DNA from: Nitrospira sp.
Lineage (GTDB): Bacteria; Nitrospirota; Nitrospiria; Nitrospirales; Nitrospiraceae
DNA length: 64,000 nucleotides
Reading direction: 5' to 3'
NCBI GenBank assembly: GCA_009594995.1
Contig: VOPR01000012.1
Span: 1-64,000, forward strand
Both the position numbers and the translations under genes were made by a program. The notes beneath the pieces are model-generated. The model searched no databases and was not told the DNA's origin. It was given only the letters and a program-made list of their open reading frames with translations. Positions 1-64,000 of the stretch are shown here, in pieces (within the stretch, counting starts at the first letter, position 1; the number at the start of each line of letters is the position of its first letter).

Positions 1-11
1 AGGTGATCGGC

Positions 12-283
12 GGTTCATCCCCACTCGCGCGGGGAACACTACGCCGAGGCAGAGCAGCGCGAGACTAATAGAGGTTCATCCCCACTCGCGCGGGGAACAC
101 CACATCACCCCTTCTCTCGATAGATCGTGAGACGGTTCATCCCCACTCGCGCGGGGAACACGTGGATACGGAGCATAGACGCATCCGAATCGACGGTTCA
201 TCCCCACTCGCGCGGGGAACACTGCCTAATCAACATCCGAAACAAGTGAAAACCCGGTTCATCCCCACTCGCGCGGGGAACAC
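12..283 (-). CRISPR. Type I-E CRISPR array (5 repeats, 4 spacers, continues left)
   Basis: Five identical 28-bp repeat cores begin at 12, 73, 134, 195 and 256, exactly 61 bp apart. The base before each core is C in four copies and A in one (72), so the unit is a 29-nt repeat with 32-nt spacers, the usual I-E geometry. Read on the minus strand the repeat starts GTGTTCCCCGCGCG and ends GGGGATGAACC, a close match to the classical E. coli-type I-E repeat, with a short GC-rich hairpin. The leader-proximal repeat is at 256-283 next to cas2, so new spacers should enter at the right end. Bases 1-11 belong to another spacer, so the array extends outside the window. All four spacers differ from one another. 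No repeat decay is seen in the visible part. Confidence 0.97.
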
Positions 284-363
284 ACTTCTTTCATCACATT
301 GATCTATCAGGACAATTTATTGTCCCTAAGATCTACCGATTAACTTTGCGACCAGATCCCCTA
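284..363 (-). promoter_or_regulatory. CRISPR leader
   Basis: This 80-bp AT-rich stretch lies between the cas2 stop codon and the first repeat, the expected place for the I-E leader that drives pre-crRNA transcription and directs spacer integration. It contains an inverted repeat at 310-325 (arms GGACAAT and ATTGTCC, 2-nt centre), 27-42 bp upstream of the first repeat. A sequence loosely like an IHF core (ATCAA followed by TGTGATG, minus strand) lies between the dyad and the repeat, but it lacks a clean TTR end. The leader role is inferred from position. Confidence 0.7.
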
Positions 364-1576
<1,213 letters not shown>

Positions 1577-1600
1577 GCAATGACTCCGATCGTGCCCAGG

Positions 1601-2275
1601 TCATGCCATCGATACTACAGATAGCAGTCCAAGCCCCAATGCTTTGCCATGACCGATGCCTGTTTGCAGCACCGTCACAAAGGCCTTTTCATCTATGACG
1701 GTAAGCACGCCATCGTATAACACGGAGAAAATGCGAATCTGATTTCCTTGATGCTGCATGCCGGTGAGCATCTGCTCTTGAGATACTCGCACATCGACTC
1801 GCGCCTCCTCTGCATCAGACAAGTCGAATGTTGGCAACTTCGGAAGCACAAACCCGTGCGCCTCGCCCTTACGCTGAATCCATTGTTCCTGATCGAGGAG
1901 TTGGAGCAAACCCTGCCGCTTACCATTGCGGCTGACGCAGGGGTTGGCTCGCAGCCGGAATCGAAAGCGCTGGCCGGTTGTGAGAGCGTCCAACCTCAGG
2001 CGAGCCCTCAGATCAAGCGGAGGATCGGCCTGAGCCAGCCACCCCTTCACACCAATGCGGTCCCAGCTAGGGAGGGTACGGCTCTGAACGAGAACGCGCG
2101 GGGTTCCGTCGGAACCTGTCTCCGGCTCCAGCCGCCAGAGGATTTCTCCTCCGGGACATTTTGTGTCTGGCAAACTGAACGCTCGACACAGAGTCGCATG
2201 AAGCTGATACGGGTCTGACAGATCGCGCCGAGCCTCACGGCAGCGTGGATCAAGGTGGATCCTATGCAGGAACAT
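1601..2275 (-). CDS. cas6e: crRNA-processing endoribonuclease Cas6e (CasE)
   Basis: The 224-residue protein cleaves the pre-crRNA within each repeat and remains bound to the 3' hairpin of the mature crRNA in Cascade. The N-terminal beta strand (MFLHRIHLDP), the catalytic histidine His26 in DPYQLHATLCRAF, and the C-terminal glycine-rich loop GIGHGKALGLG are the diagnostic I-E features. It is somewhat longer than E. coli CasE (199 residues). Its start overlaps the end of cas5e by 14 nt. Its substrate should be the adjacent repeat, whose stem carries a G-U wobble where E. coli has a G-C pair. Confidence 0.95.
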   Translation of the reverse strand: MFLHRIHLDPRCREARRDLSDPYQLHATLCRAFSLPDTKCPGGEILWRLEPETGSDGTPRVLVQSRTLPSWDRIGVKGWLAQADPPLDLRARLRLDALTTGQRFRFRLRANPCVSRNGKRQGLLQLLDQEQWIQRKGEAHGFVLPKLPTFDLSDAEEARVDVRVSQEQMLTGMQHQGNQIRIFSVLYDGVLTVIDEKAFVTVLQTGIGHGKALGLGLLSVVSMA

Positions 2276-2957
2276 GACTCACCCCCTGAGGAAAAAGAAT
2301 CCATTCCGAACGGACAAACCGCGCACCGAATCGCCGCTCGGCAAACGAGGACAGGAGTTGATCCATCCGCAGCACACCTGAGACATCCTCTGATTCTAGA
2401 GACACCAACAGCTTTTCGGGCAATTCTTCCCATCTCCGTTGTGTCGCAATCCACGGATGACGGGTTAACACCTCACGCAATGGTCCATCCTGTATTGCGT
2501 GCTCCATCCAAATCGGTTCGGATGGCACATAGGATTTTCGTCCCAGAGCCAGTGGCCAGACTGGATCTCGCAACGCGGCATGAACTCTCTCTAGCAGTGC
2601 ACGGTCATTGCCAGCCAACGCAACGAGAAATGCGGCATCTGCAAGATAGAACCGATGTGAGACGACTCCATCCTTGGACTGAGTACCATCTGCCTTGATG
2701 ATAGAGTCATTGTCAGCACAACCCGCGGTCTGATAATCGCGTCTGGGAACTCCAGGTCGATCATGCCGAACCCCCATTGCCAACTGGGCAATCGACTGAA
2801 GATCGTCCCAGTTGGCACGGTCGATTCCCATCGCGGCAGCGAGTAGGCCCACGACACCAGACTTGCTGGGCTCCTTTCCGGTATCGCGCTGGTCAAACCG
2901 GCTGGTCGTCCCCCATGACTGCATGGGACCGATCAGTCGAAGCAACAGAGTCGCCAT
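2262..2957 (-). CDS. cas5e: Cascade subunit Cas5e (CasD)
   Basis: At 231 residues this matches the I-E Cas5 subunit, which caps the 5' handle of the crRNA. The N-terminus MATLLLRLIGPMQSWGTTSR with the following RFDQRDTGKEPSKSGVVGLLAAAMG is the characteristic Cas5 RAMP fold start, and VPRRDYQTA and ALGRKSYVPSEPI are also family-typical. It begins 3 nt after the cas7e stop codon and overlaps cas6e by 14 nt, so it lies inside a tightly packed Cascade operon. Confidence 0.95.
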   Translation of the reverse strand: MATLLLRLIGPMQSWGTTSRFDQRDTGKEPSKSGVVGLLAAAMGIDRANWDDLQSIAQLAMGVRHDRPGVPRRDYQTAGCADNDSIIKADGTQSKDGVVSHRFYLADAAFLVALAGNDRALLERVHAALRDPVWPLALGRKSYVPSEPIWMEHAIQDGPLREVLTRHPWIATQRRWEELPEKLLVSLESEDVSGVLRMDQLLSSFAERRFGARFVRSEWILFPQGVSHVPA

Positions 2958-2960
2958 TAT

Positions 2961-4121
2961 TCACTCCTTTACAGCAGCGAGACTTTTCGCCAGTAATTCC
3001 TTTAGGCTGTTCACAGCAGTTCCGAACCCGTCAAGCTTGATCTCCGTGAGGTTCATTACGAAGGTCTGTCCGTCACCACCATACACAGCTCGCAGCTTCT
3101 TTGATTTATCGACCAGCTTCTCCGCGGACACTCTAGTCAGGGATTCGTCCTTGCGGGCACGAAGAGCCATTTCAAAGGCATTGGCAAGATTTGACGGCGC
3201 CGTATTGCGACGAATGGACACCGCCACAAATTCCGGCTGATTGTGTGCGGCGAAGGTATTTTGCTTACCGGTCGGTTCAGCAACAACGAAACCTTCAAGA
3301 AATGCCTTCAATCCTTTCTCCGCAAGCTCTGCATCACTTTGAAGATTAGATTTTAGTTGTTCCCAATCGACCACGGCGTAGCGGTAAAAGCAGGCCGAGT
3401 TGAACTCCACCGTGCCCATCATGTCAGCCCCAGAAGTGTCCTCCGGCTTCAAATCGTCCACGGCCGTATAGAAATCAAACTCCCGCTCGACTGCGTGAGT
3501 CGAGATCGCGTGGGCCACCTGGCAGGCAGCGTGCTGGTTCTTCTCCGGCATGTCCGCAAGCATGCGGCCAAAGAGGGCCACATCCACAGCTTTGCCACCG
3601 TTGAATACTTTATCGAGCGCCTTCTTGAGTTCAGGATGAGCGCCTTGAGCTGCTTGTTTCTTGGCTTTTCCGGCCTTCTTTCCCTCTACAGGAGATGGAG
3701 TGGTTGGACTAATGGACTTCCATTTCTCGTGGATAATATCCGCAATGCTGGAGATTTCTCGCTCGCCTAAAAACACTAGATACTCGCTTTTTCCATCATC
3801 CTTGATAGAGAGCTCCATTGCGGCTAGAGCCTGACGCGTTTTCTCGTCAGCCTCAGCCTCACTGTGTCCTTTCGCAACGAGAGACTTGGTTATTCGCTCC
3901 AGAATACGTTTTGTACGGTGGGCCAAATCACCTGAGGCCAGGGCCCCATTCTCGACCAATCCTTTGAAGTGTTGACGCACAGCCCTTTTCTGGCACTGAC
4001 TAGAGAGCCGCGCACGACGACTACCTCCAAACCAGGCATCTTTGGGGGCGCCGGTGTCATCACGGTTCAGGTTTGATGGAGCAAAGTTTTGCAGCGCGTG
4101 AATCTCGATCAAGGTCTTCAT
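2961..4121 (-). CDS. cas7e: Cascade backbone subunit Cas7e (CasC/Cse4)
   Basis: The 386-residue protein forms the six-subunit crRNA-binding backbone of Cascade. It starts MKTLIEIHALQNFAPSNLNRD, and the segment with PKDAWFGGSRRARLSSQCQKRAVR is the diagnostic N-terminal region of Cse4/CasC proteins. The start at 4121 was chosen because it matches the family N-terminus and overlaps the cse2 stop by 4 nt (ATGA). Residues about 135-160 hold a Lys/Ala-rich linker (EGKKAGKAKKQAAQG) that is longer than in E. coli CasC (363 residues) and probably sits in the variable thumb region. Confidence 0.95.
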   Translation of the reverse strand: MKTLIEIHALQNFAPSNLNRDDTGAPKDAWFGGSRRARLSSQCQKRAVRQHFKGLVENGALASGDLAHRTKRILERITKSLVAKGHSEAEADEKTRQALAAMELSIKDDGKSEYLVFLGEREISSIADIIHEKWKSISPTTPSPVEGKKAGKAKKQAAQGAHPELKKALDKVFNGGKAVDVALFGRMLADMPEKNQHAACQVAHAISTHAVEREFDFYTAVDDLKPEDTSGADMMGTVEFNSACFYRYAVVDWEQLKSNLQSDAELAEKGLKAFLEGFVVAEPTGKQNTFAAHNQPEFVAVSIRRNTAPSNLANAFEMALRARKDESLTRVSAEKLVDKSKKLRAVYGGDGQTFVMNLTEIKLDGFGTAVNSLKELLAKSLAAVKE

Positions 4122-4636
4122 GCTGGCAATTCCTCCGGGGTAGTCAGTTCGGTCTCTGTGTTGTCTTCCAGGTTTCGATAGAAGTCTTGCGCCCACCTGT
4201 TCTGGGTGCGCTTCCGACCATCGTTCCAATACAGCAGACCGACCAGAAGCGCATCAAAATCTATGGGTTGATCTTTAAGTAGCGCAATCATCTGACGCAG
4301 ATTGTGCGGCAACTGATCGACGTCGGAATCAAGCAATGTAATGAAGCGCCGTTCGGTGCTGGTGGACCCGGTAGCCGCCTGATACGCCGCGCACGCCCTT
4401 CCAATGGACATTCGGCTATCTGTACGACCCTCCCGCCAGTGGGCCGCCCAAAGACCTGCAACCAGGTAGTACATCTCCCTTCGCCATGAATCGCTTTCGC
4501 CCTTCACAAACGGCTCAACGTAAGGGTAGGCGGGCACGAAAGTCCCCGGCTCAAACGCCAAGCTGCGCCGTAGCACGGCTCGCACTTTGGTGTCCTTTTT
4601 ATTGAGCCCCTCCAACCACTCAATGAATCTGCTCAT
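4118..4636 (-). CDS. cse2: Cascade small subunit Cse2 (CasB)
   Basis: This is a 172-residue, mainly helical, basic protein in the fixed position between cse1 and cas7e. Cse2 dimers stabilise the displaced strand of the R-loop in type I-E Cascade. The segments GDSRM-like TDSRMSIGRACAAYQ and ERRFITLLDSDVDQLPHNLRQMIALLK, and the closing WNDGRKRTQNRWAQDFY, resemble Cse2 family members. It overlaps both neighbours by 4 nt (ATGA), so all three are likely translated by coupling. Identification rests on position, length and similarity. Confidence 0.9.
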   Translation of the reverse strand: MSRFIEWLEGLNKKDTKVRAVLRRSLAFEPGTFVPAYPYVEPFVKGESDSWRREMYYLVAGLWAAHWREGRTDSRMSIGRACAAYQAATGSTSTERRFITLLDSDVDQLPHNLRQMIALLKDQPIDFDALLVGLLYWNDGRKRTQNRWAQDFYRNLEDNTETELTTPEELPA

Positions 4637-6153
4637 GCGCCCTCCATTGCCGGTGTGAGTTTGAGGATTTCCTCGTCGAGTTCTCTCAACTTAGCCCGCA
4701 CAGGCCCTTCAGCTTTCACCAATGCCCGGATGGCCCAAACATCGCCTGTAGATACCAAGATGCGATGTTGCTCCCAAGATTGACTCAATGCGTCTTTGAC
4801 AAACTGCAACCACTGACAGCGAATATCCTCGGGGTCACGGTCAAAGGAGTAGTGCTGCAAAATCTCATGAAAACGGGCTTCCAAGACAGACCAGTACCAA
4901 GAGTCCGTGGGCATTTGAGCTACGAATTTCTTAATATCGCTAGCGTCGGGCTCTCGTTCTCCTCGACTGAGAAGATTGCGGGCGTAGGATCGACACGCCA
5001 ACCAGAGATATTTCTGTACGTCTTCTGCTTCCTGAAGAAGCTGTCGGATTTCTGTTCGGACGGAACGATTGCCAGTTAGCGCCTCCGGCAGTGCGAACCT
5101 CTCCATACGCCAATACTCGATCTTTGCCTTGTTGTTCGCTTGACCGAGAACCAATACCGATCTCGGGAACCGCGCTAAATTTGACCGAGTTAGTCTGAGT
5201 GCGTGCTCAATCACTTGGGGTGCCAACTGAGACTGGTCGGGTAGCAGCGAATCAAAGTCTCGCCATAGACCCCGGTCTCGAAACTGTATTGGCAATTTCC
5301 CGTACTTGTCATTGATTCTATAGCCCAGCATAGGATCCACCTGATCCACAGAGGAGTCTTCAACGCCGGAGGCGAACGCCAGCTTTTCGACACGACCGAA
5401 ATTGTCTTGAGCTAAGCGGATAGACCTGATTCGCCAGGTGTAGCGGTCGGCAAGGCCACTTGATGCTCTCTTAACTCCCTGTCGCAATGTCTCAACCGCT
5501 TCTGGTTCTCGTTCCCATAGAGGACGGTCGCCGCCAGCGATTTCTCTGTTTTCTGGGATGAGAGCAAAAAGTAGGGTGTCCTGAAGATCAACCCCCATAG
5601 GTAGAATGATTGCAGCGGTGGCAGAAGGAGCTGTGCCAGTATGAGCAAGTTCGCTCTTGCCACAACTCACGGAAAAGGTTTGGGTGGCTAGAATCCAGCG
5701 AGCAGCAGCAGATTCAGAAATGGTCCCTGGGGCCTCAACGTCCACATGATCGAACAATACCTTAGCATTGTCAGCATTGTGCTCGGCGGCAAGTACGGTC
5801 CAAGATCTCCATGTACTCGGTTCAAAGTTTGGAATCTGTCCAAACGGATACTTCTCATCGAACAACCAGAAGCGATCTTTCCATTTTTCCAGATAGACTC
5901 TGACTTTTTCACTAGGCAGTCCATCCCTGAACAGTTTCTTGGCTTGATCGATGTCAGTCGGTCCCTCCAGAGCGCGGTACAAGACGGCGAGCAAGAATCG
6001 GTGCAGAGCAGCCACGATCAGCGGTGACTGATCTTCGATGGCCGCGACTTCCTTGGCTCGAAGGAGAACGTCTTGTATACTCAATTCCCCACGGCTTCCA
6101 TCGAGAAACCGAACCGGAATCCACTTCTCATCAATCAGGTTGAATCGGCTCAT
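4633..6153 (-). CDS. cse1: Cascade large subunit Cse1 (CasA)
   Basis: The 506-residue protein starts MSRFNLIDEKWIPVRFLDG, the conserved opening of Cse1/CasA (E. coli 502 residues). Cse1 recognises the PAM and recruits Cas3. The motif CGKSELAHTGTAPSATAA in the middle corresponds to the region that precedes the L1 loop, and a four-helix C-terminal bundle is suggested by the last 150 residues. It overlaps cas3 and cse2 by 4 nt each. The base composition of this gene is noticeably less GC-rich than that of the housekeeping genes to the right, in keeping with acquisition by transfer. Confidence 0.95.
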   Translation of the reverse strand: MSRFNLIDEKWIPVRFLDGSRGELSIQDVLLRAKEVAAIEDQSPLIVAALHRFLLAVLYRALEGPTDIDQAKKLFRDGLPSEKVRVYLEKWKDRFWLFDEKYPFGQIPNFEPSTWRSWTVLAAEHNADNAKVLFDHVDVEAPGTISESAAARWILATQTFSVSCGKSELAHTGTAPSATAAIILPMGVDLQDTLLFALIPENREIAGGDRPLWEREPEAVETLRQGVKRASSGLADRYTWRIRSIRLAQDNFGRVEKLAFASGVEDSSVDQVDPMLGYRINDKYGKLPIQFRDRGLWRDFDSLLPDQSQLAPQVIEHALRLTRSNLARFPRSVLVLGQANNKAKIEYWRMERFALPEALTGNRSVRTEIRQLLQEAEDVQKYLWLACRSYARNLLSRGEREPDASDIKKFVAQMPTDSWYWSVLEARFHEILQHYSFDRDPEDIRCQWLQFVKDALSQSWEQHRILVSTGDVWAIRALVKAEGPVRAKLRELDEEILKLTPAMEGA

Positions 6154-8792
6154 TCGCTCTCCTTCGGCTCATACACCAGTCCTAAATCGCTATCGAGTCG
6201 TACGGTAGCATCCTCAATCCATCGTCCATTCTCGCTTAGCCGCAGCGGGAAGCAGTTACGCAAGAGCGGCGACTCCTTCCAGGCTTCCGGCACCCCTAAA
6301 CTTCTGAACCTCTGCACCACACTCTTGCGCGCGAGACTCATGGCTCGTAGAAACCATGTTTTGGACCTGTCAAAATCCGGAGTTACTTTGGAGTCGTAGG
6401 GATCTTCCGACCATAAGGGAATCACAACAACTGAATCTTCTCCTAACCTGGTCTGTGCCATAAGGGTTCGATGCATCCCAGGTTCATCCTCGTCGTAAAG
6501 TACAAATCTCGAAGGATCGTTCCATGACGCGTCATCGGGAAAACCTATAATGGCTTGGTTCGCCTGCCCTGTATGAGCGATTGTCTTTCCATCACTGGTC
6601 ATCAAAGCATTGTCCAATCGCTCCTGCACTGACTCAGGCACACCAACCTGCTCCTCGTACACCGCCTGCACAAGGGAATCAATCTCGTCTGGAAGCGTGA
6701 CCTGCTGCTTCCCTCGCATTAGGTTCCACGTACGCAAAAGGATGTCCTCACGATAGACCGCGCCCCACCAGAGCGGCTTTCCAAACGAGGGAGGCGCGTC
6801 GCCGGCAAGCCCCGCGGCCAAAAGAACCGGTTCCATCACCGGCCTTACTGACCGTGCGTGTCTCCACAGCCGTCCCGCACGTTGGAGCATAAGATCGATG
6901 GGTGCAAGATCGGTCGCGATCACGTCGAAATCCAAATCAAGGCTTTGCTCTGCCACTTGAGTCGCGATGAGAATTTTTCGGCCGGTGCGATGGGAAGATA
7001 CTCCAAAGGCCTCTAGCGCCTGCTGTTCTCGTTGTTGTCTCGTGTTTGCCGGAAAGCGAGCATGAAAGAGGAAAATTTCCGTTCCATCTGCCAGGCGCTT
7101 GCCAACACGCTGACCTCCCCGTCTCACAGGCTCACCGTCAGGAAATAGCTGGTATAGGTCCTGGGCCCGTTGAACGGTATTGAGGAGCGCCAGGCCCATG
7201 CCCCCCATAGTAAGGTGCGCCTCTAGGGCGGCACGCATCTCGGGTAAGGTCGGGGGAAGCATTTGCAGTCGCACTGTTTGGCGACGTGCCGGATCAGCCT
7301 GAAAATGTTTCTGGCGTACTTTCTCACCATGTTGAAAAACAGATAGGCGCGGATATTCCATCTCTTGTTCAAGCCATGTAGTGGTTACGACAGTGGCAAT
7401 TTTTCGACGAATCGATGGTGGGAGCGTTGCGGAAAGAAGAACTACGGATGATCCAAGCGCGAGAAGCCAGCGCAACAGGTGAATGAGGAGTGTGCCCGTA
7501 TAGGCGTCATAGGCATGGATTTCATCGAAGACAACGACTCTATTTGCGAGGCCCCAGAGCCGCACGAAGTTGTGCCGAACCGGAAGAATCGGCAACAGCG
7601 CTTGGTCCACCGTTCCCACGCCGTATTCAGATAGTAGCGCTCGCTTCTTATTCGTGAACCATTCCCCGGCTCGTACTCGCCCTTCCTTCTCATCCCATAT
7701 GCCGGTGGGCTTTAATTGTTGGAATGCTTCATTGAGCAATGCCCCGCCATGCACGAGCTGCAAATCGAGCTGCCTGCTCAGTCCTTGACCACTAAGAAAC
7801 TTCAGGGTCCGTTCAAACATGGCATTGCTAGTCGCCTTGGTCGGTAACGCGATGTACAGCCCTCGATGCCCGAACTGGCGCTGAAGTTCTAGATGAGCAA
7901 AAAAGGCAGCTTCCGTCTTGCCTTCGCCCATCGGGGCCTCAAGCAACAGAATCGCGGGGGCCTTCAACTCGGTGAGTGCTTCGGCCACCGCCTGCTGTAA
8001 GGGACGGGGCGCAAAGCCGAATACATCCTGGAAGGATTTTGATTTTGAAGCCAACGGGCATTTAGGTCCCCATCCGATTGCTTTCAAGGCTTGCTCGGCA
8101 CAGATTCGCCTCTTTTCAAACCAAGATTCCAAGTCGTCACAATCGGCAGGACCTCCAAATGCAAACCTTTCTTCATTCGAAGCCACCCAATCGGCAAAAC
8201 TGGTGAGTCCCGCGAGCAACATAAAGTCGGGACCGGAAAGGCCTTCTTTCGTTGGGATGAATGTTGGCTTCAGGACTTCTATGAGCGCGTTTAAAATTTC
8301 ATGCCGTGCTTTAGCCCACCCATCTTTCCCAATGGCACGCCTGTCGCCACTCAAAGAATCAATGAGCCTCGGGGACGCTCTCTCTCCGTGATGACACCCA
8401 ACCGCATCAGCCACTAACTCCGATGACTCGTGTGGCCACCCCTGCTCCTGAAGCCACACTGACAACACAATCTGGCTGACAAACGCATGGTTGATGTCAG
8501 TGTTTGGGCTTTTTCCTGCATCCAGTCCAGATAGGTTTCTCCATTTGCATTGAAAACCCGGACACGCTTTCCCCAAGTCATGGCAGGCAATCAAAAACAA
8601 CAACCACGGTCTAGCTTGCTCCCACTGCAACCCTAAGATCTCGCCCATTCTTGTACGAGTCGACTCCGGTTCGTGGAGCAGAATGGCCTCTGCACTTGCA
8701 GCCACGTCCAGCATGTGGAGTACCAGCGGGTGCCACCGATCACCTTCCTCCGTTAACGTTTTTGCCCAAAGATTTCGCAATGCAGTATCCAT
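6150..8792 (-). CDS. cas3: CRISPR-associated nuclease-helicase Cas3
   Basis: At 880 residues this is a full-length I-E Cas3, the enzyme that nicks and degrades target DNA after recruitment by Cascade. The N-terminal HD nuclease domain shows His26 (LVLHMLDVA), the His71-Asp72 pair (ACHDLGKACPGF), an NHAFVS motif near residue 102 and CHHGE at 133-137. The SF2 helicase follows: Walker A EAPMGEGKT at 285-293, DEIH at 423-426, LLSATLPP, and motifs V-VI in IATQVAEQSLDLDFDVI and LMLQRAGRLWRH. All catalytic residues appear intact. It is the first gene of the cas operon; its start codon lies 3 nt after the stop of the fragment described at 8796-9041. Confidence 0.97.
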   Translation of the reverse strand: MDTALRNLWAKTLTEEGDRWHPLVLHMLDVAASAEAILLHEPESTRTRMGEILGLQWEQARPWLLFLIACHDLGKACPGFQCKWRNLSGLDAGKSPNTDINHAFVSQIVLSVWLQEQGWPHESSELVADAVGCHHGERASPRLIDSLSGDRRAIGKDGWAKARHEILNALIEVLKPTFIPTKEGLSGPDFMLLAGLTSFADWVASNEERFAFGGPADCDDLESWFEKRRICAEQALKAIGWGPKCPLASKSKSFQDVFGFAPRPLQQAVAEALTELKAPAILLLEAPMGEGKTEAAFFAHLELQRQFGHRGLYIALPTKATSNAMFERTLKFLSGQGLSRQLDLQLVHGGALLNEAFQQLKPTGIWDEKEGRVRAGEWFTNKKRALLSEYGVGTVDQALLPILPVRHNFVRLWGLANRVVVFDEIHAYDAYTGTLLIHLLRWLLALGSSVVLLSATLPPSIRRKIATVVTTTWLEQEMEYPRLSVFQHGEKVRQKHFQADPARRQTVRLQMLPPTLPEMRAALEAHLTMGGMGLALLNTVQRAQDLYQLFPDGEPVRRGGQRVGKRLADGTEIFLFHARFPANTRQQREQQALEAFGVSSHRTGRKILIATQVAEQSLDLDFDVIATDLAPIDLMLQRAGRLWRHARSVRPVMEPVLLAAGLAGDAPPSFGKPLWWGAVYREDILLRTWNLMRGKQQVTLPDEIDSLVQAVYEEQVGVPESVQERLDNALMTSDGKTIAHTGQANQAIIGFPDDASWNDPSRFVLYDEDEPGMHRTLMAQTRLGEDSVVVIPLWSEDPYDSKVTPDFDRSKTWFLRAMSLARKSVVQRFRSLGVPEAWKESPLLRNCFPLRLSENGRWIEDATVRLDSDLGLVYEPKESE

Positions 8793-8795
8793 CGC

Positions 8796-9041
8796 CTACA
8801 TATTTGAATCGAGATGGTTTGTGTAACGAGGCACTCTTAGAAACGCCACATGCTTACGTGGATCGTGACGTTTCGAGATACAGACAATCAACTTCTCTTG
8901 CCCACCCTTCTGAACTCCCCCAGGTCGTGCACGAGTTGGGGGCTTTGAGTGTGCTTCCGCGGCGGCGAGTTTCTGAAGTGGGATGAATAGTCCGGCAAGC
9001 GCCAGGGCTGCGAGTACCTGACAGAGGCTGCGTCGATTGAT
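8796..9041 (-). pseudogene. 5' remnant of an exported-protein gene with an ATC in the start position
   Basis: An open frame reads (M)NRRSLCQVLAALALAGLF, then continues to a likely signal-peptidase site after LAAAEA: a Tat/Sec-like signal peptide with a twin-Arg, a hydrophobic core and Ala-x-Ala. An AGGAGG ribosome-binding site sits at 9049-9054, 7 nt before an ATC codon (9039-9041), and an in-frame TAG at 9045-9047 excludes an upstream start. After the signal peptide the next 50 residues are low-complexity and Arg/Lys-rich, then stop at 8796-8798, just ahead of cas3. I read this as the 5' end of an exported-protein gene whose remainder was lost when the cas locus came in, with the start codon ATC either mutated from ATG or genuinely used. 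An intact 81-residue protein is the alternative. Confidence 0.45.
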
Positions 9042-9059
9042 GATCTAACCTCCTGTGGC

Positions 9060-9536
9060 CGACGGTAGAAGGCCGCCACACTGTACCAAGAATTGACACA
9101 GCCGTCCCGCACGAATTTCTCCGCTCCATCCTAGATAAATCCCTGGGGCCTCTCATTCCACCTGAAGCATGCCCGCTGCCCCATCGAATCTGGCCTCGTT
9201 CCGGCTATTGGCCATGCACCACGCGTTCTTCGCTTCGTCCTCCGCTGGCACCCTAGCACTGCGGTGTGACATCCGGGGTCACAGTTTAAGACGATGTCGT
9301 TTTTTTCTGCGGATCACGCACGGGAGGTTTCAGCCGGGCGCTTTCCGATTGCGCCATGAGCAGCCCGAAGAAATACGGTGAGCGACACGACTTTCACGTC
9401 CCCGCCGCGCGTTCAAATACCAGCATTTTCCAGCCTCTCTCCGTTGACAGATTTCTCCTTAAGGGCTACCGTACCTCCATATTTTGGGCACTACTTATTT
9501 CATCCTCACCAGTTTCTGCAGACCAAGGAGGCACCT
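9060..9536 (+). promoter_or_regulatory. Intergenic region with promoter for the caspase operon
   Basis: No convincing gene is seen between the remnant at 9041 and the caspase start. A promoter-like pair TTGACA (9444-9449) and TACCGT (9467-9472), spaced by 17 nt, predicts transcription from about 9479 and a leader of nearly 60 nt. Upstream, an inverted repeat TGTGAC (9265-9270) and GTCACA (9278-9283) looks like a regulator half-site pair but its 7-nt spacing between hexamers is wrong for CRP/FNR. A short ACGA-TG-TCGT hairpin followed by seven T residues near 9290-9307 might be a weak terminator. Confidence 0.45.
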
Positions 9537-10442
9537 ATGGCAACCACTTCGTCGTCCACCGGCAAGCCCAATGCGATGTCCTTACACATCGGCCTCAATG
9601 CGGTAAGTCCTGCCGCCTACGGTGGTTGGAGCGGTGAGTTGGCGGCCTGTGAGTTCGACGCCAAAGACATGGCGGCCATCGCCAAATCACAAGGCATGAA
9701 ATCCACCGTGCTGCTGACCAAGAAAGCCACCCGCGCCCAGTCCCTGGCAGCAATGCGGAAGGCCGCCAAACAATTGCGCAAAGGCGACCTCTTTTTCCTG
9801 ACCTATTCAGGCCACGGCGGTCAGGTGCCCGACGTCACGGGGGAAGAAACAGACAAACAGGATGAGACCTGGTGCCTCTATGACGGCCAGCTCATCGACG
9901 ACGAATTGTATTTCGAATTGAGCCACTTCGCCGCGGGCGTGCGAATCCTCGTGCTGTCCGACAGCTGCCATAGCGGCACCGTCACCCGCGCCGTGCCGCC
10001 GCCACCAGATCGCACCCGCGTGACAGGACGTTCGAAGATGATGCCGCCCGCCGTCGCCATCCGCACCTATCGCGAGCACCAGGCGTTCTACAATAAGTTG
10101 CAACACGACGTGGCGAAGGCCGCCGGCAAAGGTGCCGTGGACCCGGACAGCGCATTGGCCCAACTGGCCGTGAGCCCGCGCCTGACAGCTATTGCAAAGG
10201 ACTGCAAAGCGGCCGTGATTCTCATTTCCGGGTGCCAGGACAACCAGACGTCCATGGATGGCGACCACAACGGCGCGTTCACCGAACAGGTGCTGACGGC
10301 GTGGAACCATGGGAACTTCCGCGGGAACTATGCCAAGTTCCATGCTGCCGTCAAAGCGGGACTCCCGGCCGATCAGACGCCCAATCTGTTTACGCTCGGA
10401 GCTGCGGCACGTTTTCTCCGGCAGCAACCGTTCAGCGTGTAA
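9537..10442 (+). CDS. Caspase-family (C14) cysteine protease, metacaspase-like
   Basis: The 301-residue protein has the caspase p20 fold: [15 protein letters not shown] at the start, the catalytic His93 in [10 protein letters not shown] and the catalytic Cys144 in [10 protein letters not shown], with the [16 protein letters not shown] segment between them as in bacterial metacaspases. No signal peptide or membrane segment is visible, so it should be cytosolic. The start at 9537 follows AAGGAGG (9525-9531) with 5-nt spacing; upstream in-frame starts lack this. A polar linker after the active-site Cys (residues 150-220) may hold the autoprocessing site. The next gene follows after 43 nt with its own strong ribosome-binding site and is probably co-transcribed. 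The substrate is unknown. It is divergent from, and about 0.75 kb away from, cas3. Confidence 0.85.
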
Positions 10443-10485
10443 GAGCAGCCGTCGCGCGACCACCCTTGCAGAGGAGGTCCAACCC

Positions 10486-11004
10486 ATGACCATGCACCAT
10501 CTTGTGAGCATTGCAGCGATTGTGTGGGTCCTCGCGGTCTCCGGTTCTACCGAGGCAGGAGAATTAACCGGCGCCTGGAAAGGCGCGCTGACCAGCGCCG
10601 ACGGCAGTCGGGCCGAAATCCAGATCGATTTCAGCCCGCAAGGCCTTCCCCTCTATTCCTATACGAACAACAAGGGGGTTACGCGGCAGGTTGAACTGTC
10701 GCACGTGGGGCAAACGGTGGAATATGTGCCCCCGGGCGGCGGGGTGCAACGGATGGCGGTCAAGCGCTTCGAAAAAGCGCAGGGCCGACTGGCGGTGAGC
10801 ATTATCGGCTCCTTCGAACGGGCGAGTCAGGGCTACATGGACCAACGGCAGGAAGCCGCCCTGTTTGAATACACGCTGGTGCCGGAAGGGTTGAAGATGC
10901 GGGTGACGACGCGCACGGCCTCCCACTTTGGCGACAAGGATATGATTGTGGGAGGAGATCCGAGCTCGGTCGTCGCCGAGGGAGTGTTGCAGCGGTTGCG
11001 GTGA
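10486..11004 (+). CDS. Exported protein of unknown function
   Basis: This 172-residue protein starts MTMHHLVSIAAIVWVLAVSG and has a Sec signal peptide ending near residue 24 (STEAGE). The start at 10486 follows GGAGG (10473-10477). The mature part is beta-rich with GAWKGALTSADGSRAEIQIDF, VTRQVELSHVGQTVEYVPPGGG and a C-terminal FEYTLVPEGLKMRVTTRTASHFG, a pattern of amphipathic strands like that of small periplasmic beta-barrel or lipocalin-like proteins. I do not recognise a named family. Its position directly after the caspase gene suggests a common transcript. Confidence 0.7.
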   Translation: MTMHHLVSIAAIVWVLAVSGSTEAGELTGAWKGALTSADGSRAEIQIDFSPQGLPLYSYTNNKGVTRQVELSHVGQTVEYVPPGGGVQRMAVKRFEKAQGRLAVSIIGSFERASQGYMDQRQEAALFEYTLVPEGLKMRVTTRTASHFGDKDMIVGGDPSSVVAEGVLQRLR

Positions 11005-11130
11005 AACGAGGAACGTGGCAGGCGCCTCAGCGTGGTGACTCACCTGTCCGCCACCGGCTTGCATCCCGGGAAACCCTGAACCGCAAGGCTTTCCCGGTCA
11101 TGCAAGCAACGGCGTCACTGCTCAGGAGGC

Positions 11131-11229
11131 CTAGCGCCCCTTCTTCGCATTCTTCTCGGCCCGCTTTTCCATCATGGTCTTCGCCGGTTTCTTCTTGGTC
11201 GCCTTTTTCTGCTGCATGCCCTTCGCCAT
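11131..11229 (-). CDS. Small very basic protein (32 residues)
   Basis: A short gene reads MAKGMQQKKATKKKPAKTMM and ends EKRAEKNAKKGR. Fourteen or so of the 32 residues are Lys or Arg. A perfect GGAGGG lies 5 nt before the ATG at 11227-11229. Proteins of this size and Lys/Ala composition are common, poorly described bacterial small proteins; nucleic-acid binding is possible but unproven. It faces the flanking genes and has no operon partner. Confidence 0.6.
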   Translation of the reverse strand: MAKGMQQKKATKKKPAKTMMEKRAEKNAKKGR

Positions 11230-11325
11230 ACCCACCCTCCTGTGTTAAATAAAATGTTTTCGGCACCATGAGTGCGTCACGTTCATACACGCAATTTTCG
11301 CGAATTGGAATAGGCGCATACCCCC

Positions 11326-11565
11326 ATGACCGACAAACCCGCACTCTCCTTCTCCGATTCGCTCACGAACACACGACGCACGGCATTCTACGAAAGCCAC
11401 AAACCGATCGCAGTGGTCATGATCCTAATCGTCTTTCTCCTTCCCTTCGTCGGCGTCTTTCTGCGCGGCCTGATCGGCGCCGTCTCCGGGGTGATCATCT
11501 CCGTCTTGTGTTATTACCTCACCCCTTATCTGGCCTCCCTCCTCGGGAAGCGCGTCGATCGCTAA
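11326..11565 (+). CDS. Small inner-membrane protein
   Basis: A 79-residue protein with a soluble N-terminus of about 25 residues (MTDKPALSFSDSLTNTRRTA) and two closely spaced hydrophobic segments, IAVVMILIVFLLPFVGVFL and LIGAVSGVIISVLCYYLTPY, forming a likely hairpin in the membrane. The ribosome-binding site is weak (GGAATAGG). Function unknown. It stands alone between the small basic gene and the next hypothetical gene. Confidence 0.6.
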   Translation: MTDKPALSFSDSLTNTRRTAFYESHKPIAVVMILIVFLLPFVGVFLRGLIGAVSGVIISVLCYYLTPYLASLLGKRVDR

Positions 11566-11697
11566 ACACGCACGACGCATACGGGTAAAACTACCGAGTC
11601 AGTCGCTGCAAAAATTCCATCTTTTCTATTCCGATCGCGCGACCTGCCCTACAATGCCTGCTGAAGGTGAGATGATTCACCACAGGAGGTACCAGGA

Positions 11698-12168
11698 ATG
11701 TTTCTCCCCGGGCGATTGTTCAACTCGAAAAACCGTCGCACTCCCCTGCAGATGATTCCCCGCCGGCTTTCCGGTCAATCCATCGATGACCAGATCCGCG
11801 CGCTCCAAACCGCATGGGGTGATGTGCTGTCGTTGCCTCTCTGCCTATCCGTGCTCGCGCTGTATGAATGGTGGCGGTGGTTGTTCTCCATGCCCTCGAA
11901 TCCGATCCTGCTGACCTTTGTCGCGGCGGTGGCCATCCACGTGACCTGGCGACGCCGCAAAGTGTATAAGGCGGAATTGAAACAGCTTCGCCCGAGCCGG
12001 CCCGCTCACGCGACCGTCAGTGAAGTGATCGAGCTTCTGCGCATCATGGGCACCCGCGTGATGCAGGACATGACCAACAAACTTGCCCCCACCACAGTGC
12101 TCGCCTCTGCCCGCCGGATTCTGTCGCCCGCGAATTGGCTGGCGAAACGTCTCACCGCCCGCTTCTAA
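11698..12168 (+). CDS. Membrane protein of unknown function
   Basis: The 156-residue protein has a basic N-terminus, two adjacent hydrophobic segments at about 47-62 (LSLPLCLSVLALYEWW) and 70-82 (ILLTFVAAVAIHVTW), then a basic cytoplasmic tail with two helices. GGAGG lies 8 nt before the ATG. A TACAAT at 11650-11655 could be its -10 box but no convincing -35 is seen. No family recognised. Confidence 0.6.
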   Translation: MFLPGRLFNSKNRRTPLQMIPRRLSGQSIDDQIRALQTAWGDVLSLPLCLSVLALYEWWRWLFSMPSNPILLTFVAAVAIHVTWRRRKVYKAELKQLRPSRPAHATVSEVIELLRIMGTRVMQDMTNKLAPTTVLASARRILSPANWLAKRLTARF

Positions 12169-12192
12169 GCGGGCGCGCCCCGGCCGCATTGC

Positions 12193-12222
12193 TTGACAGT
12201 CTGAAAGCCCATCCACGACAAT
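12193..12222 (+). promoter_or_regulatory. Promoter predicting a leaderless mRNA for the folB fusion gene
   Basis: TTGACA (12193-12198) and GACAAT (12217-12222) are 18 nt apart. The -10 box ends 6 nt before the ATG at 12229, so the transcript should begin at or next to the start codon. No Shine-Dalgarno sequence is present, in agreement with leaderless translation. Confidence 0.55.
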
Positions 12223-12228
12223 GCCGCC

Positions 12229-13167
12229 ATGGCAGAGCGGATCATGATCGAACGCCTGGAGTTCTACGGCCGCTGCGGCGTGACCGAAGAGGAACGCCGG
12301 AAACCCCAGTTGATCGCGGTCGATTTGGAACTGGAGGCGGCAGTGGACTCCGCGGCGCTGTCGGATCGCCTGGATGAAACGATCGACTATGCCCGGGTTG
12401 CCGAACGGATCGTGGCCCTGAGCACCACCGTGACGTGTCAGCTCCTGGAAACCCTGGCGGAGCAACTCATCGGAATGCTGTTCGCCGAATTCCCGGTCGA
12501 CCGGGTGCGCATCTGGATTCGAAAACTCCACGCTCCGCTGGCCATGGTGGCCGGTTCAGTCGGTATCCGGTTTGAACGCACCCGCGCGGCGCACCTGTCA
12601 AAGACTCAGCACCCGGGCCCCGCGCCCTTTCTCCAGCAACAACTCGCGCGCCTCCCCAAGGGCCGAATTCTGGATGTCGCGTCCGGTCGCGGGCGCAATG
12701 CGCTCTATCTCTTGGCTCAAGGCTCGCAGGTCGAGGCGATCGATCGAGACAGCGATGCGTTGGCCGCATTGGAATCTGCCGCAGGCATGCGACATCTCTC
12801 TGGCCTCACGACCAAGGTGCTCGATCTGGAGACCCCGCCGGACCGCCCGCCCAGCCTGGGCCAGGCATGTTATGATGCCGTCGTCGTCTTCTTTTATCTG
12901 CATCGGCCGCTGTTTCCTGTCATCCTCGACGCATTGAAACCGAACGGCATCCTGCTCTATGAAACGTTCACCATCGACAATTACTTCCGCCATCAGCACC
13001 CGCGCCGATGGGAGTTCTGCCTGGCGCAGAACGAACTGCTTCGCCTGACCTCCCCGCTGCGCGTACTCCATTACGATGAGGGCGAGCATGACGGGGGCCA
13101 CGGCAGCGGGCCATGCTATACCGCGCGATTGGTCGCGCAGAAAATGGGGCCGGATACATCACTATGA
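12229..13167 (+). CDS. Dihydroneopterin aldolase fused to a SAM-dependent methyltransferase
   Basis: Residues 1-118 are a FolB-type dihydroneopterin aldolase/epimerase (folate pathway): ERLEFYGRCGVTEEERRKPQ with the active-site Glu near 22, TIDYARV with Tyr54, and the C-terminal RKLHAPLAM with the catalytic Lys99. Residues about 130-312 are a class I methyltransferase with motif I ILDVASGRGRNALYL (147-161), the acidic residue of motif II (VEAIDRD) and a TehB/UbiE-like C-terminal half ending in YTARLVAQK. The reading frame is continuous, with no stop or frameshift between the domains. FolB proteins are normally about 120 residues and free-standing. The gene overlaps the following PHP gene by 4 nt (ATGA). 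The methyl acceptor is unknown; a pterin is one possibility. Confidence 0.8.
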   Translation: MAERIMIERLEFYGRCGVTEEERRKPQLIAVDLELEAAVDSAALSDRLDETIDYARVAERIVALSTTVTCQLLETLAEQLIGMLFAEFPVDRVRIWIRKLHAPLAMVAGSVGIRFERTRAAHLSKTQHPGPAPFLQQQLARLPKGRILDVASGRGRNALYLLAQGSQVEAIDRDSDALAALESAAGMRHLSGLTTKVLDLETPPDRPPSLGQACYDAVVVFFYLHRPLFPVILDALKPNGILLYETFTIDNYFRHQHPRRWEFCLAQNELLRLTSPLRVLHYDEGEHDGGHGSGPCYTARLVAQKMGPDTSL

Positions 13168-14012
13168 GTCGCATTGACCTCCATGTGCATACCACGCATT
13201 CAGACGGCAGTTTTTCCACCCGCGAGGTGATGGCATTTGCCAAGCAAGCCGGCCTCACCGCGCTGGCGATCACCGACCACGACATCGTCGAGGCGATTCC
13301 TGAAGCCACCGCCATCGGACAGGAACTCGGCATCGAGGTCGTGCCCGGCGTCGAAATCAGTTCGCGGCTCGGGGAGAGCGAGCTCCATATTCTCGGCTAT
13401 TTTCTAAACTGGACCGACCCGATCCTGGCTCAACGCCTGAGCACCCTGCGCGACAGCCGGCACCTCCGAAACCCCAAGATCGTCCAACGCCTCAACGATC
13501 TGGGCATTCCCATCACCTATGAGGAAGTGCGGGCCCTGGCCGGCACGGAATCCGTGGGCCGTCCCCACATCGCCCGACTCCTGATGGAGAAAAAGTTCGT
13601 CACTTCGGCAAAAGAAGCCTTCGACCGGTACCTGGCGAACGGCCGCCCGGCCTTTGTCGACCGCGAATTACCCCTGCCGGCCGAGGCCGTGCGATGGATT
13701 CGCGAAGCCGGCGGCGTGCCGGTCCTCGCGCACCCGACCTGGGTCCGAACCTCTGCTGATGGGTTACGCGGGCTGGTCCGGGATCTGAAAGCCGCCGGAT
13801 TGGGAGGCATTGAAGTCCATTACAGCACCCACACACCCAGTCAAACCACCGAATACCTCGACCTGGCCAAACAATGCGATCTCCTCGTCACCGGCGGGAG
13901 CGATTTTCATGGCGTCACCAAGCCGGACATTGAAGTCGGAATCGGCCGCGGCCAACTGAAGGTCTCCGGAAAACTGCTCGATCCGCTCAGAAAAGCCGCC
14001 ACAGTTTCCTAA
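13164..14012 (+). CDS. PHP-domain phosphoesterase (RNase AM/YciV-type)
   Basis: The 282-residue protein begins MSRIDLHVHTTHSDGSFSTR. The four PHP metal-binding motifs are visible: HVHTTHSDG, ITDHD, VVPGVEIS and the C-terminal GGSDFHG. Together with GRPHIARLLMEKKFV and VPVLAHPTW this is typical of the COG0613 family, which includes 3',5'-nucleoside bisphosphate phosphatase and RNase AM. The start at 13164 was chosen for the ATGA overlap with the preceding stop codon and because it gives the family N-terminus. Coupling to the FolB fusion may be just housekeeping grouping. Confidence 0.85.
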   Translation: MSRIDLHVHTTHSDGSFSTREVMAFAKQAGLTALAITDHDIVEAIPEATAIGQELGIEVVPGVEISSRLGESELHILGYFLNWTDPILAQRLSTLRDSRHLRNPKIVQRLNDLGIPITYEEVRALAGTESVGRPHIARLLMEKKFVTSAKEAFDRYLANGRPAFVDRELPLPAEAVRWIREAGGVPVLAHPTWVRTSADGLRGLVRDLKAAGLGGIEVHYSTHTPSQTTEYLDLAKQCDLLVTGGSDFHGVTKPDIEVGIGRGQLKVSGKLLDPLRKAATVS

Positions 14013-14100
14013 TCCCGCTCGCCGTCCGCTCATGCCGCTCCTCTTCCTGGTCAGGGCAAGGGTTTCGCCTGCCCTATCGATGCATGATTCCCTCGTTTCA

Positions 14101-14128
14101 TTGACACGTAGGGACCTTCCGTTACACT
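14101..14128 (+). promoter_or_regulatory. Promoter of the kinase-phosphatase-FHA operon
   Basis: TTGACA (14101-14106) and TACACT (14123-14128), 16 nt apart, lie 29 nt before the kinase ATG. The preceding PHP gene ends about 90 nt upstream, so this is a plausible independent start of the signalling operon. Confidence 0.55.
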
Positions 14129-14156
14129 GAGACACAACTACGCACTACGCCAACAC

Positions 14157-15563
14157 ATGACCACATCCTGGGGCTGGATCGGCCCGTATTTCATCGTCAT
14201 TGCCCTCGCGATTCTGGTGGGTCCGTTTCTGGCGACCCTCCCGCTGTTTACCCACACCTTCATCCGGCCCTTAGGCATGAATGCCGCGCAAGCGGTGCGG
14301 TTTGTCGCCGACGGCATTTGCCTGCTCATGATCTGGTTTGCCGCATCACGGGCCAAACGGGATCTGCTGGACAACGGCAAGGGACAAACCTTCTTGCGCG
14401 CCATTCTGTTTCCATCCGCGTTTCTCGTGATCGTGCTCATGGCGTCCCGCGCCTATGACGCGCACGGCATTCCCGTACTCGGCCCCCCGAAGCAACCGCT
14501 GTACAACTGGCTGGTCACAGGCGGCCTCATCGGCTCAGCCACCTGGCTGACGTTCGCCTGGGTCCGGCATGTCGATGCGCTGACCCGTGCCTTTGCCGGA
14601 CGTCCACGCCGCCGGCCCGTCGAAGACGAAGCTGTACAGGAGGACGAGGCAGACACCAGGCTTGCGGCCGAACCAGCCGAATCCACCCCGGCCCGCGCAA
14701 CCAGTACCGTCGTCCTGCGCAACACCGGGAGCATGCCCGCCATGTTGGGGCGATACCAGGTCGTGAAGGAACTCGGTCGCGGGGCCATGGGCGTCGTCTA
14801 TCTGGGGAAAGATCCCACCATCCAGCGTTTCGTTGCGATCAAAACCATGCGCCTGGATGATATCGACAAGGAAGAGGAGTTGAAGGAGTTCCGGGATCGG
14901 TTCTTTCGCGAGGCAGAATCGACCGGGCGTCTCTCGCATCCCAACATCGTGACGGTCTACGACGCCGGCGAGCAGGAGGGCCTGGCCTACATCGCCATGG
15001 AGTATCTCGAGGGCACGCTGCTCAGCTGCTACTGCCAGAAATCGACGCTGGTACCGGCCAAGCAGGCCCTGCAGATCGTAGCGACCGTCGCCGACGCGCT
15101 GGACTACGCGCACAGTCAGGGCGTGATCCACCGCGACGTGAAGCCCCCGAATATCATGATCCTGAAACAACGCCTCGTAAAAGTGATGGACTTCGGTATC
15201 GCGAAGATGGCCAGCGCGTCGAAAACTCAAAGCAGCATGATTGTGGGTACGCCGCGTTATATGTCGCCGGAACAGGCTACCGGAAAAGATGTGGACGGCC
15301 GCTCCGATGTGTTTTCACTGGGGATCGTGTTGTTCGAACTCTTGACCGGAGAACGGCCGTTCGACGCCGAGAACATGCCGGCGCTGGTCATGCGCATCGC
15401 CAAGGCCCCGCATGCGCCGCTGCTCAAATACCGCCGCGACCTGCCGACGCGCGTCCAGAGCATTCTGGACCGTGCGCTGCAGAAAGAAATCCAGAACCGC
15501 TATCGTCACGCCAGCGACATGGCGCAAGATCTTCGTGACGTCTTTCAGGTGATGCCGAGATAA
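14157..15563 (+). CDS. Membrane-anchored Ser/Thr protein kinase (Hanks type)
   Basis: The 468-residue protein has an unusual layout: four hydrophobic segments come first (about 10-32, 48-63, 83-98 and 117-135), then an acidic Pro/Ala-rich linker, then a C-terminal kinase domain from residue 197 (MLGRYQVVKELGRGAMG). Kinase signatures are complete: glycine loop GRGAMG, invariant Lys229 (VAIKTM), Glu253, HRDVKPPN (325-332), DFG (345-347), and an activation segment GTPRYMSPEQ. Bacterial PknB-like kinases usually have the kinase at the N-terminus. No PASTA or other sensory domain follows. The next genes encode a PP2C phosphatase and an FHA protein, making a full write-erase-read set. Confidence 0.9.
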   Translation: MTTSWGWIGPYFIVIALAILVGPFLATLPLFTHTFIRPLGMNAAQAVRFVADGICLLMIWFAASRAKRDLLDNGKGQTFLRAILFPSAFLVIVLMASRAYDAHGIPVLGPPKQPLYNWLVTGGLIGSATWLTFAWVRHVDALTRAFAGRPRRRPVEDEAVQEDEADTRLAAEPAESTPARATSTVVLRNTGSMPAMLGRYQVVKELGRGAMGVVYLGKDPTIQRFVAIKTMRLDDIDKEEELKEFRDRFFREAESTGRLSHPNIVTVYDAGEQEGLAYIAMEYLEGTLLSCYCQKSTLVPAKQALQIVATVADALDYAHSQGVIHRDVKPPNIMILKQRLVKVMDFGIAKMASASKTQSSMIVGTPRYMSPEQATGKDVDGRSDVFSLGIVLFELLTGERPFDAENMPALVMRIAKAPHAPLLKYRRDLPTRVQSILDRALQKEIQNRYRHASDMAQDLRDVFQVMPR

Positions 15564-15570
15564 CCCCGCC

Positions 15571-16407
15571 ATGTACTCCTGGCACGTCACACATGGAGCC
15601 GCCTCGGATGTCGGCCTGATCCGCCGCCACAATGAAGACCGTTTTCATGCCGATCCCGCCGCCGGCCTCTTCATCGTCTGCGACGGCATGGGCGGCCACC
15701 GGGCCGGGGAAATTGCCAGCAGCCGTGCCATCGATATCATTCCGCATCACCTCGCCGAATCCGTCGCCGACCCGTCGCTCCCGCTGGTCGGGGCCGCCCG
15801 TCCGGAGTTTTCAGCCGCGACCAACCGGCTGGCAAGCGCCGTGCGACTGGCCAATCACCGGGTGCACCAGGAGTCGGCACGACGCGTCGAGTGCTCCGGC
15901 ATGGGGACGACGGTGGTGGCAGCCTGGCTCGTCGGAGCAGTGCTCTCGATTGCCCATGTCGGCGACAGCCGTCTTTATTTGGTTCGTGATCGCGCCGTGC
16001 AGTTGCTGACTATGGACCATTCGCTGGTCCAGGAACAGATACAGTCCGGCCTCCTCGCCGCCGCTGATGCGGCACGCGTGGCACACCGGCATGTGCTCAC
16101 CCGCGCAGTGGGCGTGCATCCGCTGGTGGATGTCGAGTTGGGGGAACTGCCGGTCTTGAACGGCGATCTACTGTTACTCTGCTCAGACGGGCTGACCGCC
16201 GGCGTGTCCGCCGACGTGATCCTGCGCGTCACGCAAGAATCGTCTGATCCGCAGGCGATCTCCGATCGACTCATCGCCCTGTCGAATGCGGCAGGCGGCA
16301 CCGACAACGCCACCGTTATCGTGGCCATGGTGACGCAGCGGAATACAGGCCTCTGGAACCGTCTCTACTCGCAGCTATTTACCGGCCCCGCACAAGAATC
16401 GCCTTAA
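15571..16407 (+). CDS. PP2C-family Ser/Thr protein phosphatase
   Basis: The 278-residue protein shows the PPM motifs in order: GLIRRHNEDRF, FIVCDGMGGHRAGE, TTVVAAWL, SIAHVGDSRLYLVRD, DHSLVQEQ, HVLTRAVG, LLLCSDGLTAGV and a closing GGTDNATVIVAMV. It is a soluble, Stp1-like enzyme and should dephosphorylate targets of the kinase that ends 7 nt upstream. No Shine-Dalgarno sequence is seen, so translation is probably coupled to the kinase gene. Confidence 0.92.
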   Translation: MYSWHVTHGAASDVGLIRRHNEDRFHADPAAGLFIVCDGMGGHRAGEIASSRAIDIIPHHLAESVADPSLPLVGAARPEFSAATNRLASAVRLANHRVHQESARRVECSGMGTTVVAAWLVGAVLSIAHVGDSRLYLVRDRAVQLLTMDHSLVQEQIQSGLLAAADAARVAHRHVLTRAVGVHPLVDVELGELPVLNGDLLLLCSDGLTAGVSADVILRVTQESSDPQAISDRLIALSNAAGGTDNATVIVAMVTQRNTGLWNRLYSQLFTGPAQESP

Positions 16408-16416
16408 GGAGCGCTC

Positions 16417-17142
16417 ATGTCTCAGCACCACCCCACACCACCCACGCTCCTCGTGAAGACGCCGCACGGCGGCACTAGAGAATGTGACATTGCCCGCACT
16501 CCCTTCACGATCGGACGAAAGCAGGACAACGATTTAAGCTTGGAAGATCTTGCCGTCTCCGCCCACCATGCGCGGATCGTCAAAGTGCAGGAAGTACTGT
16601 TCCTCGAAGATCTCAACAGCACCAACGGCACCTTTGTGAATGAACAGAAGATCGACCGGCGACAGCTGCAGGATGCCGACAGCATCCGCCTCGGCGCGCA
16701 CCGTTTGATCTTCCGGGAAAGGCAAGCGACCATAGCGGAGCCGGGACCCACCGGCGAGATGCTGGTGGCCGACAAAACTATGGTGGTGTCACGACAACCC
16801 GGAAGTGACGCCTCGCCCTCGGAACGCAAAGTGGGCTTGGTGGAAATCCTCTCGGGCAAGACCGGCCAATCTCAATACCACCTGACCAAACATGTCTCGC
16901 TGATCGGCGCGCAGGATGATGCCGTCATCACCCTCACCGGCTGGTTTGCCCCGAAAACGGCTGCCATGATCAGCCGTCGTGGGGACGGGTACGTGGTCAG
17001 CCAGACGGAAAGCGGGAAACGCATCCTCGTCAATGGCCGTCCGATTCAGGGGGAGCACAAACTCCGCAACGGGGATGTCGTGGAAGTGGCCGGTATTACG
17101 ATGCGCTTTCTAATGCGCGAGATACGAAGCAGCGCCGCCTAG
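16417..17142 (+). CDS. Protein with two FHA domains
   Basis: In this 241-residue protein, residues about 20-95 form a clear FHA domain (FTIGRKQDNDLSLEDLAVS, HHARI, NSTNGTFVNEQKI), which binds phosphothreonine. Residues about 145-235 form a second, diverged FHA fold (SLIGAQDDAVITLTGWFAPK, AMISRRGDGYVV, ILVNGRPIQ, LRNGDVVEVAGITM); its Arg/Ser binding residues are less clear. AAGGAG precedes the ATG by 5 nt. As the third gene of the operon it is the likely reader of the kinase. Its stop codon overlaps that of the convergent Cys-repeat gene within a CTAG. Confidence 0.88.
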   Translation: MSQHHPTPPTLLVKTPHGGTRECDIARTPFTIGRKQDNDLSLEDLAVSAHHARIVKVQEVLFLEDLNSTNGTFVNEQKIDRRQLQDADSIRLGAHRLIFRERQATIAEPGPTGEMLVADKTMVVSRQPGSDASPSERKVGLVEILSGKTGQSQYHLTKHVSLIGAQDDAVITLTGWFAPKTAAMISRRGDGYVVSQTESGKRILVNGRPIQGEHKLRNGDVVEVAGITMRFLMREIRSSAA

Positions 17143-17744
17143 TTGAGCAGACGGCCGCGCTTCGGGAGAAATTGGAAACACTGATCCGAAACTTCCTGGG
17201 CGTGCGATTCCAAACACTGCAGGATCCCCCCGCCCCCTGCGGGCACCTCACGGCAAAACCGCTTTCGGTCGGCGTCGCAAGCGGCGCGGAATTGCTGCAT
17301 AGTCTCTTTCATACGCACCAGCTTCTCCCGCAACATCGGCCGGCAGGGAAGGGAGAGTTGAGCCGCTTTGCGCTGTAGGCAAGCCTGCCGCTCCCCTTCT
17401 TCCTCAGGACAGAGCGCATCTATTTCCAGATCGCATTTGACCTCGCGCCCAAACGGCACACGTGGGGCCTCGGCAACGGGCTGGGCTGCAGGCTGTGGCG
17501 TGACGACCGGCGCCTCGGTCTGTACAGTGACCGGCTGCGGTACATTCTCGGATGCTGTTCCGGGAGACAAACTGGCCGCCGGCGAAGGAGCGGCAGGAGT
17601 CGGCGGACCGGGGATGACCACGGGATCGTAGAGTGTTTCGCTTTGCGGCAGGACAAAAATGACGAGGCCCCAGACCCCGCCCAGGACCAGACAACTGAGG
17701 AGCGTCACGAGCACGACGGCGCCGATTCTCGATGGGCCAGCCAA
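17139..17744 (-). CDS. Membrane-anchored Cys-repeat protein (GLG1/PF00839-like)
   Basis: The 201-residue protein starts with TTG (17742-17744) after AGGAG. One hydrophobic anchor lies at about 8-32, followed by a Pro/Ala/Val-rich linker to residue 95 and two cysteine repeats. The first has spacing C-x7-C-x9-C-x11-C (from CDLEIDALC); the second C-x7-C-x12-C-x11-C (from CDADRKRFC to VSDQC). This resembles the cysteine-rich GLG1 repeat, a domain best known from Golgi glycoproteins but also found in bacteria. The Cys-rich part should be periplasmic. A second protein at 44266-44625 has the same spacing as repeat two. Function unknown. Confidence 0.75.
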   Translation of the reverse strand: MAGPSRIGAVVLVTLLSCLVLGGVWGLVIFVLPQSETLYDPVVIPGPPTPAAPSPAASLSPGTASENVPQPVTVQTEAPVVTPQPAAQPVAEAPRVPFGREVKCDLEIDALCPEEEGERQACLQRKAAQLSLPCRPMLREKLVRMKETMQQFRAACDADRKRFCREVPAGGGGILQCLESHAQEVSDQCFQFLPKRGRLLN

Positions 17745-17854
17745 GGCACTCCTAGGTGACGTGTATCCGGTTCCGCCCGGTCAGCAGGATGCTGCTCGCT
17801 GAAGAAGCCGCTCACCGCCTGTTCGGCACCAGCGACGCCGCTGCCGGAAACCGG

Positions 17855-18868
17855 TCAGTTCTCAGGCGCTTCGACGATGTGATTCTCGAAGCGGGTGCAG
17901 CCTTCAGCCAGGAGACGATTGGTCAGCATTTCTCCCGGCCATTCAATTGGAAGGTCGGCCGTGAAGACCCACACATCCGGCGAGGTCCACACCGGTCCAT
18001 GATCTTCTGGCAATTCCGGATCGAAAAGGTCCGTCCAGACCGGCATGTACACCCCGTTCCCGCATTGTGTATGCAGATGGGCGATCGTGCGCGCCCGGAC
18101 CATCGGATCGAGGTCGCGCCAGACGGCCGCCGTTTCGTCGGCCAGACGATGTAGCCGCACGGCATTCTGCGCGTCGAACAGCGCGTAGGATGCGTAGACC
18201 GGCACCTCGAGGGTGTCGGGAGCCAGGGCCAGCTCGGAGCATTGCGCGACGAGACCTTCGAGCAACGCGCGCCGTTCCGGCTCCTCCAGCGAATCGGGCA
18301 ATCCCGGATCGGGCATGCCGATGAGTTGGAAAAAGAGAAAGGCCGTGTTTTCAACGGGGGGATACAGCCGCGAGGCAATCGCTTGCGTGCGTTGGGAGTC
18401 GGCGATACTCGCGAGATGCTCATTCAGCGTCTGCAGCGTCAACCCTTCGAGCGTCGCATCGGTAAGCAGCCGGGGCTCAACACGCACGACAACGCCGGCC
18501 GGAATTTGCAGATGCCGATGGAGCAGATCGGCTGTTGCCACCGGATCGATTTTCAAACCCAGCGGCTGTCCCAGGTTGGCCTGGAGCGGTAACTCCAGGG
18601 CCGCCATCAGCGCATAGGCGCCTTTGTCTTCATCCGGTCCGTCCATGATGACGGCACAGGAGGCCTCCGCCACCAGGTCGAACATCCACTCCGCCATTTC
18701 CTCGTCGAGGGCGGCCAGGACGGTCAACAGATCCTGCTCCCGCCCCTGCTCGATAAAGGCTTGCAGGGTGTCGATAGCGGCATCCGTGTCCCCGTGGTCG
18801 TGGCGACGGGCATTGATGAGGTGGATCAAATCTCGCGTCAGCGGATCCGGTCGTGACCAACTCAGCAT
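17855..18868 (-). CDS. Protein of unknown function (337 residues)
   Basis: An acidic, soluble, Leu/Ala-rich protein without signal peptide or membrane segment. The start at 18868 follows GGGAGG with 6-nt spacing; the frame stays open upstream but that part is Arg-rich and unlikely to be coding. The N-terminal 70 residues (INARRHDHGDTDAAIDTLQAF) look like a helical repeat. I do not recognise a family. It has no close operon partner: the neighbouring minus-strand gene is 110 nt away. Confidence 0.65.
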   Translation of the reverse strand: MLSWSRPDPLTRDLIHLINARRHDHGDTDAAIDTLQAFIEQGREQDLLTVLAALDEEMAEWMFDLVAEASCAVIMDGPDEDKGAYALMAALELPLQANLGQPLGLKIDPVATADLLHRHLQIPAGVVVRVEPRLLTDATLEGLTLQTLNEHLASIADSQRTQAIASRLYPPVENTAFLFFQLIGMPDPGLPDSLEEPERRALLEGLVAQCSELALAPDTLEVPVYASYALFDAQNAVRLHRLADETAAVWRDLDPMVRARTIAHLHTQCGNGVYMPVWTDLFDPELPEDHGPVWTSPDVWVFTADLPIEWPGEMLTNRLLAEGCTRFENHIVEAPEN

Positions 18869-19015
18869 GGCTGGCCTCCCAGGTCGATGCGAGGTCGGGT
18901 TGCAAAGTATTCGTTCATCCTGTTGTCCATGTTGCCAAACTTTCCAGAACGTGGCAAGCGCGAATGCGGTTCTTCGTCGATCGGGCGGGACCGCCATGCC
19001 GGAGTTTCCGGCAGG

Positions 19016-19429
19016 TCACTCCCCGATCACCTTCACCAGTACGCGCTTGCGCCGCCGCCCGTCAAACTCACCGTAAAAAATTTGTTCCCACGGACCGAAG
19101 TCGAGTTTCCCGTCCGTGATCGCGACGACCACTTCCCGCCCCATCACCTGCCGCTTGATGTGCGCATCGCCGTTGTCTTCGCCCGTGTCATTGTGGCGAT
19201 AGGTCGCCTCGTGCGGCGCGAGCCGTTCGAGGAAGGTGTCATAGTCGTGGAGCAATCCGGCCTCGTCGTCGTTGATATAGACGCTGGCCGTGATATGCAT
19301 GGCGTTGACCAGCACCATGCCCTCGCGCACGCCGCTCTTCCGGACGGCGGCTTCAACCTGCGCCGTGATATTCAGATACGCGCGCCTGGTTTTCGTTTCA
19401 AACCAGAGCTCCTCCCGATACGATTTCAT
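19016..19429 (-). CDS. YjbQ/UPF0047 family protein
   Basis: A 137-residue protein with the family hallmarks: [16 protein letters not shown] in the middle, [21 protein letters not shown], and [30 protein letters not shown] at the end. The conserved His/Asp/Glu residues form the presumed metal or active site. Members have been reported to have a weak thiamine-phosphate synthase-like activity but the physiological role is unclear. GGAGG is 3 nt before the ATG. Confidence 0.9.
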
Positions 19430-19638
19430 CTGCCTCCGCGCACAGGTGGTGGGCGATTCTGCAACGAGGATGTTCGAAGTTGCAAGCCCTCGTGCACTCT
19501 ATGCGACGACCCCGCGCCCCTGCCTCGGGAACTCCTCGCCGGCTCACGTTTTCTCGTTGCTCGCAACAGGGCATGATGATCCTTCGCGATGCATCCGTTC
19601 GTGGAAGGAAAATCAGGCGGTCGTTTTCCTGAACAAAA

Positions 19639-19667
19639 TTGACAGGCCGGGGAACGGGTGATAAGTA
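19639..19667 (+). promoter_or_regulatory. Promoter (extended -10 type)
   Basis: TTGACA (19639-19644) is followed after 17 nt by TAAGTA (19662-19667) with an extended -10 TG at 19659-19660. It lies about 50 nt before the ATG of the SH3-like protein. The same TGATAAGT core occurs in the promoter near 58116. Confidence 0.5.
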
Positions 19668-19717
19668 CCTACGATTAGACAGACTCTCGCTATGTTTCCG
19701 AATGAGGAGGTCCTCCG

Positions 19718-20524
19718 ATGGTGTCATCTACGGGCATTCCTGCGATAGGCAGTGAGTGGACAGACTGGCGGCTCCTGTTCGCGAGTCAGCCCGAGCCTGA
19801 TCTGGAATTCACCGAAGAAGACTTGGATGAGTCCGCGCCGCCTCCGGCCCCCCCAATGAATGCGCCCAAGCGATCGAAAAAGGGTCCGCTTCTTTGGATA
19901 CTCCTGCTCCTCTTGGTAGGCGGCGTCGGCTACGTGGCTATGGATCCCGACGGAGCCATGCAACTGGTCCAACCCTATCTTGAGGGCGTAATAGAAACGA
20001 ACCAACCAGTGGCCCAGCGGCCGCCGGTCCCCGCTCCGAAACCGGCCGCGACGCCGGCGCCTGGACCGGCACCTTCCATTGCGCCACCTGTAGTGGCTGA
20101 CAATACGCCGTCCGTTCCTGCGCAAGCGCCAAATTCGGCTCCGACTTCGGCTTCGAGCCCGACGTCCGGTCCGACTTCGGCCTCGGCTCCATCGTCGGCT
20201 CCGGCCGCGACTCCGGCGCCGGTTGCTGCGGTACCCGCTCCCGCTCCAGTCGTCAAACCGGCCCGGGCGCCGGTGCGAGTCGCCGGTCCGCTCTTCGCGG
20301 AAGGCCAGCGGGTGATGGTCATTGCTGATCCGGCCCGGCCCAAATCTCCTATGCCGCTGTTCGTCGATTCGATCGGCACCAAGACCAGCACCACCGTACC
20401 TGCCAGCACCACCCTCACCATCCTGGACGGGGATTACCAGAAGAACGGATGGATCTATTCGGTGCGGACTCAGGACGGTCGGAAAGGATGGATTTCTGAG
20501 CGCAGTCTGAGATTGAAACGCTAA
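19718..20524 (+). CDS. Single-pass membrane protein with C-terminal SH3-like domain
   Basis: The 268-residue protein has an acidic cytoplasmic head (residues 1-48), a basic stop KRSKKGP, one transmembrane helix (about 54-72), a long Pro/Ala/Ser linker (95-190), and a C-terminal bacterial SH3-like domain (GQRVMVIADPARPKSP, NGWIYSVRTQDGRKGWISERSL). The linker would cross the periplasm, placing the SH3 domain near peptidoglycan. GAGGAGG lies 7 nt before the ATG. Function unknown; a cell-wall-sensing or scaffold role is inference. A strong terminator follows. Confidence 0.75.
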   Translation: MVSSTGIPAIGSEWTDWRLLFASQPEPDLEFTEEDLDESAPPPAPPMNAPKRSKKGPLLWILLLLLVGGVGYVAMDPDGAMQLVQPYLEGVIETNQPVAQRPPVPAPKPAATPAPGPAPSIAPPVVADNTPSVPAQAPNSAPTSASSPTSGPTSASAPSSAPAATPAPVAAVPAPAPVVKPARAPVRVAGPLFAEGQRVMVIADPARPKSPMPLFVDSIGTKTSTTVPASTTLTILDGDYQKNGWIYSVRTQDGRKGWISERSLRLKR

Positions 20525-20550
20525 AGACTGGCTGCTACTCTCTTTGTGTG

Positions 20551-20592
20551 CAACGGCCCGTTCCTCCCAGGAACGGGCCGTTGTCTTTTTTT
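20551..20592 (+). terminator. Rho-independent terminator
   Basis: A perfect 14-bp stem (CAACGGCCCGTTCC, 20551-20564; GGAACGGGCCGTTG, 20570-20583) with a 5-nt loop is followed by TCTTTTTTT. It ends the transcript of the SH3-like gene and isolates the HAD-hpnDE operon. Confidence 0.95.
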
Positions 20593-20679
20593 GCCGGCTC
20601 GCCCTTGTTATAATGCCGGGCCCGCACGACCGACGATCCGATATCCGACGATCTACGCATAAGGATATGCCCGAAAACC

Positions 20680-21387
20680 ATGAGCGAACTACGTGCCATC
20701 ATTTTTGATTTCGACGGCGTCATTGCCGACACGGAACCGTTGCATTTTGCCGCCTTGCGGAACGTGCTCGCGAGCATTGAGATCTCCCTGACAGAAGCCG
20801 AGTATTACACCGATTACCTCGGGTTTGACGATCGCGGCTGCTTCCTCGCCGCATTGCAGTCGCACCAGCGGCAGACCTCACCCGGACTTCTTGCCGAATT
20901 GATGGATCGCAAGGCGCAGGCTTACCTGTCCGCCGTCAAAGAACATCTCGCGATTTTCCCCGGTGTGCGTGAGCTGGTTCAGGACGCCGCCGCTCGTTAT
21001 CCACTGGCCATCGCCTCCGGGGCGCTGCGGAACGAGATCGAATTGATCCTCGAAGAAGCCGGGCTCCGTCAATCGTTTCTCCATATCACCAGCGCCGAGG
21101 ATGTGACCCGTGGGAAACCGGCACCGGACCCATTTCTCCACGCCATGGCTGCATTGAATCGGCAACCGGCGCAACCGGCATTAACCGCGACCGATTGTCT
21201 GGTCATTGAGGACTCCCTGCCCGGCATCAGGGCCGCACGCGCGGCCGGCATGAAAGTACTCGCCGTCGCCAACACCCACACGGTGCAGGATCTCGGAGAA
21301 GCCGACGCCATCACCCACTCACTGGCGGATACCAGACTTTCGGATCTCCAGACGCGCCTGTGGGGACCGGCTCAAGGCCGCCCATGA
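20680..21387 (+). CDS. HAD-superfamily phosphatase/phosphoglucomutase-like
   Basis: A 235-residue HAD hydrolase with motif I FDFDGVIADTEPLHF (nucleophile Asp near residue 10), a helical C1 cap, motif II IASGAL, motif III Lys in TRGKPAPDPF and motif IV VIEDSLPGIRAARAAG. The order fits the beta-phosphoglucomutase / phosphoglycolate phosphatase branch; the substrate cannot be told. A TATAAT at 20609-20614 is the probable -10 box. It is the first of four genes overlapping by 4 nt each. Confidence 0.85.
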   Translation: MSELRAIIFDFDGVIADTEPLHFAALRNVLASIEISLTEAEYYTDYLGFDDRGCFLAALQSHQRQTSPGLLAELMDRKAQAYLSAVKEHLAIFPGVRELVQDAAARYPLAIASGALRNEIELILEEAGLRQSFLHITSAEDVTRGKPAPDPFLHAMAALNRQPAQPALTATDCLVIEDSLPGIRAARAAGMKVLAVANTHTVQDLGEADAITHSLADTRLSDLQTRLWGPAQGRP

Positions 21388-22325
21388 GAATTTGTTCGCT
21401 GGTCCCGGGAGCCACTGAAGTCGTCGCGGCGCTGGGGCTTGAAGACTACCTGATCGGCATCAGCCACGAATGTGATTTCCCTCCGAGTCTCGCGCGCGTA
21501 CCGGTGATGGTGCGCGCCCGCGTGGAGAGCGGGACACTGTCCAGCGCCCAGATCGACGCGCAGGTCGGCACCCTGCTTTCGACCGGCGAAGGCTTGTATG
21601 AGTTGGATGAACCGGGGCTCCTGGCAGCCAAACCAGACCTCCTCATCACCCAGGACCTCTGTGATGTCTGCGCCATCACCCCATCGCATCTGGCCAAGGT
21701 GCTGCGCAACCTTTCTCCGCCGCCGCGCATGGTTACGCTCAATCCGCGACGGCTCGACGATATCCTGCGAGACATTGCCACGCTTGGCGCCGCCCTGGAG
21801 CGAGAGGCAGCCGGAGTAGACCTGGCCGCCCGATTGCGCAGCAGGCTCGATGCGGTACGAAAGACGGTGTCCGCCGATTCGGCACGCCCAAAAGTCGCCT
21901 GCATCGAGTGGCTCGCCCCTTTGTACACGGCCGGTCACTGGGTGCCCGACATGGTGGAAGCAGCAGGCGGCATCGATGTCCTGGCGAAAGCCGGGACCAC
22001 CTCTCACACCCTCGACTGGGACACGCTGGCCGCCACCGAACCGGACGTGATCGTCCTGATGCCCTGCGGATTCACCATTCCCCGTACGAGAACCGAAGTC
22101 GCCACGGTTACTGACCATCCCCGGTGGAAGAGTCTGCCCGCCGTCCGGCGCGGAGACGTCTATCTGGTCGACGCGCTCTCCTACTTCAGCCGCCCGGGAC
22201 CAAGGCTCATCGACGGGGTGGAGCAGCTGGCAGCCATCTTTCACCCGGCCTGTTATGACCATCACCTCCCCGCGTCCGTCGAACGACTCACGACGGATGA
22301 CTCAGCCACCCTGAAGACACGATGA
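21384..22325 (+). CDS. Cobalamin-binding (BtuF/COG0614-like) protein without signal peptide
   Basis: The 313-residue protein has the periplasmic-binding-protein type III fold of BtuF: ICSLVPGATEVVAALGLEDYLIGISHECDFP at the N-terminus, DLLITQDLCDVCAI, VACIEWLAPLYTAGHWVPDMVEAAGG and VIVLMPCGF. BtuF orthologues are secreted, but this one starts directly at the first beta strand and has no signal peptide, so it should be cytosolic. The start at 21384 gives an ATGA overlap with the HAD gene and the correct N-terminus. It overlaps hpnD by 4 nt. It may bind a corrinoid inside the cell; this is inference. Confidence 0.75.
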   Translation: MRICSLVPGATEVVAALGLEDYLIGISHECDFPPSLARVPVMVRARVESGTLSSAQIDAQVGTLLSTGEGLYELDEPGLLAAKPDLLITQDLCDVCAITPSHLAKVLRNLSPPPRMVTLNPRRLDDILRDIATLGAALEREAAGVDLAARLRSRLDAVRKTVSADSARPKVACIEWLAPLYTAGHWVPDMVEAAGGIDVLAKAGTTSHTLDWDTLAATEPDVIVLMPCGFTIPRTRTEVATVTDHPRWKSLPAVRRGDVYLVDALSYFSRPGPRLIDGVEQLAAIFHPACYDHHLPASVERLTTDDSATLKTR

Positions 22326-23197
22326 TGACACCAACTGAAGCGCAAACGTATTGCACGACCCTGACCAAAAAAAGCGGGAGCAACTTCTATTACTCCTTTC
22401 TCTTTTTGCCGAAAGCCCGGCGGGATGCCATGTACACCGTCTATGCCTTCTGCAAAGAGGTCGACAACGCCGTCGATGAACCACCCCCGGGCAGCCACCC
22501 GCAGGACGAGTTGGCGCGCTGGCGGCGTGAACTGGCGGCGACCTATGACGGCACCCCGACGTTTCCGGTGACCATCAGCCTTGCCCGGCATGTGCGCGAG
22601 CTGTCCATCCCGCAAGCTTACTTCGAGGAGCTCATCAAAGGCGTCGAAATGGACCTCACGACCACCCGGTATGCCACCTTTGAACAACTCTCGCTCTATT
22701 GTTACCGCGTGGCGTCGGTCGTGGGACTGATCTGCCTCCACGTCTTCGGAACCACGTCGCCCCGGGCTCAGGACTATGCCGTCAATCTCGGCATGGCGTT
22801 TCAATTGACCAACATTCTTCGCGACCTCGGCAATGATGCCGAATGCGGCCGGGTCTATCTGCCGCAGGAAGACTTCACGCGCTTCGGGTATCGGGAGGAG
22901 GATCTCCTGCACCGGCGATATAAGCCTGAGTTTACGGAACTCATGAAGTATGAAGTCGGCCGTGCAAAGGAGTTCTATGCCAAGGCTGCGCGGGCACTCG
23001 ATTCGTTGCCACGCGAGGAGCGCCGCGCCCTGACCGTGGCCGAAATTATGCGCGGCGTCTACAGCCGGATTCTGCAACGCATCGAGCAGTCCGGCTATCG
23101 CGTGCTGGGAGATCGCGTCACCCTGTCCCCGAGTCATCGCCTGGCGGTGGCCGCCGGCGTCTGGTTGCGTTCCCGCCTGCCTGCCTCCGCCCCATGA
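22322..23197 (+). CDS. hpnD: Presqualene diphosphate synthase HpnD
   Basis: A 291-residue squalene/phytoene synthase. The first Asp-rich motif is in AFCKEVDNAVDE (about residues 44-54) and the second in NILRDLGNDAECGRVYLP (about 166-182); SNFYYSFLFLPKARRDAMYTVYAFC is the conserved N-terminus. HpnD condenses two farnesyl diphosphates to presqualene diphosphate; HpnC and HpnE complete squalene synthesis in bacteria. HpnE is the next gene, which supports HpnD over phytoene synthase. HpnC is not in this window. Confidence 0.9.
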   Translation: MMTPTEAQTYCTTLTKKSGSNFYYSFLFLPKARRDAMYTVYAFCKEVDNAVDEPPPGSHPQDELARWRRELAATYDGTPTFPVTISLARHVRELSIPQAYFEELIKGVEMDLTTTRYATFEQLSLYCYRVASVVGLICLHVFGTTSPRAQDYAVNLGMAFQLTNILRDLGNDAECGRVYLPQEDFTRFGYREEDLLHRRYKPEFTELMKYEVGRAKEFYAKAARALDSLPREERRALTVAEIMRGVYSRILQRIEQSGYRVLGDRVTLSPSHRLAVAAGVWLRSRLPASAP

Positions 23198-24504
23198 GCC
23201 AATCAGTGCTCATCCTCGGCGGCGGAATCGCCGGTCTCACCGCGGCCTTGTCACTCGCCGCCAAGGGCCACTCCGTCACCGTGATTGAGCAGGCCGACGC
23301 GCTCGGAGGCCGACTGCGGCATGCGCCGCCGCCCATTCTCCTTGAGGCACACACGGCCACCTGGTCACTGATCAAGACGCTTGGCCAGGACAGCGTGACC
23401 CGACCGCTGCGACATACTCCACTCGAATTTCTGCAATCGACCGGCGCCCGTATCCAGTTCCTGCACTTGCCCTTACCCTCCCCGCTCAATACGCTGCTCG
23501 GGACCACGCTGTTCCAGGGGCTCTCGATGCGCGACCGGTGGCATCTCCTGTCGTTTCTGGAACGGACCTGGGAGCAGGATCCCCCTCTGCCCAATGACCT
23601 GGATGCACGAGTCGCCGACGAATGGCTGACGAGCATCGGCCAGTCCGAACAGGCGAGGCACGGTGTATGGAACAGTCTGGCCAGACTGTTGTTGGGAGCC
23701 GCGCTGCCGCAAATCTCCGCAGGCCTTTTCATGCGCACCTTGCGCCGGTGTTTTTTGACAGGAGCTCGCGCCACCAAGTTGATCGTGCCGCCCCACGGAC
23801 TGGACACTTTTCTGCTCGCGCCGCTCAGAGCGCAACTCGACCGGATGGGTGTCCGATTGAAACTGAACGCCACGGCGGCTCAGCTTCGATTCAGTCACAA
23901 CCGTGTCACCGAAGTTGAATTGGCGGATCGCACCAGACTTACCGCCGATTGGTATCTCTCCGCCCTTCCCCCGCAACGGCTCACACCGCTCCTTCCGGAA
24001 CGAGTCGTGACCCACTACGCCTATTTCCAACAGCTCAGCCGCCTGAGCGAATCGCCGCTGGTACTGGTTCGGCTGCACCTCGATCATCCTGCGCAGCAGA
24101 CACAGCTCATCCTCCTCGAGGGCAAGACCTTTCACTGGATCATCCGACACCCCGACAAGGAACTGCACCAGCAGGCCTCGGTGGTCTGGGCCGTGGCTGT
24201 AGGCGAGCCGACTCTGTTGCCGGAGTCGAAGGAGGAACTCGTTCGCCTTGCCCTGGAAGACATGGCGGCCGCGTTCCCGGCCACCTCGCCGCCTCGTGTC
24301 CTCGATATCGATGTGATCCGCCTCGCCTCCGCCATGCTGGCAACCAAGCCGGGCGCGCAACAGTGCCGCCCTATCCCGACGAGCCCCTTCACAAATTTTC
24401 TGGTCGCGGGAGCCTGGACGGACACGGGCTGGCCGGCCAATCTTGAATCCGCTATTCTCAGCGGCCAACGCAGCGCCGATGTCATCCTCGCCCACCCGGC
24501 ATAA
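23194..24504 (+). CDS. hpnE: Hydroxysqualene dehydroxylase HpnE
   Basis: The 436-residue flavoprotein starts SVLILGGGIAGLTAALSLAAKG, a dinucleotide-binding GxGxxG, followed by VIEQADALGGRLR. The C-terminal FLVAGAWTDTGWPANLESAILSGQRSAD is the FAD-binding end of the amine oxidase/phytoene desaturase family. Overlap with hpnD (4 nt) points to HpnE, which reduces hydroxysqualene to squalene. It is the last gene of the four-gene unit; the next promoter is at 24544. Confidence 0.9.
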   Translation: MSQSVLILGGGIAGLTAALSLAAKGHSVTVIEQADALGGRLRHAPPPILLEAHTATWSLIKTLGQDSVTRPLRHTPLEFLQSTGARIQFLHLPLPSPLNTLLGTTLFQGLSMRDRWHLLSFLERTWEQDPPLPNDLDARVADEWLTSIGQSEQARHGVWNSLARLLLGAALPQISAGLFMRTLRRCFLTGARATKLIVPPHGLDTFLLAPLRAQLDRMGVRLKLNATAAQLRFSHNRVTEVELADRTRLTADWYLSALPPQRLTPLLPERVVTHYAYFQQLSRLSESPLVLVRLHLDHPAQQTQLILLEGKTFHWIIRHPDKELHQQASVVWAVAVGEPTLLPESKEELVRLALEDMAAAFPATSPPRVLDIDVIRLASAMLATKPGAQQCRPIPTSPFTNFLVAGAWTDTGWPANLESAILSGQRSADVILAHPA

Positions 24505-24543
24505 CGGCTCGCTCTCCATCCCCTTGCGAGTATCCGCGCAGCG

Positions 24544-24572
24544 TTGACAAGCCCCGGTGCCGCGACTAAGAT
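24544..24572 (+). promoter_or_regulatory. Promoter of the uracil-DNA glycosylase gene
   Basis: TTGACA (24544-24549) and TAAGAT (24567-24572) are 17 nt apart. Transcription would begin near 24579, giving a leader of about 20 nt before the ATG at 24600. Confidence 0.6.
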
Positions 24573-24599
24573 TTGCCGCTCTACCGGGATGATACGTCC

Positions 24600-25271
24600 A
24601 TGTCCTCACCTCACATCGCCCTGCAGGAACTCGCCGCATCGCTCCACGATTGCCAACGGTGCCCGCTCGCCAAGCTAGGCCGGCGGCAGGTTGTGTTCGG
24701 CGTCGGCAATCCGCAGGCCTCCGTCATGTTTGTCGGTGAAGCGCCGGGATTTCACGAAGACCAGAAGGGGGAGCCGTTCGTCGGCGCGGCGGGGCAATTG
24801 CTCAATGAGTTATTGCAGTCGGTAGGGCTGTCGCGATCGGACATCTACATCGCCAACGTGATCAAATGTCGTCCGCCCAACAACCGCGACCCGGAACCTC
24901 AGGAAGTCGATACGTGCAAACCGTTTCTCCTGCGGCAGATCGCGTTGATTCAACCGAAGCTGGTCTGCTCGCTTGGAAATTGGGCCACGCAAACGCTCCT
25001 GGAACGCAAAGTGGGAATCACCAGAGTGCGGGGCCAGGCCTTCTACATGAAGGAGTTCGTGCTCTTTCCCCTGCTGCATCCCGCCGCAGCCCTGCATCAG
25101 GGAACGATGCTGCAGCCGTTGCGGGAAGACTTTCTGAAGCTGAAAGATTTCTTGGATCGGCACAGTCAACCTGCTCCGACGCAGGAGCCTGAGGAATCGA
25201 GCCTCCCTCGCACGCTCGACATGGAGCGCCCGGCACCAGCCGCACAGCAAATGGATTTGTTCGGATCCTAG
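24600..25271 (+). CDS. Family 4 uracil-DNA glycosylase (Fe-S, UdgA-like)
   Basis: The 223-residue protein removes uracil from DNA. Four cysteines placed as in family 4 enzymes, Cys18, Cys21, Cys90 and Cys106, should bind a 4Fe-4S cluster. The active-site motif is VMFVGEAPGFHEDQKGEPFVG (split around residues 42-62) and the C-terminal LLHPAAAL contains the conserved HPA triad. The start at 24600 (ATG) was preferred over an upstream TTG because the promoter leaves no room for the latter. A tail of about 30 residues after the catalytic domain ends QQMDLFGS, a QxxxLF-type sequence that may bind the beta clamp. Confidence 0.9.
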   Translation: MSSPHIALQELAASLHDCQRCPLAKLGRRQVVFGVGNPQASVMFVGEAPGFHEDQKGEPFVGAAGQLLNELLQSVGLSRSDIYIANVIKCRPPNNRDPEPQEVDTCKPFLLRQIALIQPKLVCSLGNWATQTLLERKVGITRVRGQAFYMKEFVLFPLLHPAAALHQGTMLQPLREDFLKLKDFLDRHSQPAPTQEPEESSLPRTLDMERPAPAAQQMDLFGS

Positions 25272-25331
25272 CGAGGCGCCAGGGCCGGCCGCCTTACCCG
25301 GAAAGGCAAGGCAGCCGGACAGGCAGTTCGG

Positions 25332-25787
25332 TCAAGTACGGGCAGGATTACTTTCGGCAGCGGTTTCAGAGGGAGCGTCTTCCTCCGCCGACTCAGGCGC
25401 TTCTTCTTCCTCAGGGGCGCCAAACCACGCGACCAACATCTCTTCCCACCAGGCTTCATCGATGTCAGGGCCCGGGTCGACACCGAGAAACGCCACGTCG
25501 TCGGCCGTGAAACCCTGCCCCACCAGATGCGGTTGGAACTTCGCCCGATCAATCACTTCCTTCGTGGCATACCCGCCCAAGATCCAGTCGTCTGGATCCG
25601 CCCGTCGGGATTTGTATGCCTTTAGATTCAACTTCAAATAAAGGAACACCTGCTGCTGACGCTCATCTCCTACTCCGCTCTGCGGGAGGCTGAGTGTCTT
25701 CTCGATCTTTTTCCGCCAATGTCGATCCTCGTATCGAGACGTGATCAACTGCAGCATGATTTTTCCCAATTCGGCATCAAGAGCCAT
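25332..25787 (-). CDS. Protein of unknown function (151 residues)
   Basis: A soluble protein with a charged helical N-terminal half (LDAELGKIMLQLITSRYEDR, HWRKKIEKTLSL), a central KRAD-like segment, AWWEEMLVAWFG, and a very acidic Glu/Ala-rich tail. AAGGGA lies 7 nt before the ATG. No family recognised. It converges with the uracil-DNA glycosylase gene. Confidence 0.65.
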   Translation of the reverse strand: MALDAELGKIMLQLITSRYEDRHWRKKIEKTLSLPQSGVGDERQQQVFLYLKLNLKAYKSRRADPDDWILGGYATKEVIDRAKFQPHLVGQGFTADDVAFLGVDPGPDIDEAWWEEMLVAWFGAPEEEEAPESAEEDAPSETAAESNPART

Positions 25788-25823
25788 GGTGTGTTCCCTT
25801 ACTCTGTTCTGATAATTACCCGC

Positions 25824-26378
25824 CTACCGCCCATACAGCCCGGTGAAAGATGCTTTTCCGATGGCATTCTGATTGAGATAATACCCGACCATTGCGCCAG
25901 ATGCCTCTTTCTTGAGCGGCAACTGATCCACCTTCAAGGCAAACACCGTAAAAATATAGCGATGCGGCTTGTCTCCCGGCGGCGGGCAAGGCCCGCCAAA
26001 GCCCGGCTGCCCGAAATCCGTCATACTCTGAAGGCTGCCCTCCGGAGCGCCCGCACTGTCCAGCTTGCCCGCACCGGCCGGCAAACCGGTGACGCCCGGC
26101 GCAATGTTGAAAATGACCCAATGCCACCAACCGCTTCCGGTGGGAGCATCAGGATCGTAGACCGTCACCGCAAAACTTTTGGTCTCCTTCGGAGCATGGT
26201 CCCACCGCAACGCCGGCGACACATTGCCACCCGTGCAGCCGAACCCGTTGAACACATGTTCGCTGCCGATCGTGCTCTGATCCTTGATCGTTGGACTCGT
26301 CACCTGAAACTCGGCCGCCATACCGATCGTAGGGATCGCAAGTAAAGCGCCAAGGACTGCGGCCATTCGTCGTCGCAT
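25824..26378 (-). CDS. Exported YbhB/YbcL-type PEBP protein
   Basis: The 184-residue protein has a signal peptide (MRRRMAAVLGALLAIPTIGM, cleavage after AA) and a phosphatidylethanolamine-binding (Raf kinase inhibitor-like) fold: SPALRWDHAPKETKSFAVTVYDPDAPTG, WWHWVIFNIAPG and a PCPPPGDKPHRYIFTVFAL motif. The CTGGNVSP segment is typical of the bacterial branch. The ligand is unknown. ATG at 26378 is preferred over an adjacent GTG because AGGGGG is better spaced. Confidence 0.88.
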   Translation of the reverse strand: MRRRMAAVLGALLAIPTIGMAAEFQVTSPTIKDQSTIGSEHVFNGFGCTGGNVSPALRWDHAPKETKSFAVTVYDPDAPTGSGWWHWVIFNIAPGVTGLPAGAGKLDSAGAPEGSLQSMTDFGQPGFGGPCPPPGDKPHRYIFTVFALKVDQLPLKKEASGAMVGYYLNQNAIGKASFTGLYGR

Positions 26379-26397
26379 CACCCATCCCCCTTTGTGT

Positions 26398-27756
26398 CTA
26401 ATTTCCAGCGACCATCATCTCGGCAATTTTCACCGTCGGGCTCGCAATGCGTCCGCGGAACACCAGATCCGACCCGATGGTTTCAATGGTCGAGTACATC
26501 TGCTTCAGATTGCTCGCGATGGTGATCTCCTCAACCGGATAGGCCAACTCACCATTTTCGATCCAGAATCCGCTCGCCCCACGGGAATAATCCCCGGTGA
26601 CCATGTTGATGCCGAAGCCGATCAGGTCCGTAACATACAAACCTTGCTTCACCGACGCCAGAATGTCTTCCGGCCTGGTGGCACCCGGTACCATGTAGAA
26701 ATTGGTCGGGCCTGCGGAGGGACTTTCGCCGATGCTACGCGCCGCGTTCCCCGTCGAGGGCAATCCCAATTTTTTACCGGAGTAGGTATCGAGCAAGTAA
26801 CTGGTCAACCGCCCGCGTTCTACCACGGCTTGTTTCCTGGTGGGCAGCCCCTCGCCGTCGAACGGGCGCGTACCAAGACCGCCGGGCATCCGGCCATCGT
26901 CATAGATGGTCACAAACTCCGGCGCAATCTGCTGGCCCAATTGTCCGATCAGAAAGGAGGCGCCCTTGTATAGGGCATAGCCGGAGAGGGCACTACAGAG
27001 GTGGCTGAGTAAACTGCCTGCTACTTCGGGATCAAAGATCACCGGCACTCGGCCGGTCGCCGCCTTGCGCGCGCCCAATTTCCGGACGGTCCGCCTCGTG
27101 GCCTCCTGCCCGATGGCTTCCGGGCTGTCCAGCTTGGCGAACGAGCGATTCACACCATACCAATAATCCCGCTGCATACCGGCTGCATCTGATGCAATCG
27201 GTGAGACCGAGAGGGAGAAACTGCTGTTGGCGTACTGCCCGAGAAACCCGTGGCTATTCCCCAGAATGATCCGGCCGGAGGACGAGTCGCACTCGCCGCC
27301 TTCCGAGTTCGTAATGCGAGGGTCCGCGGCAAACGCCGCCCGCTCAGCACGAAGCGCCAGCGCAATCTGTTCGTCCGTCTGCAACTTCGTGGCATCGTGA
27401 ATGTTCAGTTCAGGAAACTCGGTGGCGAATTGTCCGGGCTCGGGCAGGCCGGACACCGGGTCCTCAACCACGGCTTGCGCCAGGGCGCAGGTTTCCCCGA
27501 CGAACCGCTCGAGGGAATCGAGCGAAAAATCTGAGGTCGAGGCGCTGGCTGAGCGCTGGCCGAAGAACACCCGCAGGCCCAACCGCTTTTCCCGCGCCTT
27601 CGTCAGTCGATCGACGGCGCCCATCCTGACTTGCACCGAGAGAGTTTCTCCATCGGCCACCATCACATCCGCTGCCGTGGCTCCGTGTTTTGCCGCCCGC
27701 GCCAGCAGGTCCTGCGCGACATGGGTATAGTCCTGTTCGCCAATCATACGTGTCAT
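26398..27756 (-). CDS. pmbA: Metalloprotease partner PmbA/TldE
   Basis: At 452 residues this is TldE/PmbA, the subunit without metal ligands that assembles with TldD into a protease which trims unfolded or modified peptides (microcin B17 maturation, CcdA turnover). Characteristic segments are EKRLGLRVFFGQRSASASTSD, VPVIFDPEVAGSLLSHL, DGEGLPTRKQAVVERGRLTSYLLDTYSGKKLG and GYSRGASG-like DYSRGASGFWIENGELAYPVEEI. It begins 2 nt after the tldD stop codon. Confidence 0.93.
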   Translation of the reverse strand: MTRMIGEQDYTHVAQDLLARAAKHGATAADVMVADGETLSVQVRMGAVDRLTKAREKRLGLRVFFGQRSASASTSDFSLDSLERFVGETCALAQAVVEDPVSGLPEPGQFATEFPELNIHDATKLQTDEQIALALRAERAAFAADPRITNSEGGECDSSSGRIILGNSHGFLGQYANSSFSLSVSPIASDAAGMQRDYWYGVNRSFAKLDSPEAIGQEATRRTVRKLGARKAATGRVPVIFDPEVAGSLLSHLCSALSGYALYKGASFLIGQLGQQIAPEFVTIYDDGRMPGGLGTRPFDGEGLPTRKQAVVERGRLTSYLLDTYSGKKLGLPSTGNAARSIGESPSAGPTNFYMVPGATRPEDILASVKQGLYVTDLIGFGINMVTGDYSRGASGFWIENGELAYPVEEITIASNLKQMYSTIETIGSDLVFRGRIASPTVKIAEMMVAGN

Positions 27757-27758
27757 GG

Positions 27759-29195
27759 TTATGCTTTCGTTCCGCCGACGGTGATTTCATCGATGCGAAT
27801 GGTGGGGAGACCAACACCGACCGGTACCGACTGTCCTTCTTTGCCGCAGGTCCCGATGCCCTCGTCGAGTTTCAAATCGTGTCCCACCATGGAAACCTGC
27901 TTCAAGATGTCCGGGCCGCTGCCGATCAAGGTTGCCCCCTTCACGGGCCTGGTGATCTTCCCATCCTCAATGAGGTAGGCCTCGCTGGCCGAAAACACAA
28001 ACTTGCCGTTGGTGATATCGACCTGCCCTCCGCCGAACGACACGGCGTACAGCCCCTTCTTCACTGATTTGATGATGTCTTGCGGATCCGACTCGCCGGC
28101 CAGCATGAAGGTGTTGGTCATTCTCGGCAACACGACGCTCTGGTAACTTTCGCGCCGCCCATTGCCGGTCACCGGAATCCCCATTAGCCTGGCATTCAGT
28201 TTGTCGGTGATATAGCCGCGCAAAATACCCTTTTCGATCAAGACCGTCCGGCTGGTGGGCGTGCCTTCGTCATCCACATTCAGCGAACCTCTGCGAAAAG
28301 GAAGCGTGCCGTCGTCGACGATCGTGCACACGTCCGACGCAACCTTCTTCCCCATCAAATTCGAGAAAGCCGAGGTCTTCTTGCGATTGAAGTCCGCCTC
28401 CAACCCATGACCGATCGCTTCATGCAGCAAAATACCCGGCCACCCCCCGCCGAGCACAACCGGCATCACCCCCGCCGGCGCATCCACTGCGCTCAGATTC
28501 AGGATCGCTTCCCGCGCCGCCTCCCGCGCAAAATGCAGGTACCGCTGATCGTTCTGAAAATATTCCAAGCCGATCCGGCCTCCGCCACCGAATGTTCCCA
28601 CCTGCCGGTTGCCGTTTTCTTCCGCGATGCAGGTCACCTGCAGCCGGGACAGTGGCTGAATATCCCCGACCATGAGCCCGTCGGAGGTTGCGACCAGCAT
28701 CACTTTATATTCCGTGTTATAGGCCGCCATGACGTTTTTGATTCGCGGATCGTACCGCCTGGCCTCCGCATCGATGGCGTTCAGGAGTGTCACCCGGTCA
28801 CGGGTGGCCACTTCGATATCGGCGCGGTCGTGGGGATAGAGGTTCCGCGCCAACGCCGGCCGCTGGGTGACGGGAACCGGGGCCGTGCCTTGGGCGGAAT
28901 TGGCAATGTAGCGTGCCGTATCGGCCGCGATGTTCAGATCTTTAGGAGTCAGTTCATCGGAATAGGCAAAGCCTGTCTTCTCTCCAGCGGTCGCGCGAAC
29001 CCCGACGCCCTGACCGACGCTCTTGGTCGCGCGCTTCACAATCCCCTCTTCCATGGAGACCGACTCGGCCTGACAATATTCAAAATAGAGGTCGGCGTAA
29101 TCGACGGCGGACACTTTGACCCGTCCTAGCGCCTGCTCGATTTCTCGATCGGTAACCCCGAAACGCGCCAGTGCGCCGGACTCGTCCTTAGACAT
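27759..29195 (-). CDS. tldD: Metalloprotease TldD
   Basis: The 478-residue TldD carries the zinc motif HEAIGH in GILLHEAIGHGLEADFNRKK. The C-terminal half contains VASDVCTIVDDGTLPFRRGSLNVDDEGT, family-typical. The start at 29195 follows AGAGGAG with 7-nt spacing; further upstream the frame is open but lacks a ribosome-binding site. It is the first gene of the tldD-pmbA pair and diverges from the uppS operon. No RiPP precursor or modification gene was seen nearby. Confidence 0.94.
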   Translation of the reverse strand: MSKDESGALARFGVTDREIEQALGRVKVSAVDYADLYFEYCQAESVSMEEGIVKRATKSVGQGVGVRATAGEKTGFAYSDELTPKDLNIAADTARYIANSAQGTAPVPVTQRPALARNLYPHDRADIEVATRDRVTLLNAIDAEARRYDPRIKNVMAAYNTEYKVMLVATSDGLMVGDIQPLSRLQVTCIAEENGNRQVGTFGGGGRIGLEYFQNDQRYLHFAREAAREAILNLSAVDAPAGVMPVVLGGGWPGILLHEAIGHGLEADFNRKKTSAFSNLMGKKVASDVCTIVDDGTLPFRRGSLNVDDEGTPTSRTVLIEKGILRGYITDKLNARLMGIPVTGNGRRESYQSVVLPRMTNTFMLAGESDPQDIIKSVKKGLYAVSFGGGQVDITNGKFVFSASEAYLIEDGKITRPVKGATLIGSGPDILKQVSMVGHDLKLDEGIGTCGKEGQSVPVGVGLPTIRIDEITVGGTKA

Positions 29196-29303
29196 GGATA
29201 TGCTCCTCTCGTGCGGTGGGTGAGTATAACGCACTCTTTTCCGGAGGCGCAATGCAAACAGGCCCGAACCATCTGCAAATACAGCGAAATTGGGAAATAC
29301 TGT

Positions 29304-29332
29304 TTGACTTTCCAGGACCCCACCGCTAGACT
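29304..29332 (+). promoter_or_regulatory. Promoter of the uppS operon
   Basis: TTGACT (29304-29309) and TAGACT (29327-29332) are 17 nt apart, about 55 nt before the uppS ATG in the gap between divergent tldD and uppS. Confidence 0.55.
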
Positions 29333-29387
29333 CGCGTTACTTGTTCGAGGATCCACTTAGTACAAGAAAAGGTGTCCACGCCGTTCC

Positions 29388-30173
29388 ATGAACGATTCTC
29401 GATCGCGCGAAATCGAGCCTGCCCCCGACTCTGATCTGCTCTCGCAACTCGACCCTGACCTGCTGCCGAAACATTTGGCGGTGATTATGGACGGCAACGG
29501 CCGATGGGCTGAATTGCGCGGACTCCCCCGTATTGCCGGTCACCAGGAAGGCATCAAGTCCGTGCGGGAGCTCATCTCGCTTTCGCTTGAACTCGGCATC
29601 AAAGTGCTGACCATCTATGCCTTTTCACAGGAGAATTGGAATCGGCCGGCGCAAGAAATCACGGCTTTGATGGGTCTCCTGGAACACTATCTCTCAACAG
29701 AGCGCTCCAGCCTGGTCGAAAAAGGTGTGCGTTTCCAGACCATCGGCCGGGTCACGTCCCTTCCGCCCTCGGCACTGCAATGGGTTCGCAGGACCGAACA
29801 GGAGACCGCGCATCTGGACAAGTTGATCTTGAACGTCGCCCTCAGCTATGGCGGTCGCGCGGAACTAGTGGATGCGGCGAAAGGCCTTACGCGGGCGGTC
29901 CAGGAGGGGCGACTCTCCGTGGATCAGATCGATGAACGCGCGTTGCAACAGGCTCTCTATACCCACGACCTCCCCGATCCGGATCTGTTGATCCGCACCA
30001 GCGGCGAGACCCGCATCAGCAATTTTCTGTTGTGGCAACTGGCCTACACGGAACTCTATTTCACCCCGACTCTCTGGCCGGATTTCCGTCGGCGCGAAAC
30101 GTTGGTCGCGCTGATCGAATACCAGCGGCGCGAGCGCCGTTTCGGTCGAGTGTTCAGCAGCGTCTCCTCCTAG
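29388..30173 (+). CDS. uppS: Undecaprenyl diphosphate synthase
   Basis: This 261-residue cis-prenyltransferase makes C55 undecaprenyl diphosphate, the carrier for peptidoglycan and O-antigen. The catalytic Asp35 lies in AVIMDGNGRWA; TIYAFSQENWNRP and the C-terminal DLLIRTSGETRISNFLLWQLAYTE are hallmark sequences. It opens the conserved order uppS-cdsA-dxr-rseP-proS, shared with many Gram-negative bacteria. Confidence 0.96.
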   Translation: MNDSRSREIEPAPDSDLLSQLDPDLLPKHLAVIMDGNGRWAELRGLPRIAGHQEGIKSVRELISLSLELGIKVLTIYAFSQENWNRPAQEITALMGLLEHYLSTERSSLVEKGVRFQTIGRVTSLPPSALQWVRRTEQETAHLDKLILNVALSYGGRAELVDAAKGLTRAVQEGRLSVDQIDERALQQALYTHDLPDPDLLIRTSGETRISNFLLWQLAYTELYFTPTLWPDFRRRETLVALIEYQRRERRFGRVFSSVSS

Positions 30174-30216
30174 TCTCTTCGTGGTGAAACCCGGAGCATT
30201 CCAGTGCGAGGAGACG

Positions 30217-31065
30217 ATGCCGCCCCCCTTGGACAAGGCTCGACCACGGTCCTCCTCGGAAACGATTCGCCGCGTCCTGGCCGCAGTGGTCTTTCTGCCG
30301 ATTTTTTATGTCCTGGTGCACGACCTGGGACCGGTTGCGTTTTTTGGGCTGGTGACTGTTTCCGGCATGCTGGCGGCGGGAGAGTTTTATCGACTCCATT
30401 TGGCGCAGGCCCCCTGGCCCTGGTGGAGTTGGCTGGGAGTCGTCGCCACCGGACTGTTCTTGATCAGCGCGCAATGGCCGACCGTCCTCACCGATCGCAC
30501 CGTGCTGCTGGGAACCGTCGGAGTTGCCCTATGCATGCCGCTGATATCCGGCAAACCCCTGCGCGATTCACTCACGGACGGCATGGTGCTGGTGATGGGC
30601 GTTCTGTATATTGGGCTCGCGCTTAGCTACCTCGTACTCATTCGAGCCTTGCCCGAGGGAGCATTGCTGATTTTCTTCGTCGTTCTTGTAACCTGGGCCG
30701 CTGATACCGGTGCGTATATCGCAGGGAAGTCCATGGGGCGGCACCCGCTTGCGCCCGTCGTCAGCCCGAAGAAGACCTATGAGGGGTTGGCCGGAGGCCT
30801 CGCACTCGCCTGCCTGGCAGCCGTCGTCGCACGAGCCTGGTTTCTCCCCAGTTTCTCGCTGGTCGATTGCCTGGTGCTTGGAGTGATCCTCACCCTCGCC
30901 GGCCTCATCGGCGACCTGGCAGAATCGGCCATGAAACGCAGTACCGGAATTAAAGACTCCGGCGCGTTGATTCCCGGCCATGGGGGAATGCTGGATCGCT
31001 TGGATAGCCTCTTGTTCACAGGACCGGCCTTCTACTACTATGTCGCAATCGTCAACCATGTGTAA
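30217..31065 (+). CDS. cdsA: Phosphatidate cytidylyltransferase
   Basis: A polytopic inner-membrane enzyme that makes CDP-diacylglycerol for phospholipid synthesis. About eight hydrophobic segments cover most of the 282 residues, and the family signature is at the C-terminus: SPKKTYEGLAGG, then GDLAESAMKRSTGIKDSG and IPGHGGMLDRLDSL. The ATG at 30217 has GAGGAG just upstream; a GTG at 30181 would add 12 residues and cannot be excluded. Confidence 0.93.
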   Translation: MPPPLDKARPRSSSETIRRVLAAVVFLPIFYVLVHDLGPVAFFGLVTVSGMLAAGEFYRLHLAQAPWPWWSWLGVVATGLFLISAQWPTVLTDRTVLLGTVGVALCMPLISGKPLRDSLTDGMVLVMGVLYIGLALSYLVLIRALPEGALLIFFVVLVTWAADTGAYIAGKSMGRHPLAPVVSPKKTYEGLAGGLALACLAAVVARAWFLPSFSLVDCLVLGVILTLAGLIGDLAESAMKRSTGIKDSGALIPGHGGMLDRLDSLLFTGPAFYYYVAIVNHV

Positions 31066-31097
31066 CGGATGATTGTCCGCCTGCTCTGGAGCATGCC

Positions 31098-32258
31098 ATG
31101 AAAAACATTGTCATTTTGGGTTCGACCGGCTCGATCGGGACGAACACGCTCGATATCGTGGATCGGTTTCCGCAAGAGTTTCGCGTCATCGGCCTGACCG
31201 CCGGCTCGAACGATGACAAACTCGAAGCGCAAATTCGCCGGTTCCGCCCCGCCTTCGCGGCGCTCGCCAACGAGTCCGCTGCGGCTAAATTACGAGCGCG
31301 TTGCGCCGATCTACCGGTGAAGATTCTCTCGGGCAATGAAGGAGTGGCCCAGGTCGCGCAGTCCCCTGAGGCCGAGTTGGTCATTTCAGCCATCGTAGGC
31401 GGCGCAGGACTCCTCCCGACGTTAGCGGCAATTCGAGCCGGCAAACAAATCGCGCTGGCCAATAAAGAACCGATGGTCATGGCGGGCGCGTTGATGCAGG
31501 CAGAAGCCCACAAACATCAGGTCCGCATTTTCCCCATCGATAGCGAACACAGCGCCATCTTCCAATCCCTCGAAGGGCACCGGCGTGAAGACGTCAAACG
31601 CATCATCCTCACGGCCTCCGGTGGACCGCTCTGGGGATTCACACGCGAGCAACTGCAGGATGTCAGCCCTGAACGGGCCTTGCAGCACCCGAACTGGAAA
31701 ATGGGCTCAAAAATCACCATCGACTCCGCCACGTTGATGAACAAGGGGTTGGAAGTCATTGAAGCGCGCTGGTTGTTCGATATTCCGGAAACCCAGATCG
31801 AAGTCATGGTGCACCGGGAGAGCATCATCCATTCTCTGGTAGAATACAGAGACCGGTCTGTGATCGCCCAATTGGGCCTCCCGGACATGCGGACGCCCAT
31901 TTCCTATGCCATGCGGTATCCTGAACGCATGCCATTGGATCTTCCATCGCTGGATTTAACTGAAATCAGCACCTTGACCTTTTTCAAACCCGACCATGAT
32001 CGCTTTCCCTGTTTACACCTCGGCTATGACGCCTTGCGAATCGGCGGAACCATGCCGGCCACGATGAACGCCGCCAATGAGGTGGCCGTGGAAGCCTTCC
32101 TCCAGAACGGAATCCGTTTTCTCGATATTCCGGAGATTATTCGGAGTACAATGGAAGCTCACACGCCGCGACCGATCGATGGTTTGGATGATGCTCTGGA
32201 GGCTGACCGCTGGGCTCGTGAAAAAGCCGAGTCCCTTGTGCATGCCTTGACGCGGTAA
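31098..32258 (+). CDS. dxr: 1-deoxy-D-xylulose 5-phosphate reductoisomerase
   Basis: The 386-residue enzyme performs the second step of the MEP isoprenoid pathway, which feeds both UppS and the HpnD/E squalene branch in this window. The NADPH-binding N-terminus is VILGSTGSIGTNTLDIV; the metal and substrate region holds ALANKEPMVMAG, PIDSEHSAIFQ and the flexible loop with TASGGPLWG. GGAGC lies 5 nt before the ATG. Confidence 0.96.
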   Translation: MKNIVILGSTGSIGTNTLDIVDRFPQEFRVIGLTAGSNDDKLEAQIRRFRPAFAALANESAAAKLRARCADLPVKILSGNEGVAQVAQSPEAELVISAIVGGAGLLPTLAAIRAGKQIALANKEPMVMAGALMQAEAHKHQVRIFPIDSEHSAIFQSLEGHRREDVKRIILTASGGPLWGFTREQLQDVSPERALQHPNWKMGSKITIDSATLMNKGLEVIEARWLFDIPETQIEVMVHRESIIHSLVEYRDRSVIAQLGLPDMRTPISYAMRYPERMPLDLPSLDLTEISTLTFFKPDHDRFPCLHLGYDALRIGGTMPATMNAANEVAVEAFLQNGIRFLDIPEIIRSTMEAHTPRPIDGLDDALEADRWAREKAESLVHALTR

Positions 32259-32283
32259 TACCCTGAACCCAAGGAGTGCTGTT

Positions 32284-33675
32284 GTGGGAACAACCTTTGC
32301 CTGGTCCCCTGACGTGGTGTCGATGCTGACCCACTGGGCCCTTCCGTTCCTGGTGGTGTTGGGCGTCCTCGTCGCCTTCCATGAGGCGGGACATTTCCTG
32401 GCCGCACGCTGGGTCGGGGTAAAGGTCTTGAAATTCTCGCTCGGCTTCGGGCCGAAGATCTTCGGCCGGCAAATCGGGGAAACCGAATACCTCTTATCGA
32501 TCGTCCCGCTGGGAGGGTACGTCAAGCTGTTCGGAGAGGACGAGCATGAACCCCTGACGCCAGAGGACAAGAAACGGGCGTTTGTCCATCAATCGCTTTG
32601 GGGCAAGACGCTCATTGTGGCGGCCGGACCGATTTTCAATTTTATCCTCGCCTATTTGATCTACACAGCCTATATCGGGCTCGGCTACACGCTGCCCGTC
32701 CCAAGCTTCAAGGACATCATTCCTGAAATTGAAGCCGTACTTCCCGGATCACCGGCCGACCAAGCTGGTTTGAAGCCTGGCGATCGGGTCATCCGGGTCA
32801 ATGAAAAGGAAATCTCCACCAACGCGGAACTGCTGAAGTACATTTCGCAGAGCAACGGGAAACAACTCACGTTGGATCTCACCCGCGGGGAGCAGATCAA
32901 GACAGTCCTCGTCACCCCCAACAAGACCACCATCCAAGACAACGGCAAGGCGACGACGCTCTATCAACTTGGTATTGAAGAGCGGGCGCCGGTCATTACA
33001 GCTGTGATTCCCGGGTCCCGCGCTCAGGCCGCAGGCCTCTCTGCCGGAGACCGGGTCGTCCGCATCGACGGGCATGACATCTTCACCTGGTCGCAGATGA
33101 CGGCTCTCGTGCGGGAAAATCCCAATCACGCCCTTCAATTCGAGATCCAACGAGGCGGTGCCGCACAGTCGATCTCCGTTACCCCGATGGGGGAAAAGGC
33201 CACGATCGACGGAAAGCCGGCCGAGGTCGGGAAAATCGGGATCTCAGCCCAGAACCAGACCATCTTGCAGACGAACGAGCCGCTCAAAGCGCCCTGGTTA
33301 GGCGCGCAGGCAACCTGGGGCTGGACCGAACTCACGGTGGTCGGGATTTATAAAATCATTACCGGGGATATCTCCCGCAAGAACATCGGCGGGCCACTCA
33401 CCATCGCCAAAACCGCTGGAGACGCGGCCGAACAGGGCACCTCCAGCCTGGTCTTCCTGATGGCCATGTTGAGCATCAACCTGGGTGTCTTGAATCTGCT
33501 GCCTATCCCCATTCTGGATGGCGGACACCTTTTATTTTTCTTTATTGAGGCAATTCGGCGAAAACCACTTGAAGATCGGCAGCGAGAACTGGCACAACAG
33601 GTGGGGTTGGTGCTGCTCGTCGGCATCATGATTTTTGCCTTTTGGAACGACATCGAGCGATTGATTTCCCCGTAA
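32284..33675 (+). CDS. rseP: Site-2 protease RseP
   Basis: The 463-residue inner-membrane zinc protease cleaves anti-sigma factors and signal peptide remnants. The zinc motif is HEAGH (33-37) in the first membrane helix, two PDZ domains occupy about 125-305 (GSPADQAGLKPGDRVIRVNEKEI and GSRAQAAGLSAGDRVVRIDG), and the second metal site is in the NLLPIPILDGGHLLFF segment near 410. Translation starts with GTG at 32284, 7 nt after AAGGAG. Confidence 0.95.
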   Translation: MGTTFAWSPDVVSMLTHWALPFLVVLGVLVAFHEAGHFLAARWVGVKVLKFSLGFGPKIFGRQIGETEYLLSIVPLGGYVKLFGEDEHEPLTPEDKKRAFVHQSLWGKTLIVAAGPIFNFILAYLIYTAYIGLGYTLPVPSFKDIIPEIEAVLPGSPADQAGLKPGDRVIRVNEKEISTNAELLKYISQSNGKQLTLDLTRGEQIKTVLVTPNKTTIQDNGKATTLYQLGIEERAPVITAVIPGSRAQAAGLSAGDRVVRIDGHDIFTWSQMTALVRENPNHALQFEIQRGGAAQSISVTPMGEKATIDGKPAEVGKIGISAQNQTILQTNEPLKAPWLGAQATWGWTELTVVGIYKIITGDISRKNIGGPLTIAKTAGDAAEQGTSSLVFLMAMLSINLGVLNLLPIPILDGGHLLFFFIEAIRRKPLEDRQRELAQQVGLVLLVGIMIFAFWNDIERLISP

Positions 33676-33681
33676 CCCTAC

Positions 33682-35388
33682 ATGCGCGTCTCCGAAACTC
33701 TTATCCCCACATTGCGTGAAGATCCGGGCGAGGCTGAAACGGTCAGCCATCGCCTCATGCTGCGCGCCGGTCTGATCCGGAAGGTTGCCGCAGGCATCTA
33801 CACCTATCTTCCGCTTGGACTGCGCGTCCTCCGGAAGATTGAGCGCATCGTCCGTGAAGAAATGAACCGCGCCGGCGCACAGGAAGTGCTCATGCCCGTC
33901 GCCTCGCCCGCCGAACTGTGGCGTGAAACCGGGCGCTGGGACTTCTATGGCAAGGAGCTGCTCCGGTTCAAGGACCGGCACGAACGTGATTTCTGCCTGG
34001 GCCCGACGCATGAGGAAGTGATCACGGATCTGTTCCGGCGAGAAGTCCGTTCCTACCGGCAGATGCCGTTGAATTTCTACCAGATCCAGACGAAGTTCCG
34101 GGATGAAATCCGCCCACGTTTCGGATTGATGCGCGGCCGCGAATTCATCATGAAGGATGCCTACAGCTTCGACCGGGACGAAGCCGGAGCGAAGCTGAAC
34201 TATCAAAAAATGTACGATGCCTACAATCGCATCTTCACGCGTTGCGGGCTCACCTTCCGCCCGGTTGAGGCGGACACCGGCCTGATCGGAGGCACCTCTT
34301 CCCACGAATTTATGGTGTTGGCGGAGACGGGTGAGGAAACGATCGTGTACAGCGAGGAAGGCACCTACGCCGCGAACGTCGAACGTGCCGAGATTCTCCC
34401 GCCGGACACCTTCGAACTCCCGGCACATCGTCAGCTCACCGCCGTATCGACGCCTGGCCGGCGAACCGTGGAGGACGTTACCAAGTTCCTAAAGATTGCC
34501 CCATCCCAGCTGGTCAAGACGCTGCTCTACAGCACCGGCAAAGAAACCGTCGCCGTGCTGGTTCGTGGCGATCATGAGGTCAACGAAATCAAGGTAAAAC
34601 GCCTGCTCGGCGCCACTGATCTCGAACTCGTCGCCCCGGAACTGATTCCTGGCCTCACCGGTGCGCCGGTCGGATATGCTGGGCCTGTCGGTTTGAAAAA
34701 AGTCCGGGTTCTGGCCGATTGGGCGGTGAAGGCGTCAGCAAACTTTGTCGTCGGGGCTAACCAGGCCGATACTCACTTCATCGATGCCAACTGGGATCGC
34801 GATTTCAACGTCGACCAGTTTGCCGATCTTCGCAATGCACAAGCAGGCGATCCCTCCCCGCGCAAAGACGGCACGCTGAAGACAGCCAAAGGCATCGAAG
34901 TCGGCCATGTTTTTATGTTGGGGACCAAATACAGCCAGGCGATGAAAGCCACCTTCCTGGATGCGCAAGGACAGGAACAACTGGCCGTCATGGGTTGTTA
35001 CGGCATCGGCGTGAGCCGGGTTTCCGCCGCGTCCGTTGAACAGAATCACGACGCCAAGGGCATCAAGTGGCCAATTCCCATTGCCCCCTTTCATGTCACC
35101 CTTCTGCCGCTGAGCCAGTCTCAACCCGTTACCCAGCTGGCCGATACCCTCTATCGTTCGATGCAAGAGTCCGGTATCGAGGTGCTGTGGGATGATCGTG
35201 ACGAACGGGCCGGGGTCAAATTCAACGATGCCGATCTGATCGGCGCGCCCTTTCACCTGGTCATCGGGGAGAAAGGGTTGGCCCAGGGACAGGTTGAGCT
35301 CAAATCGCGCCACTCCGGCGAGACGCAGAAACTTGCTCCCGATCAAGTGATCCCGACATTGACGGCACTCCTCCAAAGCGCTTCCTAA
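33682..35388 (+). CDS. proS: Prolyl-tRNA synthetase, bacterial type
   Basis: A 568-residue class II aminoacyl-tRNA synthetase with the bacterial architecture: catalytic core (1-230) with motif 2 in the KFRDEIRPRFGLMRGREFIMKDAYSFD region, an editing (YbaK-like) insertion at about 240-390, motif 3 in YGIGVSRVSAASVEQNHD, and an anticodon-binding domain after residue 470. It begins 6 nt after rseP, as in many Proteobacteria. Confidence 0.96.
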   Translation: MRVSETLIPTLREDPGEAETVSHRLMLRAGLIRKVAAGIYTYLPLGLRVLRKIERIVREEMNRAGAQEVLMPVASPAELWRETGRWDFYGKELLRFKDRHERDFCLGPTHEEVITDLFRREVRSYRQMPLNFYQIQTKFRDEIRPRFGLMRGREFIMKDAYSFDRDEAGAKLNYQKMYDAYNRIFTRCGLTFRPVEADTGLIGGTSSHEFMVLAETGEETIVYSEEGTYAANVERAEILPPDTFELPAHRQLTAVSTPGRRTVEDVTKFLKIAPSQLVKTLLYSTGKETVAVLVRGDHEVNEIKVKRLLGATDLELVAPELIPGLTGAPVGYAGPVGLKKVRVLADWAVKASANFVVGANQADTHFIDANWDRDFNVDQFADLRNAQAGDPSPRKDGTLKTAKGIEVGHVFMLGTKYSQAMKATFLDAQGQEQLAVMGCYGIGVSRVSAASVEQNHDAKGIKWPIPIAPFHVTLLPLSQSQPVTQLADTLYRSMQESGIEVLWDDRDERAGVKFNDADLIGAPFHLVIGEKGLAQGQVELKSRHSGETQKLAPDQVIPTLTALLQSAS

Positions 35389-35639
35389 CCTCACAGCCCG
35401 CATCACTCGTTCGCGATCACCACCAGGACTTCCTCAGCTCCTGCGCGGGGCGAATTGTACCCGCTCCCGAACCCGGTTTGAGAAAATGCCTTTTCCTTGC
35501 CTTGACTGCGCGTTGCGATACACTGACTCACACGGAAGAAGCACCGTCCGAAACCCGTAAGCGGCAGAGGCTTTCAGGCCGGCATCGCGTTTCTGACACC
35601 ACGCTCGGCTCCCCGTTCAGTCCGTTTGGAGACAACTTG

Positions 35640-37952
35640 ATGCAGCCCAAAGCTCCGCTGCCTGGTATAGGCGATGCCGCTCTCAAATCCGGGAACGCCG
35701 AAAACGTTAAGCGGATCAGCGGACAAATTCTCGCCGCCGCCGATATCGACCAGATTCTCCTGGATCTGCGCCATGAAATTTTAGGCTGCTTCGACGCGGA
35801 AGATCTCACACTCTTCGTGGTGGACTCAGAAAAGAAAGAGATTTTCTCCAAGATTCCCCATCTCGACACGGTCCAGGAAGTACGCACCCCGATCACCGAA
35901 CAAAGCCTGGCGGGGTTCTGCGCCAAATACCTTCGCCCCGTCAATGTGGGGGATGCCTACAGCCTGGTCGAACTCAGCGCGATTCACCCGGCGCTCGCAC
36001 ACGATTCCACCTATGACAAGAACACGGGGTTCAAGACCAAGCAGGTCCTCACCTATCCCGTCGTCGCCGAAAATAAATATCTCATGGGTGTGATCCAGCT
36101 CCTCAACAAGAAGAGCGGCGGACGATTCACGCGCAAGGACGAAGAGTGCGTCGCGGAAATCGCCAAAGCGCTGGGGACCGCCTTCTACTCCCTCCGAAAA
36201 ACATCGAAGAAGCCGCCGTCGAAATTCGACTATCTGCTGACCAACGGCAAGATTTCACAACACGACCTCGATGTGGCGCTGACCGAAGCGAAAAAGGGCA
36301 CCACCGATATCGAGTCGTTGCTCATCGAAAAATATAAAATCCCGAAAGCCGAGATCGGCAAATCCCTCGCCAACTTTCACAAGTGTCCGTACATCGAATA
36401 CAACGAACGGACGATCGTCGACATCGAGCTCCTGAAGAATCTGAACGTCGATTACCTGAAAAAAAATCACTGGATGCCGCTCAAGCGAGATCGCGCTGCG
36501 ATCGAAATCCTGACGGACGATCCCGGCGACCTGGACCGCGTCCAGGACATTAAGCGCACGTTTCCCGGCCTGAATATCCGGTTCGCGGTCAGCCTTCGCC
36601 GCGACATCACCCTGTTCCTGGCCAGCACCACCGGAACCCCCGACGTCAGCAACAAGATGAACGAGAATGTGTCCGACATTCTCGGCGAATTGGTCAACGA
36701 ATCCCAGCTCGAGGCCCAGGAAGATGCCTCCAGCGCAGGACTCGACGAAAACGACAATGCCATCGTGCGTCTGGCGAACCAAATCATCGCCGACGCCTTT
36801 CGGCAAGGCACCTCGGATATTCACATCGAGCCCTACGGGGAAAAACGCGATACCCTCGTGCGCTTTCGGGTCGACGGCGACTGTTTCGAATATATGAAAA
36901 TTCCGCCGAGCTACCGGCGCGCCATTGTCTCCCGCCTCAAGATCATGGCCAGCCTGGATATCGCGGAGCGACGCAAGCCGCAGGACGGGAAGATCAAATT
37001 TAAAATCGGCGAGAATAAGGAAATCGAACTCCGCGTCGCCACCATTCCGACCGCCGGCTATAACGAAGACGTCGTCATGCGTATTCTGGCCGCCAGCGAG
37101 CCGCTGCCGGTCGACAAGATGGGCTTTTCGGACCGTAATCTACGCGAGATCAAAAGTATCGCGGAGAAACCGTACGGCATCATTCTCTGCGTGGGACCGA
37201 CAGGATCCGGAAAAACGACCACCCTGCACTCCGTGCTCGGCTACATCAACACCCCGGACATCAAGATCTGGACGGCGGAAGACCCGGTCGAAATCACGCA
37301 ATACGGACTGCGGCAGGTCCAGGTGCATTCGAAAATCGGATTCACGTTCGCCGCCGCCATGCGCGCGTTTCTCCGGGCCGATCCGGATGTCATCATGGTC
37401 GGAGAAATGCGGGATAAGGAAACGGCGGACACGGGCATCGAAGCCTCGTTGACCGGCCACTTGGTGCTCAGCACGTTGCACACCAACAGCGCCGTCGAGA
37501 CCATCACCCGCTTGCTGGACATGGGTTGCGACTCATTCAGCTTCGCCGACGCCATGTTGGGAGTGCTTGCCCAGCGATTGGCGCGACGAATCTGCAAAGA
37601 CTGCAAAGAAGCCTATCAGCCGTCGAAGGAAGAATATGAGGAGTTGCGCCAGGGATACGGCGCTGACTATTGGGACGCGCTCAAGATTCCTTTCGATGCC
37701 AACTTCCGTCTCTATCGGGGCAAAGGCTGCGACACGTGCAACCGCACCGGCTTGAAAGGCCGCGTGGCCCTGCACGAGTTACTGCTGGGGACGGACAAGA
37801 TGAAGAAGTTGATTCAAAACAAAGCGAAGACCGATGAGATGCTCAAGGCCGGCATGGAAGACGGGATGACCACCCTGGTCCAGGACGGCATTCAGAAAGT
37901 GTTGCAGGGCCACACGACCTACAAGGAAGTCAAAGCCGTCGCCATCAAGTAG
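35640..37952 (+). CDS. GAF-domain PilB/GspE-type assembly ATPase
   Basis: The 770-residue protein has three parts: an N-terminal GAF domain (about 20-165, with DLTLFVVDSEKKEIFSKI), an MshEN/GspE N-terminal domain (about 175-330) and a secretion ATPase with Walker A GPTGSGKTTTLHS near 518, the Asp box EDPVEI, GEMRDKETADTGIEASLTGHLV-type Walker B/His boxes, and the tetracysteine zinc motif CKDC...CDTC. Such ATPases power type IV pili or type II secretion. A GAF domain is not normal in PilB. The ATG at 35640 follows GGAG with 8-nt spacing; a possible promoter TTGCCT/TACACT (35497-35524) sits upstream and overlaps an alternative longer frame. No pilus genes adjoin it. Confidence 0.88.
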   Translation: MQPKAPLPGIGDAALKSGNAENVKRISGQILAAADIDQILLDLRHEILGCFDAEDLTLFVVDSEKKEIFSKIPHLDTVQEVRTPITEQSLAGFCAKYLRPVNVGDAYSLVELSAIHPALAHDSTYDKNTGFKTKQVLTYPVVAENKYLMGVIQLLNKKSGGRFTRKDEECVAEIAKALGTAFYSLRKTSKKPPSKFDYLLTNGKISQHDLDVALTEAKKGTTDIESLLIEKYKIPKAEIGKSLANFHKCPYIEYNERTIVDIELLKNLNVDYLKKNHWMPLKRDRAAIEILTDDPGDLDRVQDIKRTFPGLNIRFAVSLRRDITLFLASTTGTPDVSNKMNENVSDILGELVNESQLEAQEDASSAGLDENDNAIVRLANQIIADAFRQGTSDIHIEPYGEKRDTLVRFRVDGDCFEYMKIPPSYRRAIVSRLKIMASLDIAERRKPQDGKIKFKIGENKEIELRVATIPTAGYNEDVVMRILAASEPLPVDKMGFSDRNLREIKSIAEKPYGIILCVGPTGSGKTTTLHSVLGYINTPDIKIWTAEDPVEITQYGLRQVQVHSKIGFTFAAAMRAFLRADPDVIMVGEMRDKETADTGIEASLTGHLVLSTLHTNSAVETITRLLDMGCDSFSFADAMLGVLAQRLARRICKDCKEAYQPSKEEYEELRQGYGADYWDALKIPFDANFRLYRGKGCDTCNRTGLKGRVALHELLLGTDKMKKLIQNKAKTDEMLKAGMEDGMTTLVQDGIQKVLQGHTTYKEVKAVAIK

Positions 37953-37983
37953 CCGGTCGGCTGAAGAGCGGTCGACCAGGCTA
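37950..37983. terminator. Hairpin between convergent genes
   Basis: A 9-bp stem (TAGCCGGTC, 37950-37958; GACC-A-GGCTA, 37974-37983, one bulged A) spans the gap between the convergent ATPase and TPR genes and includes both gene ends. There is no T-run, so it may slow or stabilise rather than terminate. Confidence 0.35.
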
Positions 37984-38940
37984 CCGGTCGGAGTGCGACG
38001 AAGTCACCCGGCGCAATTCAGTCTCCAGTCTGGCCACCTCGCTGTCTCCTCCCAGCTTCCTCGCGCACGACACAGCCTGAGTCAAGGCCGAAATCGCCTG
38101 AGGGCGATCGCCTTGCGCCAGGTAACTTCGATAGGCCCGCTCCGAATACGCCAACCCGCGATCCGGAAAACCTCGGCGGTCGGCAACCCGGCCTAGCCGC
38201 AGAAGGTCAGCCGCAATTTCCATCCGTTGCTCCGCCGCCTTGTCCAATTCCAAGGCTCGTTGGAATTCCTGTTCCGCCACATCGTACTGATGCCGCGCCT
38301 CGGCCAACATGCCTAGATTCACATGGTTGCTGGCTTCGGATTCCAGGTTCCCCATGGCTTGATTCAAGGCCATTGCCTGACGAAACAATTGCGCAGCCTG
38401 GTCGACCTCTCCTGTGGCCTGCCGCACTAATCCGAGATTGTTCCGGAGCGTGGCTTCGGCTGCCTGATCCGCCTGCTGCTGAGCGAGAGTCAACGCTTCC
38501 TGATAGTGCTGCTCAGCGTCTTCCATTCGTCCCGCGTGATGCTCGGACGTTCCCAATGCAGTCAGACTGGCGATCAGGAGGTCCGACGTTCCTCGTTGTC
38601 GCGCCAGGGTCACGGCACGCCCATGCGAAGCAACTGCCAGCGAACCATCTCCCTGAGCGAGAGCGACACGCCCGACATCGTTGAGTGCGCCGATGAGCCC
38701 ATTCGTATCATCGAGACTCTCAGCCATCTGCCGCGCGGCCTCGTAGGCTTCCCGCGCGCGCACGAGATCCCCCCGGGTCATCGAACGATTCCCCTGGCGT
38801 CGCAAGGAGTCCACCTGTGCGATCAAAGGCCCGGACTGCGGGGCGGGAGGTGGTGGAGGCGGAGGACTCGCGCACCCCGACAGGAGGCACAATGCGATGG
38901 CACAAACGGTTGCGGCGGAACCATGTCTTCTCGCCATCAT
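37981..38940 (-). CDS. TPR lipoprotein associated with the Mla operon
   Basis: The 319-residue protein has a lipoprotein signal peptide with lipobox LLSGC (Cys23), a Pro-rich linker, and about six tetratricopeptide repeats from residue 45 to the end, such as ARQRGTSDLLIASLTALGTSEH and AEQEFQRALELDK. Residue +2 is Ala, predicting outer-membrane sorting. It overlaps mlaD by 4 nt and so is translated with the Mla genes. In E. coli this operon position holds mlaC and mlaB; the TPR lipoprotein may act as the outer-membrane partner here, which is inference. Confidence 0.82.
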   Translation of the reverse strand: MMARRHGSAATVCAIALCLLSGCASPPPPPPPAPQSGPLIAQVDSLRRQGNRSMTRGDLVRAREAYEAARQMAESLDDTNGLIGALNDVGRVALAQGDGSLAVASHGRAVTLARQRGTSDLLIASLTALGTSEHHAGRMEDAEQHYQEALTLAQQQADQAAEATLRNNLGLVRQATGEVDQAAQLFRQAMALNQAMGNLESEASNHVNLGMLAEARHQYDVAEQEFQRALELDKAAEQRMEIAADLLRLGRVADRRGFPDRGLAYSERAYRSYLAQGDRPQAISALTQAVSCARKLGGDSEVARLETELRRVTSSHSDR

Positions 38941-39926
38941 CGATGCAATTGGTCCCCTCTGAGGCTCTGGGTTCCCGGCTGGGAGCGTCCCTGTTGCTCC
39001 TTTGGCGCCGGTCCGGCATTCTGCGTAAACCGGCTGAACGGAAAGGTCTGCTTGGCCCCGCGCACTAGAATCGAGACATCGCTCAGCGTCGTTTCCGCGG
39101 TATGGATGACGGGCACTAGCTCCTGACTCACCTCTTCCACTGAATCCGACAGGCGTTTCACGCTGGTGAGTGCCGATTGCGCACTATCGAGAATAGCCGG
39201 CAACCGGCCGGTGGTCTGTTGCACGTCCGCCGTGACACGATCCACCACACTCAGTGTTCGCTTGATCGAGCCGGTCATGGCCGGAAGGGCTGTTGCCGTT
39301 TGTTCGACCGACGCGATCGTGCGTTGCACCGACGCGACGACCGCCGGGAGATCCTGCGTGGCCAGCGCCACCTGCTCTAATGCCTTACCGCCGGCTTTCA
39401 GCCCGCCCTGCAGATCCTGGGTGATAGTCTCCACGCGCAGCAGCGTTTGCTTCACGGCCATCAACACCGGCTCCACTTCGTTGAGAAGATCCCCGATGTC
39501 TCTCGGTTCAATGGCGCGAATCGTGGCGCCTTCAGCTAGCACCGGACTGCTCGCGGTTCCCATCCCGATATCGACCTGTGTCTGACCGACCACGACACCG
39601 CTCTTGGTGATGCGCAGCTCTGAATTGTCTTTGACCATATCTTGATACCGCGTCAGGATCTGAAGCGTCAGATCTACGGTGCCCCGGTCATTGAGATCTA
39701 CCTGTTTGACGCGCCCGATTCGAATGCCCGAAACCACGACAGGCGCCCCCGGCTCCAGTCCGTAGGATTTACTCAGACTGGCTTTCATGTGATATTTCGA
39801 TTCGAACAGGTGCTCTGTCTTCGACATCCAAAATCCGGCGGCGGCAAGAATCAGCACGGGGATCACCACGAACGTGCCAACGATCTGTGCCAGCCGCCCG
39901 CTGGACAGGCCATGAGAATAGTGCAT
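38937..39926 (-). CDS. mlaD: MlaD-type MCE-domain protein
   Basis: The 329-residue protein has a single N-terminal membrane anchor (about 12-32), an MCE domain (40-120: KSYGLEPGAPVVVSGIRIGRVKQVDL, ITKSGVVVGQTQVDI) and a long helical C-terminal part of repeating Thr/Val/Gln heptads (150-300). The MCE ring forms the periplasmic lipid channel of retrograde or anterograde phospholipid transport. The C-terminal coiled region is longer than in E. coli MlaD (183 residues) and resembles that of Mce proteins with extended tails. Confidence 0.9.
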   Translation of the reverse strand: MHYSHGLSSGRLAQIVGTFVVIPVLILAAAGFWMSKTEHLFESKYHMKASLSKSYGLEPGAPVVVSGIRIGRVKQVDLNDRGTVDLTLQILTRYQDMVKDNSELRITKSGVVVGQTQVDIGMGTASSPVLAEGATIRAIEPRDIGDLLNEVEPVLMAVKQTLLRVETITQDLQGGLKAGGKALEQVALATQDLPAVVASVQRTIASVEQTATALPAMTGSIKRTLSVVDRVTADVQQTTGRLPAILDSAQSALTSVKRLSDSVEEVSQELVPVIHTAETTLSDVSILVRGAKQTFPFSRFTQNAGPAPKEQQGRSQPGTQSLRGDQLHR

Positions 39927-39965
39927 GATCGAATCCCTCTCAATTTCGCCTTGATCAGGCGCAGG

Positions 39966-40697
39966 CTATTCTACGTACCGTTTCAGCTCGACCGGAATGG
40001 CGTCAAGCACCGCCGCGCGTATCCCGTCGGCCTCCACCCGCCCCTCGCGAAGCACGACCAGCCGATCGGCCACCTGGAGAAACGGCGAACTGGCGCGCAG
40101 CGCCGCAACCACCGTCAGCGAACGGCGCGTCCGGTATTCTTCAATGTACCCCTGGAGCGCCAACACCATATCGGCATCCAATCCGGCTAGGGGATCATCC
40201 AGGAGCAGAATATCAGGGTCGAGTATCAAGGCGCGCGCAATGGCCGCCCGGCGCGCTTCGCCCTGGTTGAGTTCAGCGGGAAACCGGTCCCGCATCGGCA
40301 CCAACCCCAGCCGCTCCAACTGCGCCATGACCGCTTGCTCCCTGTGGCGATCCGACAGCGTTCCACGATGGTACCGGAGCGGCAGGAGCACGTTGTTGAA
40401 CAACGTCATATTGCTCAACAACCCCGGCTGCTGAAGCACCGTCCCGACTCGCAGTCGAACGGAACTCAGGGCATCGTCCGAGCGCTCGTTCCAGTCCTGG
40501 CCCAAGACGACGACTCGGCCCGATTCCGGTGCGACCAATCCAGCCGCAAGTTCGATCAGTAAACTTTTCCCGGAACGACTCGGTCCCACACAGGCAATAC
40601 ACTCCCCCGACGCGATTCGCAAATCCACGTCCAGACTATGAACATTCCCCGACATCGGCGCCCGGACGTTCTCAAAAATGATGGCCGGTTCGTTCAT
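39966..40697 (-). CDS. mlaF: MlaF-type ABC ATPase with degenerate catalytic motifs
   Basis: The 243-residue ATPase pairs with MlaE next door (4-nt overlap). Walker A GPSRSGKS (38-45), Q-loop VLQQPG (87-92) and D-loop LAGLD are intact. The signature is LNQGE instead of LSGGQ. The catalytic Glu after Walker B is Asp168 (LLLDDP), and the H-loop His is replaced: Ala199-Leu200 stand where TH is expected. Start at 40697 was chosen for coupling with mlaE and the family N-terminus. ATP binding should be possible; hydrolysis may be slow or need a partner. Confidence 0.88.
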   Translation of the reverse strand: MNEPAIIFENVRAPMSGNVHSLDVDLRIASGECIACVGPSRSGKSLLIELAAGLVAPESGRVVVLGQDWNERSDDALSSVRLRVGTVLQQPGLLSNMTLFNNVLLPLRYHRGTLSDRHREQAVMAQLERLGLVPMRDRFPAELNQGEARRAAIARALILDPDILLLDDPLAGLDADMVLALQGYIEEYRTRRSLTVVAALRASSPFLQVADRLVVLREGRVEADGIRAAVLDAIPVELKRYVE

Positions 40698-41473
40698 AGA
40701 TACAGGGGCACGGTGACCACGACATCGATCAGCAGACAGAGGACAAACGAATTGATCATCGCCCGGGTCGTTTGCTGCGGCACTTCCGTATACGACGATC
40801 GAACGGCCAGGCCATGATAACAACAGACGGCCGCGACGGCCGACCCGAACCCTAGCCCCTTGATCGCCGTCATCAAGACATCCGTCGTCGATAAAGCACG
40901 GGTGACGCTCTCCACAAACGCAGAGAAGGGAATGGTCAATTGCGCGTCGGCAACCAGATAGCCGCCGAACACCGCCACCACGTCAAAATATAACGTCAGA
41001 CACAGCATCGAAAGAACCATGCCGACCATCCGCGGCATGATGACGAAGCGACTGATAGGAATTCCCATGAGCCGGAGCGCCACCACCTCGCGCGTCACCG
41101 ACATGTTGCCCAACTCGGTCGCAATGGCCGTCCCTGAGCGCCCGACGACAATGAAGGCCGTAATCAAAGGACCCAGCTCGCGGATCACCGTAACCACGAT
41201 GATACTCCCCACCAGCCCGCCGGCCCCGAGCCGGGGAAGTTGCGTGCCGGCCTGAGTCACAATGATAATCCCTAGCAGCAACGCAATGACCGTCGTCACC
41301 GGCAGCGCGTCAACGCCCGTAAAGAGAATTTGTCTGACCAGCACCCGCCGCGTTTCGCCGCGTCCTTGCTGCGTCGGAAGCACGAGATCCAGAACCGCCT
41401 GGGTGAACAGCGTGGCCAACGCCGCCAAATACGTATAGCCTGCAATGGTCTTGCGTCCGACCCACTCGATCAT
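40694..41473 (-). CDS. mlaE: MlaE-type ABC permease
   Basis: The 259-residue integral membrane protein has the MlaE/YrbE family core: an N-terminal amphipathic helix, then about five membrane helices, with LLGIIIVTQAGTQLPRLGAGGLVG, VIRELGPLITAFIVVGRSGTAIATELGNM and EVVALRLMGI. It is the inner-membrane part of the lipid transporter. The start at 41473 follows GGAGGAG. First gene of the mlaE-mlaF-mlaD-lipoprotein transcript. Confidence 0.93.
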   Translation of the reverse strand: MIEWVGRKTIAGYTYLAALATLFTQAVLDLVLPTQQGRGETRRVLVRQILFTGVDALPVTTVIALLLGIIIVTQAGTQLPRLGAGGLVGSIIVVTVIRELGPLITAFIVVGRSGTAIATELGNMSVTREVVALRLMGIPISRFVIMPRMVGMVLSMLCLTLYFDVVAVFGGYLVADAQLTIPFSAFVESVTRALSTTDVLMTAIKGLGFGSAVAAVCCYHGLAVRSSYTEVPQQTTRAMINSFVLCLLIDVVVTVPLYL

Positions 41474-41677
41474 GAGCTGCGAACTCCTCCTTCTGAACGC
41501 AACACCATCGGTCGCGCAGACCAACCCAAACTCGCAGATGCCGGCGAAATTGTAGGTGAGCATCGGACGTAAAGCAACGACACCCGGCCAGGACCAATAC
41601 AGATCGGCGGCCGGGAAGCTGTGGCAATGGATGAGGGGAAAACTGACGAGGCAGGACCGAAAAACGTCGCCCCAAAC

Positions 41678-42034
41678 TTATGACAGGGGCCTGTGCTTGA
41701 TCACGAACTGCTGAATGCGCTGGAGCTGCGGAGGACGCATCACCAGAAATTCGATGCCGAATTCTCCACCTCGCGCCCACCGGACCACCGCTTCCTCCAC
41801 ACGCACCGGCCACTCAAGTCCGTCCGAGAGAAACAAGGTGACTTTCATCCGAAGTCCCGGCGACATCATCTGGTCGGACTTCGCCATACACCCGGTGGAG
41901 GAGAGATCCAACAATTCCGCTTCACCATCGATCTCATCCTCGGCAAGGAATTCCAATCGACAGTCCGTCGCAACTCGACTGGACTTACGCAACGTTTTTG
42001 CTTCTTCCACCCGACATCCTTTCAGTTTCACCAC
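41678..42034 (-). CDS. PilZ-domain protein (c-di-GMP receptor candidate)
   Basis: The 118-residue stand-alone PilZ protein has both c-di-GMP contacts: RxxxR as RKSSR near residues 16-20 and DxSxxG as DLSSTG. Conserved VEEAVVRWARGGEFGIEFLVM follows. It starts with GTG, 13 nt after the stop of the next PilZ gene, with no clear ribosome-binding site, so it is probably translated by coupling. Confidence 0.85.
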   Translation of the reverse strand: MVKLKGCRVEEAKTLRKSSRVATDCRLEFLAEDEIDGEAELLDLSSTGCMAKSDQMMSPGLRMKVTLFLSDGLEWPVRVEEAVVRWARGGEFGIEFLVMRPPQLQRIQQFVIKHRPLS

Positions 42035-42047
42035 CGGAACCGTCGTG

Positions 42048-42425
42048 CTATTCCTCTATGGAGGCCGAAGCCAGAAACTGGCGCAGCCGATCCTGCTCGA
42101 CCGACCCCATGGACACAAACTCCACGCCGAAACAGAGTTCTTTCCCCCATCGCACCAAGGCCAAATCAACAGCCGTGGGAGCGCTCTCCCCTGGCAGCAG
42201 GATGATCAGCGACATGGCATCACCGACATTCACGCCGGCCTCGCTGCTGATCTTGCAGCCGCCGGACGACAAATTGAGCACGACCCCCTCGCCCTCCGCA
42301 TCGCCGTTGAAACTGGCGGTCGGAGCAAACGGGGCAAATGAGAGCAGGCAGGTCGGCGGCGCGACACACCGTGGGTGCTGCCGTAACTCAATGCGAGCGG
42401 AAGAGGGCTTGTGCGAGTGATCCAT
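42048..42425 (-). CDS. PilZ-domain protein (c-di-GMP receptor candidate)
   Basis: A 125-residue PilZ protein with RQHPR (14-18), NLSSGG and ALVRWGKELCFGVEFVSM, so the c-di-GMP contacts look intact. It forms a two-gene unit with the preceding PilZ gene downstream. About 145 nt separate it from the acyltransferase gene on the same strand. Confidence 0.85.
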   Translation of the reverse strand: MDHSHKPSSARIELRQHPRCVAPPTCLLSFAPFAPTASFNGDAEGEGVVLNLSSGGCKISSEAGVNVGDAMSLIILLPGESAPTAVDLALVRWGKELCFGVEFVSMGSVEQDRLRQFLASASIEE

Positions 42426-42570
42426 AACGGAGCGAATAGATGCGATCGTCTTCTGGGTTCAGCCAGAGTCAGTATACCGCAGGAGGCGGGAGACGCCGAA
42501 TACTTCTCATGAATTCGCCGACAGCCGCGACTGAGAACTACGGAAGGAAGACCGAGGCTTGAGGAAGCAT

Positions 42571-43509
42571 CTATCGGCGATAAATCGGCGGCTCGCCCGG
42601 GGGACGACTTTTGAATCGGCGGTGCTGCCAAAAATATTGTTCCGGGACACGCCGGACAGCGCCTTCGATCAGCTGGTTGATGCGGGTGGCATCTTCCATC
42701 ATTTCTCCGGACGGGAATTGATCGAGGGCTTCTCCCACTTCAATGTCGTACCCGGAGCCATCGGTCCTCCGATAGTAAAAGCAGGGAACCACCGCCGCGC
42801 CGCTGACCTTCGCCAGACGAGACGTCGCGGTCAGGGAGGATGCGGGCACCCCAAAAAATGGAGCGAACACACTGCGCTTCGAGCCCGCATCGATATCAGG
42901 GGCGTACCAGACCACCTGATTCTTGGCCAGCGCACGCAAAATTCCTCGCATGTCACGATGTTGGATCAAATCCGAATAGTACCGGCTCCGACAGCGATTC
43001 GCGACCGTGTCGGCCACCACATCGTTCTGCGGCCGGTACACAATGGCCACCGGTTGCTCCAACGCCATGAACCGGCCGGCGAGTTCTGCCGCGTGTAAAT
43101 GGGCCCCGCACAGCAACACTCCGCGGCCCTGGCCGAGCGCCTCGCGAATATGCTCCAAGCCTTTGATCGTGCATTCGCAATGCGCCCGTGGATCCTTTGC
43201 CCACCAGGCCATCGCAATTTCCAACACGCCCATCCCCATCGATTCGAAACAGTGCAATGCAACCCGGTTGCGCTCCTCAGGCGTCTGCTCTGGAAAACAC
43301 AGTTCCAGATTGACCCGCACAATATCGCGGCGCTTCGTGAGAAGTCCGTGCAGGATTCGTCCGCACAACCGCCCGAAGGCGAGTTGCGAGCGATAGGGCA
43401 ACCAGGAGAGCAGGCGAAATAGCGCAATCCCGACCCAGGTGGGCCAATACATCGGGTGATAGGGACTGCGTGACTTATGCCGCTTATGTTTTGTCTGCGT
43501 ACTGGACAT
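42571..43509 (-). CDS. LpxL/HtrB-type lysophospholipid or lipid A acyltransferase
   Basis: The 312-residue protein has one N-terminal membrane helix (about 24-40) and the family core: RRDIVRVNLELCFPEQTPEER, the catalytic HX4E motif in GAHLHAAELAG, VAIVYRPQND, and WYAPDIDAGSKRSVFAPFFGVPA (in E. coli YxxDqdyg). It should add the secondary acyl chain of lipid A or a related lipid. Enclosed on both sides by PilZ genes. The start at 43509 was chosen by family length; the ribosome-binding site is weak. Confidence 0.88.
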   Translation of the reverse strand: MSSTQTKHKRHKSRSPYHPMYWPTWVGIALFRLLSWLPYRSQLAFGRLCGRILHGLLTKRRDIVRVNLELCFPEQTPEERNRVALHCFESMGMGVLEIAMAWWAKDPRAHCECTIKGLEHIREALGQGRGVLLCGAHLHAAELAGRFMALEQPVAIVYRPQNDVVADTVANRCRSRYYSDLIQHRDMRGILRALAKNQVVWYAPDIDAGSKRSVFAPFFGVPASSLTATSRLAKVSGAAVVPCFYYRRTDGSGYDIEVGEALDQFPSGEMMEDATRINQLIEGAVRRVPEQYFWQHRRFKSRPPGEPPIYRR

Positions 43510-43717
43510 GGCCGAATGGGGAGGCCATTGTAAGGAAACCAAGCGGCGAGCGCAATCTCGAAGGTGGGGACAGCGGGGATGGACATGCCATGGCACAAGG
43601 ACGCATCGTGGACAAGGGGCAATCGGTGAAGCCGACACCCCCGGATGCGATTCGCTATCACAAACGCCCTGGGCAGACAGCGTCTAGGGAGAACAAAAAA
43701 CGGTGCGAGCCACGAAG

Positions 43718-44098
43718 TTATGACGCCGGTTTTGTCGCCAGAGTGATGAACTTTCGCAAACGCATCTCGGCCACCGGTGAGAGATCGACGAACTCCAGCC
43801 CGTAGACCTGCTCCCGCTCCCAACGCACCGTGGCTTCCTCGACCGTCATCGGCGAAACCTGATTCGGCAGGGACAGGCTAACCGACACCCGATCACCACG
43901 CTGAATGCCCGCCTCGCTCATCACCTTGGCCCCTCTCATCGACACATCAAAAACGACACCGATGCCGTCGCCGCCGCGACCGAGCCATTTCGCCAAGCCC
44001 AATCGCGACAACGAGCAAACGAACGGCGCCGGGACGCGCAACCGTGGATGCTGACGCAAGTCGACGGAAAAGTGTTCCTGTCCGGTCGTTCCACTCAT
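43718..44098 (-). CDS. PilZ-domain protein (c-di-GMP receptor candidate)
   Basis: A 126-residue PilZ protein with RQHPR (about residues 15-19) and DVSMRG, and a closing VRWEREQVYGLEFVDLSP. The ATG at 44098 follows GGGAGGG with 5-nt spacing. Third PilZ gene in 2.4 kb; it lies upstream of the acyltransferase on the same strand. Confidence 0.85.
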   Translation of the reverse strand: MSGTTGQEHFSVDLRQHPRLRVPAPFVCSLSRLGLAKWLGRGGDGIGVVFDVSMRGAKVMSEAGIQRGDRVSVSLSLPNQVSPMTVEEATVRWEREQVYGLEFVDLSPVAEMRLRKFITLATKPAS

Positions 44099-44265
44099 AC
44101 GTACCCTCCCGTATGTATAATGGTCACTGTACCGCACCCCGGCCTCTTCGAAAAATTAAATTTCGAAATCGACCGGTGGCAACAGTGCGAAACGCCCCGA
44201 ACAATTGAACGGTCTGACCATCAAGATCCTCGCGCGCTCAGCTAGATGATCCCCTATCATGAAAC

Positions 44266-44625
44266 CTACGGCCGATTCTTGCCGCGTTGCTGCATTGTCT
44301 CTGCGCAGGTCGGGGAAAGTTCCTGCGCATGCGCTTTCAGGCATTGCATGATTCTTCCTTCTCCCGGCTTTACACCCGAACAGAGTTTTTTCGCGTCTTC
44401 GGCGCATGCCTTCCTGCCCGCATGACGTCCACGCCCTTTTTCCTCGGATCCTGTTCCTGCGCTGCCGGATGATTCGGATGATGCCGCAGGCGAATCCTGG
44501 CTGGGTTGAGGTGAAGAATCCGCCCCTGCCCAGACAGATCCATACAGCCCGGAGAGGCCGAGCACAGATCCGGTGCAGCAGACAACCAACATGGCCCGTC
44601 GTAGATAACCACAGACTATAGACAT
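44266..44625 (-). CDS. Exported Cys-repeat protein (GLG1/PF00839-like)
   Basis: The 119-residue protein has an N-terminal hydrophobic segment with two Cys residues (about 11-33), a Ser/Gly-rich linker and one repeat with spacing C-x7-C-x12-C-x11-C, starting CAEDAKKLC and ending ELSPTC. The same spacing occurs in the second repeat of the protein at 17139-17744. The repeat should be periplasmic and disulfide-bonded. AAGGGAG precedes the ATG. Function unknown. Confidence 0.72.
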   Translation of the reverse strand: MSIVCGYLRRAMLVVCCTGSVLGLSGLYGSVWAGADSSPQPSQDSPAASSESSGSAGTGSEEKGRGRHAGRKACAEDAKKLCSGVKPGEGRIMQCLKAHAQELSPTCAETMQQRGKNRP

Positions 44626-44826
44626 AGGTTCTCCCTTCTTTGTTGATGACCACCAACCCTCTGCTCAACCGGACAACCAAATGGACAAAGATGTGTCATT
44701 GAGTACAGTACTCTCAACGCCTTCATCATGGGGAGGTTGACGAGGGCAGGCGATTCAGCGTGGCTGCGAGGAAAGCTTGGCCCGCACACGCTCCGATCAG
44801 GGGCCAATCCACCCGTGAATCGCCCC

Positions 44827-44855
44827 TTGCGAAAAGCCGCACGCTTGACTATTGT
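44827..44855 (+). promoter_or_regulatory. Promoter predicting a leaderless mRNA for the desaturase
   Basis: TTGCGA (44827-44832) and TATTGT (44850-44855) are 17 nt apart; the -10 box ends 6 nt before the ATG at 44862 and no Shine-Dalgarno sequence is present. Confidence 0.5.
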
Positions 44856-44861
44856 AGCGGG

Positions 44862-45731
44862 ATGCAACAAGCCGCCCCCAATGCCGTTCCGGTAGACATC
44901 GTCCACCGTGTCCATCACAAATTCTGGACCTATCTGCTGTTCTGGTCCATCGTCGCGGGTTCCGTGATTTGCGTCCCGGGGTACGGCCTGCTCTACGGCT
45001 ACTCGTGGCTGGACTGGACCATGTTCGGGATTCTCTATATCGTCACGGGATTGGGAATCACGGTGGGCTATCACCGGCTGCTGACTCACCGCAGCTTCGA
45101 ATGTCCTGACTGGGTGAAGGCCTGCCTGCTCGTAGCCGGCGGCTGGGCGCTGCAGAATTCCGGTGCAAAGTGGACAGCCGACCACCTCCGCCATCACGCG
45201 CATTGCGATGACCCGGCCGACCCGTACAATGCCAAACGCGGGTTCTGGTATAGCCATTGCGGCTGGCTGCTCAATCCTGTGCCCTGCAATGACGAACGGT
45301 TCGGCTCCCGCGTCATGCAGGACCCGGTCGCCATGTGGCAACACCGCAATTATGCGATGATCGTCCTCGTGGGCCTGGCGCTTCCCTTTGTGGTGGGATT
45401 TCTCCATAACGGCTGGCAGGGCGGAATCGGCGGGTTCATGCTGGCTGGAGTCGGACGGACTTTTGCCGTGTTGAATTCCACCTTCTGCATCAATTCGGTC
45501 TGCCATATCTGGGGCCAACAACCGTACGGAACGGCCGACTCGAGTCGCAATTCGTGGTTCGTCTCCTTGCTGACCTTCGGCGAGGGGTACCACAACTACC
45601 ACCACACCTACCCGAGCGACTATCGAAACGGACCGCTCTGGTATAACTTTGATCCCTCGAAGTGGCTGATCTACGCTCTGTCAAAGCTGGGCCTCGCCTC
45701 CTCTCTCCGGACCGCCTCTTCCGGCAATTGA
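44862..45731 (+). CDS. Acyl-CoA/acyl-lipid fatty acid desaturase
   Basis: The 289-residue membrane di-iron desaturase has the three His boxes: HRLLTH, HLRHHAH and, near the C-terminus, HNYHH, in the order of delta-9 acyl-CoA desaturases. Hydrophobic pairs flank the boxes. It would introduce a double bond into saturated acyl chains. The ATG at 44862 was chosen because the frame upstream is not family-like and a promoter overlaps it. Confidence 0.9.
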   Translation: MQQAAPNAVPVDIVHRVHHKFWTYLLFWSIVAGSVICVPGYGLLYGYSWLDWTMFGILYIVTGLGITVGYHRLLTHRSFECPDWVKACLLVAGGWALQNSGAKWTADHLRHHAHCDDPADPYNAKRGFWYSHCGWLLNPVPCNDERFGSRVMQDPVAMWQHRNYAMIVLVGLALPFVVGFLHNGWQGGIGGFMLAGVGRTFAVLNSTFCINSVCHIWGQQPYGTADSSRNSWFVSLLTFGEGYHNYHHTYPSDYRNGPLWYNFDPSKWLIYALSKLGLASSLRTASSGN

Positions 45732-46054
45732 TTCACACCTCGGCGACTTCAACATCGAAACGCGTTGTTTATGCTGAATTCATGCTCTTCAGGCCGATAC
45801 AAACTATTTTCCCTGCAGCAGTTAAACTGATAGCAATCCCCCCTATCATCTGTTAGGATGCAGCGTGATCTTATGACGGGCCGCATAAGAAGCACGGTTT
45901 CGGATGGCTCATCACCGATATTGTTTGTTACCGAGAAGTTGATCGGAAGTCAGACCCAAGTCGCCTCTATCATCGCGCCTTCGGCCCGCTCATTCCCCTC
46001 ATAAGTCCGTTCTCGTGTCGCCGACAATGTCACTTTTCAAAAGGAGAGACCCCT
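45732..46054. other. Intergenic region before the RRM gene
   Basis: No gene is seen in these 323 bases. The stretch is less GC-rich than its surroundings and probably holds the promoter and a long 5' leader of the RNA-binding protein, a common arrangement for cold-induced genes. I could not identify a convincing -35/-10 pair. AAGGAGAG (46041-46048) is the ribosome-binding site. Confidence 0.4.
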
Positions 46055-46381
46055 ATGGGTACTAAATTGTATGTCGGCGGACTGCCGTATGCTGCCACTG
46101 AATCGCAACTGAGCAACTTGTTCTCCGCTCACGGCACCGTTGAATCGGCGCGCGTGATCACGGACAAGTTCACCGGGCAATCACGCGGCTTCGGCTTCGT
46201 GGAAATGTCCACGGCGGAAGAAGCGAAGGCAGCCATCACGGCGCTCAACGGATCGGACATGGATGGCCGGCAACTCACCGTCAACGAAGCGAAGCCCCAA
46301 GAAGCTCGCTCCGGTGGTGGCGGCGGGGGTGGACGGTTCGGCGGCGGCGGCGGTGACCGCGGCGGACGCAACCGCTTCTAA
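46055..46381 (+). CDS. Glycine-rich RRM RNA-binding protein
   Basis: The 108-residue protein has one RNA-recognition motif with RNP2 KLYVGGLPY near the N-terminus and RNP1 RGFGFVEM near residue 47, and a Gly/Arg-rich tail (SGGGGGGGRFGGGGGDRGG). Such proteins are single-stranded RNA chaperones, often cold-inducible, found in cyanobacteria and Nitrospirae. A strong ribosome-binding site precedes it and a terminator follows. Confidence 0.93.
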   Translation: MGTKLYVGGLPYAATESQLSNLFSAHGTVESARVITDKFTGQSRGFGFVEMSTAEEAKAAITALNGSDMDGRQLTVNEAKPQEARSGGGGGGGRFGGGGGDRGGRNRF

Positions 46382-46410
46382 ATAAGAACGGCGAGATTCG
46401 TCTTGCCTTC

Positions 46411-46446
46411 GGAGGGGCGCTTCATCTGAAGCGCCCCTTCTTTTTT
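46411..46446 (+). terminator. Rho-independent terminator
   Basis: A 13-bp stem (46411-46423 with 46428-46440, one G-T pair), a 4-nt loop and TTTTTT end the RRM gene. The structure also lies at the end of the convergent arfB gene. Confidence 0.92.
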
Positions 46447-46459
46447 CTCCACTGTATCC

Positions 46460-46876
46460 TCAATGCTCATCAGGCCTGCTTCGCAAGGTCTTCAGTTGCC
46501 CCCGTTTTGTTTTATCTTCAAGTCGGCGCTTTTTGGACCCCTTCGTCGGTTTTGTCGCGCGACGCGGTCGCTGCGGAATGGCCGCCTGCTGAATCAACTC
46601 TCGCAGCCGATCCAAGGCCAGGGCACGGTTTCGCTCCTGGCTCCGTGAATCCTGAGCCTTGATGATGATCACACCCTCACGTGACACACGATGATCACGT
46701 AACGCTAATAGACGCTCTTTATAGTACGGAGGAAGAGACGAGCCACGAACATCGAACCGAAGATGAATCGCGGACGAAACCTTATTGACATGTTGCCCGC
46801 CGGCGCCTTGCGCTCGCACGGCCGTCAATTCGATCTCCTCGTCGGGAATCGTCACATGCGTTGAAATAGCCAACAT
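46460..46876 (-). CDS. arfB: Peptidyl-tRNA hydrolase ArfB
   Basis: The 138-residue protein rescues stalled ribosomes. GGQ at residues 26-28 (RAQGAGGQHVNK) is the hydrolysis motif; the basic C-terminal tail (KKRRLEDKTKRGQLKTLR) inserts into the mRNA channel. Length and N-terminus MLAISTHVTIPDEE match E. coli YaeJ (140 residues), so the ATG at 46876 is preferred over a GTG nine codons upstream. Confidence 0.93.
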   Translation of the reverse strand: MLAISTHVTIPDEEIELTAVRAQGAGGQHVNKVSSAIHLRFDVRGSSLPPYYKERLLALRDHRVSREGVIIIKAQDSRSQERNRALALDRLRELIQQAAIPQRPRRATKPTKGSKKRRLEDKTKRGQLKTLRSRPDEH

Positions 46877-47012
46877 AGCCGCCTGCGTCCTCTGGTCCGG
46901 CACGAACCTACTCGGAGGCTGACGCGAGAGTCAAATGAACCGGCACAGGAGACGCTACCAGGGATGAGCCAGCAATGACTACCACCGAGGCCTTGCCTCC
47001 GGATGGAACTGC

Positions 47013-48845
47013 GTGCCGGAACAGGTTATTATACTAAGGCTTTACCCCCAATCACCTGGCCGTGCGATCCTGAGAACTGCCGTGCTGAGCAGAGCCTTTC
47101 ACACAAGCAACAGGTGGACCAACCGCACCCTGCCAATCCTGCTCCTGCTGTGCTTCGTCATCGCCACCGCCTTGGGGCTGTACGCCCTTTCGTTTCTGCG
47201 AGCGATGCTGGTGGCGGAACGGGGGAACGAACTCGCCATGAATGCCGCAGCCGTCGCAGACACTGTGGATCGAGTCCTCTTCGAACGGTACGGCGATATT
47301 CAGTTGTTTGCCAACGACGGCGTACTCAGGGAGGGCACACTCAAAGAGAAGTCCGCCAGGCTCCTCCGCTACCACCAACTCTATTGGTACTACTCCTGGC
47401 TGGGAATCACCGATGCCACGGGACAGGTCGTCGCCGCAACCGATGATCCGTCGGCACCAGGCGCACAAGCCATAAACCCGATTGCATTTGAGGAAGTGCG
47501 GCGTACGGGAACCATTTACTTGGAAAAGGTGTCACCGTCCACCGAGCCACAGCAACAGAGGGCCGTCGGATTCATGGCTCCGATGTATGGACCGGGAGGA
47601 GGGTTTCGGGGAGTCGTCGCCAGCCGCGTCCCGATTGAGAATCTCCGATCGATTTTTGAACAGGAAGGCCGACGGCGACACGGACAGGACATCTATGACT
47701 GGTTGCTGCTCACTCACGACGGCGTCGTCCTGAGCGAGAAACAGTCCTCGACGGGGACATTCACCGCACCGACAAAATTGGAACTCCCCTCGCAAGCCCA
47801 CGCGATCGCGGATCGGAATCAATCGGGATTCGTCGAGGAAATCCATCACCGCCGTGGAAACTCGGTCGTCACCGGGTATGCCTCGACGAGGGGGTATCGC
47901 GACTTCCCAGGGTTCGATTGGGTCGTCTTATTCCGGCAAACCCACGAGCAGGTGTATGCGCCTGTCGACCGGTTACTCTGGACCGTAGGAGGAATCGGTA
48001 TCCTGGTCATCCTGCCATTGACGGGTTTCGGCATCTGGGTGTCATGGGAACTAGGCCGCGAGCGAACTGAACTGATCAAAACGCGGCAAGACCTGGAAAA
48101 ATCTGTCGCAGAGCTGGGTCGTTCCAATGCCGACCTCCAACAATTCGCCTATGTGGCGTCGCACGATCTGCAGGAGCCTCTGCGGATGGTCAGCAGCTAC
48201 ACCCAGCTCTTGGCGAAGCGCTACCGGGGCCAATTGGATAGCGATGCGGATGAGTTCATCGCTTTTGCCGTGGATGGCGCCAGCCGCATGCAGAAACTGA
48301 TTCAGGATCTCCTCGCCTATTCCCGGGTGAGCACCGGGAATCCACAGTTCGAACCGACTCCCATGGGAGCAGTGCTGAGCTATGCGTTGGACAATCTGCG
48401 CAACGCCGTCACGGAAAGCCAGGCCGTGATTACACACGACCGGTTGCCGACCGTCACAGGCGATGCGAAACAGTTGGCGCAAGTGTTTCAGAATCTCCTG
48501 AGCAATGCCATCAAGTTCAGCGGTGAGCAGCCTCCGCGTATCCATATCTCCGCCCAGCGAAATCATGACGAGTGGCGCTTTTCCGTTCGCGACCAGGGCA
48601 TCGGTATAGACCCACAATATGCCGGCCGCATTTTTGTCATTTTCCAAAGACTTCACACGAGAGCAGAATACCCGGGGACCGGCATCGGCCTGGCGATCTG
48701 TAAAAAAATCGTCGAACGGCATGGCGGGCGGATGTGGGTGGAGTCCGAGCTCGGGAAAGGTGCCACCTTTTGGTTCAGCATCCCCGATCCGTCCCGGGAC
48801 ACATCCGCGGCTCGCCACAAAACAGATACAGCTCGGCTCGATTGA
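47013..48845 (+). CDS. Membrane sensor histidine kinase
   Basis: The protein (610 residues from the GTG at 47013) has a membrane helix (about 38-60), a periplasmic sensor domain of about 240 residues with a dCache-like layout, a second membrane helix (about 318-340), then a HisKA domain with the phosphoacceptor in [16 protein letters not shown] and a HATPase_c domain (N-box [35 protein letters not shown]). The SHDLQEPLR type is typical of cyanobacterial phytochrome-like kinases. A TATACT at 47030-47035 lies inside the N-terminal coding part, so a downstream GTG at 47082 may be the real start. The response regulator follows after 29 nt. Confidence 0.88.
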
Positions 48846-48874
48846 TTCACCAGCACAGCCAAGGAGACACACAA

Positions 48875-49339
48875 ATGGTTGTCCCTGAACTCGTCAAACC
48901 GATTGAAATTCTCCTGGTCGAAGACAATCCGGGTGATGTCCGCCTTACCATTGAAGCGTTGAAGGAGGCCAAGGTCATCAATCACCTGACGGTGGTCCGG
49001 GACGGCGTCGAGGCCTTGGCGTTCCTTCGACGTCAGGACCCCTATGCCACGGCACCGCGGCCGCATCTCATCGTGCTCGATTTGAACCTGCCCAAGAAAG
49101 ATGGCCGCGAGGTCCTTGCCGACATCAAGGCTGATGACACGTTGAAACGCATCCCGGTTGTCGTGCTGACCACCTCTCAGGATGAACAGGATGTGCTGAA
49201 GAGCTACAATCTCCACGCCAACTGCTACATCACGAAGCCTGTGGATCTGGATCAATTCGTTCGAGTGGTGCGATCGATCGAGGATTTTTGGCTGGGTATC
49301 GTCGTCCTCCCCGCGGGCAATCACAAGGGAACTGCATGA
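48875..49339 (+). CDS. Single-domain response regulator (Rcp1-like)
   Basis: The 154-residue receiver has the acidic pocket LLVEDNPGD, the phospho-Asp in [13 protein letters not shown], the Thr in VVLTTSQDE and the Lys in [11 protein letters not shown]. The insertion and the closing [11 protein letters not shown] are typical of Rcp1-type regulators that pair with SHDLQEPLR kinases. AAGGAG (48861-48866) precedes the ATG. It overlaps the next gene by 4 nt. Confidence 0.92.
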
Positions 49340-51576
49340 ATAGTCGTCCCATCCATGTGTTGTTGGTTGAGGACAATCCTGGCGATGCCCGCCTCTTGGG
49401 CGAGCTGTTCAGGCAAACGCGGGATGGGCAGTTCACCCTGACGCATGTCGACCGTCTCGATGCGGGAATCCATTGCCTGAATGAGACCGTGGTCGATGCC
49501 ATTCTGTTGGACCTGTCATTGCCCGACAGCCAGGGACCCGAGACGCTGGTCAGGATGCACAAGGCGGCACACGGAATTCCAATCGTGCTGATGACCGGCC
49601 TGGAAGACGAAGAATTAGGTCTGCAACTCATTCAAGCCGGGGCACAGGATTATCTGGTCAAGGGACAAACGACCGCCCCTCTTCTGGCGCGCGCATTGCG
49701 ATATGCTGTCGGACGCAAGCGGCTGGAAGAAGAGCTACGCGAGAAGACGCGATTTCTCCAGTCGGTTTTGAACAGCATGGCGGACGGCGTGGTCATGGCC
49801 GATGAAGAAGGGACCTTTCGGGTCTGGAATCCCGCCGCCGAGCAAATCCTGGGAAGCGGTCCCGCCAAAATGAAAATCGGCCAGTGGGCCGAATCCTACG
49901 GCCTCTTTCTGCCCGACAAGGTCACTCCCTATCCAACCGCGGACACCCCCCTGGCAAGGGCTATCCGCGGAGAATCCGTGACCAACGCCCTCCTCTTTCT
50001 CAAACTTTCTGATCAGTCCGAAGGCCTCTGGCTCAATGTATCCGCCAGGCCATTGCGAGACGAAACGGGGCTGATCAAAGGCGGCGTGGTGGTCTTTCGG
50101 AATATCACCGAGGCCAAACGAACCGATGAAGCGTTGCGGGACAGCGAAGCGAGATTCCGCGCAATCATGGATAACAGCCCCGCCCTGATTTTTATCAAGG
50201 ATTTGAACGGACGATACCTCCAAGCCAACCGCCAGTTTGAAACCGTTTCCCATCTGACCCAAGAAGACCTGGTGGGAAAAACCGACGCGGAAATTTTTCC
50301 GCCCGACCAGGCCGCGGCCTTTCGCGACAATGACCGCAAAGTGCTAGAAGCCGATGCACCCTTACGGTTCGAAGAAACCGCGCTCCATGACGACGGTCCC
50401 CATACGAGCATTGTCGTCAAGTTTCCCCTGCGGAATGCGGACGGTCGCTGTTACGCCATGTGCGGCATCGCCACCGACATTACTGATCGACAGCGGGCGG
50501 AAGAGCTCCGACAGCAACTGGCCAAGGATCGGCTGCTGCTGCTGGAATCCACCGGGGAGGGTATTTACGGGATTGATCGCCAGGGCCATTGCACATTCGT
50601 GAATGCCGCCGCATCACGCATGCTGGGATACCTGCGGGATGAACTGCTCGGGAAAGATATGCACGAGGTGATTCATCATTCCTTTCCGGACGAGAGACCC
50701 TATCCCCGCGCACAGTGTCACATCCATGAAACGCTCAAGGGGGGGACGGGACGCAAGATCGACGATGAGGTCTATTGGCGCAAGGATCGAACGGCTTTTC
50801 CGGTCGAATACTCTTCCTTCCCCGTTATTGAGCAACACCGGGTCATCGGAGCCGTCGTCGTCTTTGTCGACATTACCGAAAGAAAACGGGCCCAGCAGCA
50901 GCTGACCCTCTCGCATGATCAACTCAGAAAGCTGACCGCCCGCCTGGAATCGGTACGGGAAGAAGAGCGTATCCTCATCGCCCGGGAGATCCATGACGAA
51001 CTTGGCCAGTCGTTGACCGGCGTGAAACTCGAACTCTCGTTGTTACAGGATCAACTCTCCGAAGCCCGCCCGGCTCTACTGAATAGACTGGAATCCATTG
51101 CCAGCCTCGTGGACGCCACCATCCAGTCGGTTCGGCGAATTGCCACGGAGCTCCGCCCGGTCGTCCTGGACCAGCTCGGCCTCATCCCTGCCATCGAATG
51201 GCAGGCACAGGAATTCCAAACTCGCACAAAGATTCAATGCCGGCTCGACATCTGTCTGCGGAATGCGCCGCTCTCGCATGCCGCTTCAACAGCCATGTTC
51301 AGAATCTTCCAGGAGATCCTGACGAATGTGGCACGCCATGCGAAGGCCTCCGTCGTCAATATCACCCTCCAGGAACAGGCGGGAGGCCTGGTGCTGGAGG
51401 TGCGAGACAACGGGTGTGGCGTCACCGACGCACAATTGGCTGACCCGCAGTCTTTAGGCTTGGTCGGGATGCGGGAGCGCGCCCTGCTCCTGGGAGGGGA
51501 AACCACCTGCACCGGCATAGCCGGAGCAGGAACGACAGTACGAGTCCGGATTCCGCTCGATCGGCAGCCGGGCTGA
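49336..51576 (+). CDS. Receiver-PAS-PAS-PAS histidine kinase (NarX/DegS family)
   Basis: The 746-residue cytosolic protein starts with a receiver domain (1-125, [27 protein letters not shown]), then three PAS domains (about 140-265, 275-395, 405-525), a HisKA_3 domain with the phosphoacceptor in [13 protein letters not shown], and a HATPase_c domain ([20 protein letters not shown]). The receiver at the N-terminus can accept phosphate from another kinase, so this may be an intermediate in a relay from the upstream kinase to the NarL regulator that follows. Confidence 0.9.
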
Positions 51577-51629
51577 ATCCAGATACCAACGGCGACCACG
51601 ATTCCCCATTTCCATGGGAGGGATGCAAC

Positions 51630-52286
51630 ATGGAGCACATCGTCACGAAAATTCTGGTGGTGGATGATCACGCGGTGGTTCGTCAGGGCGTCAAACAGAT
51701 CCTGAGCGAACAGTTTCAAGGCGCGGTGGTTGGCGAAGCCCGAAACGCAGAGGAGATGATCGATCGCATACGAACGCAGAGCTGGGACATCGTCGTGCTT
51801 GACGTCGGCATGCCGGGCAAGAGCGGACTGGATGCGTTGAAGGACCTCAAGCAAGTCTGCCCCAAACTTCCAGTCCTCGTTCTGAGCGCGTACCCCGAAG
51901 ACCAGTTGGCCCGGCGCATGCTAAAAGCAGGGGCAGCGGGCTACCTCACCAAAGACAGCGCCCCGAACGAATTGGTCCAGGCTCTCCGAAAGATACTGGG
52001 AGGCGGAAAGTTTGTGAGCGCGTCGATGGCCGAATTGCTCGTCGCGAATCTTCACGATCATGCGGAGAAGCCGCTGCATGAACTGTTGTCTGATCGGGAA
52101 TATCAGGTCATGTGTTTGATTGCAGTCGGAAAAAGCCTTAAAGAGATTGCAGACGACCTCTGCGTCGGGATCAGCACCATCAATACCTACCGGGCGCGCA
52201 TCCTTGAAAAGATGCAATTTAAGAATAATACGGAATTGACGCATTACGCCCTCGAACATCGGCTGGTGAATCGCCTCGTTTCCTGA
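51630..52286 (+). CDS. NarL/FixJ-type response regulator
   Basis: The 218-residue regulator has an intact receiver (VVDDH, IVVLDVGMPGKSG, LVLSAYPED, TKDSAP) and a C-terminal LuxR helix-turn-helix (LSDREYQVMCLIAVGKSLKEIA, CVGISTINTYRARILEKM). HisKA_3 kinases signal to this class, so the preceding gene is the likely partner. GGAGGG precedes the ATG. Confidence 0.92.
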   Translation: MEHIVTKILVVDDHAVVRQGVKQILSEQFQGAVVGEARNAEEMIDRIRTQSWDIVVLDVGMPGKSGLDALKDLKQVCPKLPVLVLSAYPEDQLARRMLKAGAAGYLTKDSAPNELVQALRKILGGGKFVSASMAELLVANLHDHAEKPLHELLSDREYQVMCLIAVGKSLKEIADDLCVGISTINTYRARILEKMQFKNNTELTHYALEHRLVNRLVS

Positions 52287-52346
52287 CTCCACTCCGGCAG
52301 TTCCTTCTTCTTCTCACTCCGCGGTCCTTCGTAGCATAAACGGCGA

Positions 52347-52416
52347 CACCGTCAACGGTGCAAACGGCGACGCGTATTTTGCGCAAAGGGCGATGGTGCG
52401 CATGCCCGTAAACGGG
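52347..52416 (+). repeat. Two short dyads upstream of the small wHTH gene
   Basis: CACCGT-CA-ACGGTG (52347-52360) and CCCGT-AA-ACGGG (52405-52416) are inverted repeats in the 190-nt gap after the NarL regulator. Similar ACGG/CCGT half-sites recur nearby. They may bind a regulator or form RNA hairpins; no promoter was identified with confidence. Confidence 0.4.
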
Positions 52417-52477
52417 TACATCTGACACTGTCGCCACCGTTGAAGCGGCAGAACTTCCTCCACACAAGGAACTACCG

Positions 52478-52768
52478 ATGTCCACGCTCGATACAATTGA
52501 GCACCTCATCATTGAAGAGTTGGAAGAGGGAGGAGACTGCACGTTGGATGTGCTGGCGTATCACCTTCGGACCTGTAGCTGGAATCAGGTCTTCATGGCC
52601 GTCGATGCCCTTTCGCGCAGAGGGATGATTACGCTGCGCCCTCAGGCACGTTTCGAATATCTGGTTTCTCTCGTACCCACAGTGTCACAGTCCTTCCGTC
52701 ATCTCACCCCCGTCAGAGCATCGGAAGGAGCCGTACAAACCGGCTGCGGTTCACTCGGGAGAGGATGA
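52478..52768 (+). CDS. Small winged-helix-like protein
   Basis: A 96-residue protein in which residues about 5-65 (IEHLIIEELEEGGDCTLDVLAYHL, VFMAVDALSRRGMITLRPQ, FEYLVSL) look like a small winged helix: three helices and a two-strand wing. The C-terminal 30 residues are polar. AAGGA precedes the ATG. Probable DNA-binding protein, by fold impression only. Confidence 0.55.
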   Translation: MSTLDTIEHLIIEELEEGGDCTLDVLAYHLRTCSWNQVFMAVDALSRRGMITLRPQARFEYLVSLVPTVSQSFRHLTPVRASEGAVQTGCGSLGRG

Positions 52769-52781
52769 AGGAGGTCGGCAC

Positions 52782-53207
52782 ATGAGTCCCATCGTGAATC
52801 ACGTGAAACAATCAGGCAGATCTCGCGTCATGATTGTCGATCCGGAATTGCAGTTCGGACTCAAGTTGGCCGATTGCCTGGCAACCAGCGGGTACGCCGC
52901 CGTGCTGGTGCGAGACCTTGAGTCCACGTTGGCCCAACTCCGCGAAATACAGCCGGACGCCATCCTTCTGAGCCACGATTCCGGCGATCAGCCACGAAGC
53001 TCCTCTGCTGACGGCACGCTTCGAGCTGTCAATGCGCTCTGTCCACAAGCACCGGTGCTCACCCTCACGTACACACATCACAGCGCACGGACCGATGTCA
53101 CCCGACTGATCAGCGCCCCTCCCGCCGATTCCATCGCCCATCCGGGACACCGTGTCGAAGACATTCTGCGCTCGATGCTCGGCATACCCTGTGTCCGAGT
53201 GGGTTGA
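52782..53207 (+). CDS. Degenerate receiver-domain protein
   Basis: The 141-residue protein has a receiver-like outline (RVMIVDPELQFGLKLADCLATSGY, QPDAILLSHDSGD, APVLTLTYTHH), but only one Asp of the acidic pocket is retained, the phospho-Asp position in ILLS is Ser, and the Lys motif is absent. It should be a phosphorylation-independent pseudo-receiver. GGAGG lies 7 nt before the ATG. Flanked by other small signalling genes. Confidence 0.65.
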   Translation: MSPIVNHVKQSGRSRVMIVDPELQFGLKLADCLATSGYAAVLVRDLESTLAQLREIQPDAILLSHDSGDQPRSSSADGTLRAVNALCPQAPVLTLTYTHHSARTDVTRLISAPPADSIAHPGHRVEDILRSMLGIPCVRVG

Positions 53208-53268
53208 CAGGGCCTCCACCTCTCAACACTGACCAAACGAACTTTCAACTTAGGAGGGCCATGTCATC

Positions 53269-53586
53269 ATGACTCGACGCGAATCAGAGGCACTGCCGGA
53301 GCAAGAACGGACACGTCACCTGTCCACCACAGGGCCTCATAAACCAGCAGGCAAACGGGTGGAGCGGGCGCCTTCTCAGCAGCAATCAGGTGCCGAAACG
53401 ACGACCGATGATGTCAGAGCACGCATTGAGAAGCTGGCCTATGCGCTCTACCAGCAACGAGGGAGACGGGATGGGCATGACTATCAGGACTGGCTGGAGG
53501 CCGAGCACAGGATACGAACGTCGGCGACCGCTCAGAGTGGCACAGGTTCCGGTCACCATGAATCCTCATCGCGGCCTGTCGCATAA
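53269..53586 (+). CDS. DUF2934-domain protein
   Basis: A 105-residue polar protein in which residues about 49-82 (ARIEKLAYALYQQRGRRDGH followed by DYQDWLEAEHRI) match DUF2934, a short motif common in Nitrospirae, Acidobacteria and Deltaproteobacteria. The rest is low-complexity. AGGAGG (53252-53257) is 11 nt from this ATG; a four-codon frame ATG-TCA-TCA-TGA (53261-53272) sits between and overlaps the start as ATGA, so initiation may involve coupling. Confidence 0.8.
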   Translation: MTRRESEALPEQERTRHLSTTGPHKPAGKRVERAPSQQQSGAETTTDDVRARIEKLAYALYQQRGRRDGHDYQDWLEAEHRIRTSATAQSGTGSGHHESSSRPVA

Positions 53587-53634
53587 GACAGAGGCCACGG
53601 AGCGCATCCATAACTTTTCATGGAGAACATCACG

Positions 53635-54039
53635 ATGCTGTGTCCGACAACTCACTGCGGTCAAATGATGGAATCTGACTTCCGGGCGGGGTATGACCCG
53701 CGCAGCGGTCTTGAATGCCTGCATTGTCCCCGCTGCGGTCATCGTGGAATGAAGGCCCGGGATGGCGTGCAACTCTTATTTACCGGGCAGCACGAATATG
53801 TCTTCAGTTATGGGCCATCCCTCTCCCATCTCAAAATCGTCCTCTCCACGGTCGCCATCAATCTGTTCCGAACCCAGGGCATGTCTTCGGCCCAACTTGC
53901 CGCCCATGTCGCCGACTGGGCGCTGCTCATGGGACAGGTCTGCGGCACCGTGCGATTCTCTGAAAACCTGGTGCTGTCAAGCTGTTACGAATATTGCCGG
54001 CGAGAGGCGATGAAAGGCGCCGCCGTGTCATCGCTGTAG
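53635..54039 (+). CDS. Small zinc-ribbon-like protein of unknown function
   Basis: The protein (134 residues) has Cys pairs near the N-terminus (CPTTHC and, 20 residues later, CLHCPRCGHRG), suggesting a zinc ribbon, followed by a helical domain with further Cys residues at the end (SSCYEYC). The ATG at 53635 is preferred because GGAG lies 9 nt upstream; an ATG at 53620 would add five residues without a ribosome-binding site. Confidence 0.6.
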   Translation: MLCPTTHCGQMMESDFRAGYDPRSGLECLHCPRCGHRGMKARDGVQLLFTGQHEYVFSYGPSLSHLKIVLSTVAINLFRTQGMSSAQLAAHVADWALLMGQVCGTVRFSENLVLSSCYEYCRREAMKGAAVSSL

Positions 54040-54043
54040 CTCA

Positions 54044-54769
54044 ATGATACTAACGGTCCCACCCCCGATCGACCTAGGTCTGGGACATGCTCCGATTGCG
54101 GTCGCAATCGTCAGTACGAATCATCTCGTACGTCTCGGTCTGCAGGCCGTCCTTAGCAGGCAACAACATATTCGACTCATTGGTGACGCAGCCAACACGC
54201 CCCAGGCGAACGCCCTCGTGGCACGAGAACGACCTCAGGTGCTCGTCATCGAGACGGGGGATGAGATCGATATCCTGGAGCTGGTCCGAACGGTGAGGTC
54301 ATCCACGCTGACGACTCGAATCATTCTCCTCAGCGGCCTTGAAGATAAAGCTCTTATTCTAAGATCCGTCTCGTCAGGAATAGACGGCATTGTGCTGAAT
54401 ACTCAGCCGGCGGTGGTTCTGATTGCGACCATCCATCACGTCTGCGCGCTCCCGCCTGCGATGACGCTGCATGAACAAGGATTGCAGGGCCAGCCGATAG
54501 CCATAGCGACCAGCAGCAGCGATGATAGCGCACGGTTGGCTACACCGAAACACCCTGATCCGGCGTTAACAGGTCGCGAGCAACAGATTATTCGTCTGAT
54601 CGGCCTGGCATTGTCTAACAAGGACATTGCAGAACGTCTTCGCATTTCCAGCATCACGGTCCGCCATCACCTCACCAATATTTTCGGTAAGCTCGACGTG
54701 AACAGCCGCCAACAGCTGCTGCTTCGGGCCCATGAGTACGGCCTCGTAAAACTCAGCGCCTACCAATAG
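54044..54769 (+). CDS. LuxR-type regulator with a pseudo-receiver
   Basis: The 241-residue protein has a receiver-like N-terminus (VAIVSTNHLVRLGLQAVLSR, QVLVIETGDEID, ILLSGLEDK) in which the acidic pair is replaced by Ser-Thr and the phospho-Asp by Glu, and an intact LuxR helix-turn-helix (LTGREQQIIRLIGLALSNKDIAERL, ISSITVRHHLTNIFGKL). The Glu could mimic phosphorylation and make it constitutively active. It follows the previous gene by 4 nt. Confidence 0.85.
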   Translation: MILTVPPPIDLGLGHAPIAVAIVSTNHLVRLGLQAVLSRQQHIRLIGDAANTPQANALVARERPQVLVIETGDEIDILELVRTVRSSTLTTRIILLSGLEDKALILRSVSSGIDGIVLNTQPAVVLIATIHHVCALPPAMTLHEQGLQGQPIAIATSSSDDSARLATPKHPDPALTGREQQIIRLIGLALSNKDIAERLRISSITVRHHLTNIFGKLDVNSRQQLLLRAHEYGLVKLSAYQ

Positions 54770-54890
54770 CCCGCCCACCTGCATAGTGGGCAAGATTTGC
54801 GAGGACGATGCTTGGGAAGGGACCCGGGGATCGTCGCAACATCTGCGAGGCAGGATCGCCGCCTGGGAGTGGCATGGGATCAGCGCAATG

Positions 54891-55526
54891 TTAGGCGACG
54901 ACTGCTTTCTGCTTGAGGTATTCCATCAGATCCGAGAAGGATCCATCTCGAAGGATGCGGGAGAACTGTGCGTGGTAGGTCGCCACGATACTGGCCCCAT
55001 CAATGCTGACGTCATTAACGAGCCATCGTCCGGACCGTTGCACCACTTGAAATTCTATCCTGGTATCCACCTCCGGGCCCGCCGGCGCAACTAATACCTG
55101 CGTCCCCGCGGCATCGTCTTGTTGGGGAAGATACACCAGCTGAGGGACAGAATAATCGCGTAACTTGTCTGCCAAATCGTCACGCAAGATCTGCACAAAA
55201 AGCCGGGTAAACTGCCGGCGGTCGGCGACCGTCGTCTTCTCGCCGCCCTCCCCTAATGCGCGTTCGGCCATTTCTTCATAATTGAACGCACGTCGCACGA
55301 CCTGTTCAATTTCCCACTGACGTTGACCGGATCGGCTGGTCTCCTTGAGTTCCGTCAACAGGTACAGCAGATCCTTCATCGTGACTTGAACAGCCTCGGT
55401 GGGCGTCTGGGCCCCCAAGCCGGGCATCGGCGCCATTACCACAATCAGGAAACAGACTACCCAACAACACACGAAGGTCGCCATCGACGGCCGGCCGCGC
55501 ACTATACCGATGATTCCGTTTCCCAT
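54891..55526 (-). CDS. mlaC: MlaC-type periplasmic lipid carrier
   Basis: The 211-residue protein has a long N-terminal signal segment (cleavage near residue 40, GLGAQ) and the MlaC/Ttg2D fold: FNYEEMAERALGEGG, VADRRQFTRLFVQILRDDLADKL, VEFQ-like RIEFQVVQRSGRWLVNDVSIDGASIVATYHAQF. MlaC shuttles phospholipids between the outer-membrane complex and MlaFED. It is 13 kb away from the mlaE-F-D operon and stands alone. Confidence 0.88.
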   Translation of the reverse strand: MGNGIIGIVRGRPSMATFVCCWVVCFLIVVMAPMPGLGAQTPTEAVQVTMKDLLYLLTELKETSRSGQRQWEIEQVVRRAFNYEEMAERALGEGGEKTTVADRRQFTRLFVQILRDDLADKLRDYSVPQLVYLPQQDDAAGTQVLVAPAGPEVDTRIEFQVVQRSGRWLVNDVSIDGASIVATYHAQFSRILRDGSFSDLMEYLKQKAVVA

Positions 55527-55712
55527 ACCCCCACCTTCCCAGCACTAGACACCACAATTTGATATGGTACTGACCGCCTAAACCGGGCGTCAAGCACGTG
55601 GATCTACTGGCCATTGACAGCCGACTCATAGGCGCCTGCCCCATTTCCTGCTCTGTCTCCGCCGGATCGTGCTGTTTCAGAAATTATCTTTTCCTCCTGA
55701 CCGCTCCTTCGG

Positions 55713-55718
55713 TATACT
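55713..55718 (+). promoter_or_regulatory. -10 box predicting a leaderless mRNA for the transglycosylase
   Basis: TATACT (55713-55718) ends 6 nt before the ATG at 55725. The -35 region (TTTTCC, 55689-55694, 18 nt upstream) is poor. No Shine-Dalgarno sequence lies before this start codon. Confidence 0.45.
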
Positions 55719-55724
55719 CCCGCC

Positions 55725-56975
55725 ATGAGTAATCGACGGTTACCCCTTCTGCTATTGAGTGTAGCCATTCCGGCGCTGTTTTCAGGCTGCGAAACCACTG
55801 ACAAAATGCTCGGTGCTGCCGAACGGGCTGTCGGCAGTACCACGGGAAGAACAGTCCTCGACATCGCCCGTGGAAAGGATCCGGCTGAAATCGCTCGGCA
55901 ACACGTCGAGAATTACGGACGAGACCCGCAGGCCCTACTGAGGGACTTGCGGGCGATTCAACGAGACTTTCAAGCCCTGATGGCCGCCCTGACCGGAGAG
56001 GTCGGCAAGAAGTGGGGCACCAAAGAAGTGAAACTGCCTGAGCAGAAGAAGTACGTAAAGTACACGCAGAATTATCGCAGCCGGGCAATCGTGGACTTCG
56101 ATGCCGGAAACATCCTGATCGAGACTCTCGATGAGAATGACCCTCGCACCAGCCTGAAAAACGCCGTCGTCACCACACTCCTGACGCCCAACGATCCGCG
56201 CAGCGTCGACCTGTTTTCGGATAAGGAGATCAGCCTGACCGGCGACAAAGAGCCATACCTCCTCGGCCTGGTGCTGGATCAGAGCGGGAAGCCGGTTCGC
56301 ACGCCGACGGAGGCGGAACAATTTGCGGAGTCGATCCTGACCAAAAGCACCACGACCCGCAAAGTCGACCAAGACAACGGTCCGAAGACTGCGCACGTTG
56401 TCAACATTCCCATGGTGACCAACTTCTCACACAAGCAGGCCGAGAAATATCGCTCAGTTGTGGGCCAGTTTGCGGAACGGTATCAGATCAGCCCGAGCCT
56501 CGTGTTTGCCATCATCCGCACGGAGAGTAACTTCAACCCGTTTGCCGTCAGCTCTGCTCCGGCCTACGGCTTGATGCAATTAGTCCCGACCAGCGGGGGA
56601 CGGGATGCGTATAAGAAGGCCAAAGGCGAGGACAAGGCGCCCACGCGAGATTACCTTTTCGACCCGGACAACAACATTGAATTGGGGACAGCCTACCTCA
56701 ACGTGTTGACCTACTCCCAATTAGACGACGTCACCGACCTTGTCTCCCGCGAGTACTGCGTCATCTCGGCCTATAACACCGGCGCCGGCAATGTGTTCAA
56801 AACGTTTTCCAAAGACCAGCGCACCGCCTTACAACAGATTAACGGCCTTCAACCGGCCGCCCTCTATGATCGGCTCCGCAGCGGACTCCCCTACCAGGAG
56901 ACCCGCGACTATCTTGCGAAGGTCGTCGGGTTCCGCAAGCAGTTTGTGACGGTCGGCGACAACGGTGTGAAATAG
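55725..56975 (+). CDS. MltC-like membrane-bound lytic transglycosylase
   Basis: The 416-residue lipoprotein (lipobox LFSGC, Cys22) has an N-terminal DUF3393-like domain (about 30-230) and a C-terminal SLT catalytic domain. The catalytic Glu is in IIRTESNFNPFAVSSAPAYGLMQLVP, with the conserved AYNTGAGNV near the end. It cleaves peptidoglycan strands, forming 1,6-anhydro ends. The N-terminal domain is as in MltC of enterobacteria (359 residues). A -10 box next to the ATG suggests a leaderless transcript. Confidence 0.9.
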   Translation: MSNRRLPLLLLSVAIPALFSGCETTDKMLGAAERAVGSTTGRTVLDIARGKDPAEIARQHVENYGRDPQALLRDLRAIQRDFQALMAALTGEVGKKWGTKEVKLPEQKKYVKYTQNYRSRAIVDFDAGNILIETLDENDPRTSLKNAVVTTLLTPNDPRSVDLFSDKEISLTGDKEPYLLGLVLDQSGKPVRTPTEAEQFAESILTKSTTTRKVDQDNGPKTAHVVNIPMVTNFSHKQAEKYRSVVGQFAERYQISPSLVFAIIRTESNFNPFAVSSAPAYGLMQLVPTSGGRDAYKKAKGEDKAPTRDYLFDPDNNIELGTAYLNVLTYSQLDDVTDLVSREYCVISAYNTGAGNVFKTFSKDQRTALQQINGLQPAALYDRLRSGLPYQETRDYLAKVVGFRKQFVTVGDNGVK

Positions 56976-57166
56976 CCCCAACAGCCGTTGCATTTCTACC
57001 GACGGTGATTTTCGCTGACCTTACTTTTTCCCAGACATTGGTATTCGCGACTCTTTCCGCGCAAGCCCCCGAGTTCGTCCGGTCGAATCCGGCAAAGGTT
57101 TCAATTCTTCAGGGTCCGCGAAACATTCAGGACATCACTTGGGCAACCATGTGCGTCCCGCCATAT

Positions 57167-57892
57167 CTACAGACCGATTAGCAATCGCACCGGATTGACC
57201 CGTTCGCCCAGGCCGAACGACAATTCTTTCGTGAGTGCGTCGGGATTGTAGTACGTACCGAACATCCGATCCCAAATGGTTAGCAGCGCACCAAGATTCT
57301 TCAATTGATGCGCCGGATCGCTGCTATGGTGAATGTGGTGATAGCGGGGAGTCACGAAGACCCGTTCCAACCAGGACGATTTCCACGTGACGTTCAGATG
57401 CATCCAGTTGTTCCGCACGATATGCTCAACCATGATTAGCTGAAATGCCCAGCCGGAGGCGTCGTGAAGCAGAGGTAGAGCCACGACGTAGGTCAGATTG
57501 AACAGCGCAATGTGTGGAATCGTCGCCCGGATCCCGGCTAACCAATAGAGGGAGGTCGGTGAATGGTGCCATCGATGCACCGGCCAGACGGCTCTCGTGT
57601 GCATCAGGCGGTGTACCCAATAGAGCCCGAAATCTTCTACGATATAAAAGAGCATCACTTTAAAAACGGTGGGGAGATCATACAGTGCGACGGGGAGATA
57701 CTGGGGGATGGGAATACGGTCGGTTACCTGTACCACCAGCAGAAACGAGAGATTGTACAAGGCCAGCGCCAGCAGATCGCGCCAGAAAATGGAGCGATAT
57801 GCCACCGGACGCGCCGGATAGAGCCACTCTGCTGCAAAGCATAAGAGACCGATACTCCAGAACAGCAGATACGGATACAAGGCGTTATTCAC
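57167..57892 (-). CDS. Sterol desaturase/fatty acid hydroxylase superfamily membrane protein
   Basis: The 241-residue protein starts with GTG and has about four membrane helices. His boxes of the superfamily are HRLMH, HRWHH and HHIHH (in RYHHIHHSS), so a di-iron centre is expected. Possible reactions are hydroxylation or desaturation of a lipid; the substrate cannot be told. It converges with the transglycosylase gene. Confidence 0.85.
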   Translation of the reverse strand: MNNALYPYLLFWSIGLLCFAAEWLYPARPVAYRSIFWRDLLALALYNLSFLLVVQVTDRIPIPQYLPVALYDLPTVFKVMLFYIVEDFGLYWVHRLMHTRAVWPVHRWHHSPTSLYWLAGIRATIPHIALFNLTYVVALPLLHDASGWAFQLIMVEHIVRNNWMHLNVTWKSSWLERVFVTPRYHHIHHSSDPAHQLKNLGALLTIWDRMFGTYYNPDALTKELSFGLGERVNPVRLLIGL

Positions 57893-58339
57893 GGCTCCCC
57901 TCGACCTTTCCCCCCACCGCTGGAACCACGCACCGCTCTGCCCCTCCGACCGGTGCGGCTCTGTCTGGCCAGAGCTCCATCGATTTCATCTTTCCCTACC
58001 CTACAAAATCCCTCGAATCTTGCGAATCTATTTGTTGTTTTTTCACAGCCCCTCTACCTTGCCTACTGTGCAATCTGGAACACCTGGAGCTCATTTGACC
58101 GGACGCTCGAAAGCATGATAAGTTGCTAAACCGTACGAGCTTCGAGCGACATCCCACGCTTCGCGTTTCCGTCAGATTGCTGCGCGATCGCTTTCCTGAG
58201 TTACGCTCCTCCTACGGCCCATTTCCCCGTCCGGATCAAGAAATGGGCGAAGCAGGGGGCGAGAGTTATCCCTGCCCCACTGCACCCAGTTTGATGGCCT
58301 GGACACCGCCATCCTGTTGTTCGCCGAAAGGAGTGTACG
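57893..58339. other. Intergenic region with promoter for the small basic genes
   Basis: I see no gene in these 447 bases, though parts around 58000-58080 are AT-rich. A promoter-like pair TTGACC (58095-58100) and extended -10 TG-A-TAAGTT (58116-58124), 18 nt apart, points toward 58340. AAAGGAG precedes the next ATG by 6 nt. Confidence 0.4.
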
Positions 58340-58621
58340 ATGAAAATTACGTCCGTCTGGCGTGGCAACAAACCTAACCGCAAGAAGAAGCGGACCGTTC
58401 CGAAACTGAGAATCCGATGGACAGAACTTGGCCTCGTCGATCCCTCCGTGGAATCGCATGAGACGCCGATGGATCAAATCCGTCGTGAAGTGACGGCGTT
58501 GGCCAGTTCTGGATTTGGAGCAGAGACCCGCGCCCGTTCAGAGCAAACGCAGGCACGCCCTGCGCGCGCTCATGCACGGACGAGCACGCCCCGTACCGCC
58601 CGTCGACCATCCGGGTCCTAA
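58340..58621 (+). CDS. Small basic protein of unknown function
   Basis: A 93-residue protein rich in Arg and Lys at both ends (RGNKPNRKKKRTVPKLRIRW at the start; an Arg/Ala/Thr-rich tail), with a more ordinary middle (LGLVDPSVESHETPMDQIRREV). A good ribosome-binding site (AAAGGAG) supports expression. Nucleic-acid binding is possible. It is followed 54 nt later by another small basic gene. Confidence 0.6.
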   Translation: MKITSVWRGNKPNRKKKRTVPKLRIRWTELGLVDPSVESHETPMDQIRREVTALASSGFGAETRARSEQTQARPARAHARTSTPRTARRPSGS

Positions 58622-58675
58622 CGAAACAGGCCTATTCGCTCCCCGATCAAGGAAGACGAATAGAAGGAGGGAGCC

Positions 58676-58864
58676 ATCGCACGAGCAGGGAAAACGACCA
58701 TCGCGAAACGCGATCGAGAGAAAGCCAGGCAAGTCAAACAGCGGGAGAAGGAAGCCCGTCGCGTGCAGCGCAAGTCCGAAAAACCGGACCGCCCCGCGAC
58801 CTCTGGCGGAGAGGATCCCGATCTGGAAGGGTTGCAATGGGGCCCCCAGGAACCCCTGTATTAA
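58676..58864 (+). CDS. Conserved small basic protein with an ATC start codon
   Basis: The frame reads (M)ARAGKTTIAKRDREKARQV, continues as KQREKEARRVQRKSEKPDRP, and ends LQWGPQEPLY: 62 residues, Lys/Arg/Glu-rich, helical. Small proteins with this ARxGKxTxxKRxREKARQxKxxEKxxRRxxRK pattern recur in Deltaproteobacteria and Nitrospirae (from memory). AAGGAGG (58664-58670) lies 5 nt before an ATC (58676-58678). An in-frame TAG at 58661-58663 rules out any upstream start, and the first canonical start inside the frame (a GTG about 30 codons in) would delete half the conserved part. ATC is therefore the likely initiation codon. Confidence 0.65.
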   Translation: MARAGKTTIAKRDREKARQVKQREKEARRVQRKSEKPDRPATSGGEDPDLEGLQWGPQEPLY

Positions 58865-58883
58865 ACAGGGGCTCCGGGGTTCC
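58849..58883 (+). terminator. Nested hairpins at the end of the small basic gene
   Basis: CCCCTGT (58853-58859) pairs with ACAGGGG (58865-58871) around the stop codon, and GGAACCCC (58849-58856) can pair instead with GGGGTTCC (58876-58883). The two structures exclude each other. There is no T-run, so this may be a processing or attenuation element rather than a terminator. Confidence 0.35.
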
Positions 58884-58904
58884 ACCCCAAATGCTTGAAT
58901 CGTG

Positions 58905-59252
58905 TTAGGATACCTTCACGATAAAGCGGTCTTCGCCGAACACACCGCGCAATTGTTTGCTGACGAGTGAGCGATATTCACCCTTCTCTTTTGCCATCCG
59001 CACCATTCCCTCGGCGTCCGTCAAAATCAGGAGATCTTCCTCTGCAATCAGCACCCGATCTCCCTTCCCGACGTTAATCCGGTACTGGGTCCGTCCATCG
59101 GGATTCCGGCTTGGACCGGTGACGATTTCCGTCAATCCGTCGATGTGTCCCTTCTGCCCGTCCAAGCGATGTTGGACCATCGTCCCATCCGGAATTCTGA
59201 CCCACTGACTCGCCGCTCGCGGTGCATCCTGGTTCTGATCACTCACCTTCAT
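58905..59252 (-). CDS. Protein of unknown function (SH3-like appearance)
   Basis: A 115-residue soluble protein with a beta-rich centre: GTMVQHRLDGQKGHIDGLTEIV, RTQYRINVGKGDRVLIAEEDLLIL, then a helical and basic tail. The repeated small strands suggest an SH3-like barrel. AAGGGAGG is only 1-2 nt from the ATG at 59252, but 7 nt from a GTG two codons later (59246), which may be the real start. Confidence 0.6.
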   Translation of the reverse strand: MKVSDQNQDAPRAASQWVRIPDGTMVQHRLDGQKGHIDGLTEIVTGPSRNPDGRTQYRINVGKGDRVLIAEEDLLILTDAEGMVRMAKEKGEYRSLVSKQLRGVFGEDRFIVKVS

Positions 59253-59281
59253 TCCTCCCTTGCAACGTATGCTCGTCCAAA

Positions 59282-60577
59282 TTAAGACACCGGCCCGAGA
59301 TCGCTTCCGTTCTTGATTCCCCCACTAGCCTCACGGGAACTTCCATCGGCAGTCTGGCGCCATCCCTGAGCGGACCCGCCGCGACGGCGGCGACGCTCCT
59401 GTTCACTCCGAGGGGCGTGGCCATCCTGTCGTGGCGACGCACCCACCGAAGCCGGACTCCCCTCGGCTCGAGGCACCGACTGACCAAGCAAGCGCTCGAT
59501 GGCGCGCAATTGTTCCTGATCTTCGGCTGTCACAAACGTCGTAGCGCGGCCCGTCGTTCTCATCCGTGCCGTGCGCCCGATACGATGAACATAGTCTTCA
59601 GGACAATTGGGCACGTCGTAGTTGATCACGTGCGCAATATTTGCCACATCAATGCCTCGTGCGGCAATATCAGTCGCCACCAACACCCGGTACGTCCCTC
59701 GCCGAAATCCTTCCAAAGCCGCCCGCCGTTGCGGCAGCGTACGTCCACCGTGCAGCACCGCCACACGATGACCGGCCGTATCCAACAGATTGCCCAGTCG
59801 ATCAGCCCGATGCTTCGTCCTGGCAAACACCAGCACGGTATCGGACTCGGACTGCAGGAGCGACATCAGGAGAGCGTTCTTCCGATCGTGCGTCGTGTGA
59901 TGGACGGCTTGAGACACTCCGTCGGCGGTCGTTGCGGACTTCGTCACCATGACCCGTACCGGATCTTTCACGCTGGCCTGCGCCAGTCTGGCCAGATCCA
60001 TGGGCATCGTGGCCGAGAACAGCAATGTCTGTCGCTCTTCGGGCATGGCATCCAAAATCTGATTGATCTGCTGGGCAAAGCCCATGTCCAACATGCGATC
60101 GGCCTCATCAAGGACCAGAATGCTCATCGCCAACAGACTGATCGTTCCGTTCCACATATGATCGAGCAAACGCCCGGGAGTGGCCACAATGATATCCGGA
60201 CGTTGCCGTAATCCCCTAACCTGAGCCTGCATGTCCGCCCCGCCGACCACTGTGGTGGCAAACAACTGCAAGTCTCGGCCCAATGTATCGATCGTCGCTT
60301 GAATTTGTATCGCCAGCTCACGGGTCGGAGCCAAAATGAGCGCGCGTGGCTGCCCTTTTGGTGTACCGCTCAACCGCTCCAGCATCGGAATCACAAAGGC
60401 CGCGGTCTTGCCTGTTCCTGTCTGCGCGCAACCCAACACATCACGCCCGGACAAGGCATGGGGTATGGCCTGAGCCTGAATGGCCGTCGGTTCGGTAAAA
60501 CCGGCTTTGGTCAGATTTCGCAACAGGGTTGGAGACACACCAAGGGAGTCAAAACTCGTAAACGCAGTCGTCTGCAC
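59282..60577 (-). CDS. rhlE: DEAD-box RNA helicase RhlE-type
   Basis: The 431-residue protein has the full set of motifs: Q motif with FDSLGVSPTLLRNLTKAGF and PTAIQAQAIP, Walker A AQTGTGKT, DEAD (VLDEADRMLDMGF), SAT (LLFSATMP), and HRIGRTAR. The C-terminal 70 residues are basic and low-complexity, as usual for RNA-binding tails. It starts with GTG, 7 nt after AAAGGA. Confidence 0.93.
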   Translation of the reverse strand: MQTTAFTSFDSLGVSPTLLRNLTKAGFTEPTAIQAQAIPHALSGRDVLGCAQTGTGKTAAFVIPMLERLSGTPKGQPRALILAPTRELAIQIQATIDTLGRDLQLFATTVVGGADMQAQVRGLRQRPDIIVATPGRLLDHMWNGTISLLAMSILVLDEADRMLDMGFAQQINQILDAMPEERQTLLFSATMPMDLARLAQASVKDPVRVMVTKSATTADGVSQAVHHTTHDRKNALLMSLLQSESDTVLVFARTKHRADRLGNLLDTAGHRVAVLHGGRTLPQRRAALEGFRRGTYRVLVATDIAARGIDVANIAHVINYDVPNCPEDYVHRIGRTARMRTTGRATTFVTAEDQEQLRAIERLLGQSVPRAEGSPASVGASPRQDGHAPRSEQERRRRRGGSAQGWRQTADGSSREASGGIKNGSDLGPVS

Positions 60578-60804
60578 GCAGCTATCCTTTCGTTGTGGAT
60601 CGCATTAAGACGGGATCAGAGAACCGAGGGGAGGGTGAATCCGGAAGGAGTCAGCTCCAAACTGGACCTGGTCGCGATGCGATCGCGCGGTCCACGTTGA
60701 GGAGGTACAGCATTGGTGGACCGATACAATGCTGCAGTAGATCATCACTCTACCGCACGCCGCCCCTATCGGTCAACTAGTCCGCGTGTTCCGGCCCGCC
60801 CCCG

Positions 60805-60820
60805 CTGACCGGCCGGTCAG
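60805..60820. promoter_or_regulatory. 16-bp perfect palindrome (operator candidate)
   Basis: CTGACCGGCCGGTCAG is a perfect palindrome located 11 nt upstream of the -35 box of the downstream promoter. The length and position suit a dimeric transcription factor. Confidence 0.5.
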
Positions 60821-60831
60821 TCGGCAAGGGT

Positions 60832-60859
60832 TTGCCGCAGCGCCCGGATAGCCTATACT
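60832..60859 (+). promoter_or_regulatory. Promoter of the small exported-protein gene
   Basis: TTGCCG (60832-60837) and TATACT (60854-60859), 16 nt apart, predict a start near 60866 and a leader of about 18 nt before the ATG at 60884. Confidence 0.55.
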
Positions 60860-60883
60860 GGAATCTAGCAAGCGAGGTCCACG

Positions 60884-61177
60884 ATGCGAATGATAGTCGT
60901 CCTTTTCTCTCTGTTCCTATGGACTGACGGTCAAGCACTGACGGCGAATGCCGCATCGGAATCCTCCGGCAGCGGTAAGGCCGGATCCAACCAAGGCGTG
61001 ACACTCGACGAAATCGGACGAGGGCTGAAGAGCGCGGCGAAAAATATCGAAGAGGAAATTCCGAAAATCGGCCCCGCCATCGGCAAGACATTCAAGCAAG
61101 TGACGGGCAGCGATAAGGACGCGGGCCATTCCTCCAAACCTTCCCCGTCTCCGAACTCGACTAAGTCGAAAAAATAG
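60884..61177 (+). CDS. Small exported protein of unknown function
   Basis: A 97-residue protein with a signal peptide (MRMIVVLFSLFLWTDGQALT, cleavage after ANA) and a polar mature part: a possible amphipathic helix (LDEIGRGLKSAAKNIEEEIPKI) and a Lys/Ser-rich tail. AGCGAGG precedes the ATG. No family recognised. Confidence 0.6.
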   Translation: MRMIVVLFSLFLWTDGQALTANAASESSGSGKAGSNQGVTLDEIGRGLKSAAKNIEEEIPKIGPAIGKTFKQVTGSDKDAGHSSKPSPSPNSTKSKK

Positions 61178-61229
61178 CGGCACGGCCCGCGCTACTCACT
61201 TCACACTTACGGTAAGTTTCCCGCACCCG

Positions 61230-61646
61230 ATGGCGCTCAGATTGAAGTCCTTCCTTTCAAGTGCACTCCTTCTCTCATCCCTCGGAGCCTGCACTTCCAT
61301 ACAACCACCGACTTGCTCGCCCGATGAACATTCAGTGGTGCTGGACACACTGTATCTCGGCACCGCTACACCGAACGGTGTCGTCACTGCCGAGGAATGG
61401 GCCGCCTTTCTCCGCGATACGGTCACACCGACATCGCCTGAGGGGCTGACATCCTGGGTTGCTTCAGGTCAGTGGAAGACCTCCTCAGGTTTGTCGAAAC
61501 AGGAACAGACCTACGTGCTCCAATTGGCGTACGAGGGAGATCAGCAAAAAGACCAGGCCGTGCGGCGGATTATCCAGAGCTACAAGAGCCGATTTCACCA
61601 GGAGGCCGTCATGCGACTTCGATCACAGGCCTGCCGGTCCTTCTAA
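61230..61646 (+). CDS. DUF3574 lipoprotein
   Basis: The 138-residue protein has a lipoprotein signal (LSSLGAC, Cys21) and the DUF3574 core: DTLYLGTATPNGVVTAEEWAAFL, VTPTSPEGLTSWVASGQW, and a closing IIQSYKSRFHQEAVMRLRSQACRSF. Function of the family is not established. No Shine-Dalgarno sequence is seen before the ATG. Confidence 0.82.
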   Translation: MALRLKSFLSSALLLSSLGACTSIQPPTCSPDEHSVVLDTLYLGTATPNGVVTAEEWAAFLRDTVTPTSPEGLTSWVASGQWKTSSGLSKQEQTYVLQLAYEGDQQKDQAVRRIIQSYKSRFHQEAVMRLRSQACRSF

Positions 61647-61668
61647 CAGCTGCAATTCACATCGATCG

Positions 61669-62754
61669 TCACTTCTTGCCCCCTCCTTTTATCCCCTTAC
61701 CGACATCGTTCAAAATTCGCTTCAGGAGTCCGCTGCTATTCAGTCCTCCGGACTGAGGACCCAGACTTGTGGTGCCGGCGCCCTGAATGGGAGAGGCTCC
61801 GGGCGGAGGAACGACGGACGGGGATGTGGGGAGCGACGCCGCGCCTGCTGAAGTTCCTGTCGCAGAGGCTTGAATGCCAGGGGCCAACGGAAAACCGGTG
61901 CTGGTCGGCAGAATCGCGCCTTTGACGGTCGTACCAGGCAGTTCCTTCTCACCTCCCGCGGTAGCCGTTTCCTGAAGCTGCTTCTCGGCCTCAAGGGCAA
62001 CACCTACCTGTGCACTGACGATCTGCCGCATGACCGGGCTCGGAAAACCGCGATGTTCCTCCCTGACAGCCAGGGATTGCAGGCCACGGCGGTCCATCTG
62101 TATCTCCGAGACAACATGGGCCGCTCCCTCTTTCAGAGCAACCTCGGACCCTGCTTTGAGTGAAAACGGCGGGGCCTCCGCGGTTAATGGCTCAACCCGC
62201 GCTTGCCCTTCGAACATCCGCAACGTTTCCACCGCGGGCGCATTGACCAACCGCGCAAAGAGCGACCGCCGCTCACCTCCAAGCACTGTGGCTTCCAAGA
62301 TCCCGCCTCGGCTCACGACTCGGGCAAGCGGCGTCTGGAGCGTCAGAGTATCGGTCATCCTCCCGGCGTTGTAAGACAAGGCGACCCGCACCATCCCATG
62401 CTGAATCCGAACTTCCGTTTGACCATGGTGAGGTTCATGAATGTCCATTCGTGCCTCTTCGTACAGAGTTAGTACCGCACGGTGGTCCCACAACAGATCT
62501 ATTTTTTCGCCTGCTCCGACCCGCAACTCATCTCCGGAGGCCACGACATCACCAATCTTCAGGCTTCGAGAAACCGCGGGAGCAGCAGTCGCCATCCTTA
62601 CGGGGGTTCCAACAATCCCGGTCACCACACCAAATGCGTGTCCATCGCCCGACCGAGGCTGCGGCACTGCTTCTGCCCAAACCACTGTTGCCGCACCGAC
62701 GAAAATCGCACAGCTGCACATCAGCATCTGTAAACGGATGTTGAGGGTTCTCAT
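61669..62754 (-). CDS. FecR-domain exported protein
   Basis: The 361-residue protein has a signal peptide (cleavage after AVVWAEA-type site near 28), a FecR domain (about 45-150: VTGIVGTPVRM, LKIGDVVASGDELRVGAGEKIDLLW, TLQTPLARVVSRGGILEATV) and a Pro/Ser/Gly-rich C-terminal region ending in KRILNDVGKGIKGGGKK. GGGGAG precedes the ATG by 7 nt. It diverges from the TPR gene at 62957. FecR domains in this context often sit in the periplasm or at the surface with TPR partners; no sigma factor is near. Confidence 0.82.
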   Translation of the reverse strand: MRTLNIRLQMLMCSCAIFVGAATVVWAEAVPQPRSGDGHAFGVVTGIVGTPVRMATAAPAVSRSLKIGDVVASGDELRVGAGEKIDLLWDHRAVLTLYEEARMDIHEPHHGQTEVRIQHGMVRVALSYNAGRMTDTLTLQTPLARVVSRGGILEATVLGGERRSLFARLVNAPAVETLRMFEGQARVEPLTAEAPPFSLKAGSEVALKEGAAHVVSEIQMDRRGLQSLAVREEHRGFPSPVMRQIVSAQVGVALEAEKQLQETATAGGEKELPGTTVKGAILPTSTGFPLAPGIQASATGTSAGAASLPTSPSVVPPPGASPIQGAGTTSLGPQSGGLNSSGLLKRILNDVGKGIKGGGKK

Positions 62755-62956
62755 AGAACATCTCCCCTATCGCGGGACTGTTCAGAAACGAGCACGTCCA
62801 ATTTTTCCCTGTCGGCTGCAAAGTGTTTCCAGCAGCCACTTTGCAGGCATTGAGACTCTGAAAATCGACAAAAGGTATCGTATAGTAGGTGGCCCAATGT
62901 GAGCAGGTCAAGGAGATTTGCCTTGTGGAGAACACCTGTAGTGGAGAACTGATTCG

Positions 62957-64000
62957 ATGCAGACAGTGATACCGCACGCTCATGCCGTGAGGACGCTCTC
63001 GCGTAATTCACCCGGCCTTATCTTCACAGTGACGGTCCTCACCATTGTCGCAATGGCGCTGTTGACCTGCTCCATTCAGGCCCAGGAACCAGATGCGGAA
63101 GTGTTGGTTGCCGAAGGAATTCTCGCGTACGATGCCAAACGTTATGAGGAGGCCATCTCACTTTTCTCACAAGCCGTCGCACGCGACCCGCGCCAGGCAC
63201 GAGGATTCTACTACTTGGCCCTCTCGCACCTGGCTCGAGGACAGGCGGAGCAGGCGATTGCTCCTCTCACGACCCTCCACGTCCTTCGTCCGTCCGATCT
63301 CGACGTGACGTATCAATTGGGCACGGCCTACTTCGCCGCCAAGCAGTATGACAAGGCCGCGCCGCTTCTAGAGGACGTGTTTCGTCAGGAACCTGATCGT
63401 GAGAACCTGGGATTCTATGTGGGGTTTCTTCGCTATCGCCGGAAGGACTATGACAGCGCGGCAGCGGCATTGAGTGTGAACGTTTCTTCTGATTCTGATC
63501 TCCGGCAACTTGCATTGTTCTACCGAGGACTGGCACTGGGGGTGCTCGGCCTGTCGGACCAGGCCCTGTCCGAGTTGGCCTCGTCCCAACGCGTGCAACC
63601 CAGCTCGCCGATCACCGGCGCGTCCGTGCGCGTTCAAGAGGCTCTCACGGCGTCGCGGCGGGTCACGGAGCCACAGCGCCTTCGCCTGCAAGTCGCGATC
63701 GGGGGCTACTACGATGACAATGTCGCCGTCAATCCGCGCAAGAGCAGCGATCCGGTTGCAGAGTCGCTCCGTTCACGTGCAACTCAGTCTCCGGGACTGG
63801 TGACGTCGGCCCGCGGCGATTATGCCTGGTATCGCAATGGGCCGATCGAATCGACCGTGACCTACTCCTACTACCAAACCGTGAATACGAACAGCGGCAT
63901 AGGCCGCTTTAACATTCAGGACCATCTAGGAGGCTTGTCAGGCGTCTATCGAGGAATCATCGGGACACTCCCGTACGAGATCGGCGGGCAGTATAGTTAC
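62957..64000 (+). CDS. TPR protein with outer-membrane-like C-terminal region (partial)
   Basis: The frame is open from the ATG at 62957 to the right edge (348 codons, no stop), so the gene is cut. A membrane/signal segment lies at about 23-40 (TVTVLTIVAMALLTCSIQAQ), TPR units follow at about 48-215 (YDAKRYEEAISLFSQAVARDP, QYDKAAPLLEDVF), and from residue 235 the sequence changes to alternating beta strands (LQVAIGGYYDDNVAVNPR, YAWYRNGPIESTVTYSYYQT), as in TPR-beta-barrel outer-membrane proteins. It diverges from the FecR gene with about 200 nt between them. Confidence 0.75.
   Translation, partial: MQTVIPHAHAVRTLSRNSPGLIFTVTVLTIVAMALLTCSIQAQEPDAEVLVAEGILAYDAKRYEEAISLFSQAVARDPRQARGFYYLALSHLARGQAEQAIAPLTTLHVLRPSDLDVTYQLGTAYFAAKQYDKAAPLLEDVFRQEPDRENLGFYVGFLRYRRKDYDSAAAALSVNVSSDSDLRQLALFYRGLALGVLGLSDQALSELASSQRVQPSSPITGASVRVQEALTASRRVTEPQRLRLQVAIGGYYDDNVAVNPRKSSDPVAESLRSRATQSPGLVTSARGDYAWYRNGPIESTVTYSYYQTVNTNSGIGRFNIQDHLGGLSGVYRGIIGTLPYEIGGQYSY

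Follow-up and report, generated by a model that had tools for sequence, protein, structure and literature searches.

The stretch of DNA analysed here, which we call the window, comprises 64,000 nucleotides of a Nitrospira sp. contig (VOPR01000012.1). It contains an ORF of 62 codons that encodes a small basic protein; the frame opens with ATC at 58676 and continues for 61 more codons up to its stop (Table 1). This ORF is the second gene of a conserved two-gene unit. A preliminary description had proposed that a small conserved gene starts at this ATC, behind a strong AAGGAGG, with an in-frame TAG upstream and no canonical start until about the middle of the frame. Each of these elements was confirmed, the earliest canonical in-frame start being a GTG at 58763 (codon 30 of 62), with no ATG, GTG or TTG before it. 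The motif AAGGAGG-N5-ATC occurs once in the 64-kb window. As shuffled sequences contained it 0.17 times on average, and at least once in 17 of 100 shuffles, the motif by itself is no proof; the ATC start is demonstrated by comparison with the sequences of relatives.

Table 1. Features of the ATC-started gene and its surroundings, and a further ATC-started gene of the same genome
Feature	Position	Strand	Remarks
Upstream 93-aa ORF	58340..58621	+	ATG start; first of conserved two-gene unit; KLRIRWTELGL...IRREV..LASSGFG
Inverted repeat CTATTCG (58632-58638) / CGAATAG (58657-58663), predicted hairpin	58632..58663	+	ends directly before the Shine-Dalgarno sequence
In-frame TAG stop	58661..58663	+	excludes an upstream start in the window genome
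Shine-Dalgarno sequence AAGGAGG	58664..58670	+	5 nt (GAGCC) 5' of ATC
62-codon ORF, small basic protein (IARAGKTTIAKRDREKARQ...EDPDLEGLQWGPQEPLY)	58676..58864	+	start codon ATC at 58676-58678
MFS transporter-acyltransferase gene	G000:C3:188256 (L338); genus members L339-L366	minus (L338)	ATC start and GGAG

When all loci were merged, 118 distinct relatives of the gene were obtained, of which 115 have ATC at the start position and 3 have ATG, no ATT, ATA or other codon being found. Within the genus, ATC is present in all 25 orthologues, with a Shine-Dalgarno sequence at the same place. Orthologues with ATG at this position, which the preliminary description had named as evidence against its proposal, were searched for in 28 other genomes of the genus, and every orthologue found has ATC. 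The same codon is present at 80 of 80 loci of a named genome collection, which covers largely the same genomes as the other comparison sets and includes Ca. Nitrospira defluvii (FP929003.1, L212) and N. moscoviensis (NZ_CP011801.1, L262). The 115 ATC sequences span about 12 genera (g1, g2, g3, g4, g5, g6, g9, g11, g14, g15, g16 and g17) of a single family, Nitrospira and its kin, a count that rests on genus labels assigned by the analysis tool. AAGGAGG precedes the codon in 103 of the 115 sequences, and GGAGG in 108.

The three ATG cases belong to genus g21 (L059), to genus g12 (L198) and to an extra copy in genome G115 (L199). Outside the family, including sister families and order- and class-level relatives, the homologous codon is ATG (L188, L189, L190, L192, L196 and L197), and in the divergent genus g20 it is apparently GTG (L193, L194 and L207). 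Because a few other genera, and the sister families, use ATG at the corresponding position, the codon is confirmed as the start.

Extra copies of the gene in genus g15 differ in their start codon, that of G115 (L199) having ATG and those of G116 (L200, L201) and G103 (L202) having ATC, which provides a natural AUC-to-AUG contrast. Furthermore, an ATG-started paralogue with a DPDLAGMVAGPQPP tail (G000:C14:73412-73570, L002) lies about 15 kb downstream of the ATC gene, and pairs resembling these two genes are also present in G023, G003, G028, G011 and G001.

Translation could in principle begin further upstream, the ATC being merely an internal isoleucine codon. The distance to the nearest upstream in-frame stop varies among relatives, from codon -4 to about codon -109, and in a minority of genomes (L018, L019, L025) no stop interrupts the frame for 60-109 codons upstream. 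Yet 64 of the 115 ATC sequences, the window genome included, have an in-frame stop at most 15 codons upstream, and in the window genome itself an upstream start is refuted by the TAG at 58661. The isoleucine codons inside the same stretches comprise 58 ATC, 19 ATT and 4 ATA, whereas the start ATC never varies, so that codon usage does not explain the fixed ATC; relatives, moreover, carry ATG at this very position. We consider an upstream start highly improbable. As to starts further downstream, the GTG at codon 30 is present in only 7 of the 25 genus orthologues, and none of the canonical starts inside the frame is conserved.

Across the 25 orthologues from the genus, all equally long, pS averaged 0.50 and pN 0.057 (pN/pS 0.11), which corresponds to purifying selection. 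In codons 2-17, 12 codons vary only synonymously and one has a replacement, in a single sequence, indicating that coding constraint starts right behind the ATC. This pattern of substitution marks the ORF as genuinely protein-coding. In addition, the G at +4 is invariant in the ATC orthologues and codons 2-5 are nearly devoid of synonymous change in the genus, which suggests a constraint at the nucleotide level just after the start, from +4 to +14. Such conserved synonymous sites, together with the predicted hairpin, would be in keeping with a structured RNA or a regulatory DNA element in place of a protein gene. This reading is refuted by the substitution pattern, since the synonymous bias extends over the whole ORF, and conservation at the protein level reaches into families in which the gene starts with ATG; we regard it as extremely unlikely.

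Taken together, the strict conservation of ATC, the ATG found outside the family, the purifying selection and the lack of a conserved internal canonical start argue that ATC is the start codon and has been retained by about 12 genera within a single family. Sequence comparison thus places the small conserved gene starting with ATC on firmer ground than originally stated. The encoded protein consists of a basic helix plus a flexible tail, which carries the motif EDPDL.GL.WGPQ.P; AlphaFold predicts a single helix for residues 9-35 with a mean pLDDT of 73. Searches of Pfam, NCBIfam and the PDB yielded no known family, solved structure or fold match for it. That it might bind RNA or the ribosome is a guess from its composition.

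The 93-residue upstream ORF, for which Pfam and NCBIfam gave no match above cut-off, has relatives at 72 of the 80 named loci. Downstream, on the other strand, a 115-residue ORF and a DEAD-box helicase each have relatives at 48 of the 80 loci. The conservation of the upstream ORF directly before the gene would fit translational coupling, in which ribosomes finishing this ORF re-initiate at the AUC and selection of the start codon is relaxed. However, the distance between the end of the upstream ORF and the ATC ranges from 37 to 97 nt among the rows listed and the frame relation differs between genomes, a predicted hairpin sits in this gap in two genera, and the strong Shine-Dalgarno sequence favours direct binding of the 30S subunit. 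Furthermore, accurate re-initiation in E. coli involves IF3 as well (PMC2268962). Coupling therefore appears to be an unlikely explanation of the AUC start.

The 3' arm of the inverted repeat contains the in-frame TAG. In genus g1, all 7 pairs of the hairpin are kept in 18 of 18 sequences, and these sequences showed no covariation beyond the shuffle control (157/500). A different predicted hairpin, GGCGACTC/GAGTCGCC, occupies the same place before the Shine-Dalgarno sequence in genus g17; there, the number of cells with two-sided change (7 versus 2.5) was above that of 499 of 500 shuffles, an excess that relatedness can also cause. No clear hairpin before the Shine-Dalgarno sequence was seen in genera other than g1 and g17.

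Other ATC-started genes were found in these genomes. infC, which encodes IF3, starts with ATC in 35 of the 35 family genomes matched, the window genome included (G000:C28, L118, and 34 others, L109-L128 and L289-L307). Its ATC is followed by GTN and stands mostly behind GAGGTG, and most copies have an in-frame stop a short way upstream. Beyond the family, two class-level relatives of infC (L288, L299) look ATC-started and two order-level ones (L292, L296) look ATG-started; in the infC tree, the internal support of which is weak, a single gain of ATC with loss in the ATG lineages was neither supported nor rejected. Across the window genome, AAGGAGG-N4-8-ATC was found at 47 sites, versus 23 for the reversed pattern, and the subset of sites with a long ORF contained one further credible case, an MFS transporter-acyltransferase (Pfam MFS_1 and Acyltransferase). 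Throughout the genus (29 of 29 genomes), this gene has an ATC preceded by GGAG, 12-13 codons ahead of a conserved PLRGLL motif. Its orthologues in other genera (L407-L419) mostly have ATG in the start region, without a strong Shine-Dalgarno sequence, indicating that the MFS-acyltransferase gene changed to ATC and a Shine-Dalgarno sequence on its own.

The idea that AUC serves as a general start codon was rejected, as a count of Shine-Dalgarno-plus-codon combinations over 0.86 Mb (two complete genomes and the window) gave no excess of ATC (14 versus 12.5 for the control). Furthermore, when syntenic stretches were compared in pairs for conserved ATC starts, the two ATC genes by which these stretches had been selected were recovered; the only other hits were two ATC pairs that resemble chance, the first having in one genome an ATG 32 codons before it or 17 codons after it and the second being weakly conserved. 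AUC starts are therefore rare. A literature search, with most subscription journals outside its reach, found no report of AUC starts in Nitrospira.

A special initiator tRNA reading AUC was not found: in G015, a genus member with a complete genome, the initiator tRNA has the ordinary CAU anticodon, and among the 30 of 43 tRNA hits examined there none looked like an initiator with a GAU anticodon. Near-cognate initiation, in which the ordinary fMet initiator tRNA would read AUC with a mismatch at the third position, is thus the simplest mechanism. The strong Shine-Dalgarno sequence would compensate for the weak AUC start. It is established that IF3 works against initiation complexes formed on non-canonical codons (PMC5472188, PMC2268962); when other tRNAs were surveyed in vitro, it tolerated third-base Watson-Crick and G/U pairs and excluded weaker ones (PMC10158994). 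By destabilising complexes on the AUC, IF3 would keep the yield of the small protein low; when IF3 is scarce, this yield would rise, and production of the protein would run parallel to that of IF3, the gene of which carries the same ATC start codon. The hairpin just before the Shine-Dalgarno sequence could act as a second level of control. We assign a probability of roughly 75% to this reading as a whole, i.e. a real gene that starts with AUC, read by mismatch with the CAU tRNA, compensated by the Shine-Dalgarno sequence and limited in its yield by IF3. The output of the small gene is probably held low or regulated through IF3, and we infer that control by IF3 is the most likely reason for the AUC start. 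A point that counts against this explanation is the existence of three ATG relatives, which indicates that ATC is not indispensable in every lineage.

The AUC might also be used only for a low and constant yield, the level of IF3 being no signal and the sharing of the codon with infC a coincidence. A weak start combined with a strong Shine-Dalgarno sequence would be enough for a small basic protein needed at a low level, and the switch of the MFS-acyltransferase gene to ATC, in genus g1 alone, has no obvious fit to a translation-factor regulon. If only a low yield were needed, however, weak Shine-Dalgarno sequences or GTG, TTG, ATT and ATA starts should serve equally; yet ATC is invariant and the Shine-Dalgarno sequence near-optimal. 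We regard such constitutive use as a serious contender, albeit with less than an even chance of being correct. In line with control by IF3, a more tentative extension, which we consider rather doubtful, is that infC, the small basic protein and, in one genus, the MFS-acyltransferase form an AUC regulon of the Nitrospiraceae, with strong Shine-Dalgarno sequences and a joint response to IF3. If true, such a regulon would tie a lipid enzyme, together with a small protein that may bind RNA, to the status of translation initiation.

To our knowledge, few bacterial genes besides infC have been documented with starts other than AUG, GUG and UUG. With its conserved ATC, a strong Shine-Dalgarno sequence and no usable canonical start nearby, the present gene joins, on comparative evidence, this small known class of bacterial genes with conserved non-canonical starts as a new, well-conserved member. 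It also shares with the genes repressed by IF3 (infC, sigR) the presence, in its own organism, of an infC with a non-canonical start. AUC has been kept across the family while relatives use AUG, and this speaks strongly, on evolutionary grounds, for selection of the weak start. The family, that of Nitrospira, comprises environmentally important nitrite-oxidising bacteria, in which the gene would be a second AUC gene beside infC, the MFS-acyltransferase being a third, independently switched case. Standard assumptions about start codons may miss genes of this kind.

In E. coli, infC starts with AUU and is autoregulated. The Nitrospira gene has a start of the same codon class as this gene and as Streptomyces infC, which starts with ATC (PMC5472188), and has the same start codon as infC in its own genomes; unlike infC, it does not encode IF3, so that simple autoregulation is impossible. 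Its ATG-started relatives (L188, L189, L190, L192, L196, L197) and the paralogue L002 share its basic KR-rich helix and a DPDL.G...GPQ.P tail, and differ from it by their canonical start codon. A close parallel is Streptomyces sigR, which IF3 represses; it has a GTC start (GTC in 32 of 34 genomes, GTT in 2) behind a AGGAGGTG ribosome-binding site that is conserved in this genus (PMC5472188). Both genes combine a non-canonical start with a strong conserved ribosome-binding site in organisms with an ATC-started infC. They differ in gene, codon and phylum; conservation is genus-wide for sigR and covers about 12 genera for the Nitrospira gene, and repression by IF3 has been demonstrated for sigR, whereas for the Nitrospira gene it is deduced. 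In Staphylococcus aureus, cvfC1 (61 aa, AUU), ccpN (AUA) and infC (AUA) all have extended Shine-Dalgarno sequences, and in poor medium the reporters yielded about 10% of what AUG gave (PMC13009471). Like cvfC1 and ccpN, the Nitrospira gene encodes a small protein and has a non-canonical start, a very strong Shine-Dalgarno sequence and conservation across species, in company with a non-canonical infC. However, cvfC1 is the first gene of its operon, with a reported possible zinc-finger domain, whereas the Nitrospira gene is the second of a two-gene unit and its product a predicted basic helix; the staphylococcal genes have other start codons, belong to another phylum and have had their initiation mapped, while the Nitrospira start is deduced from sequence comparison.
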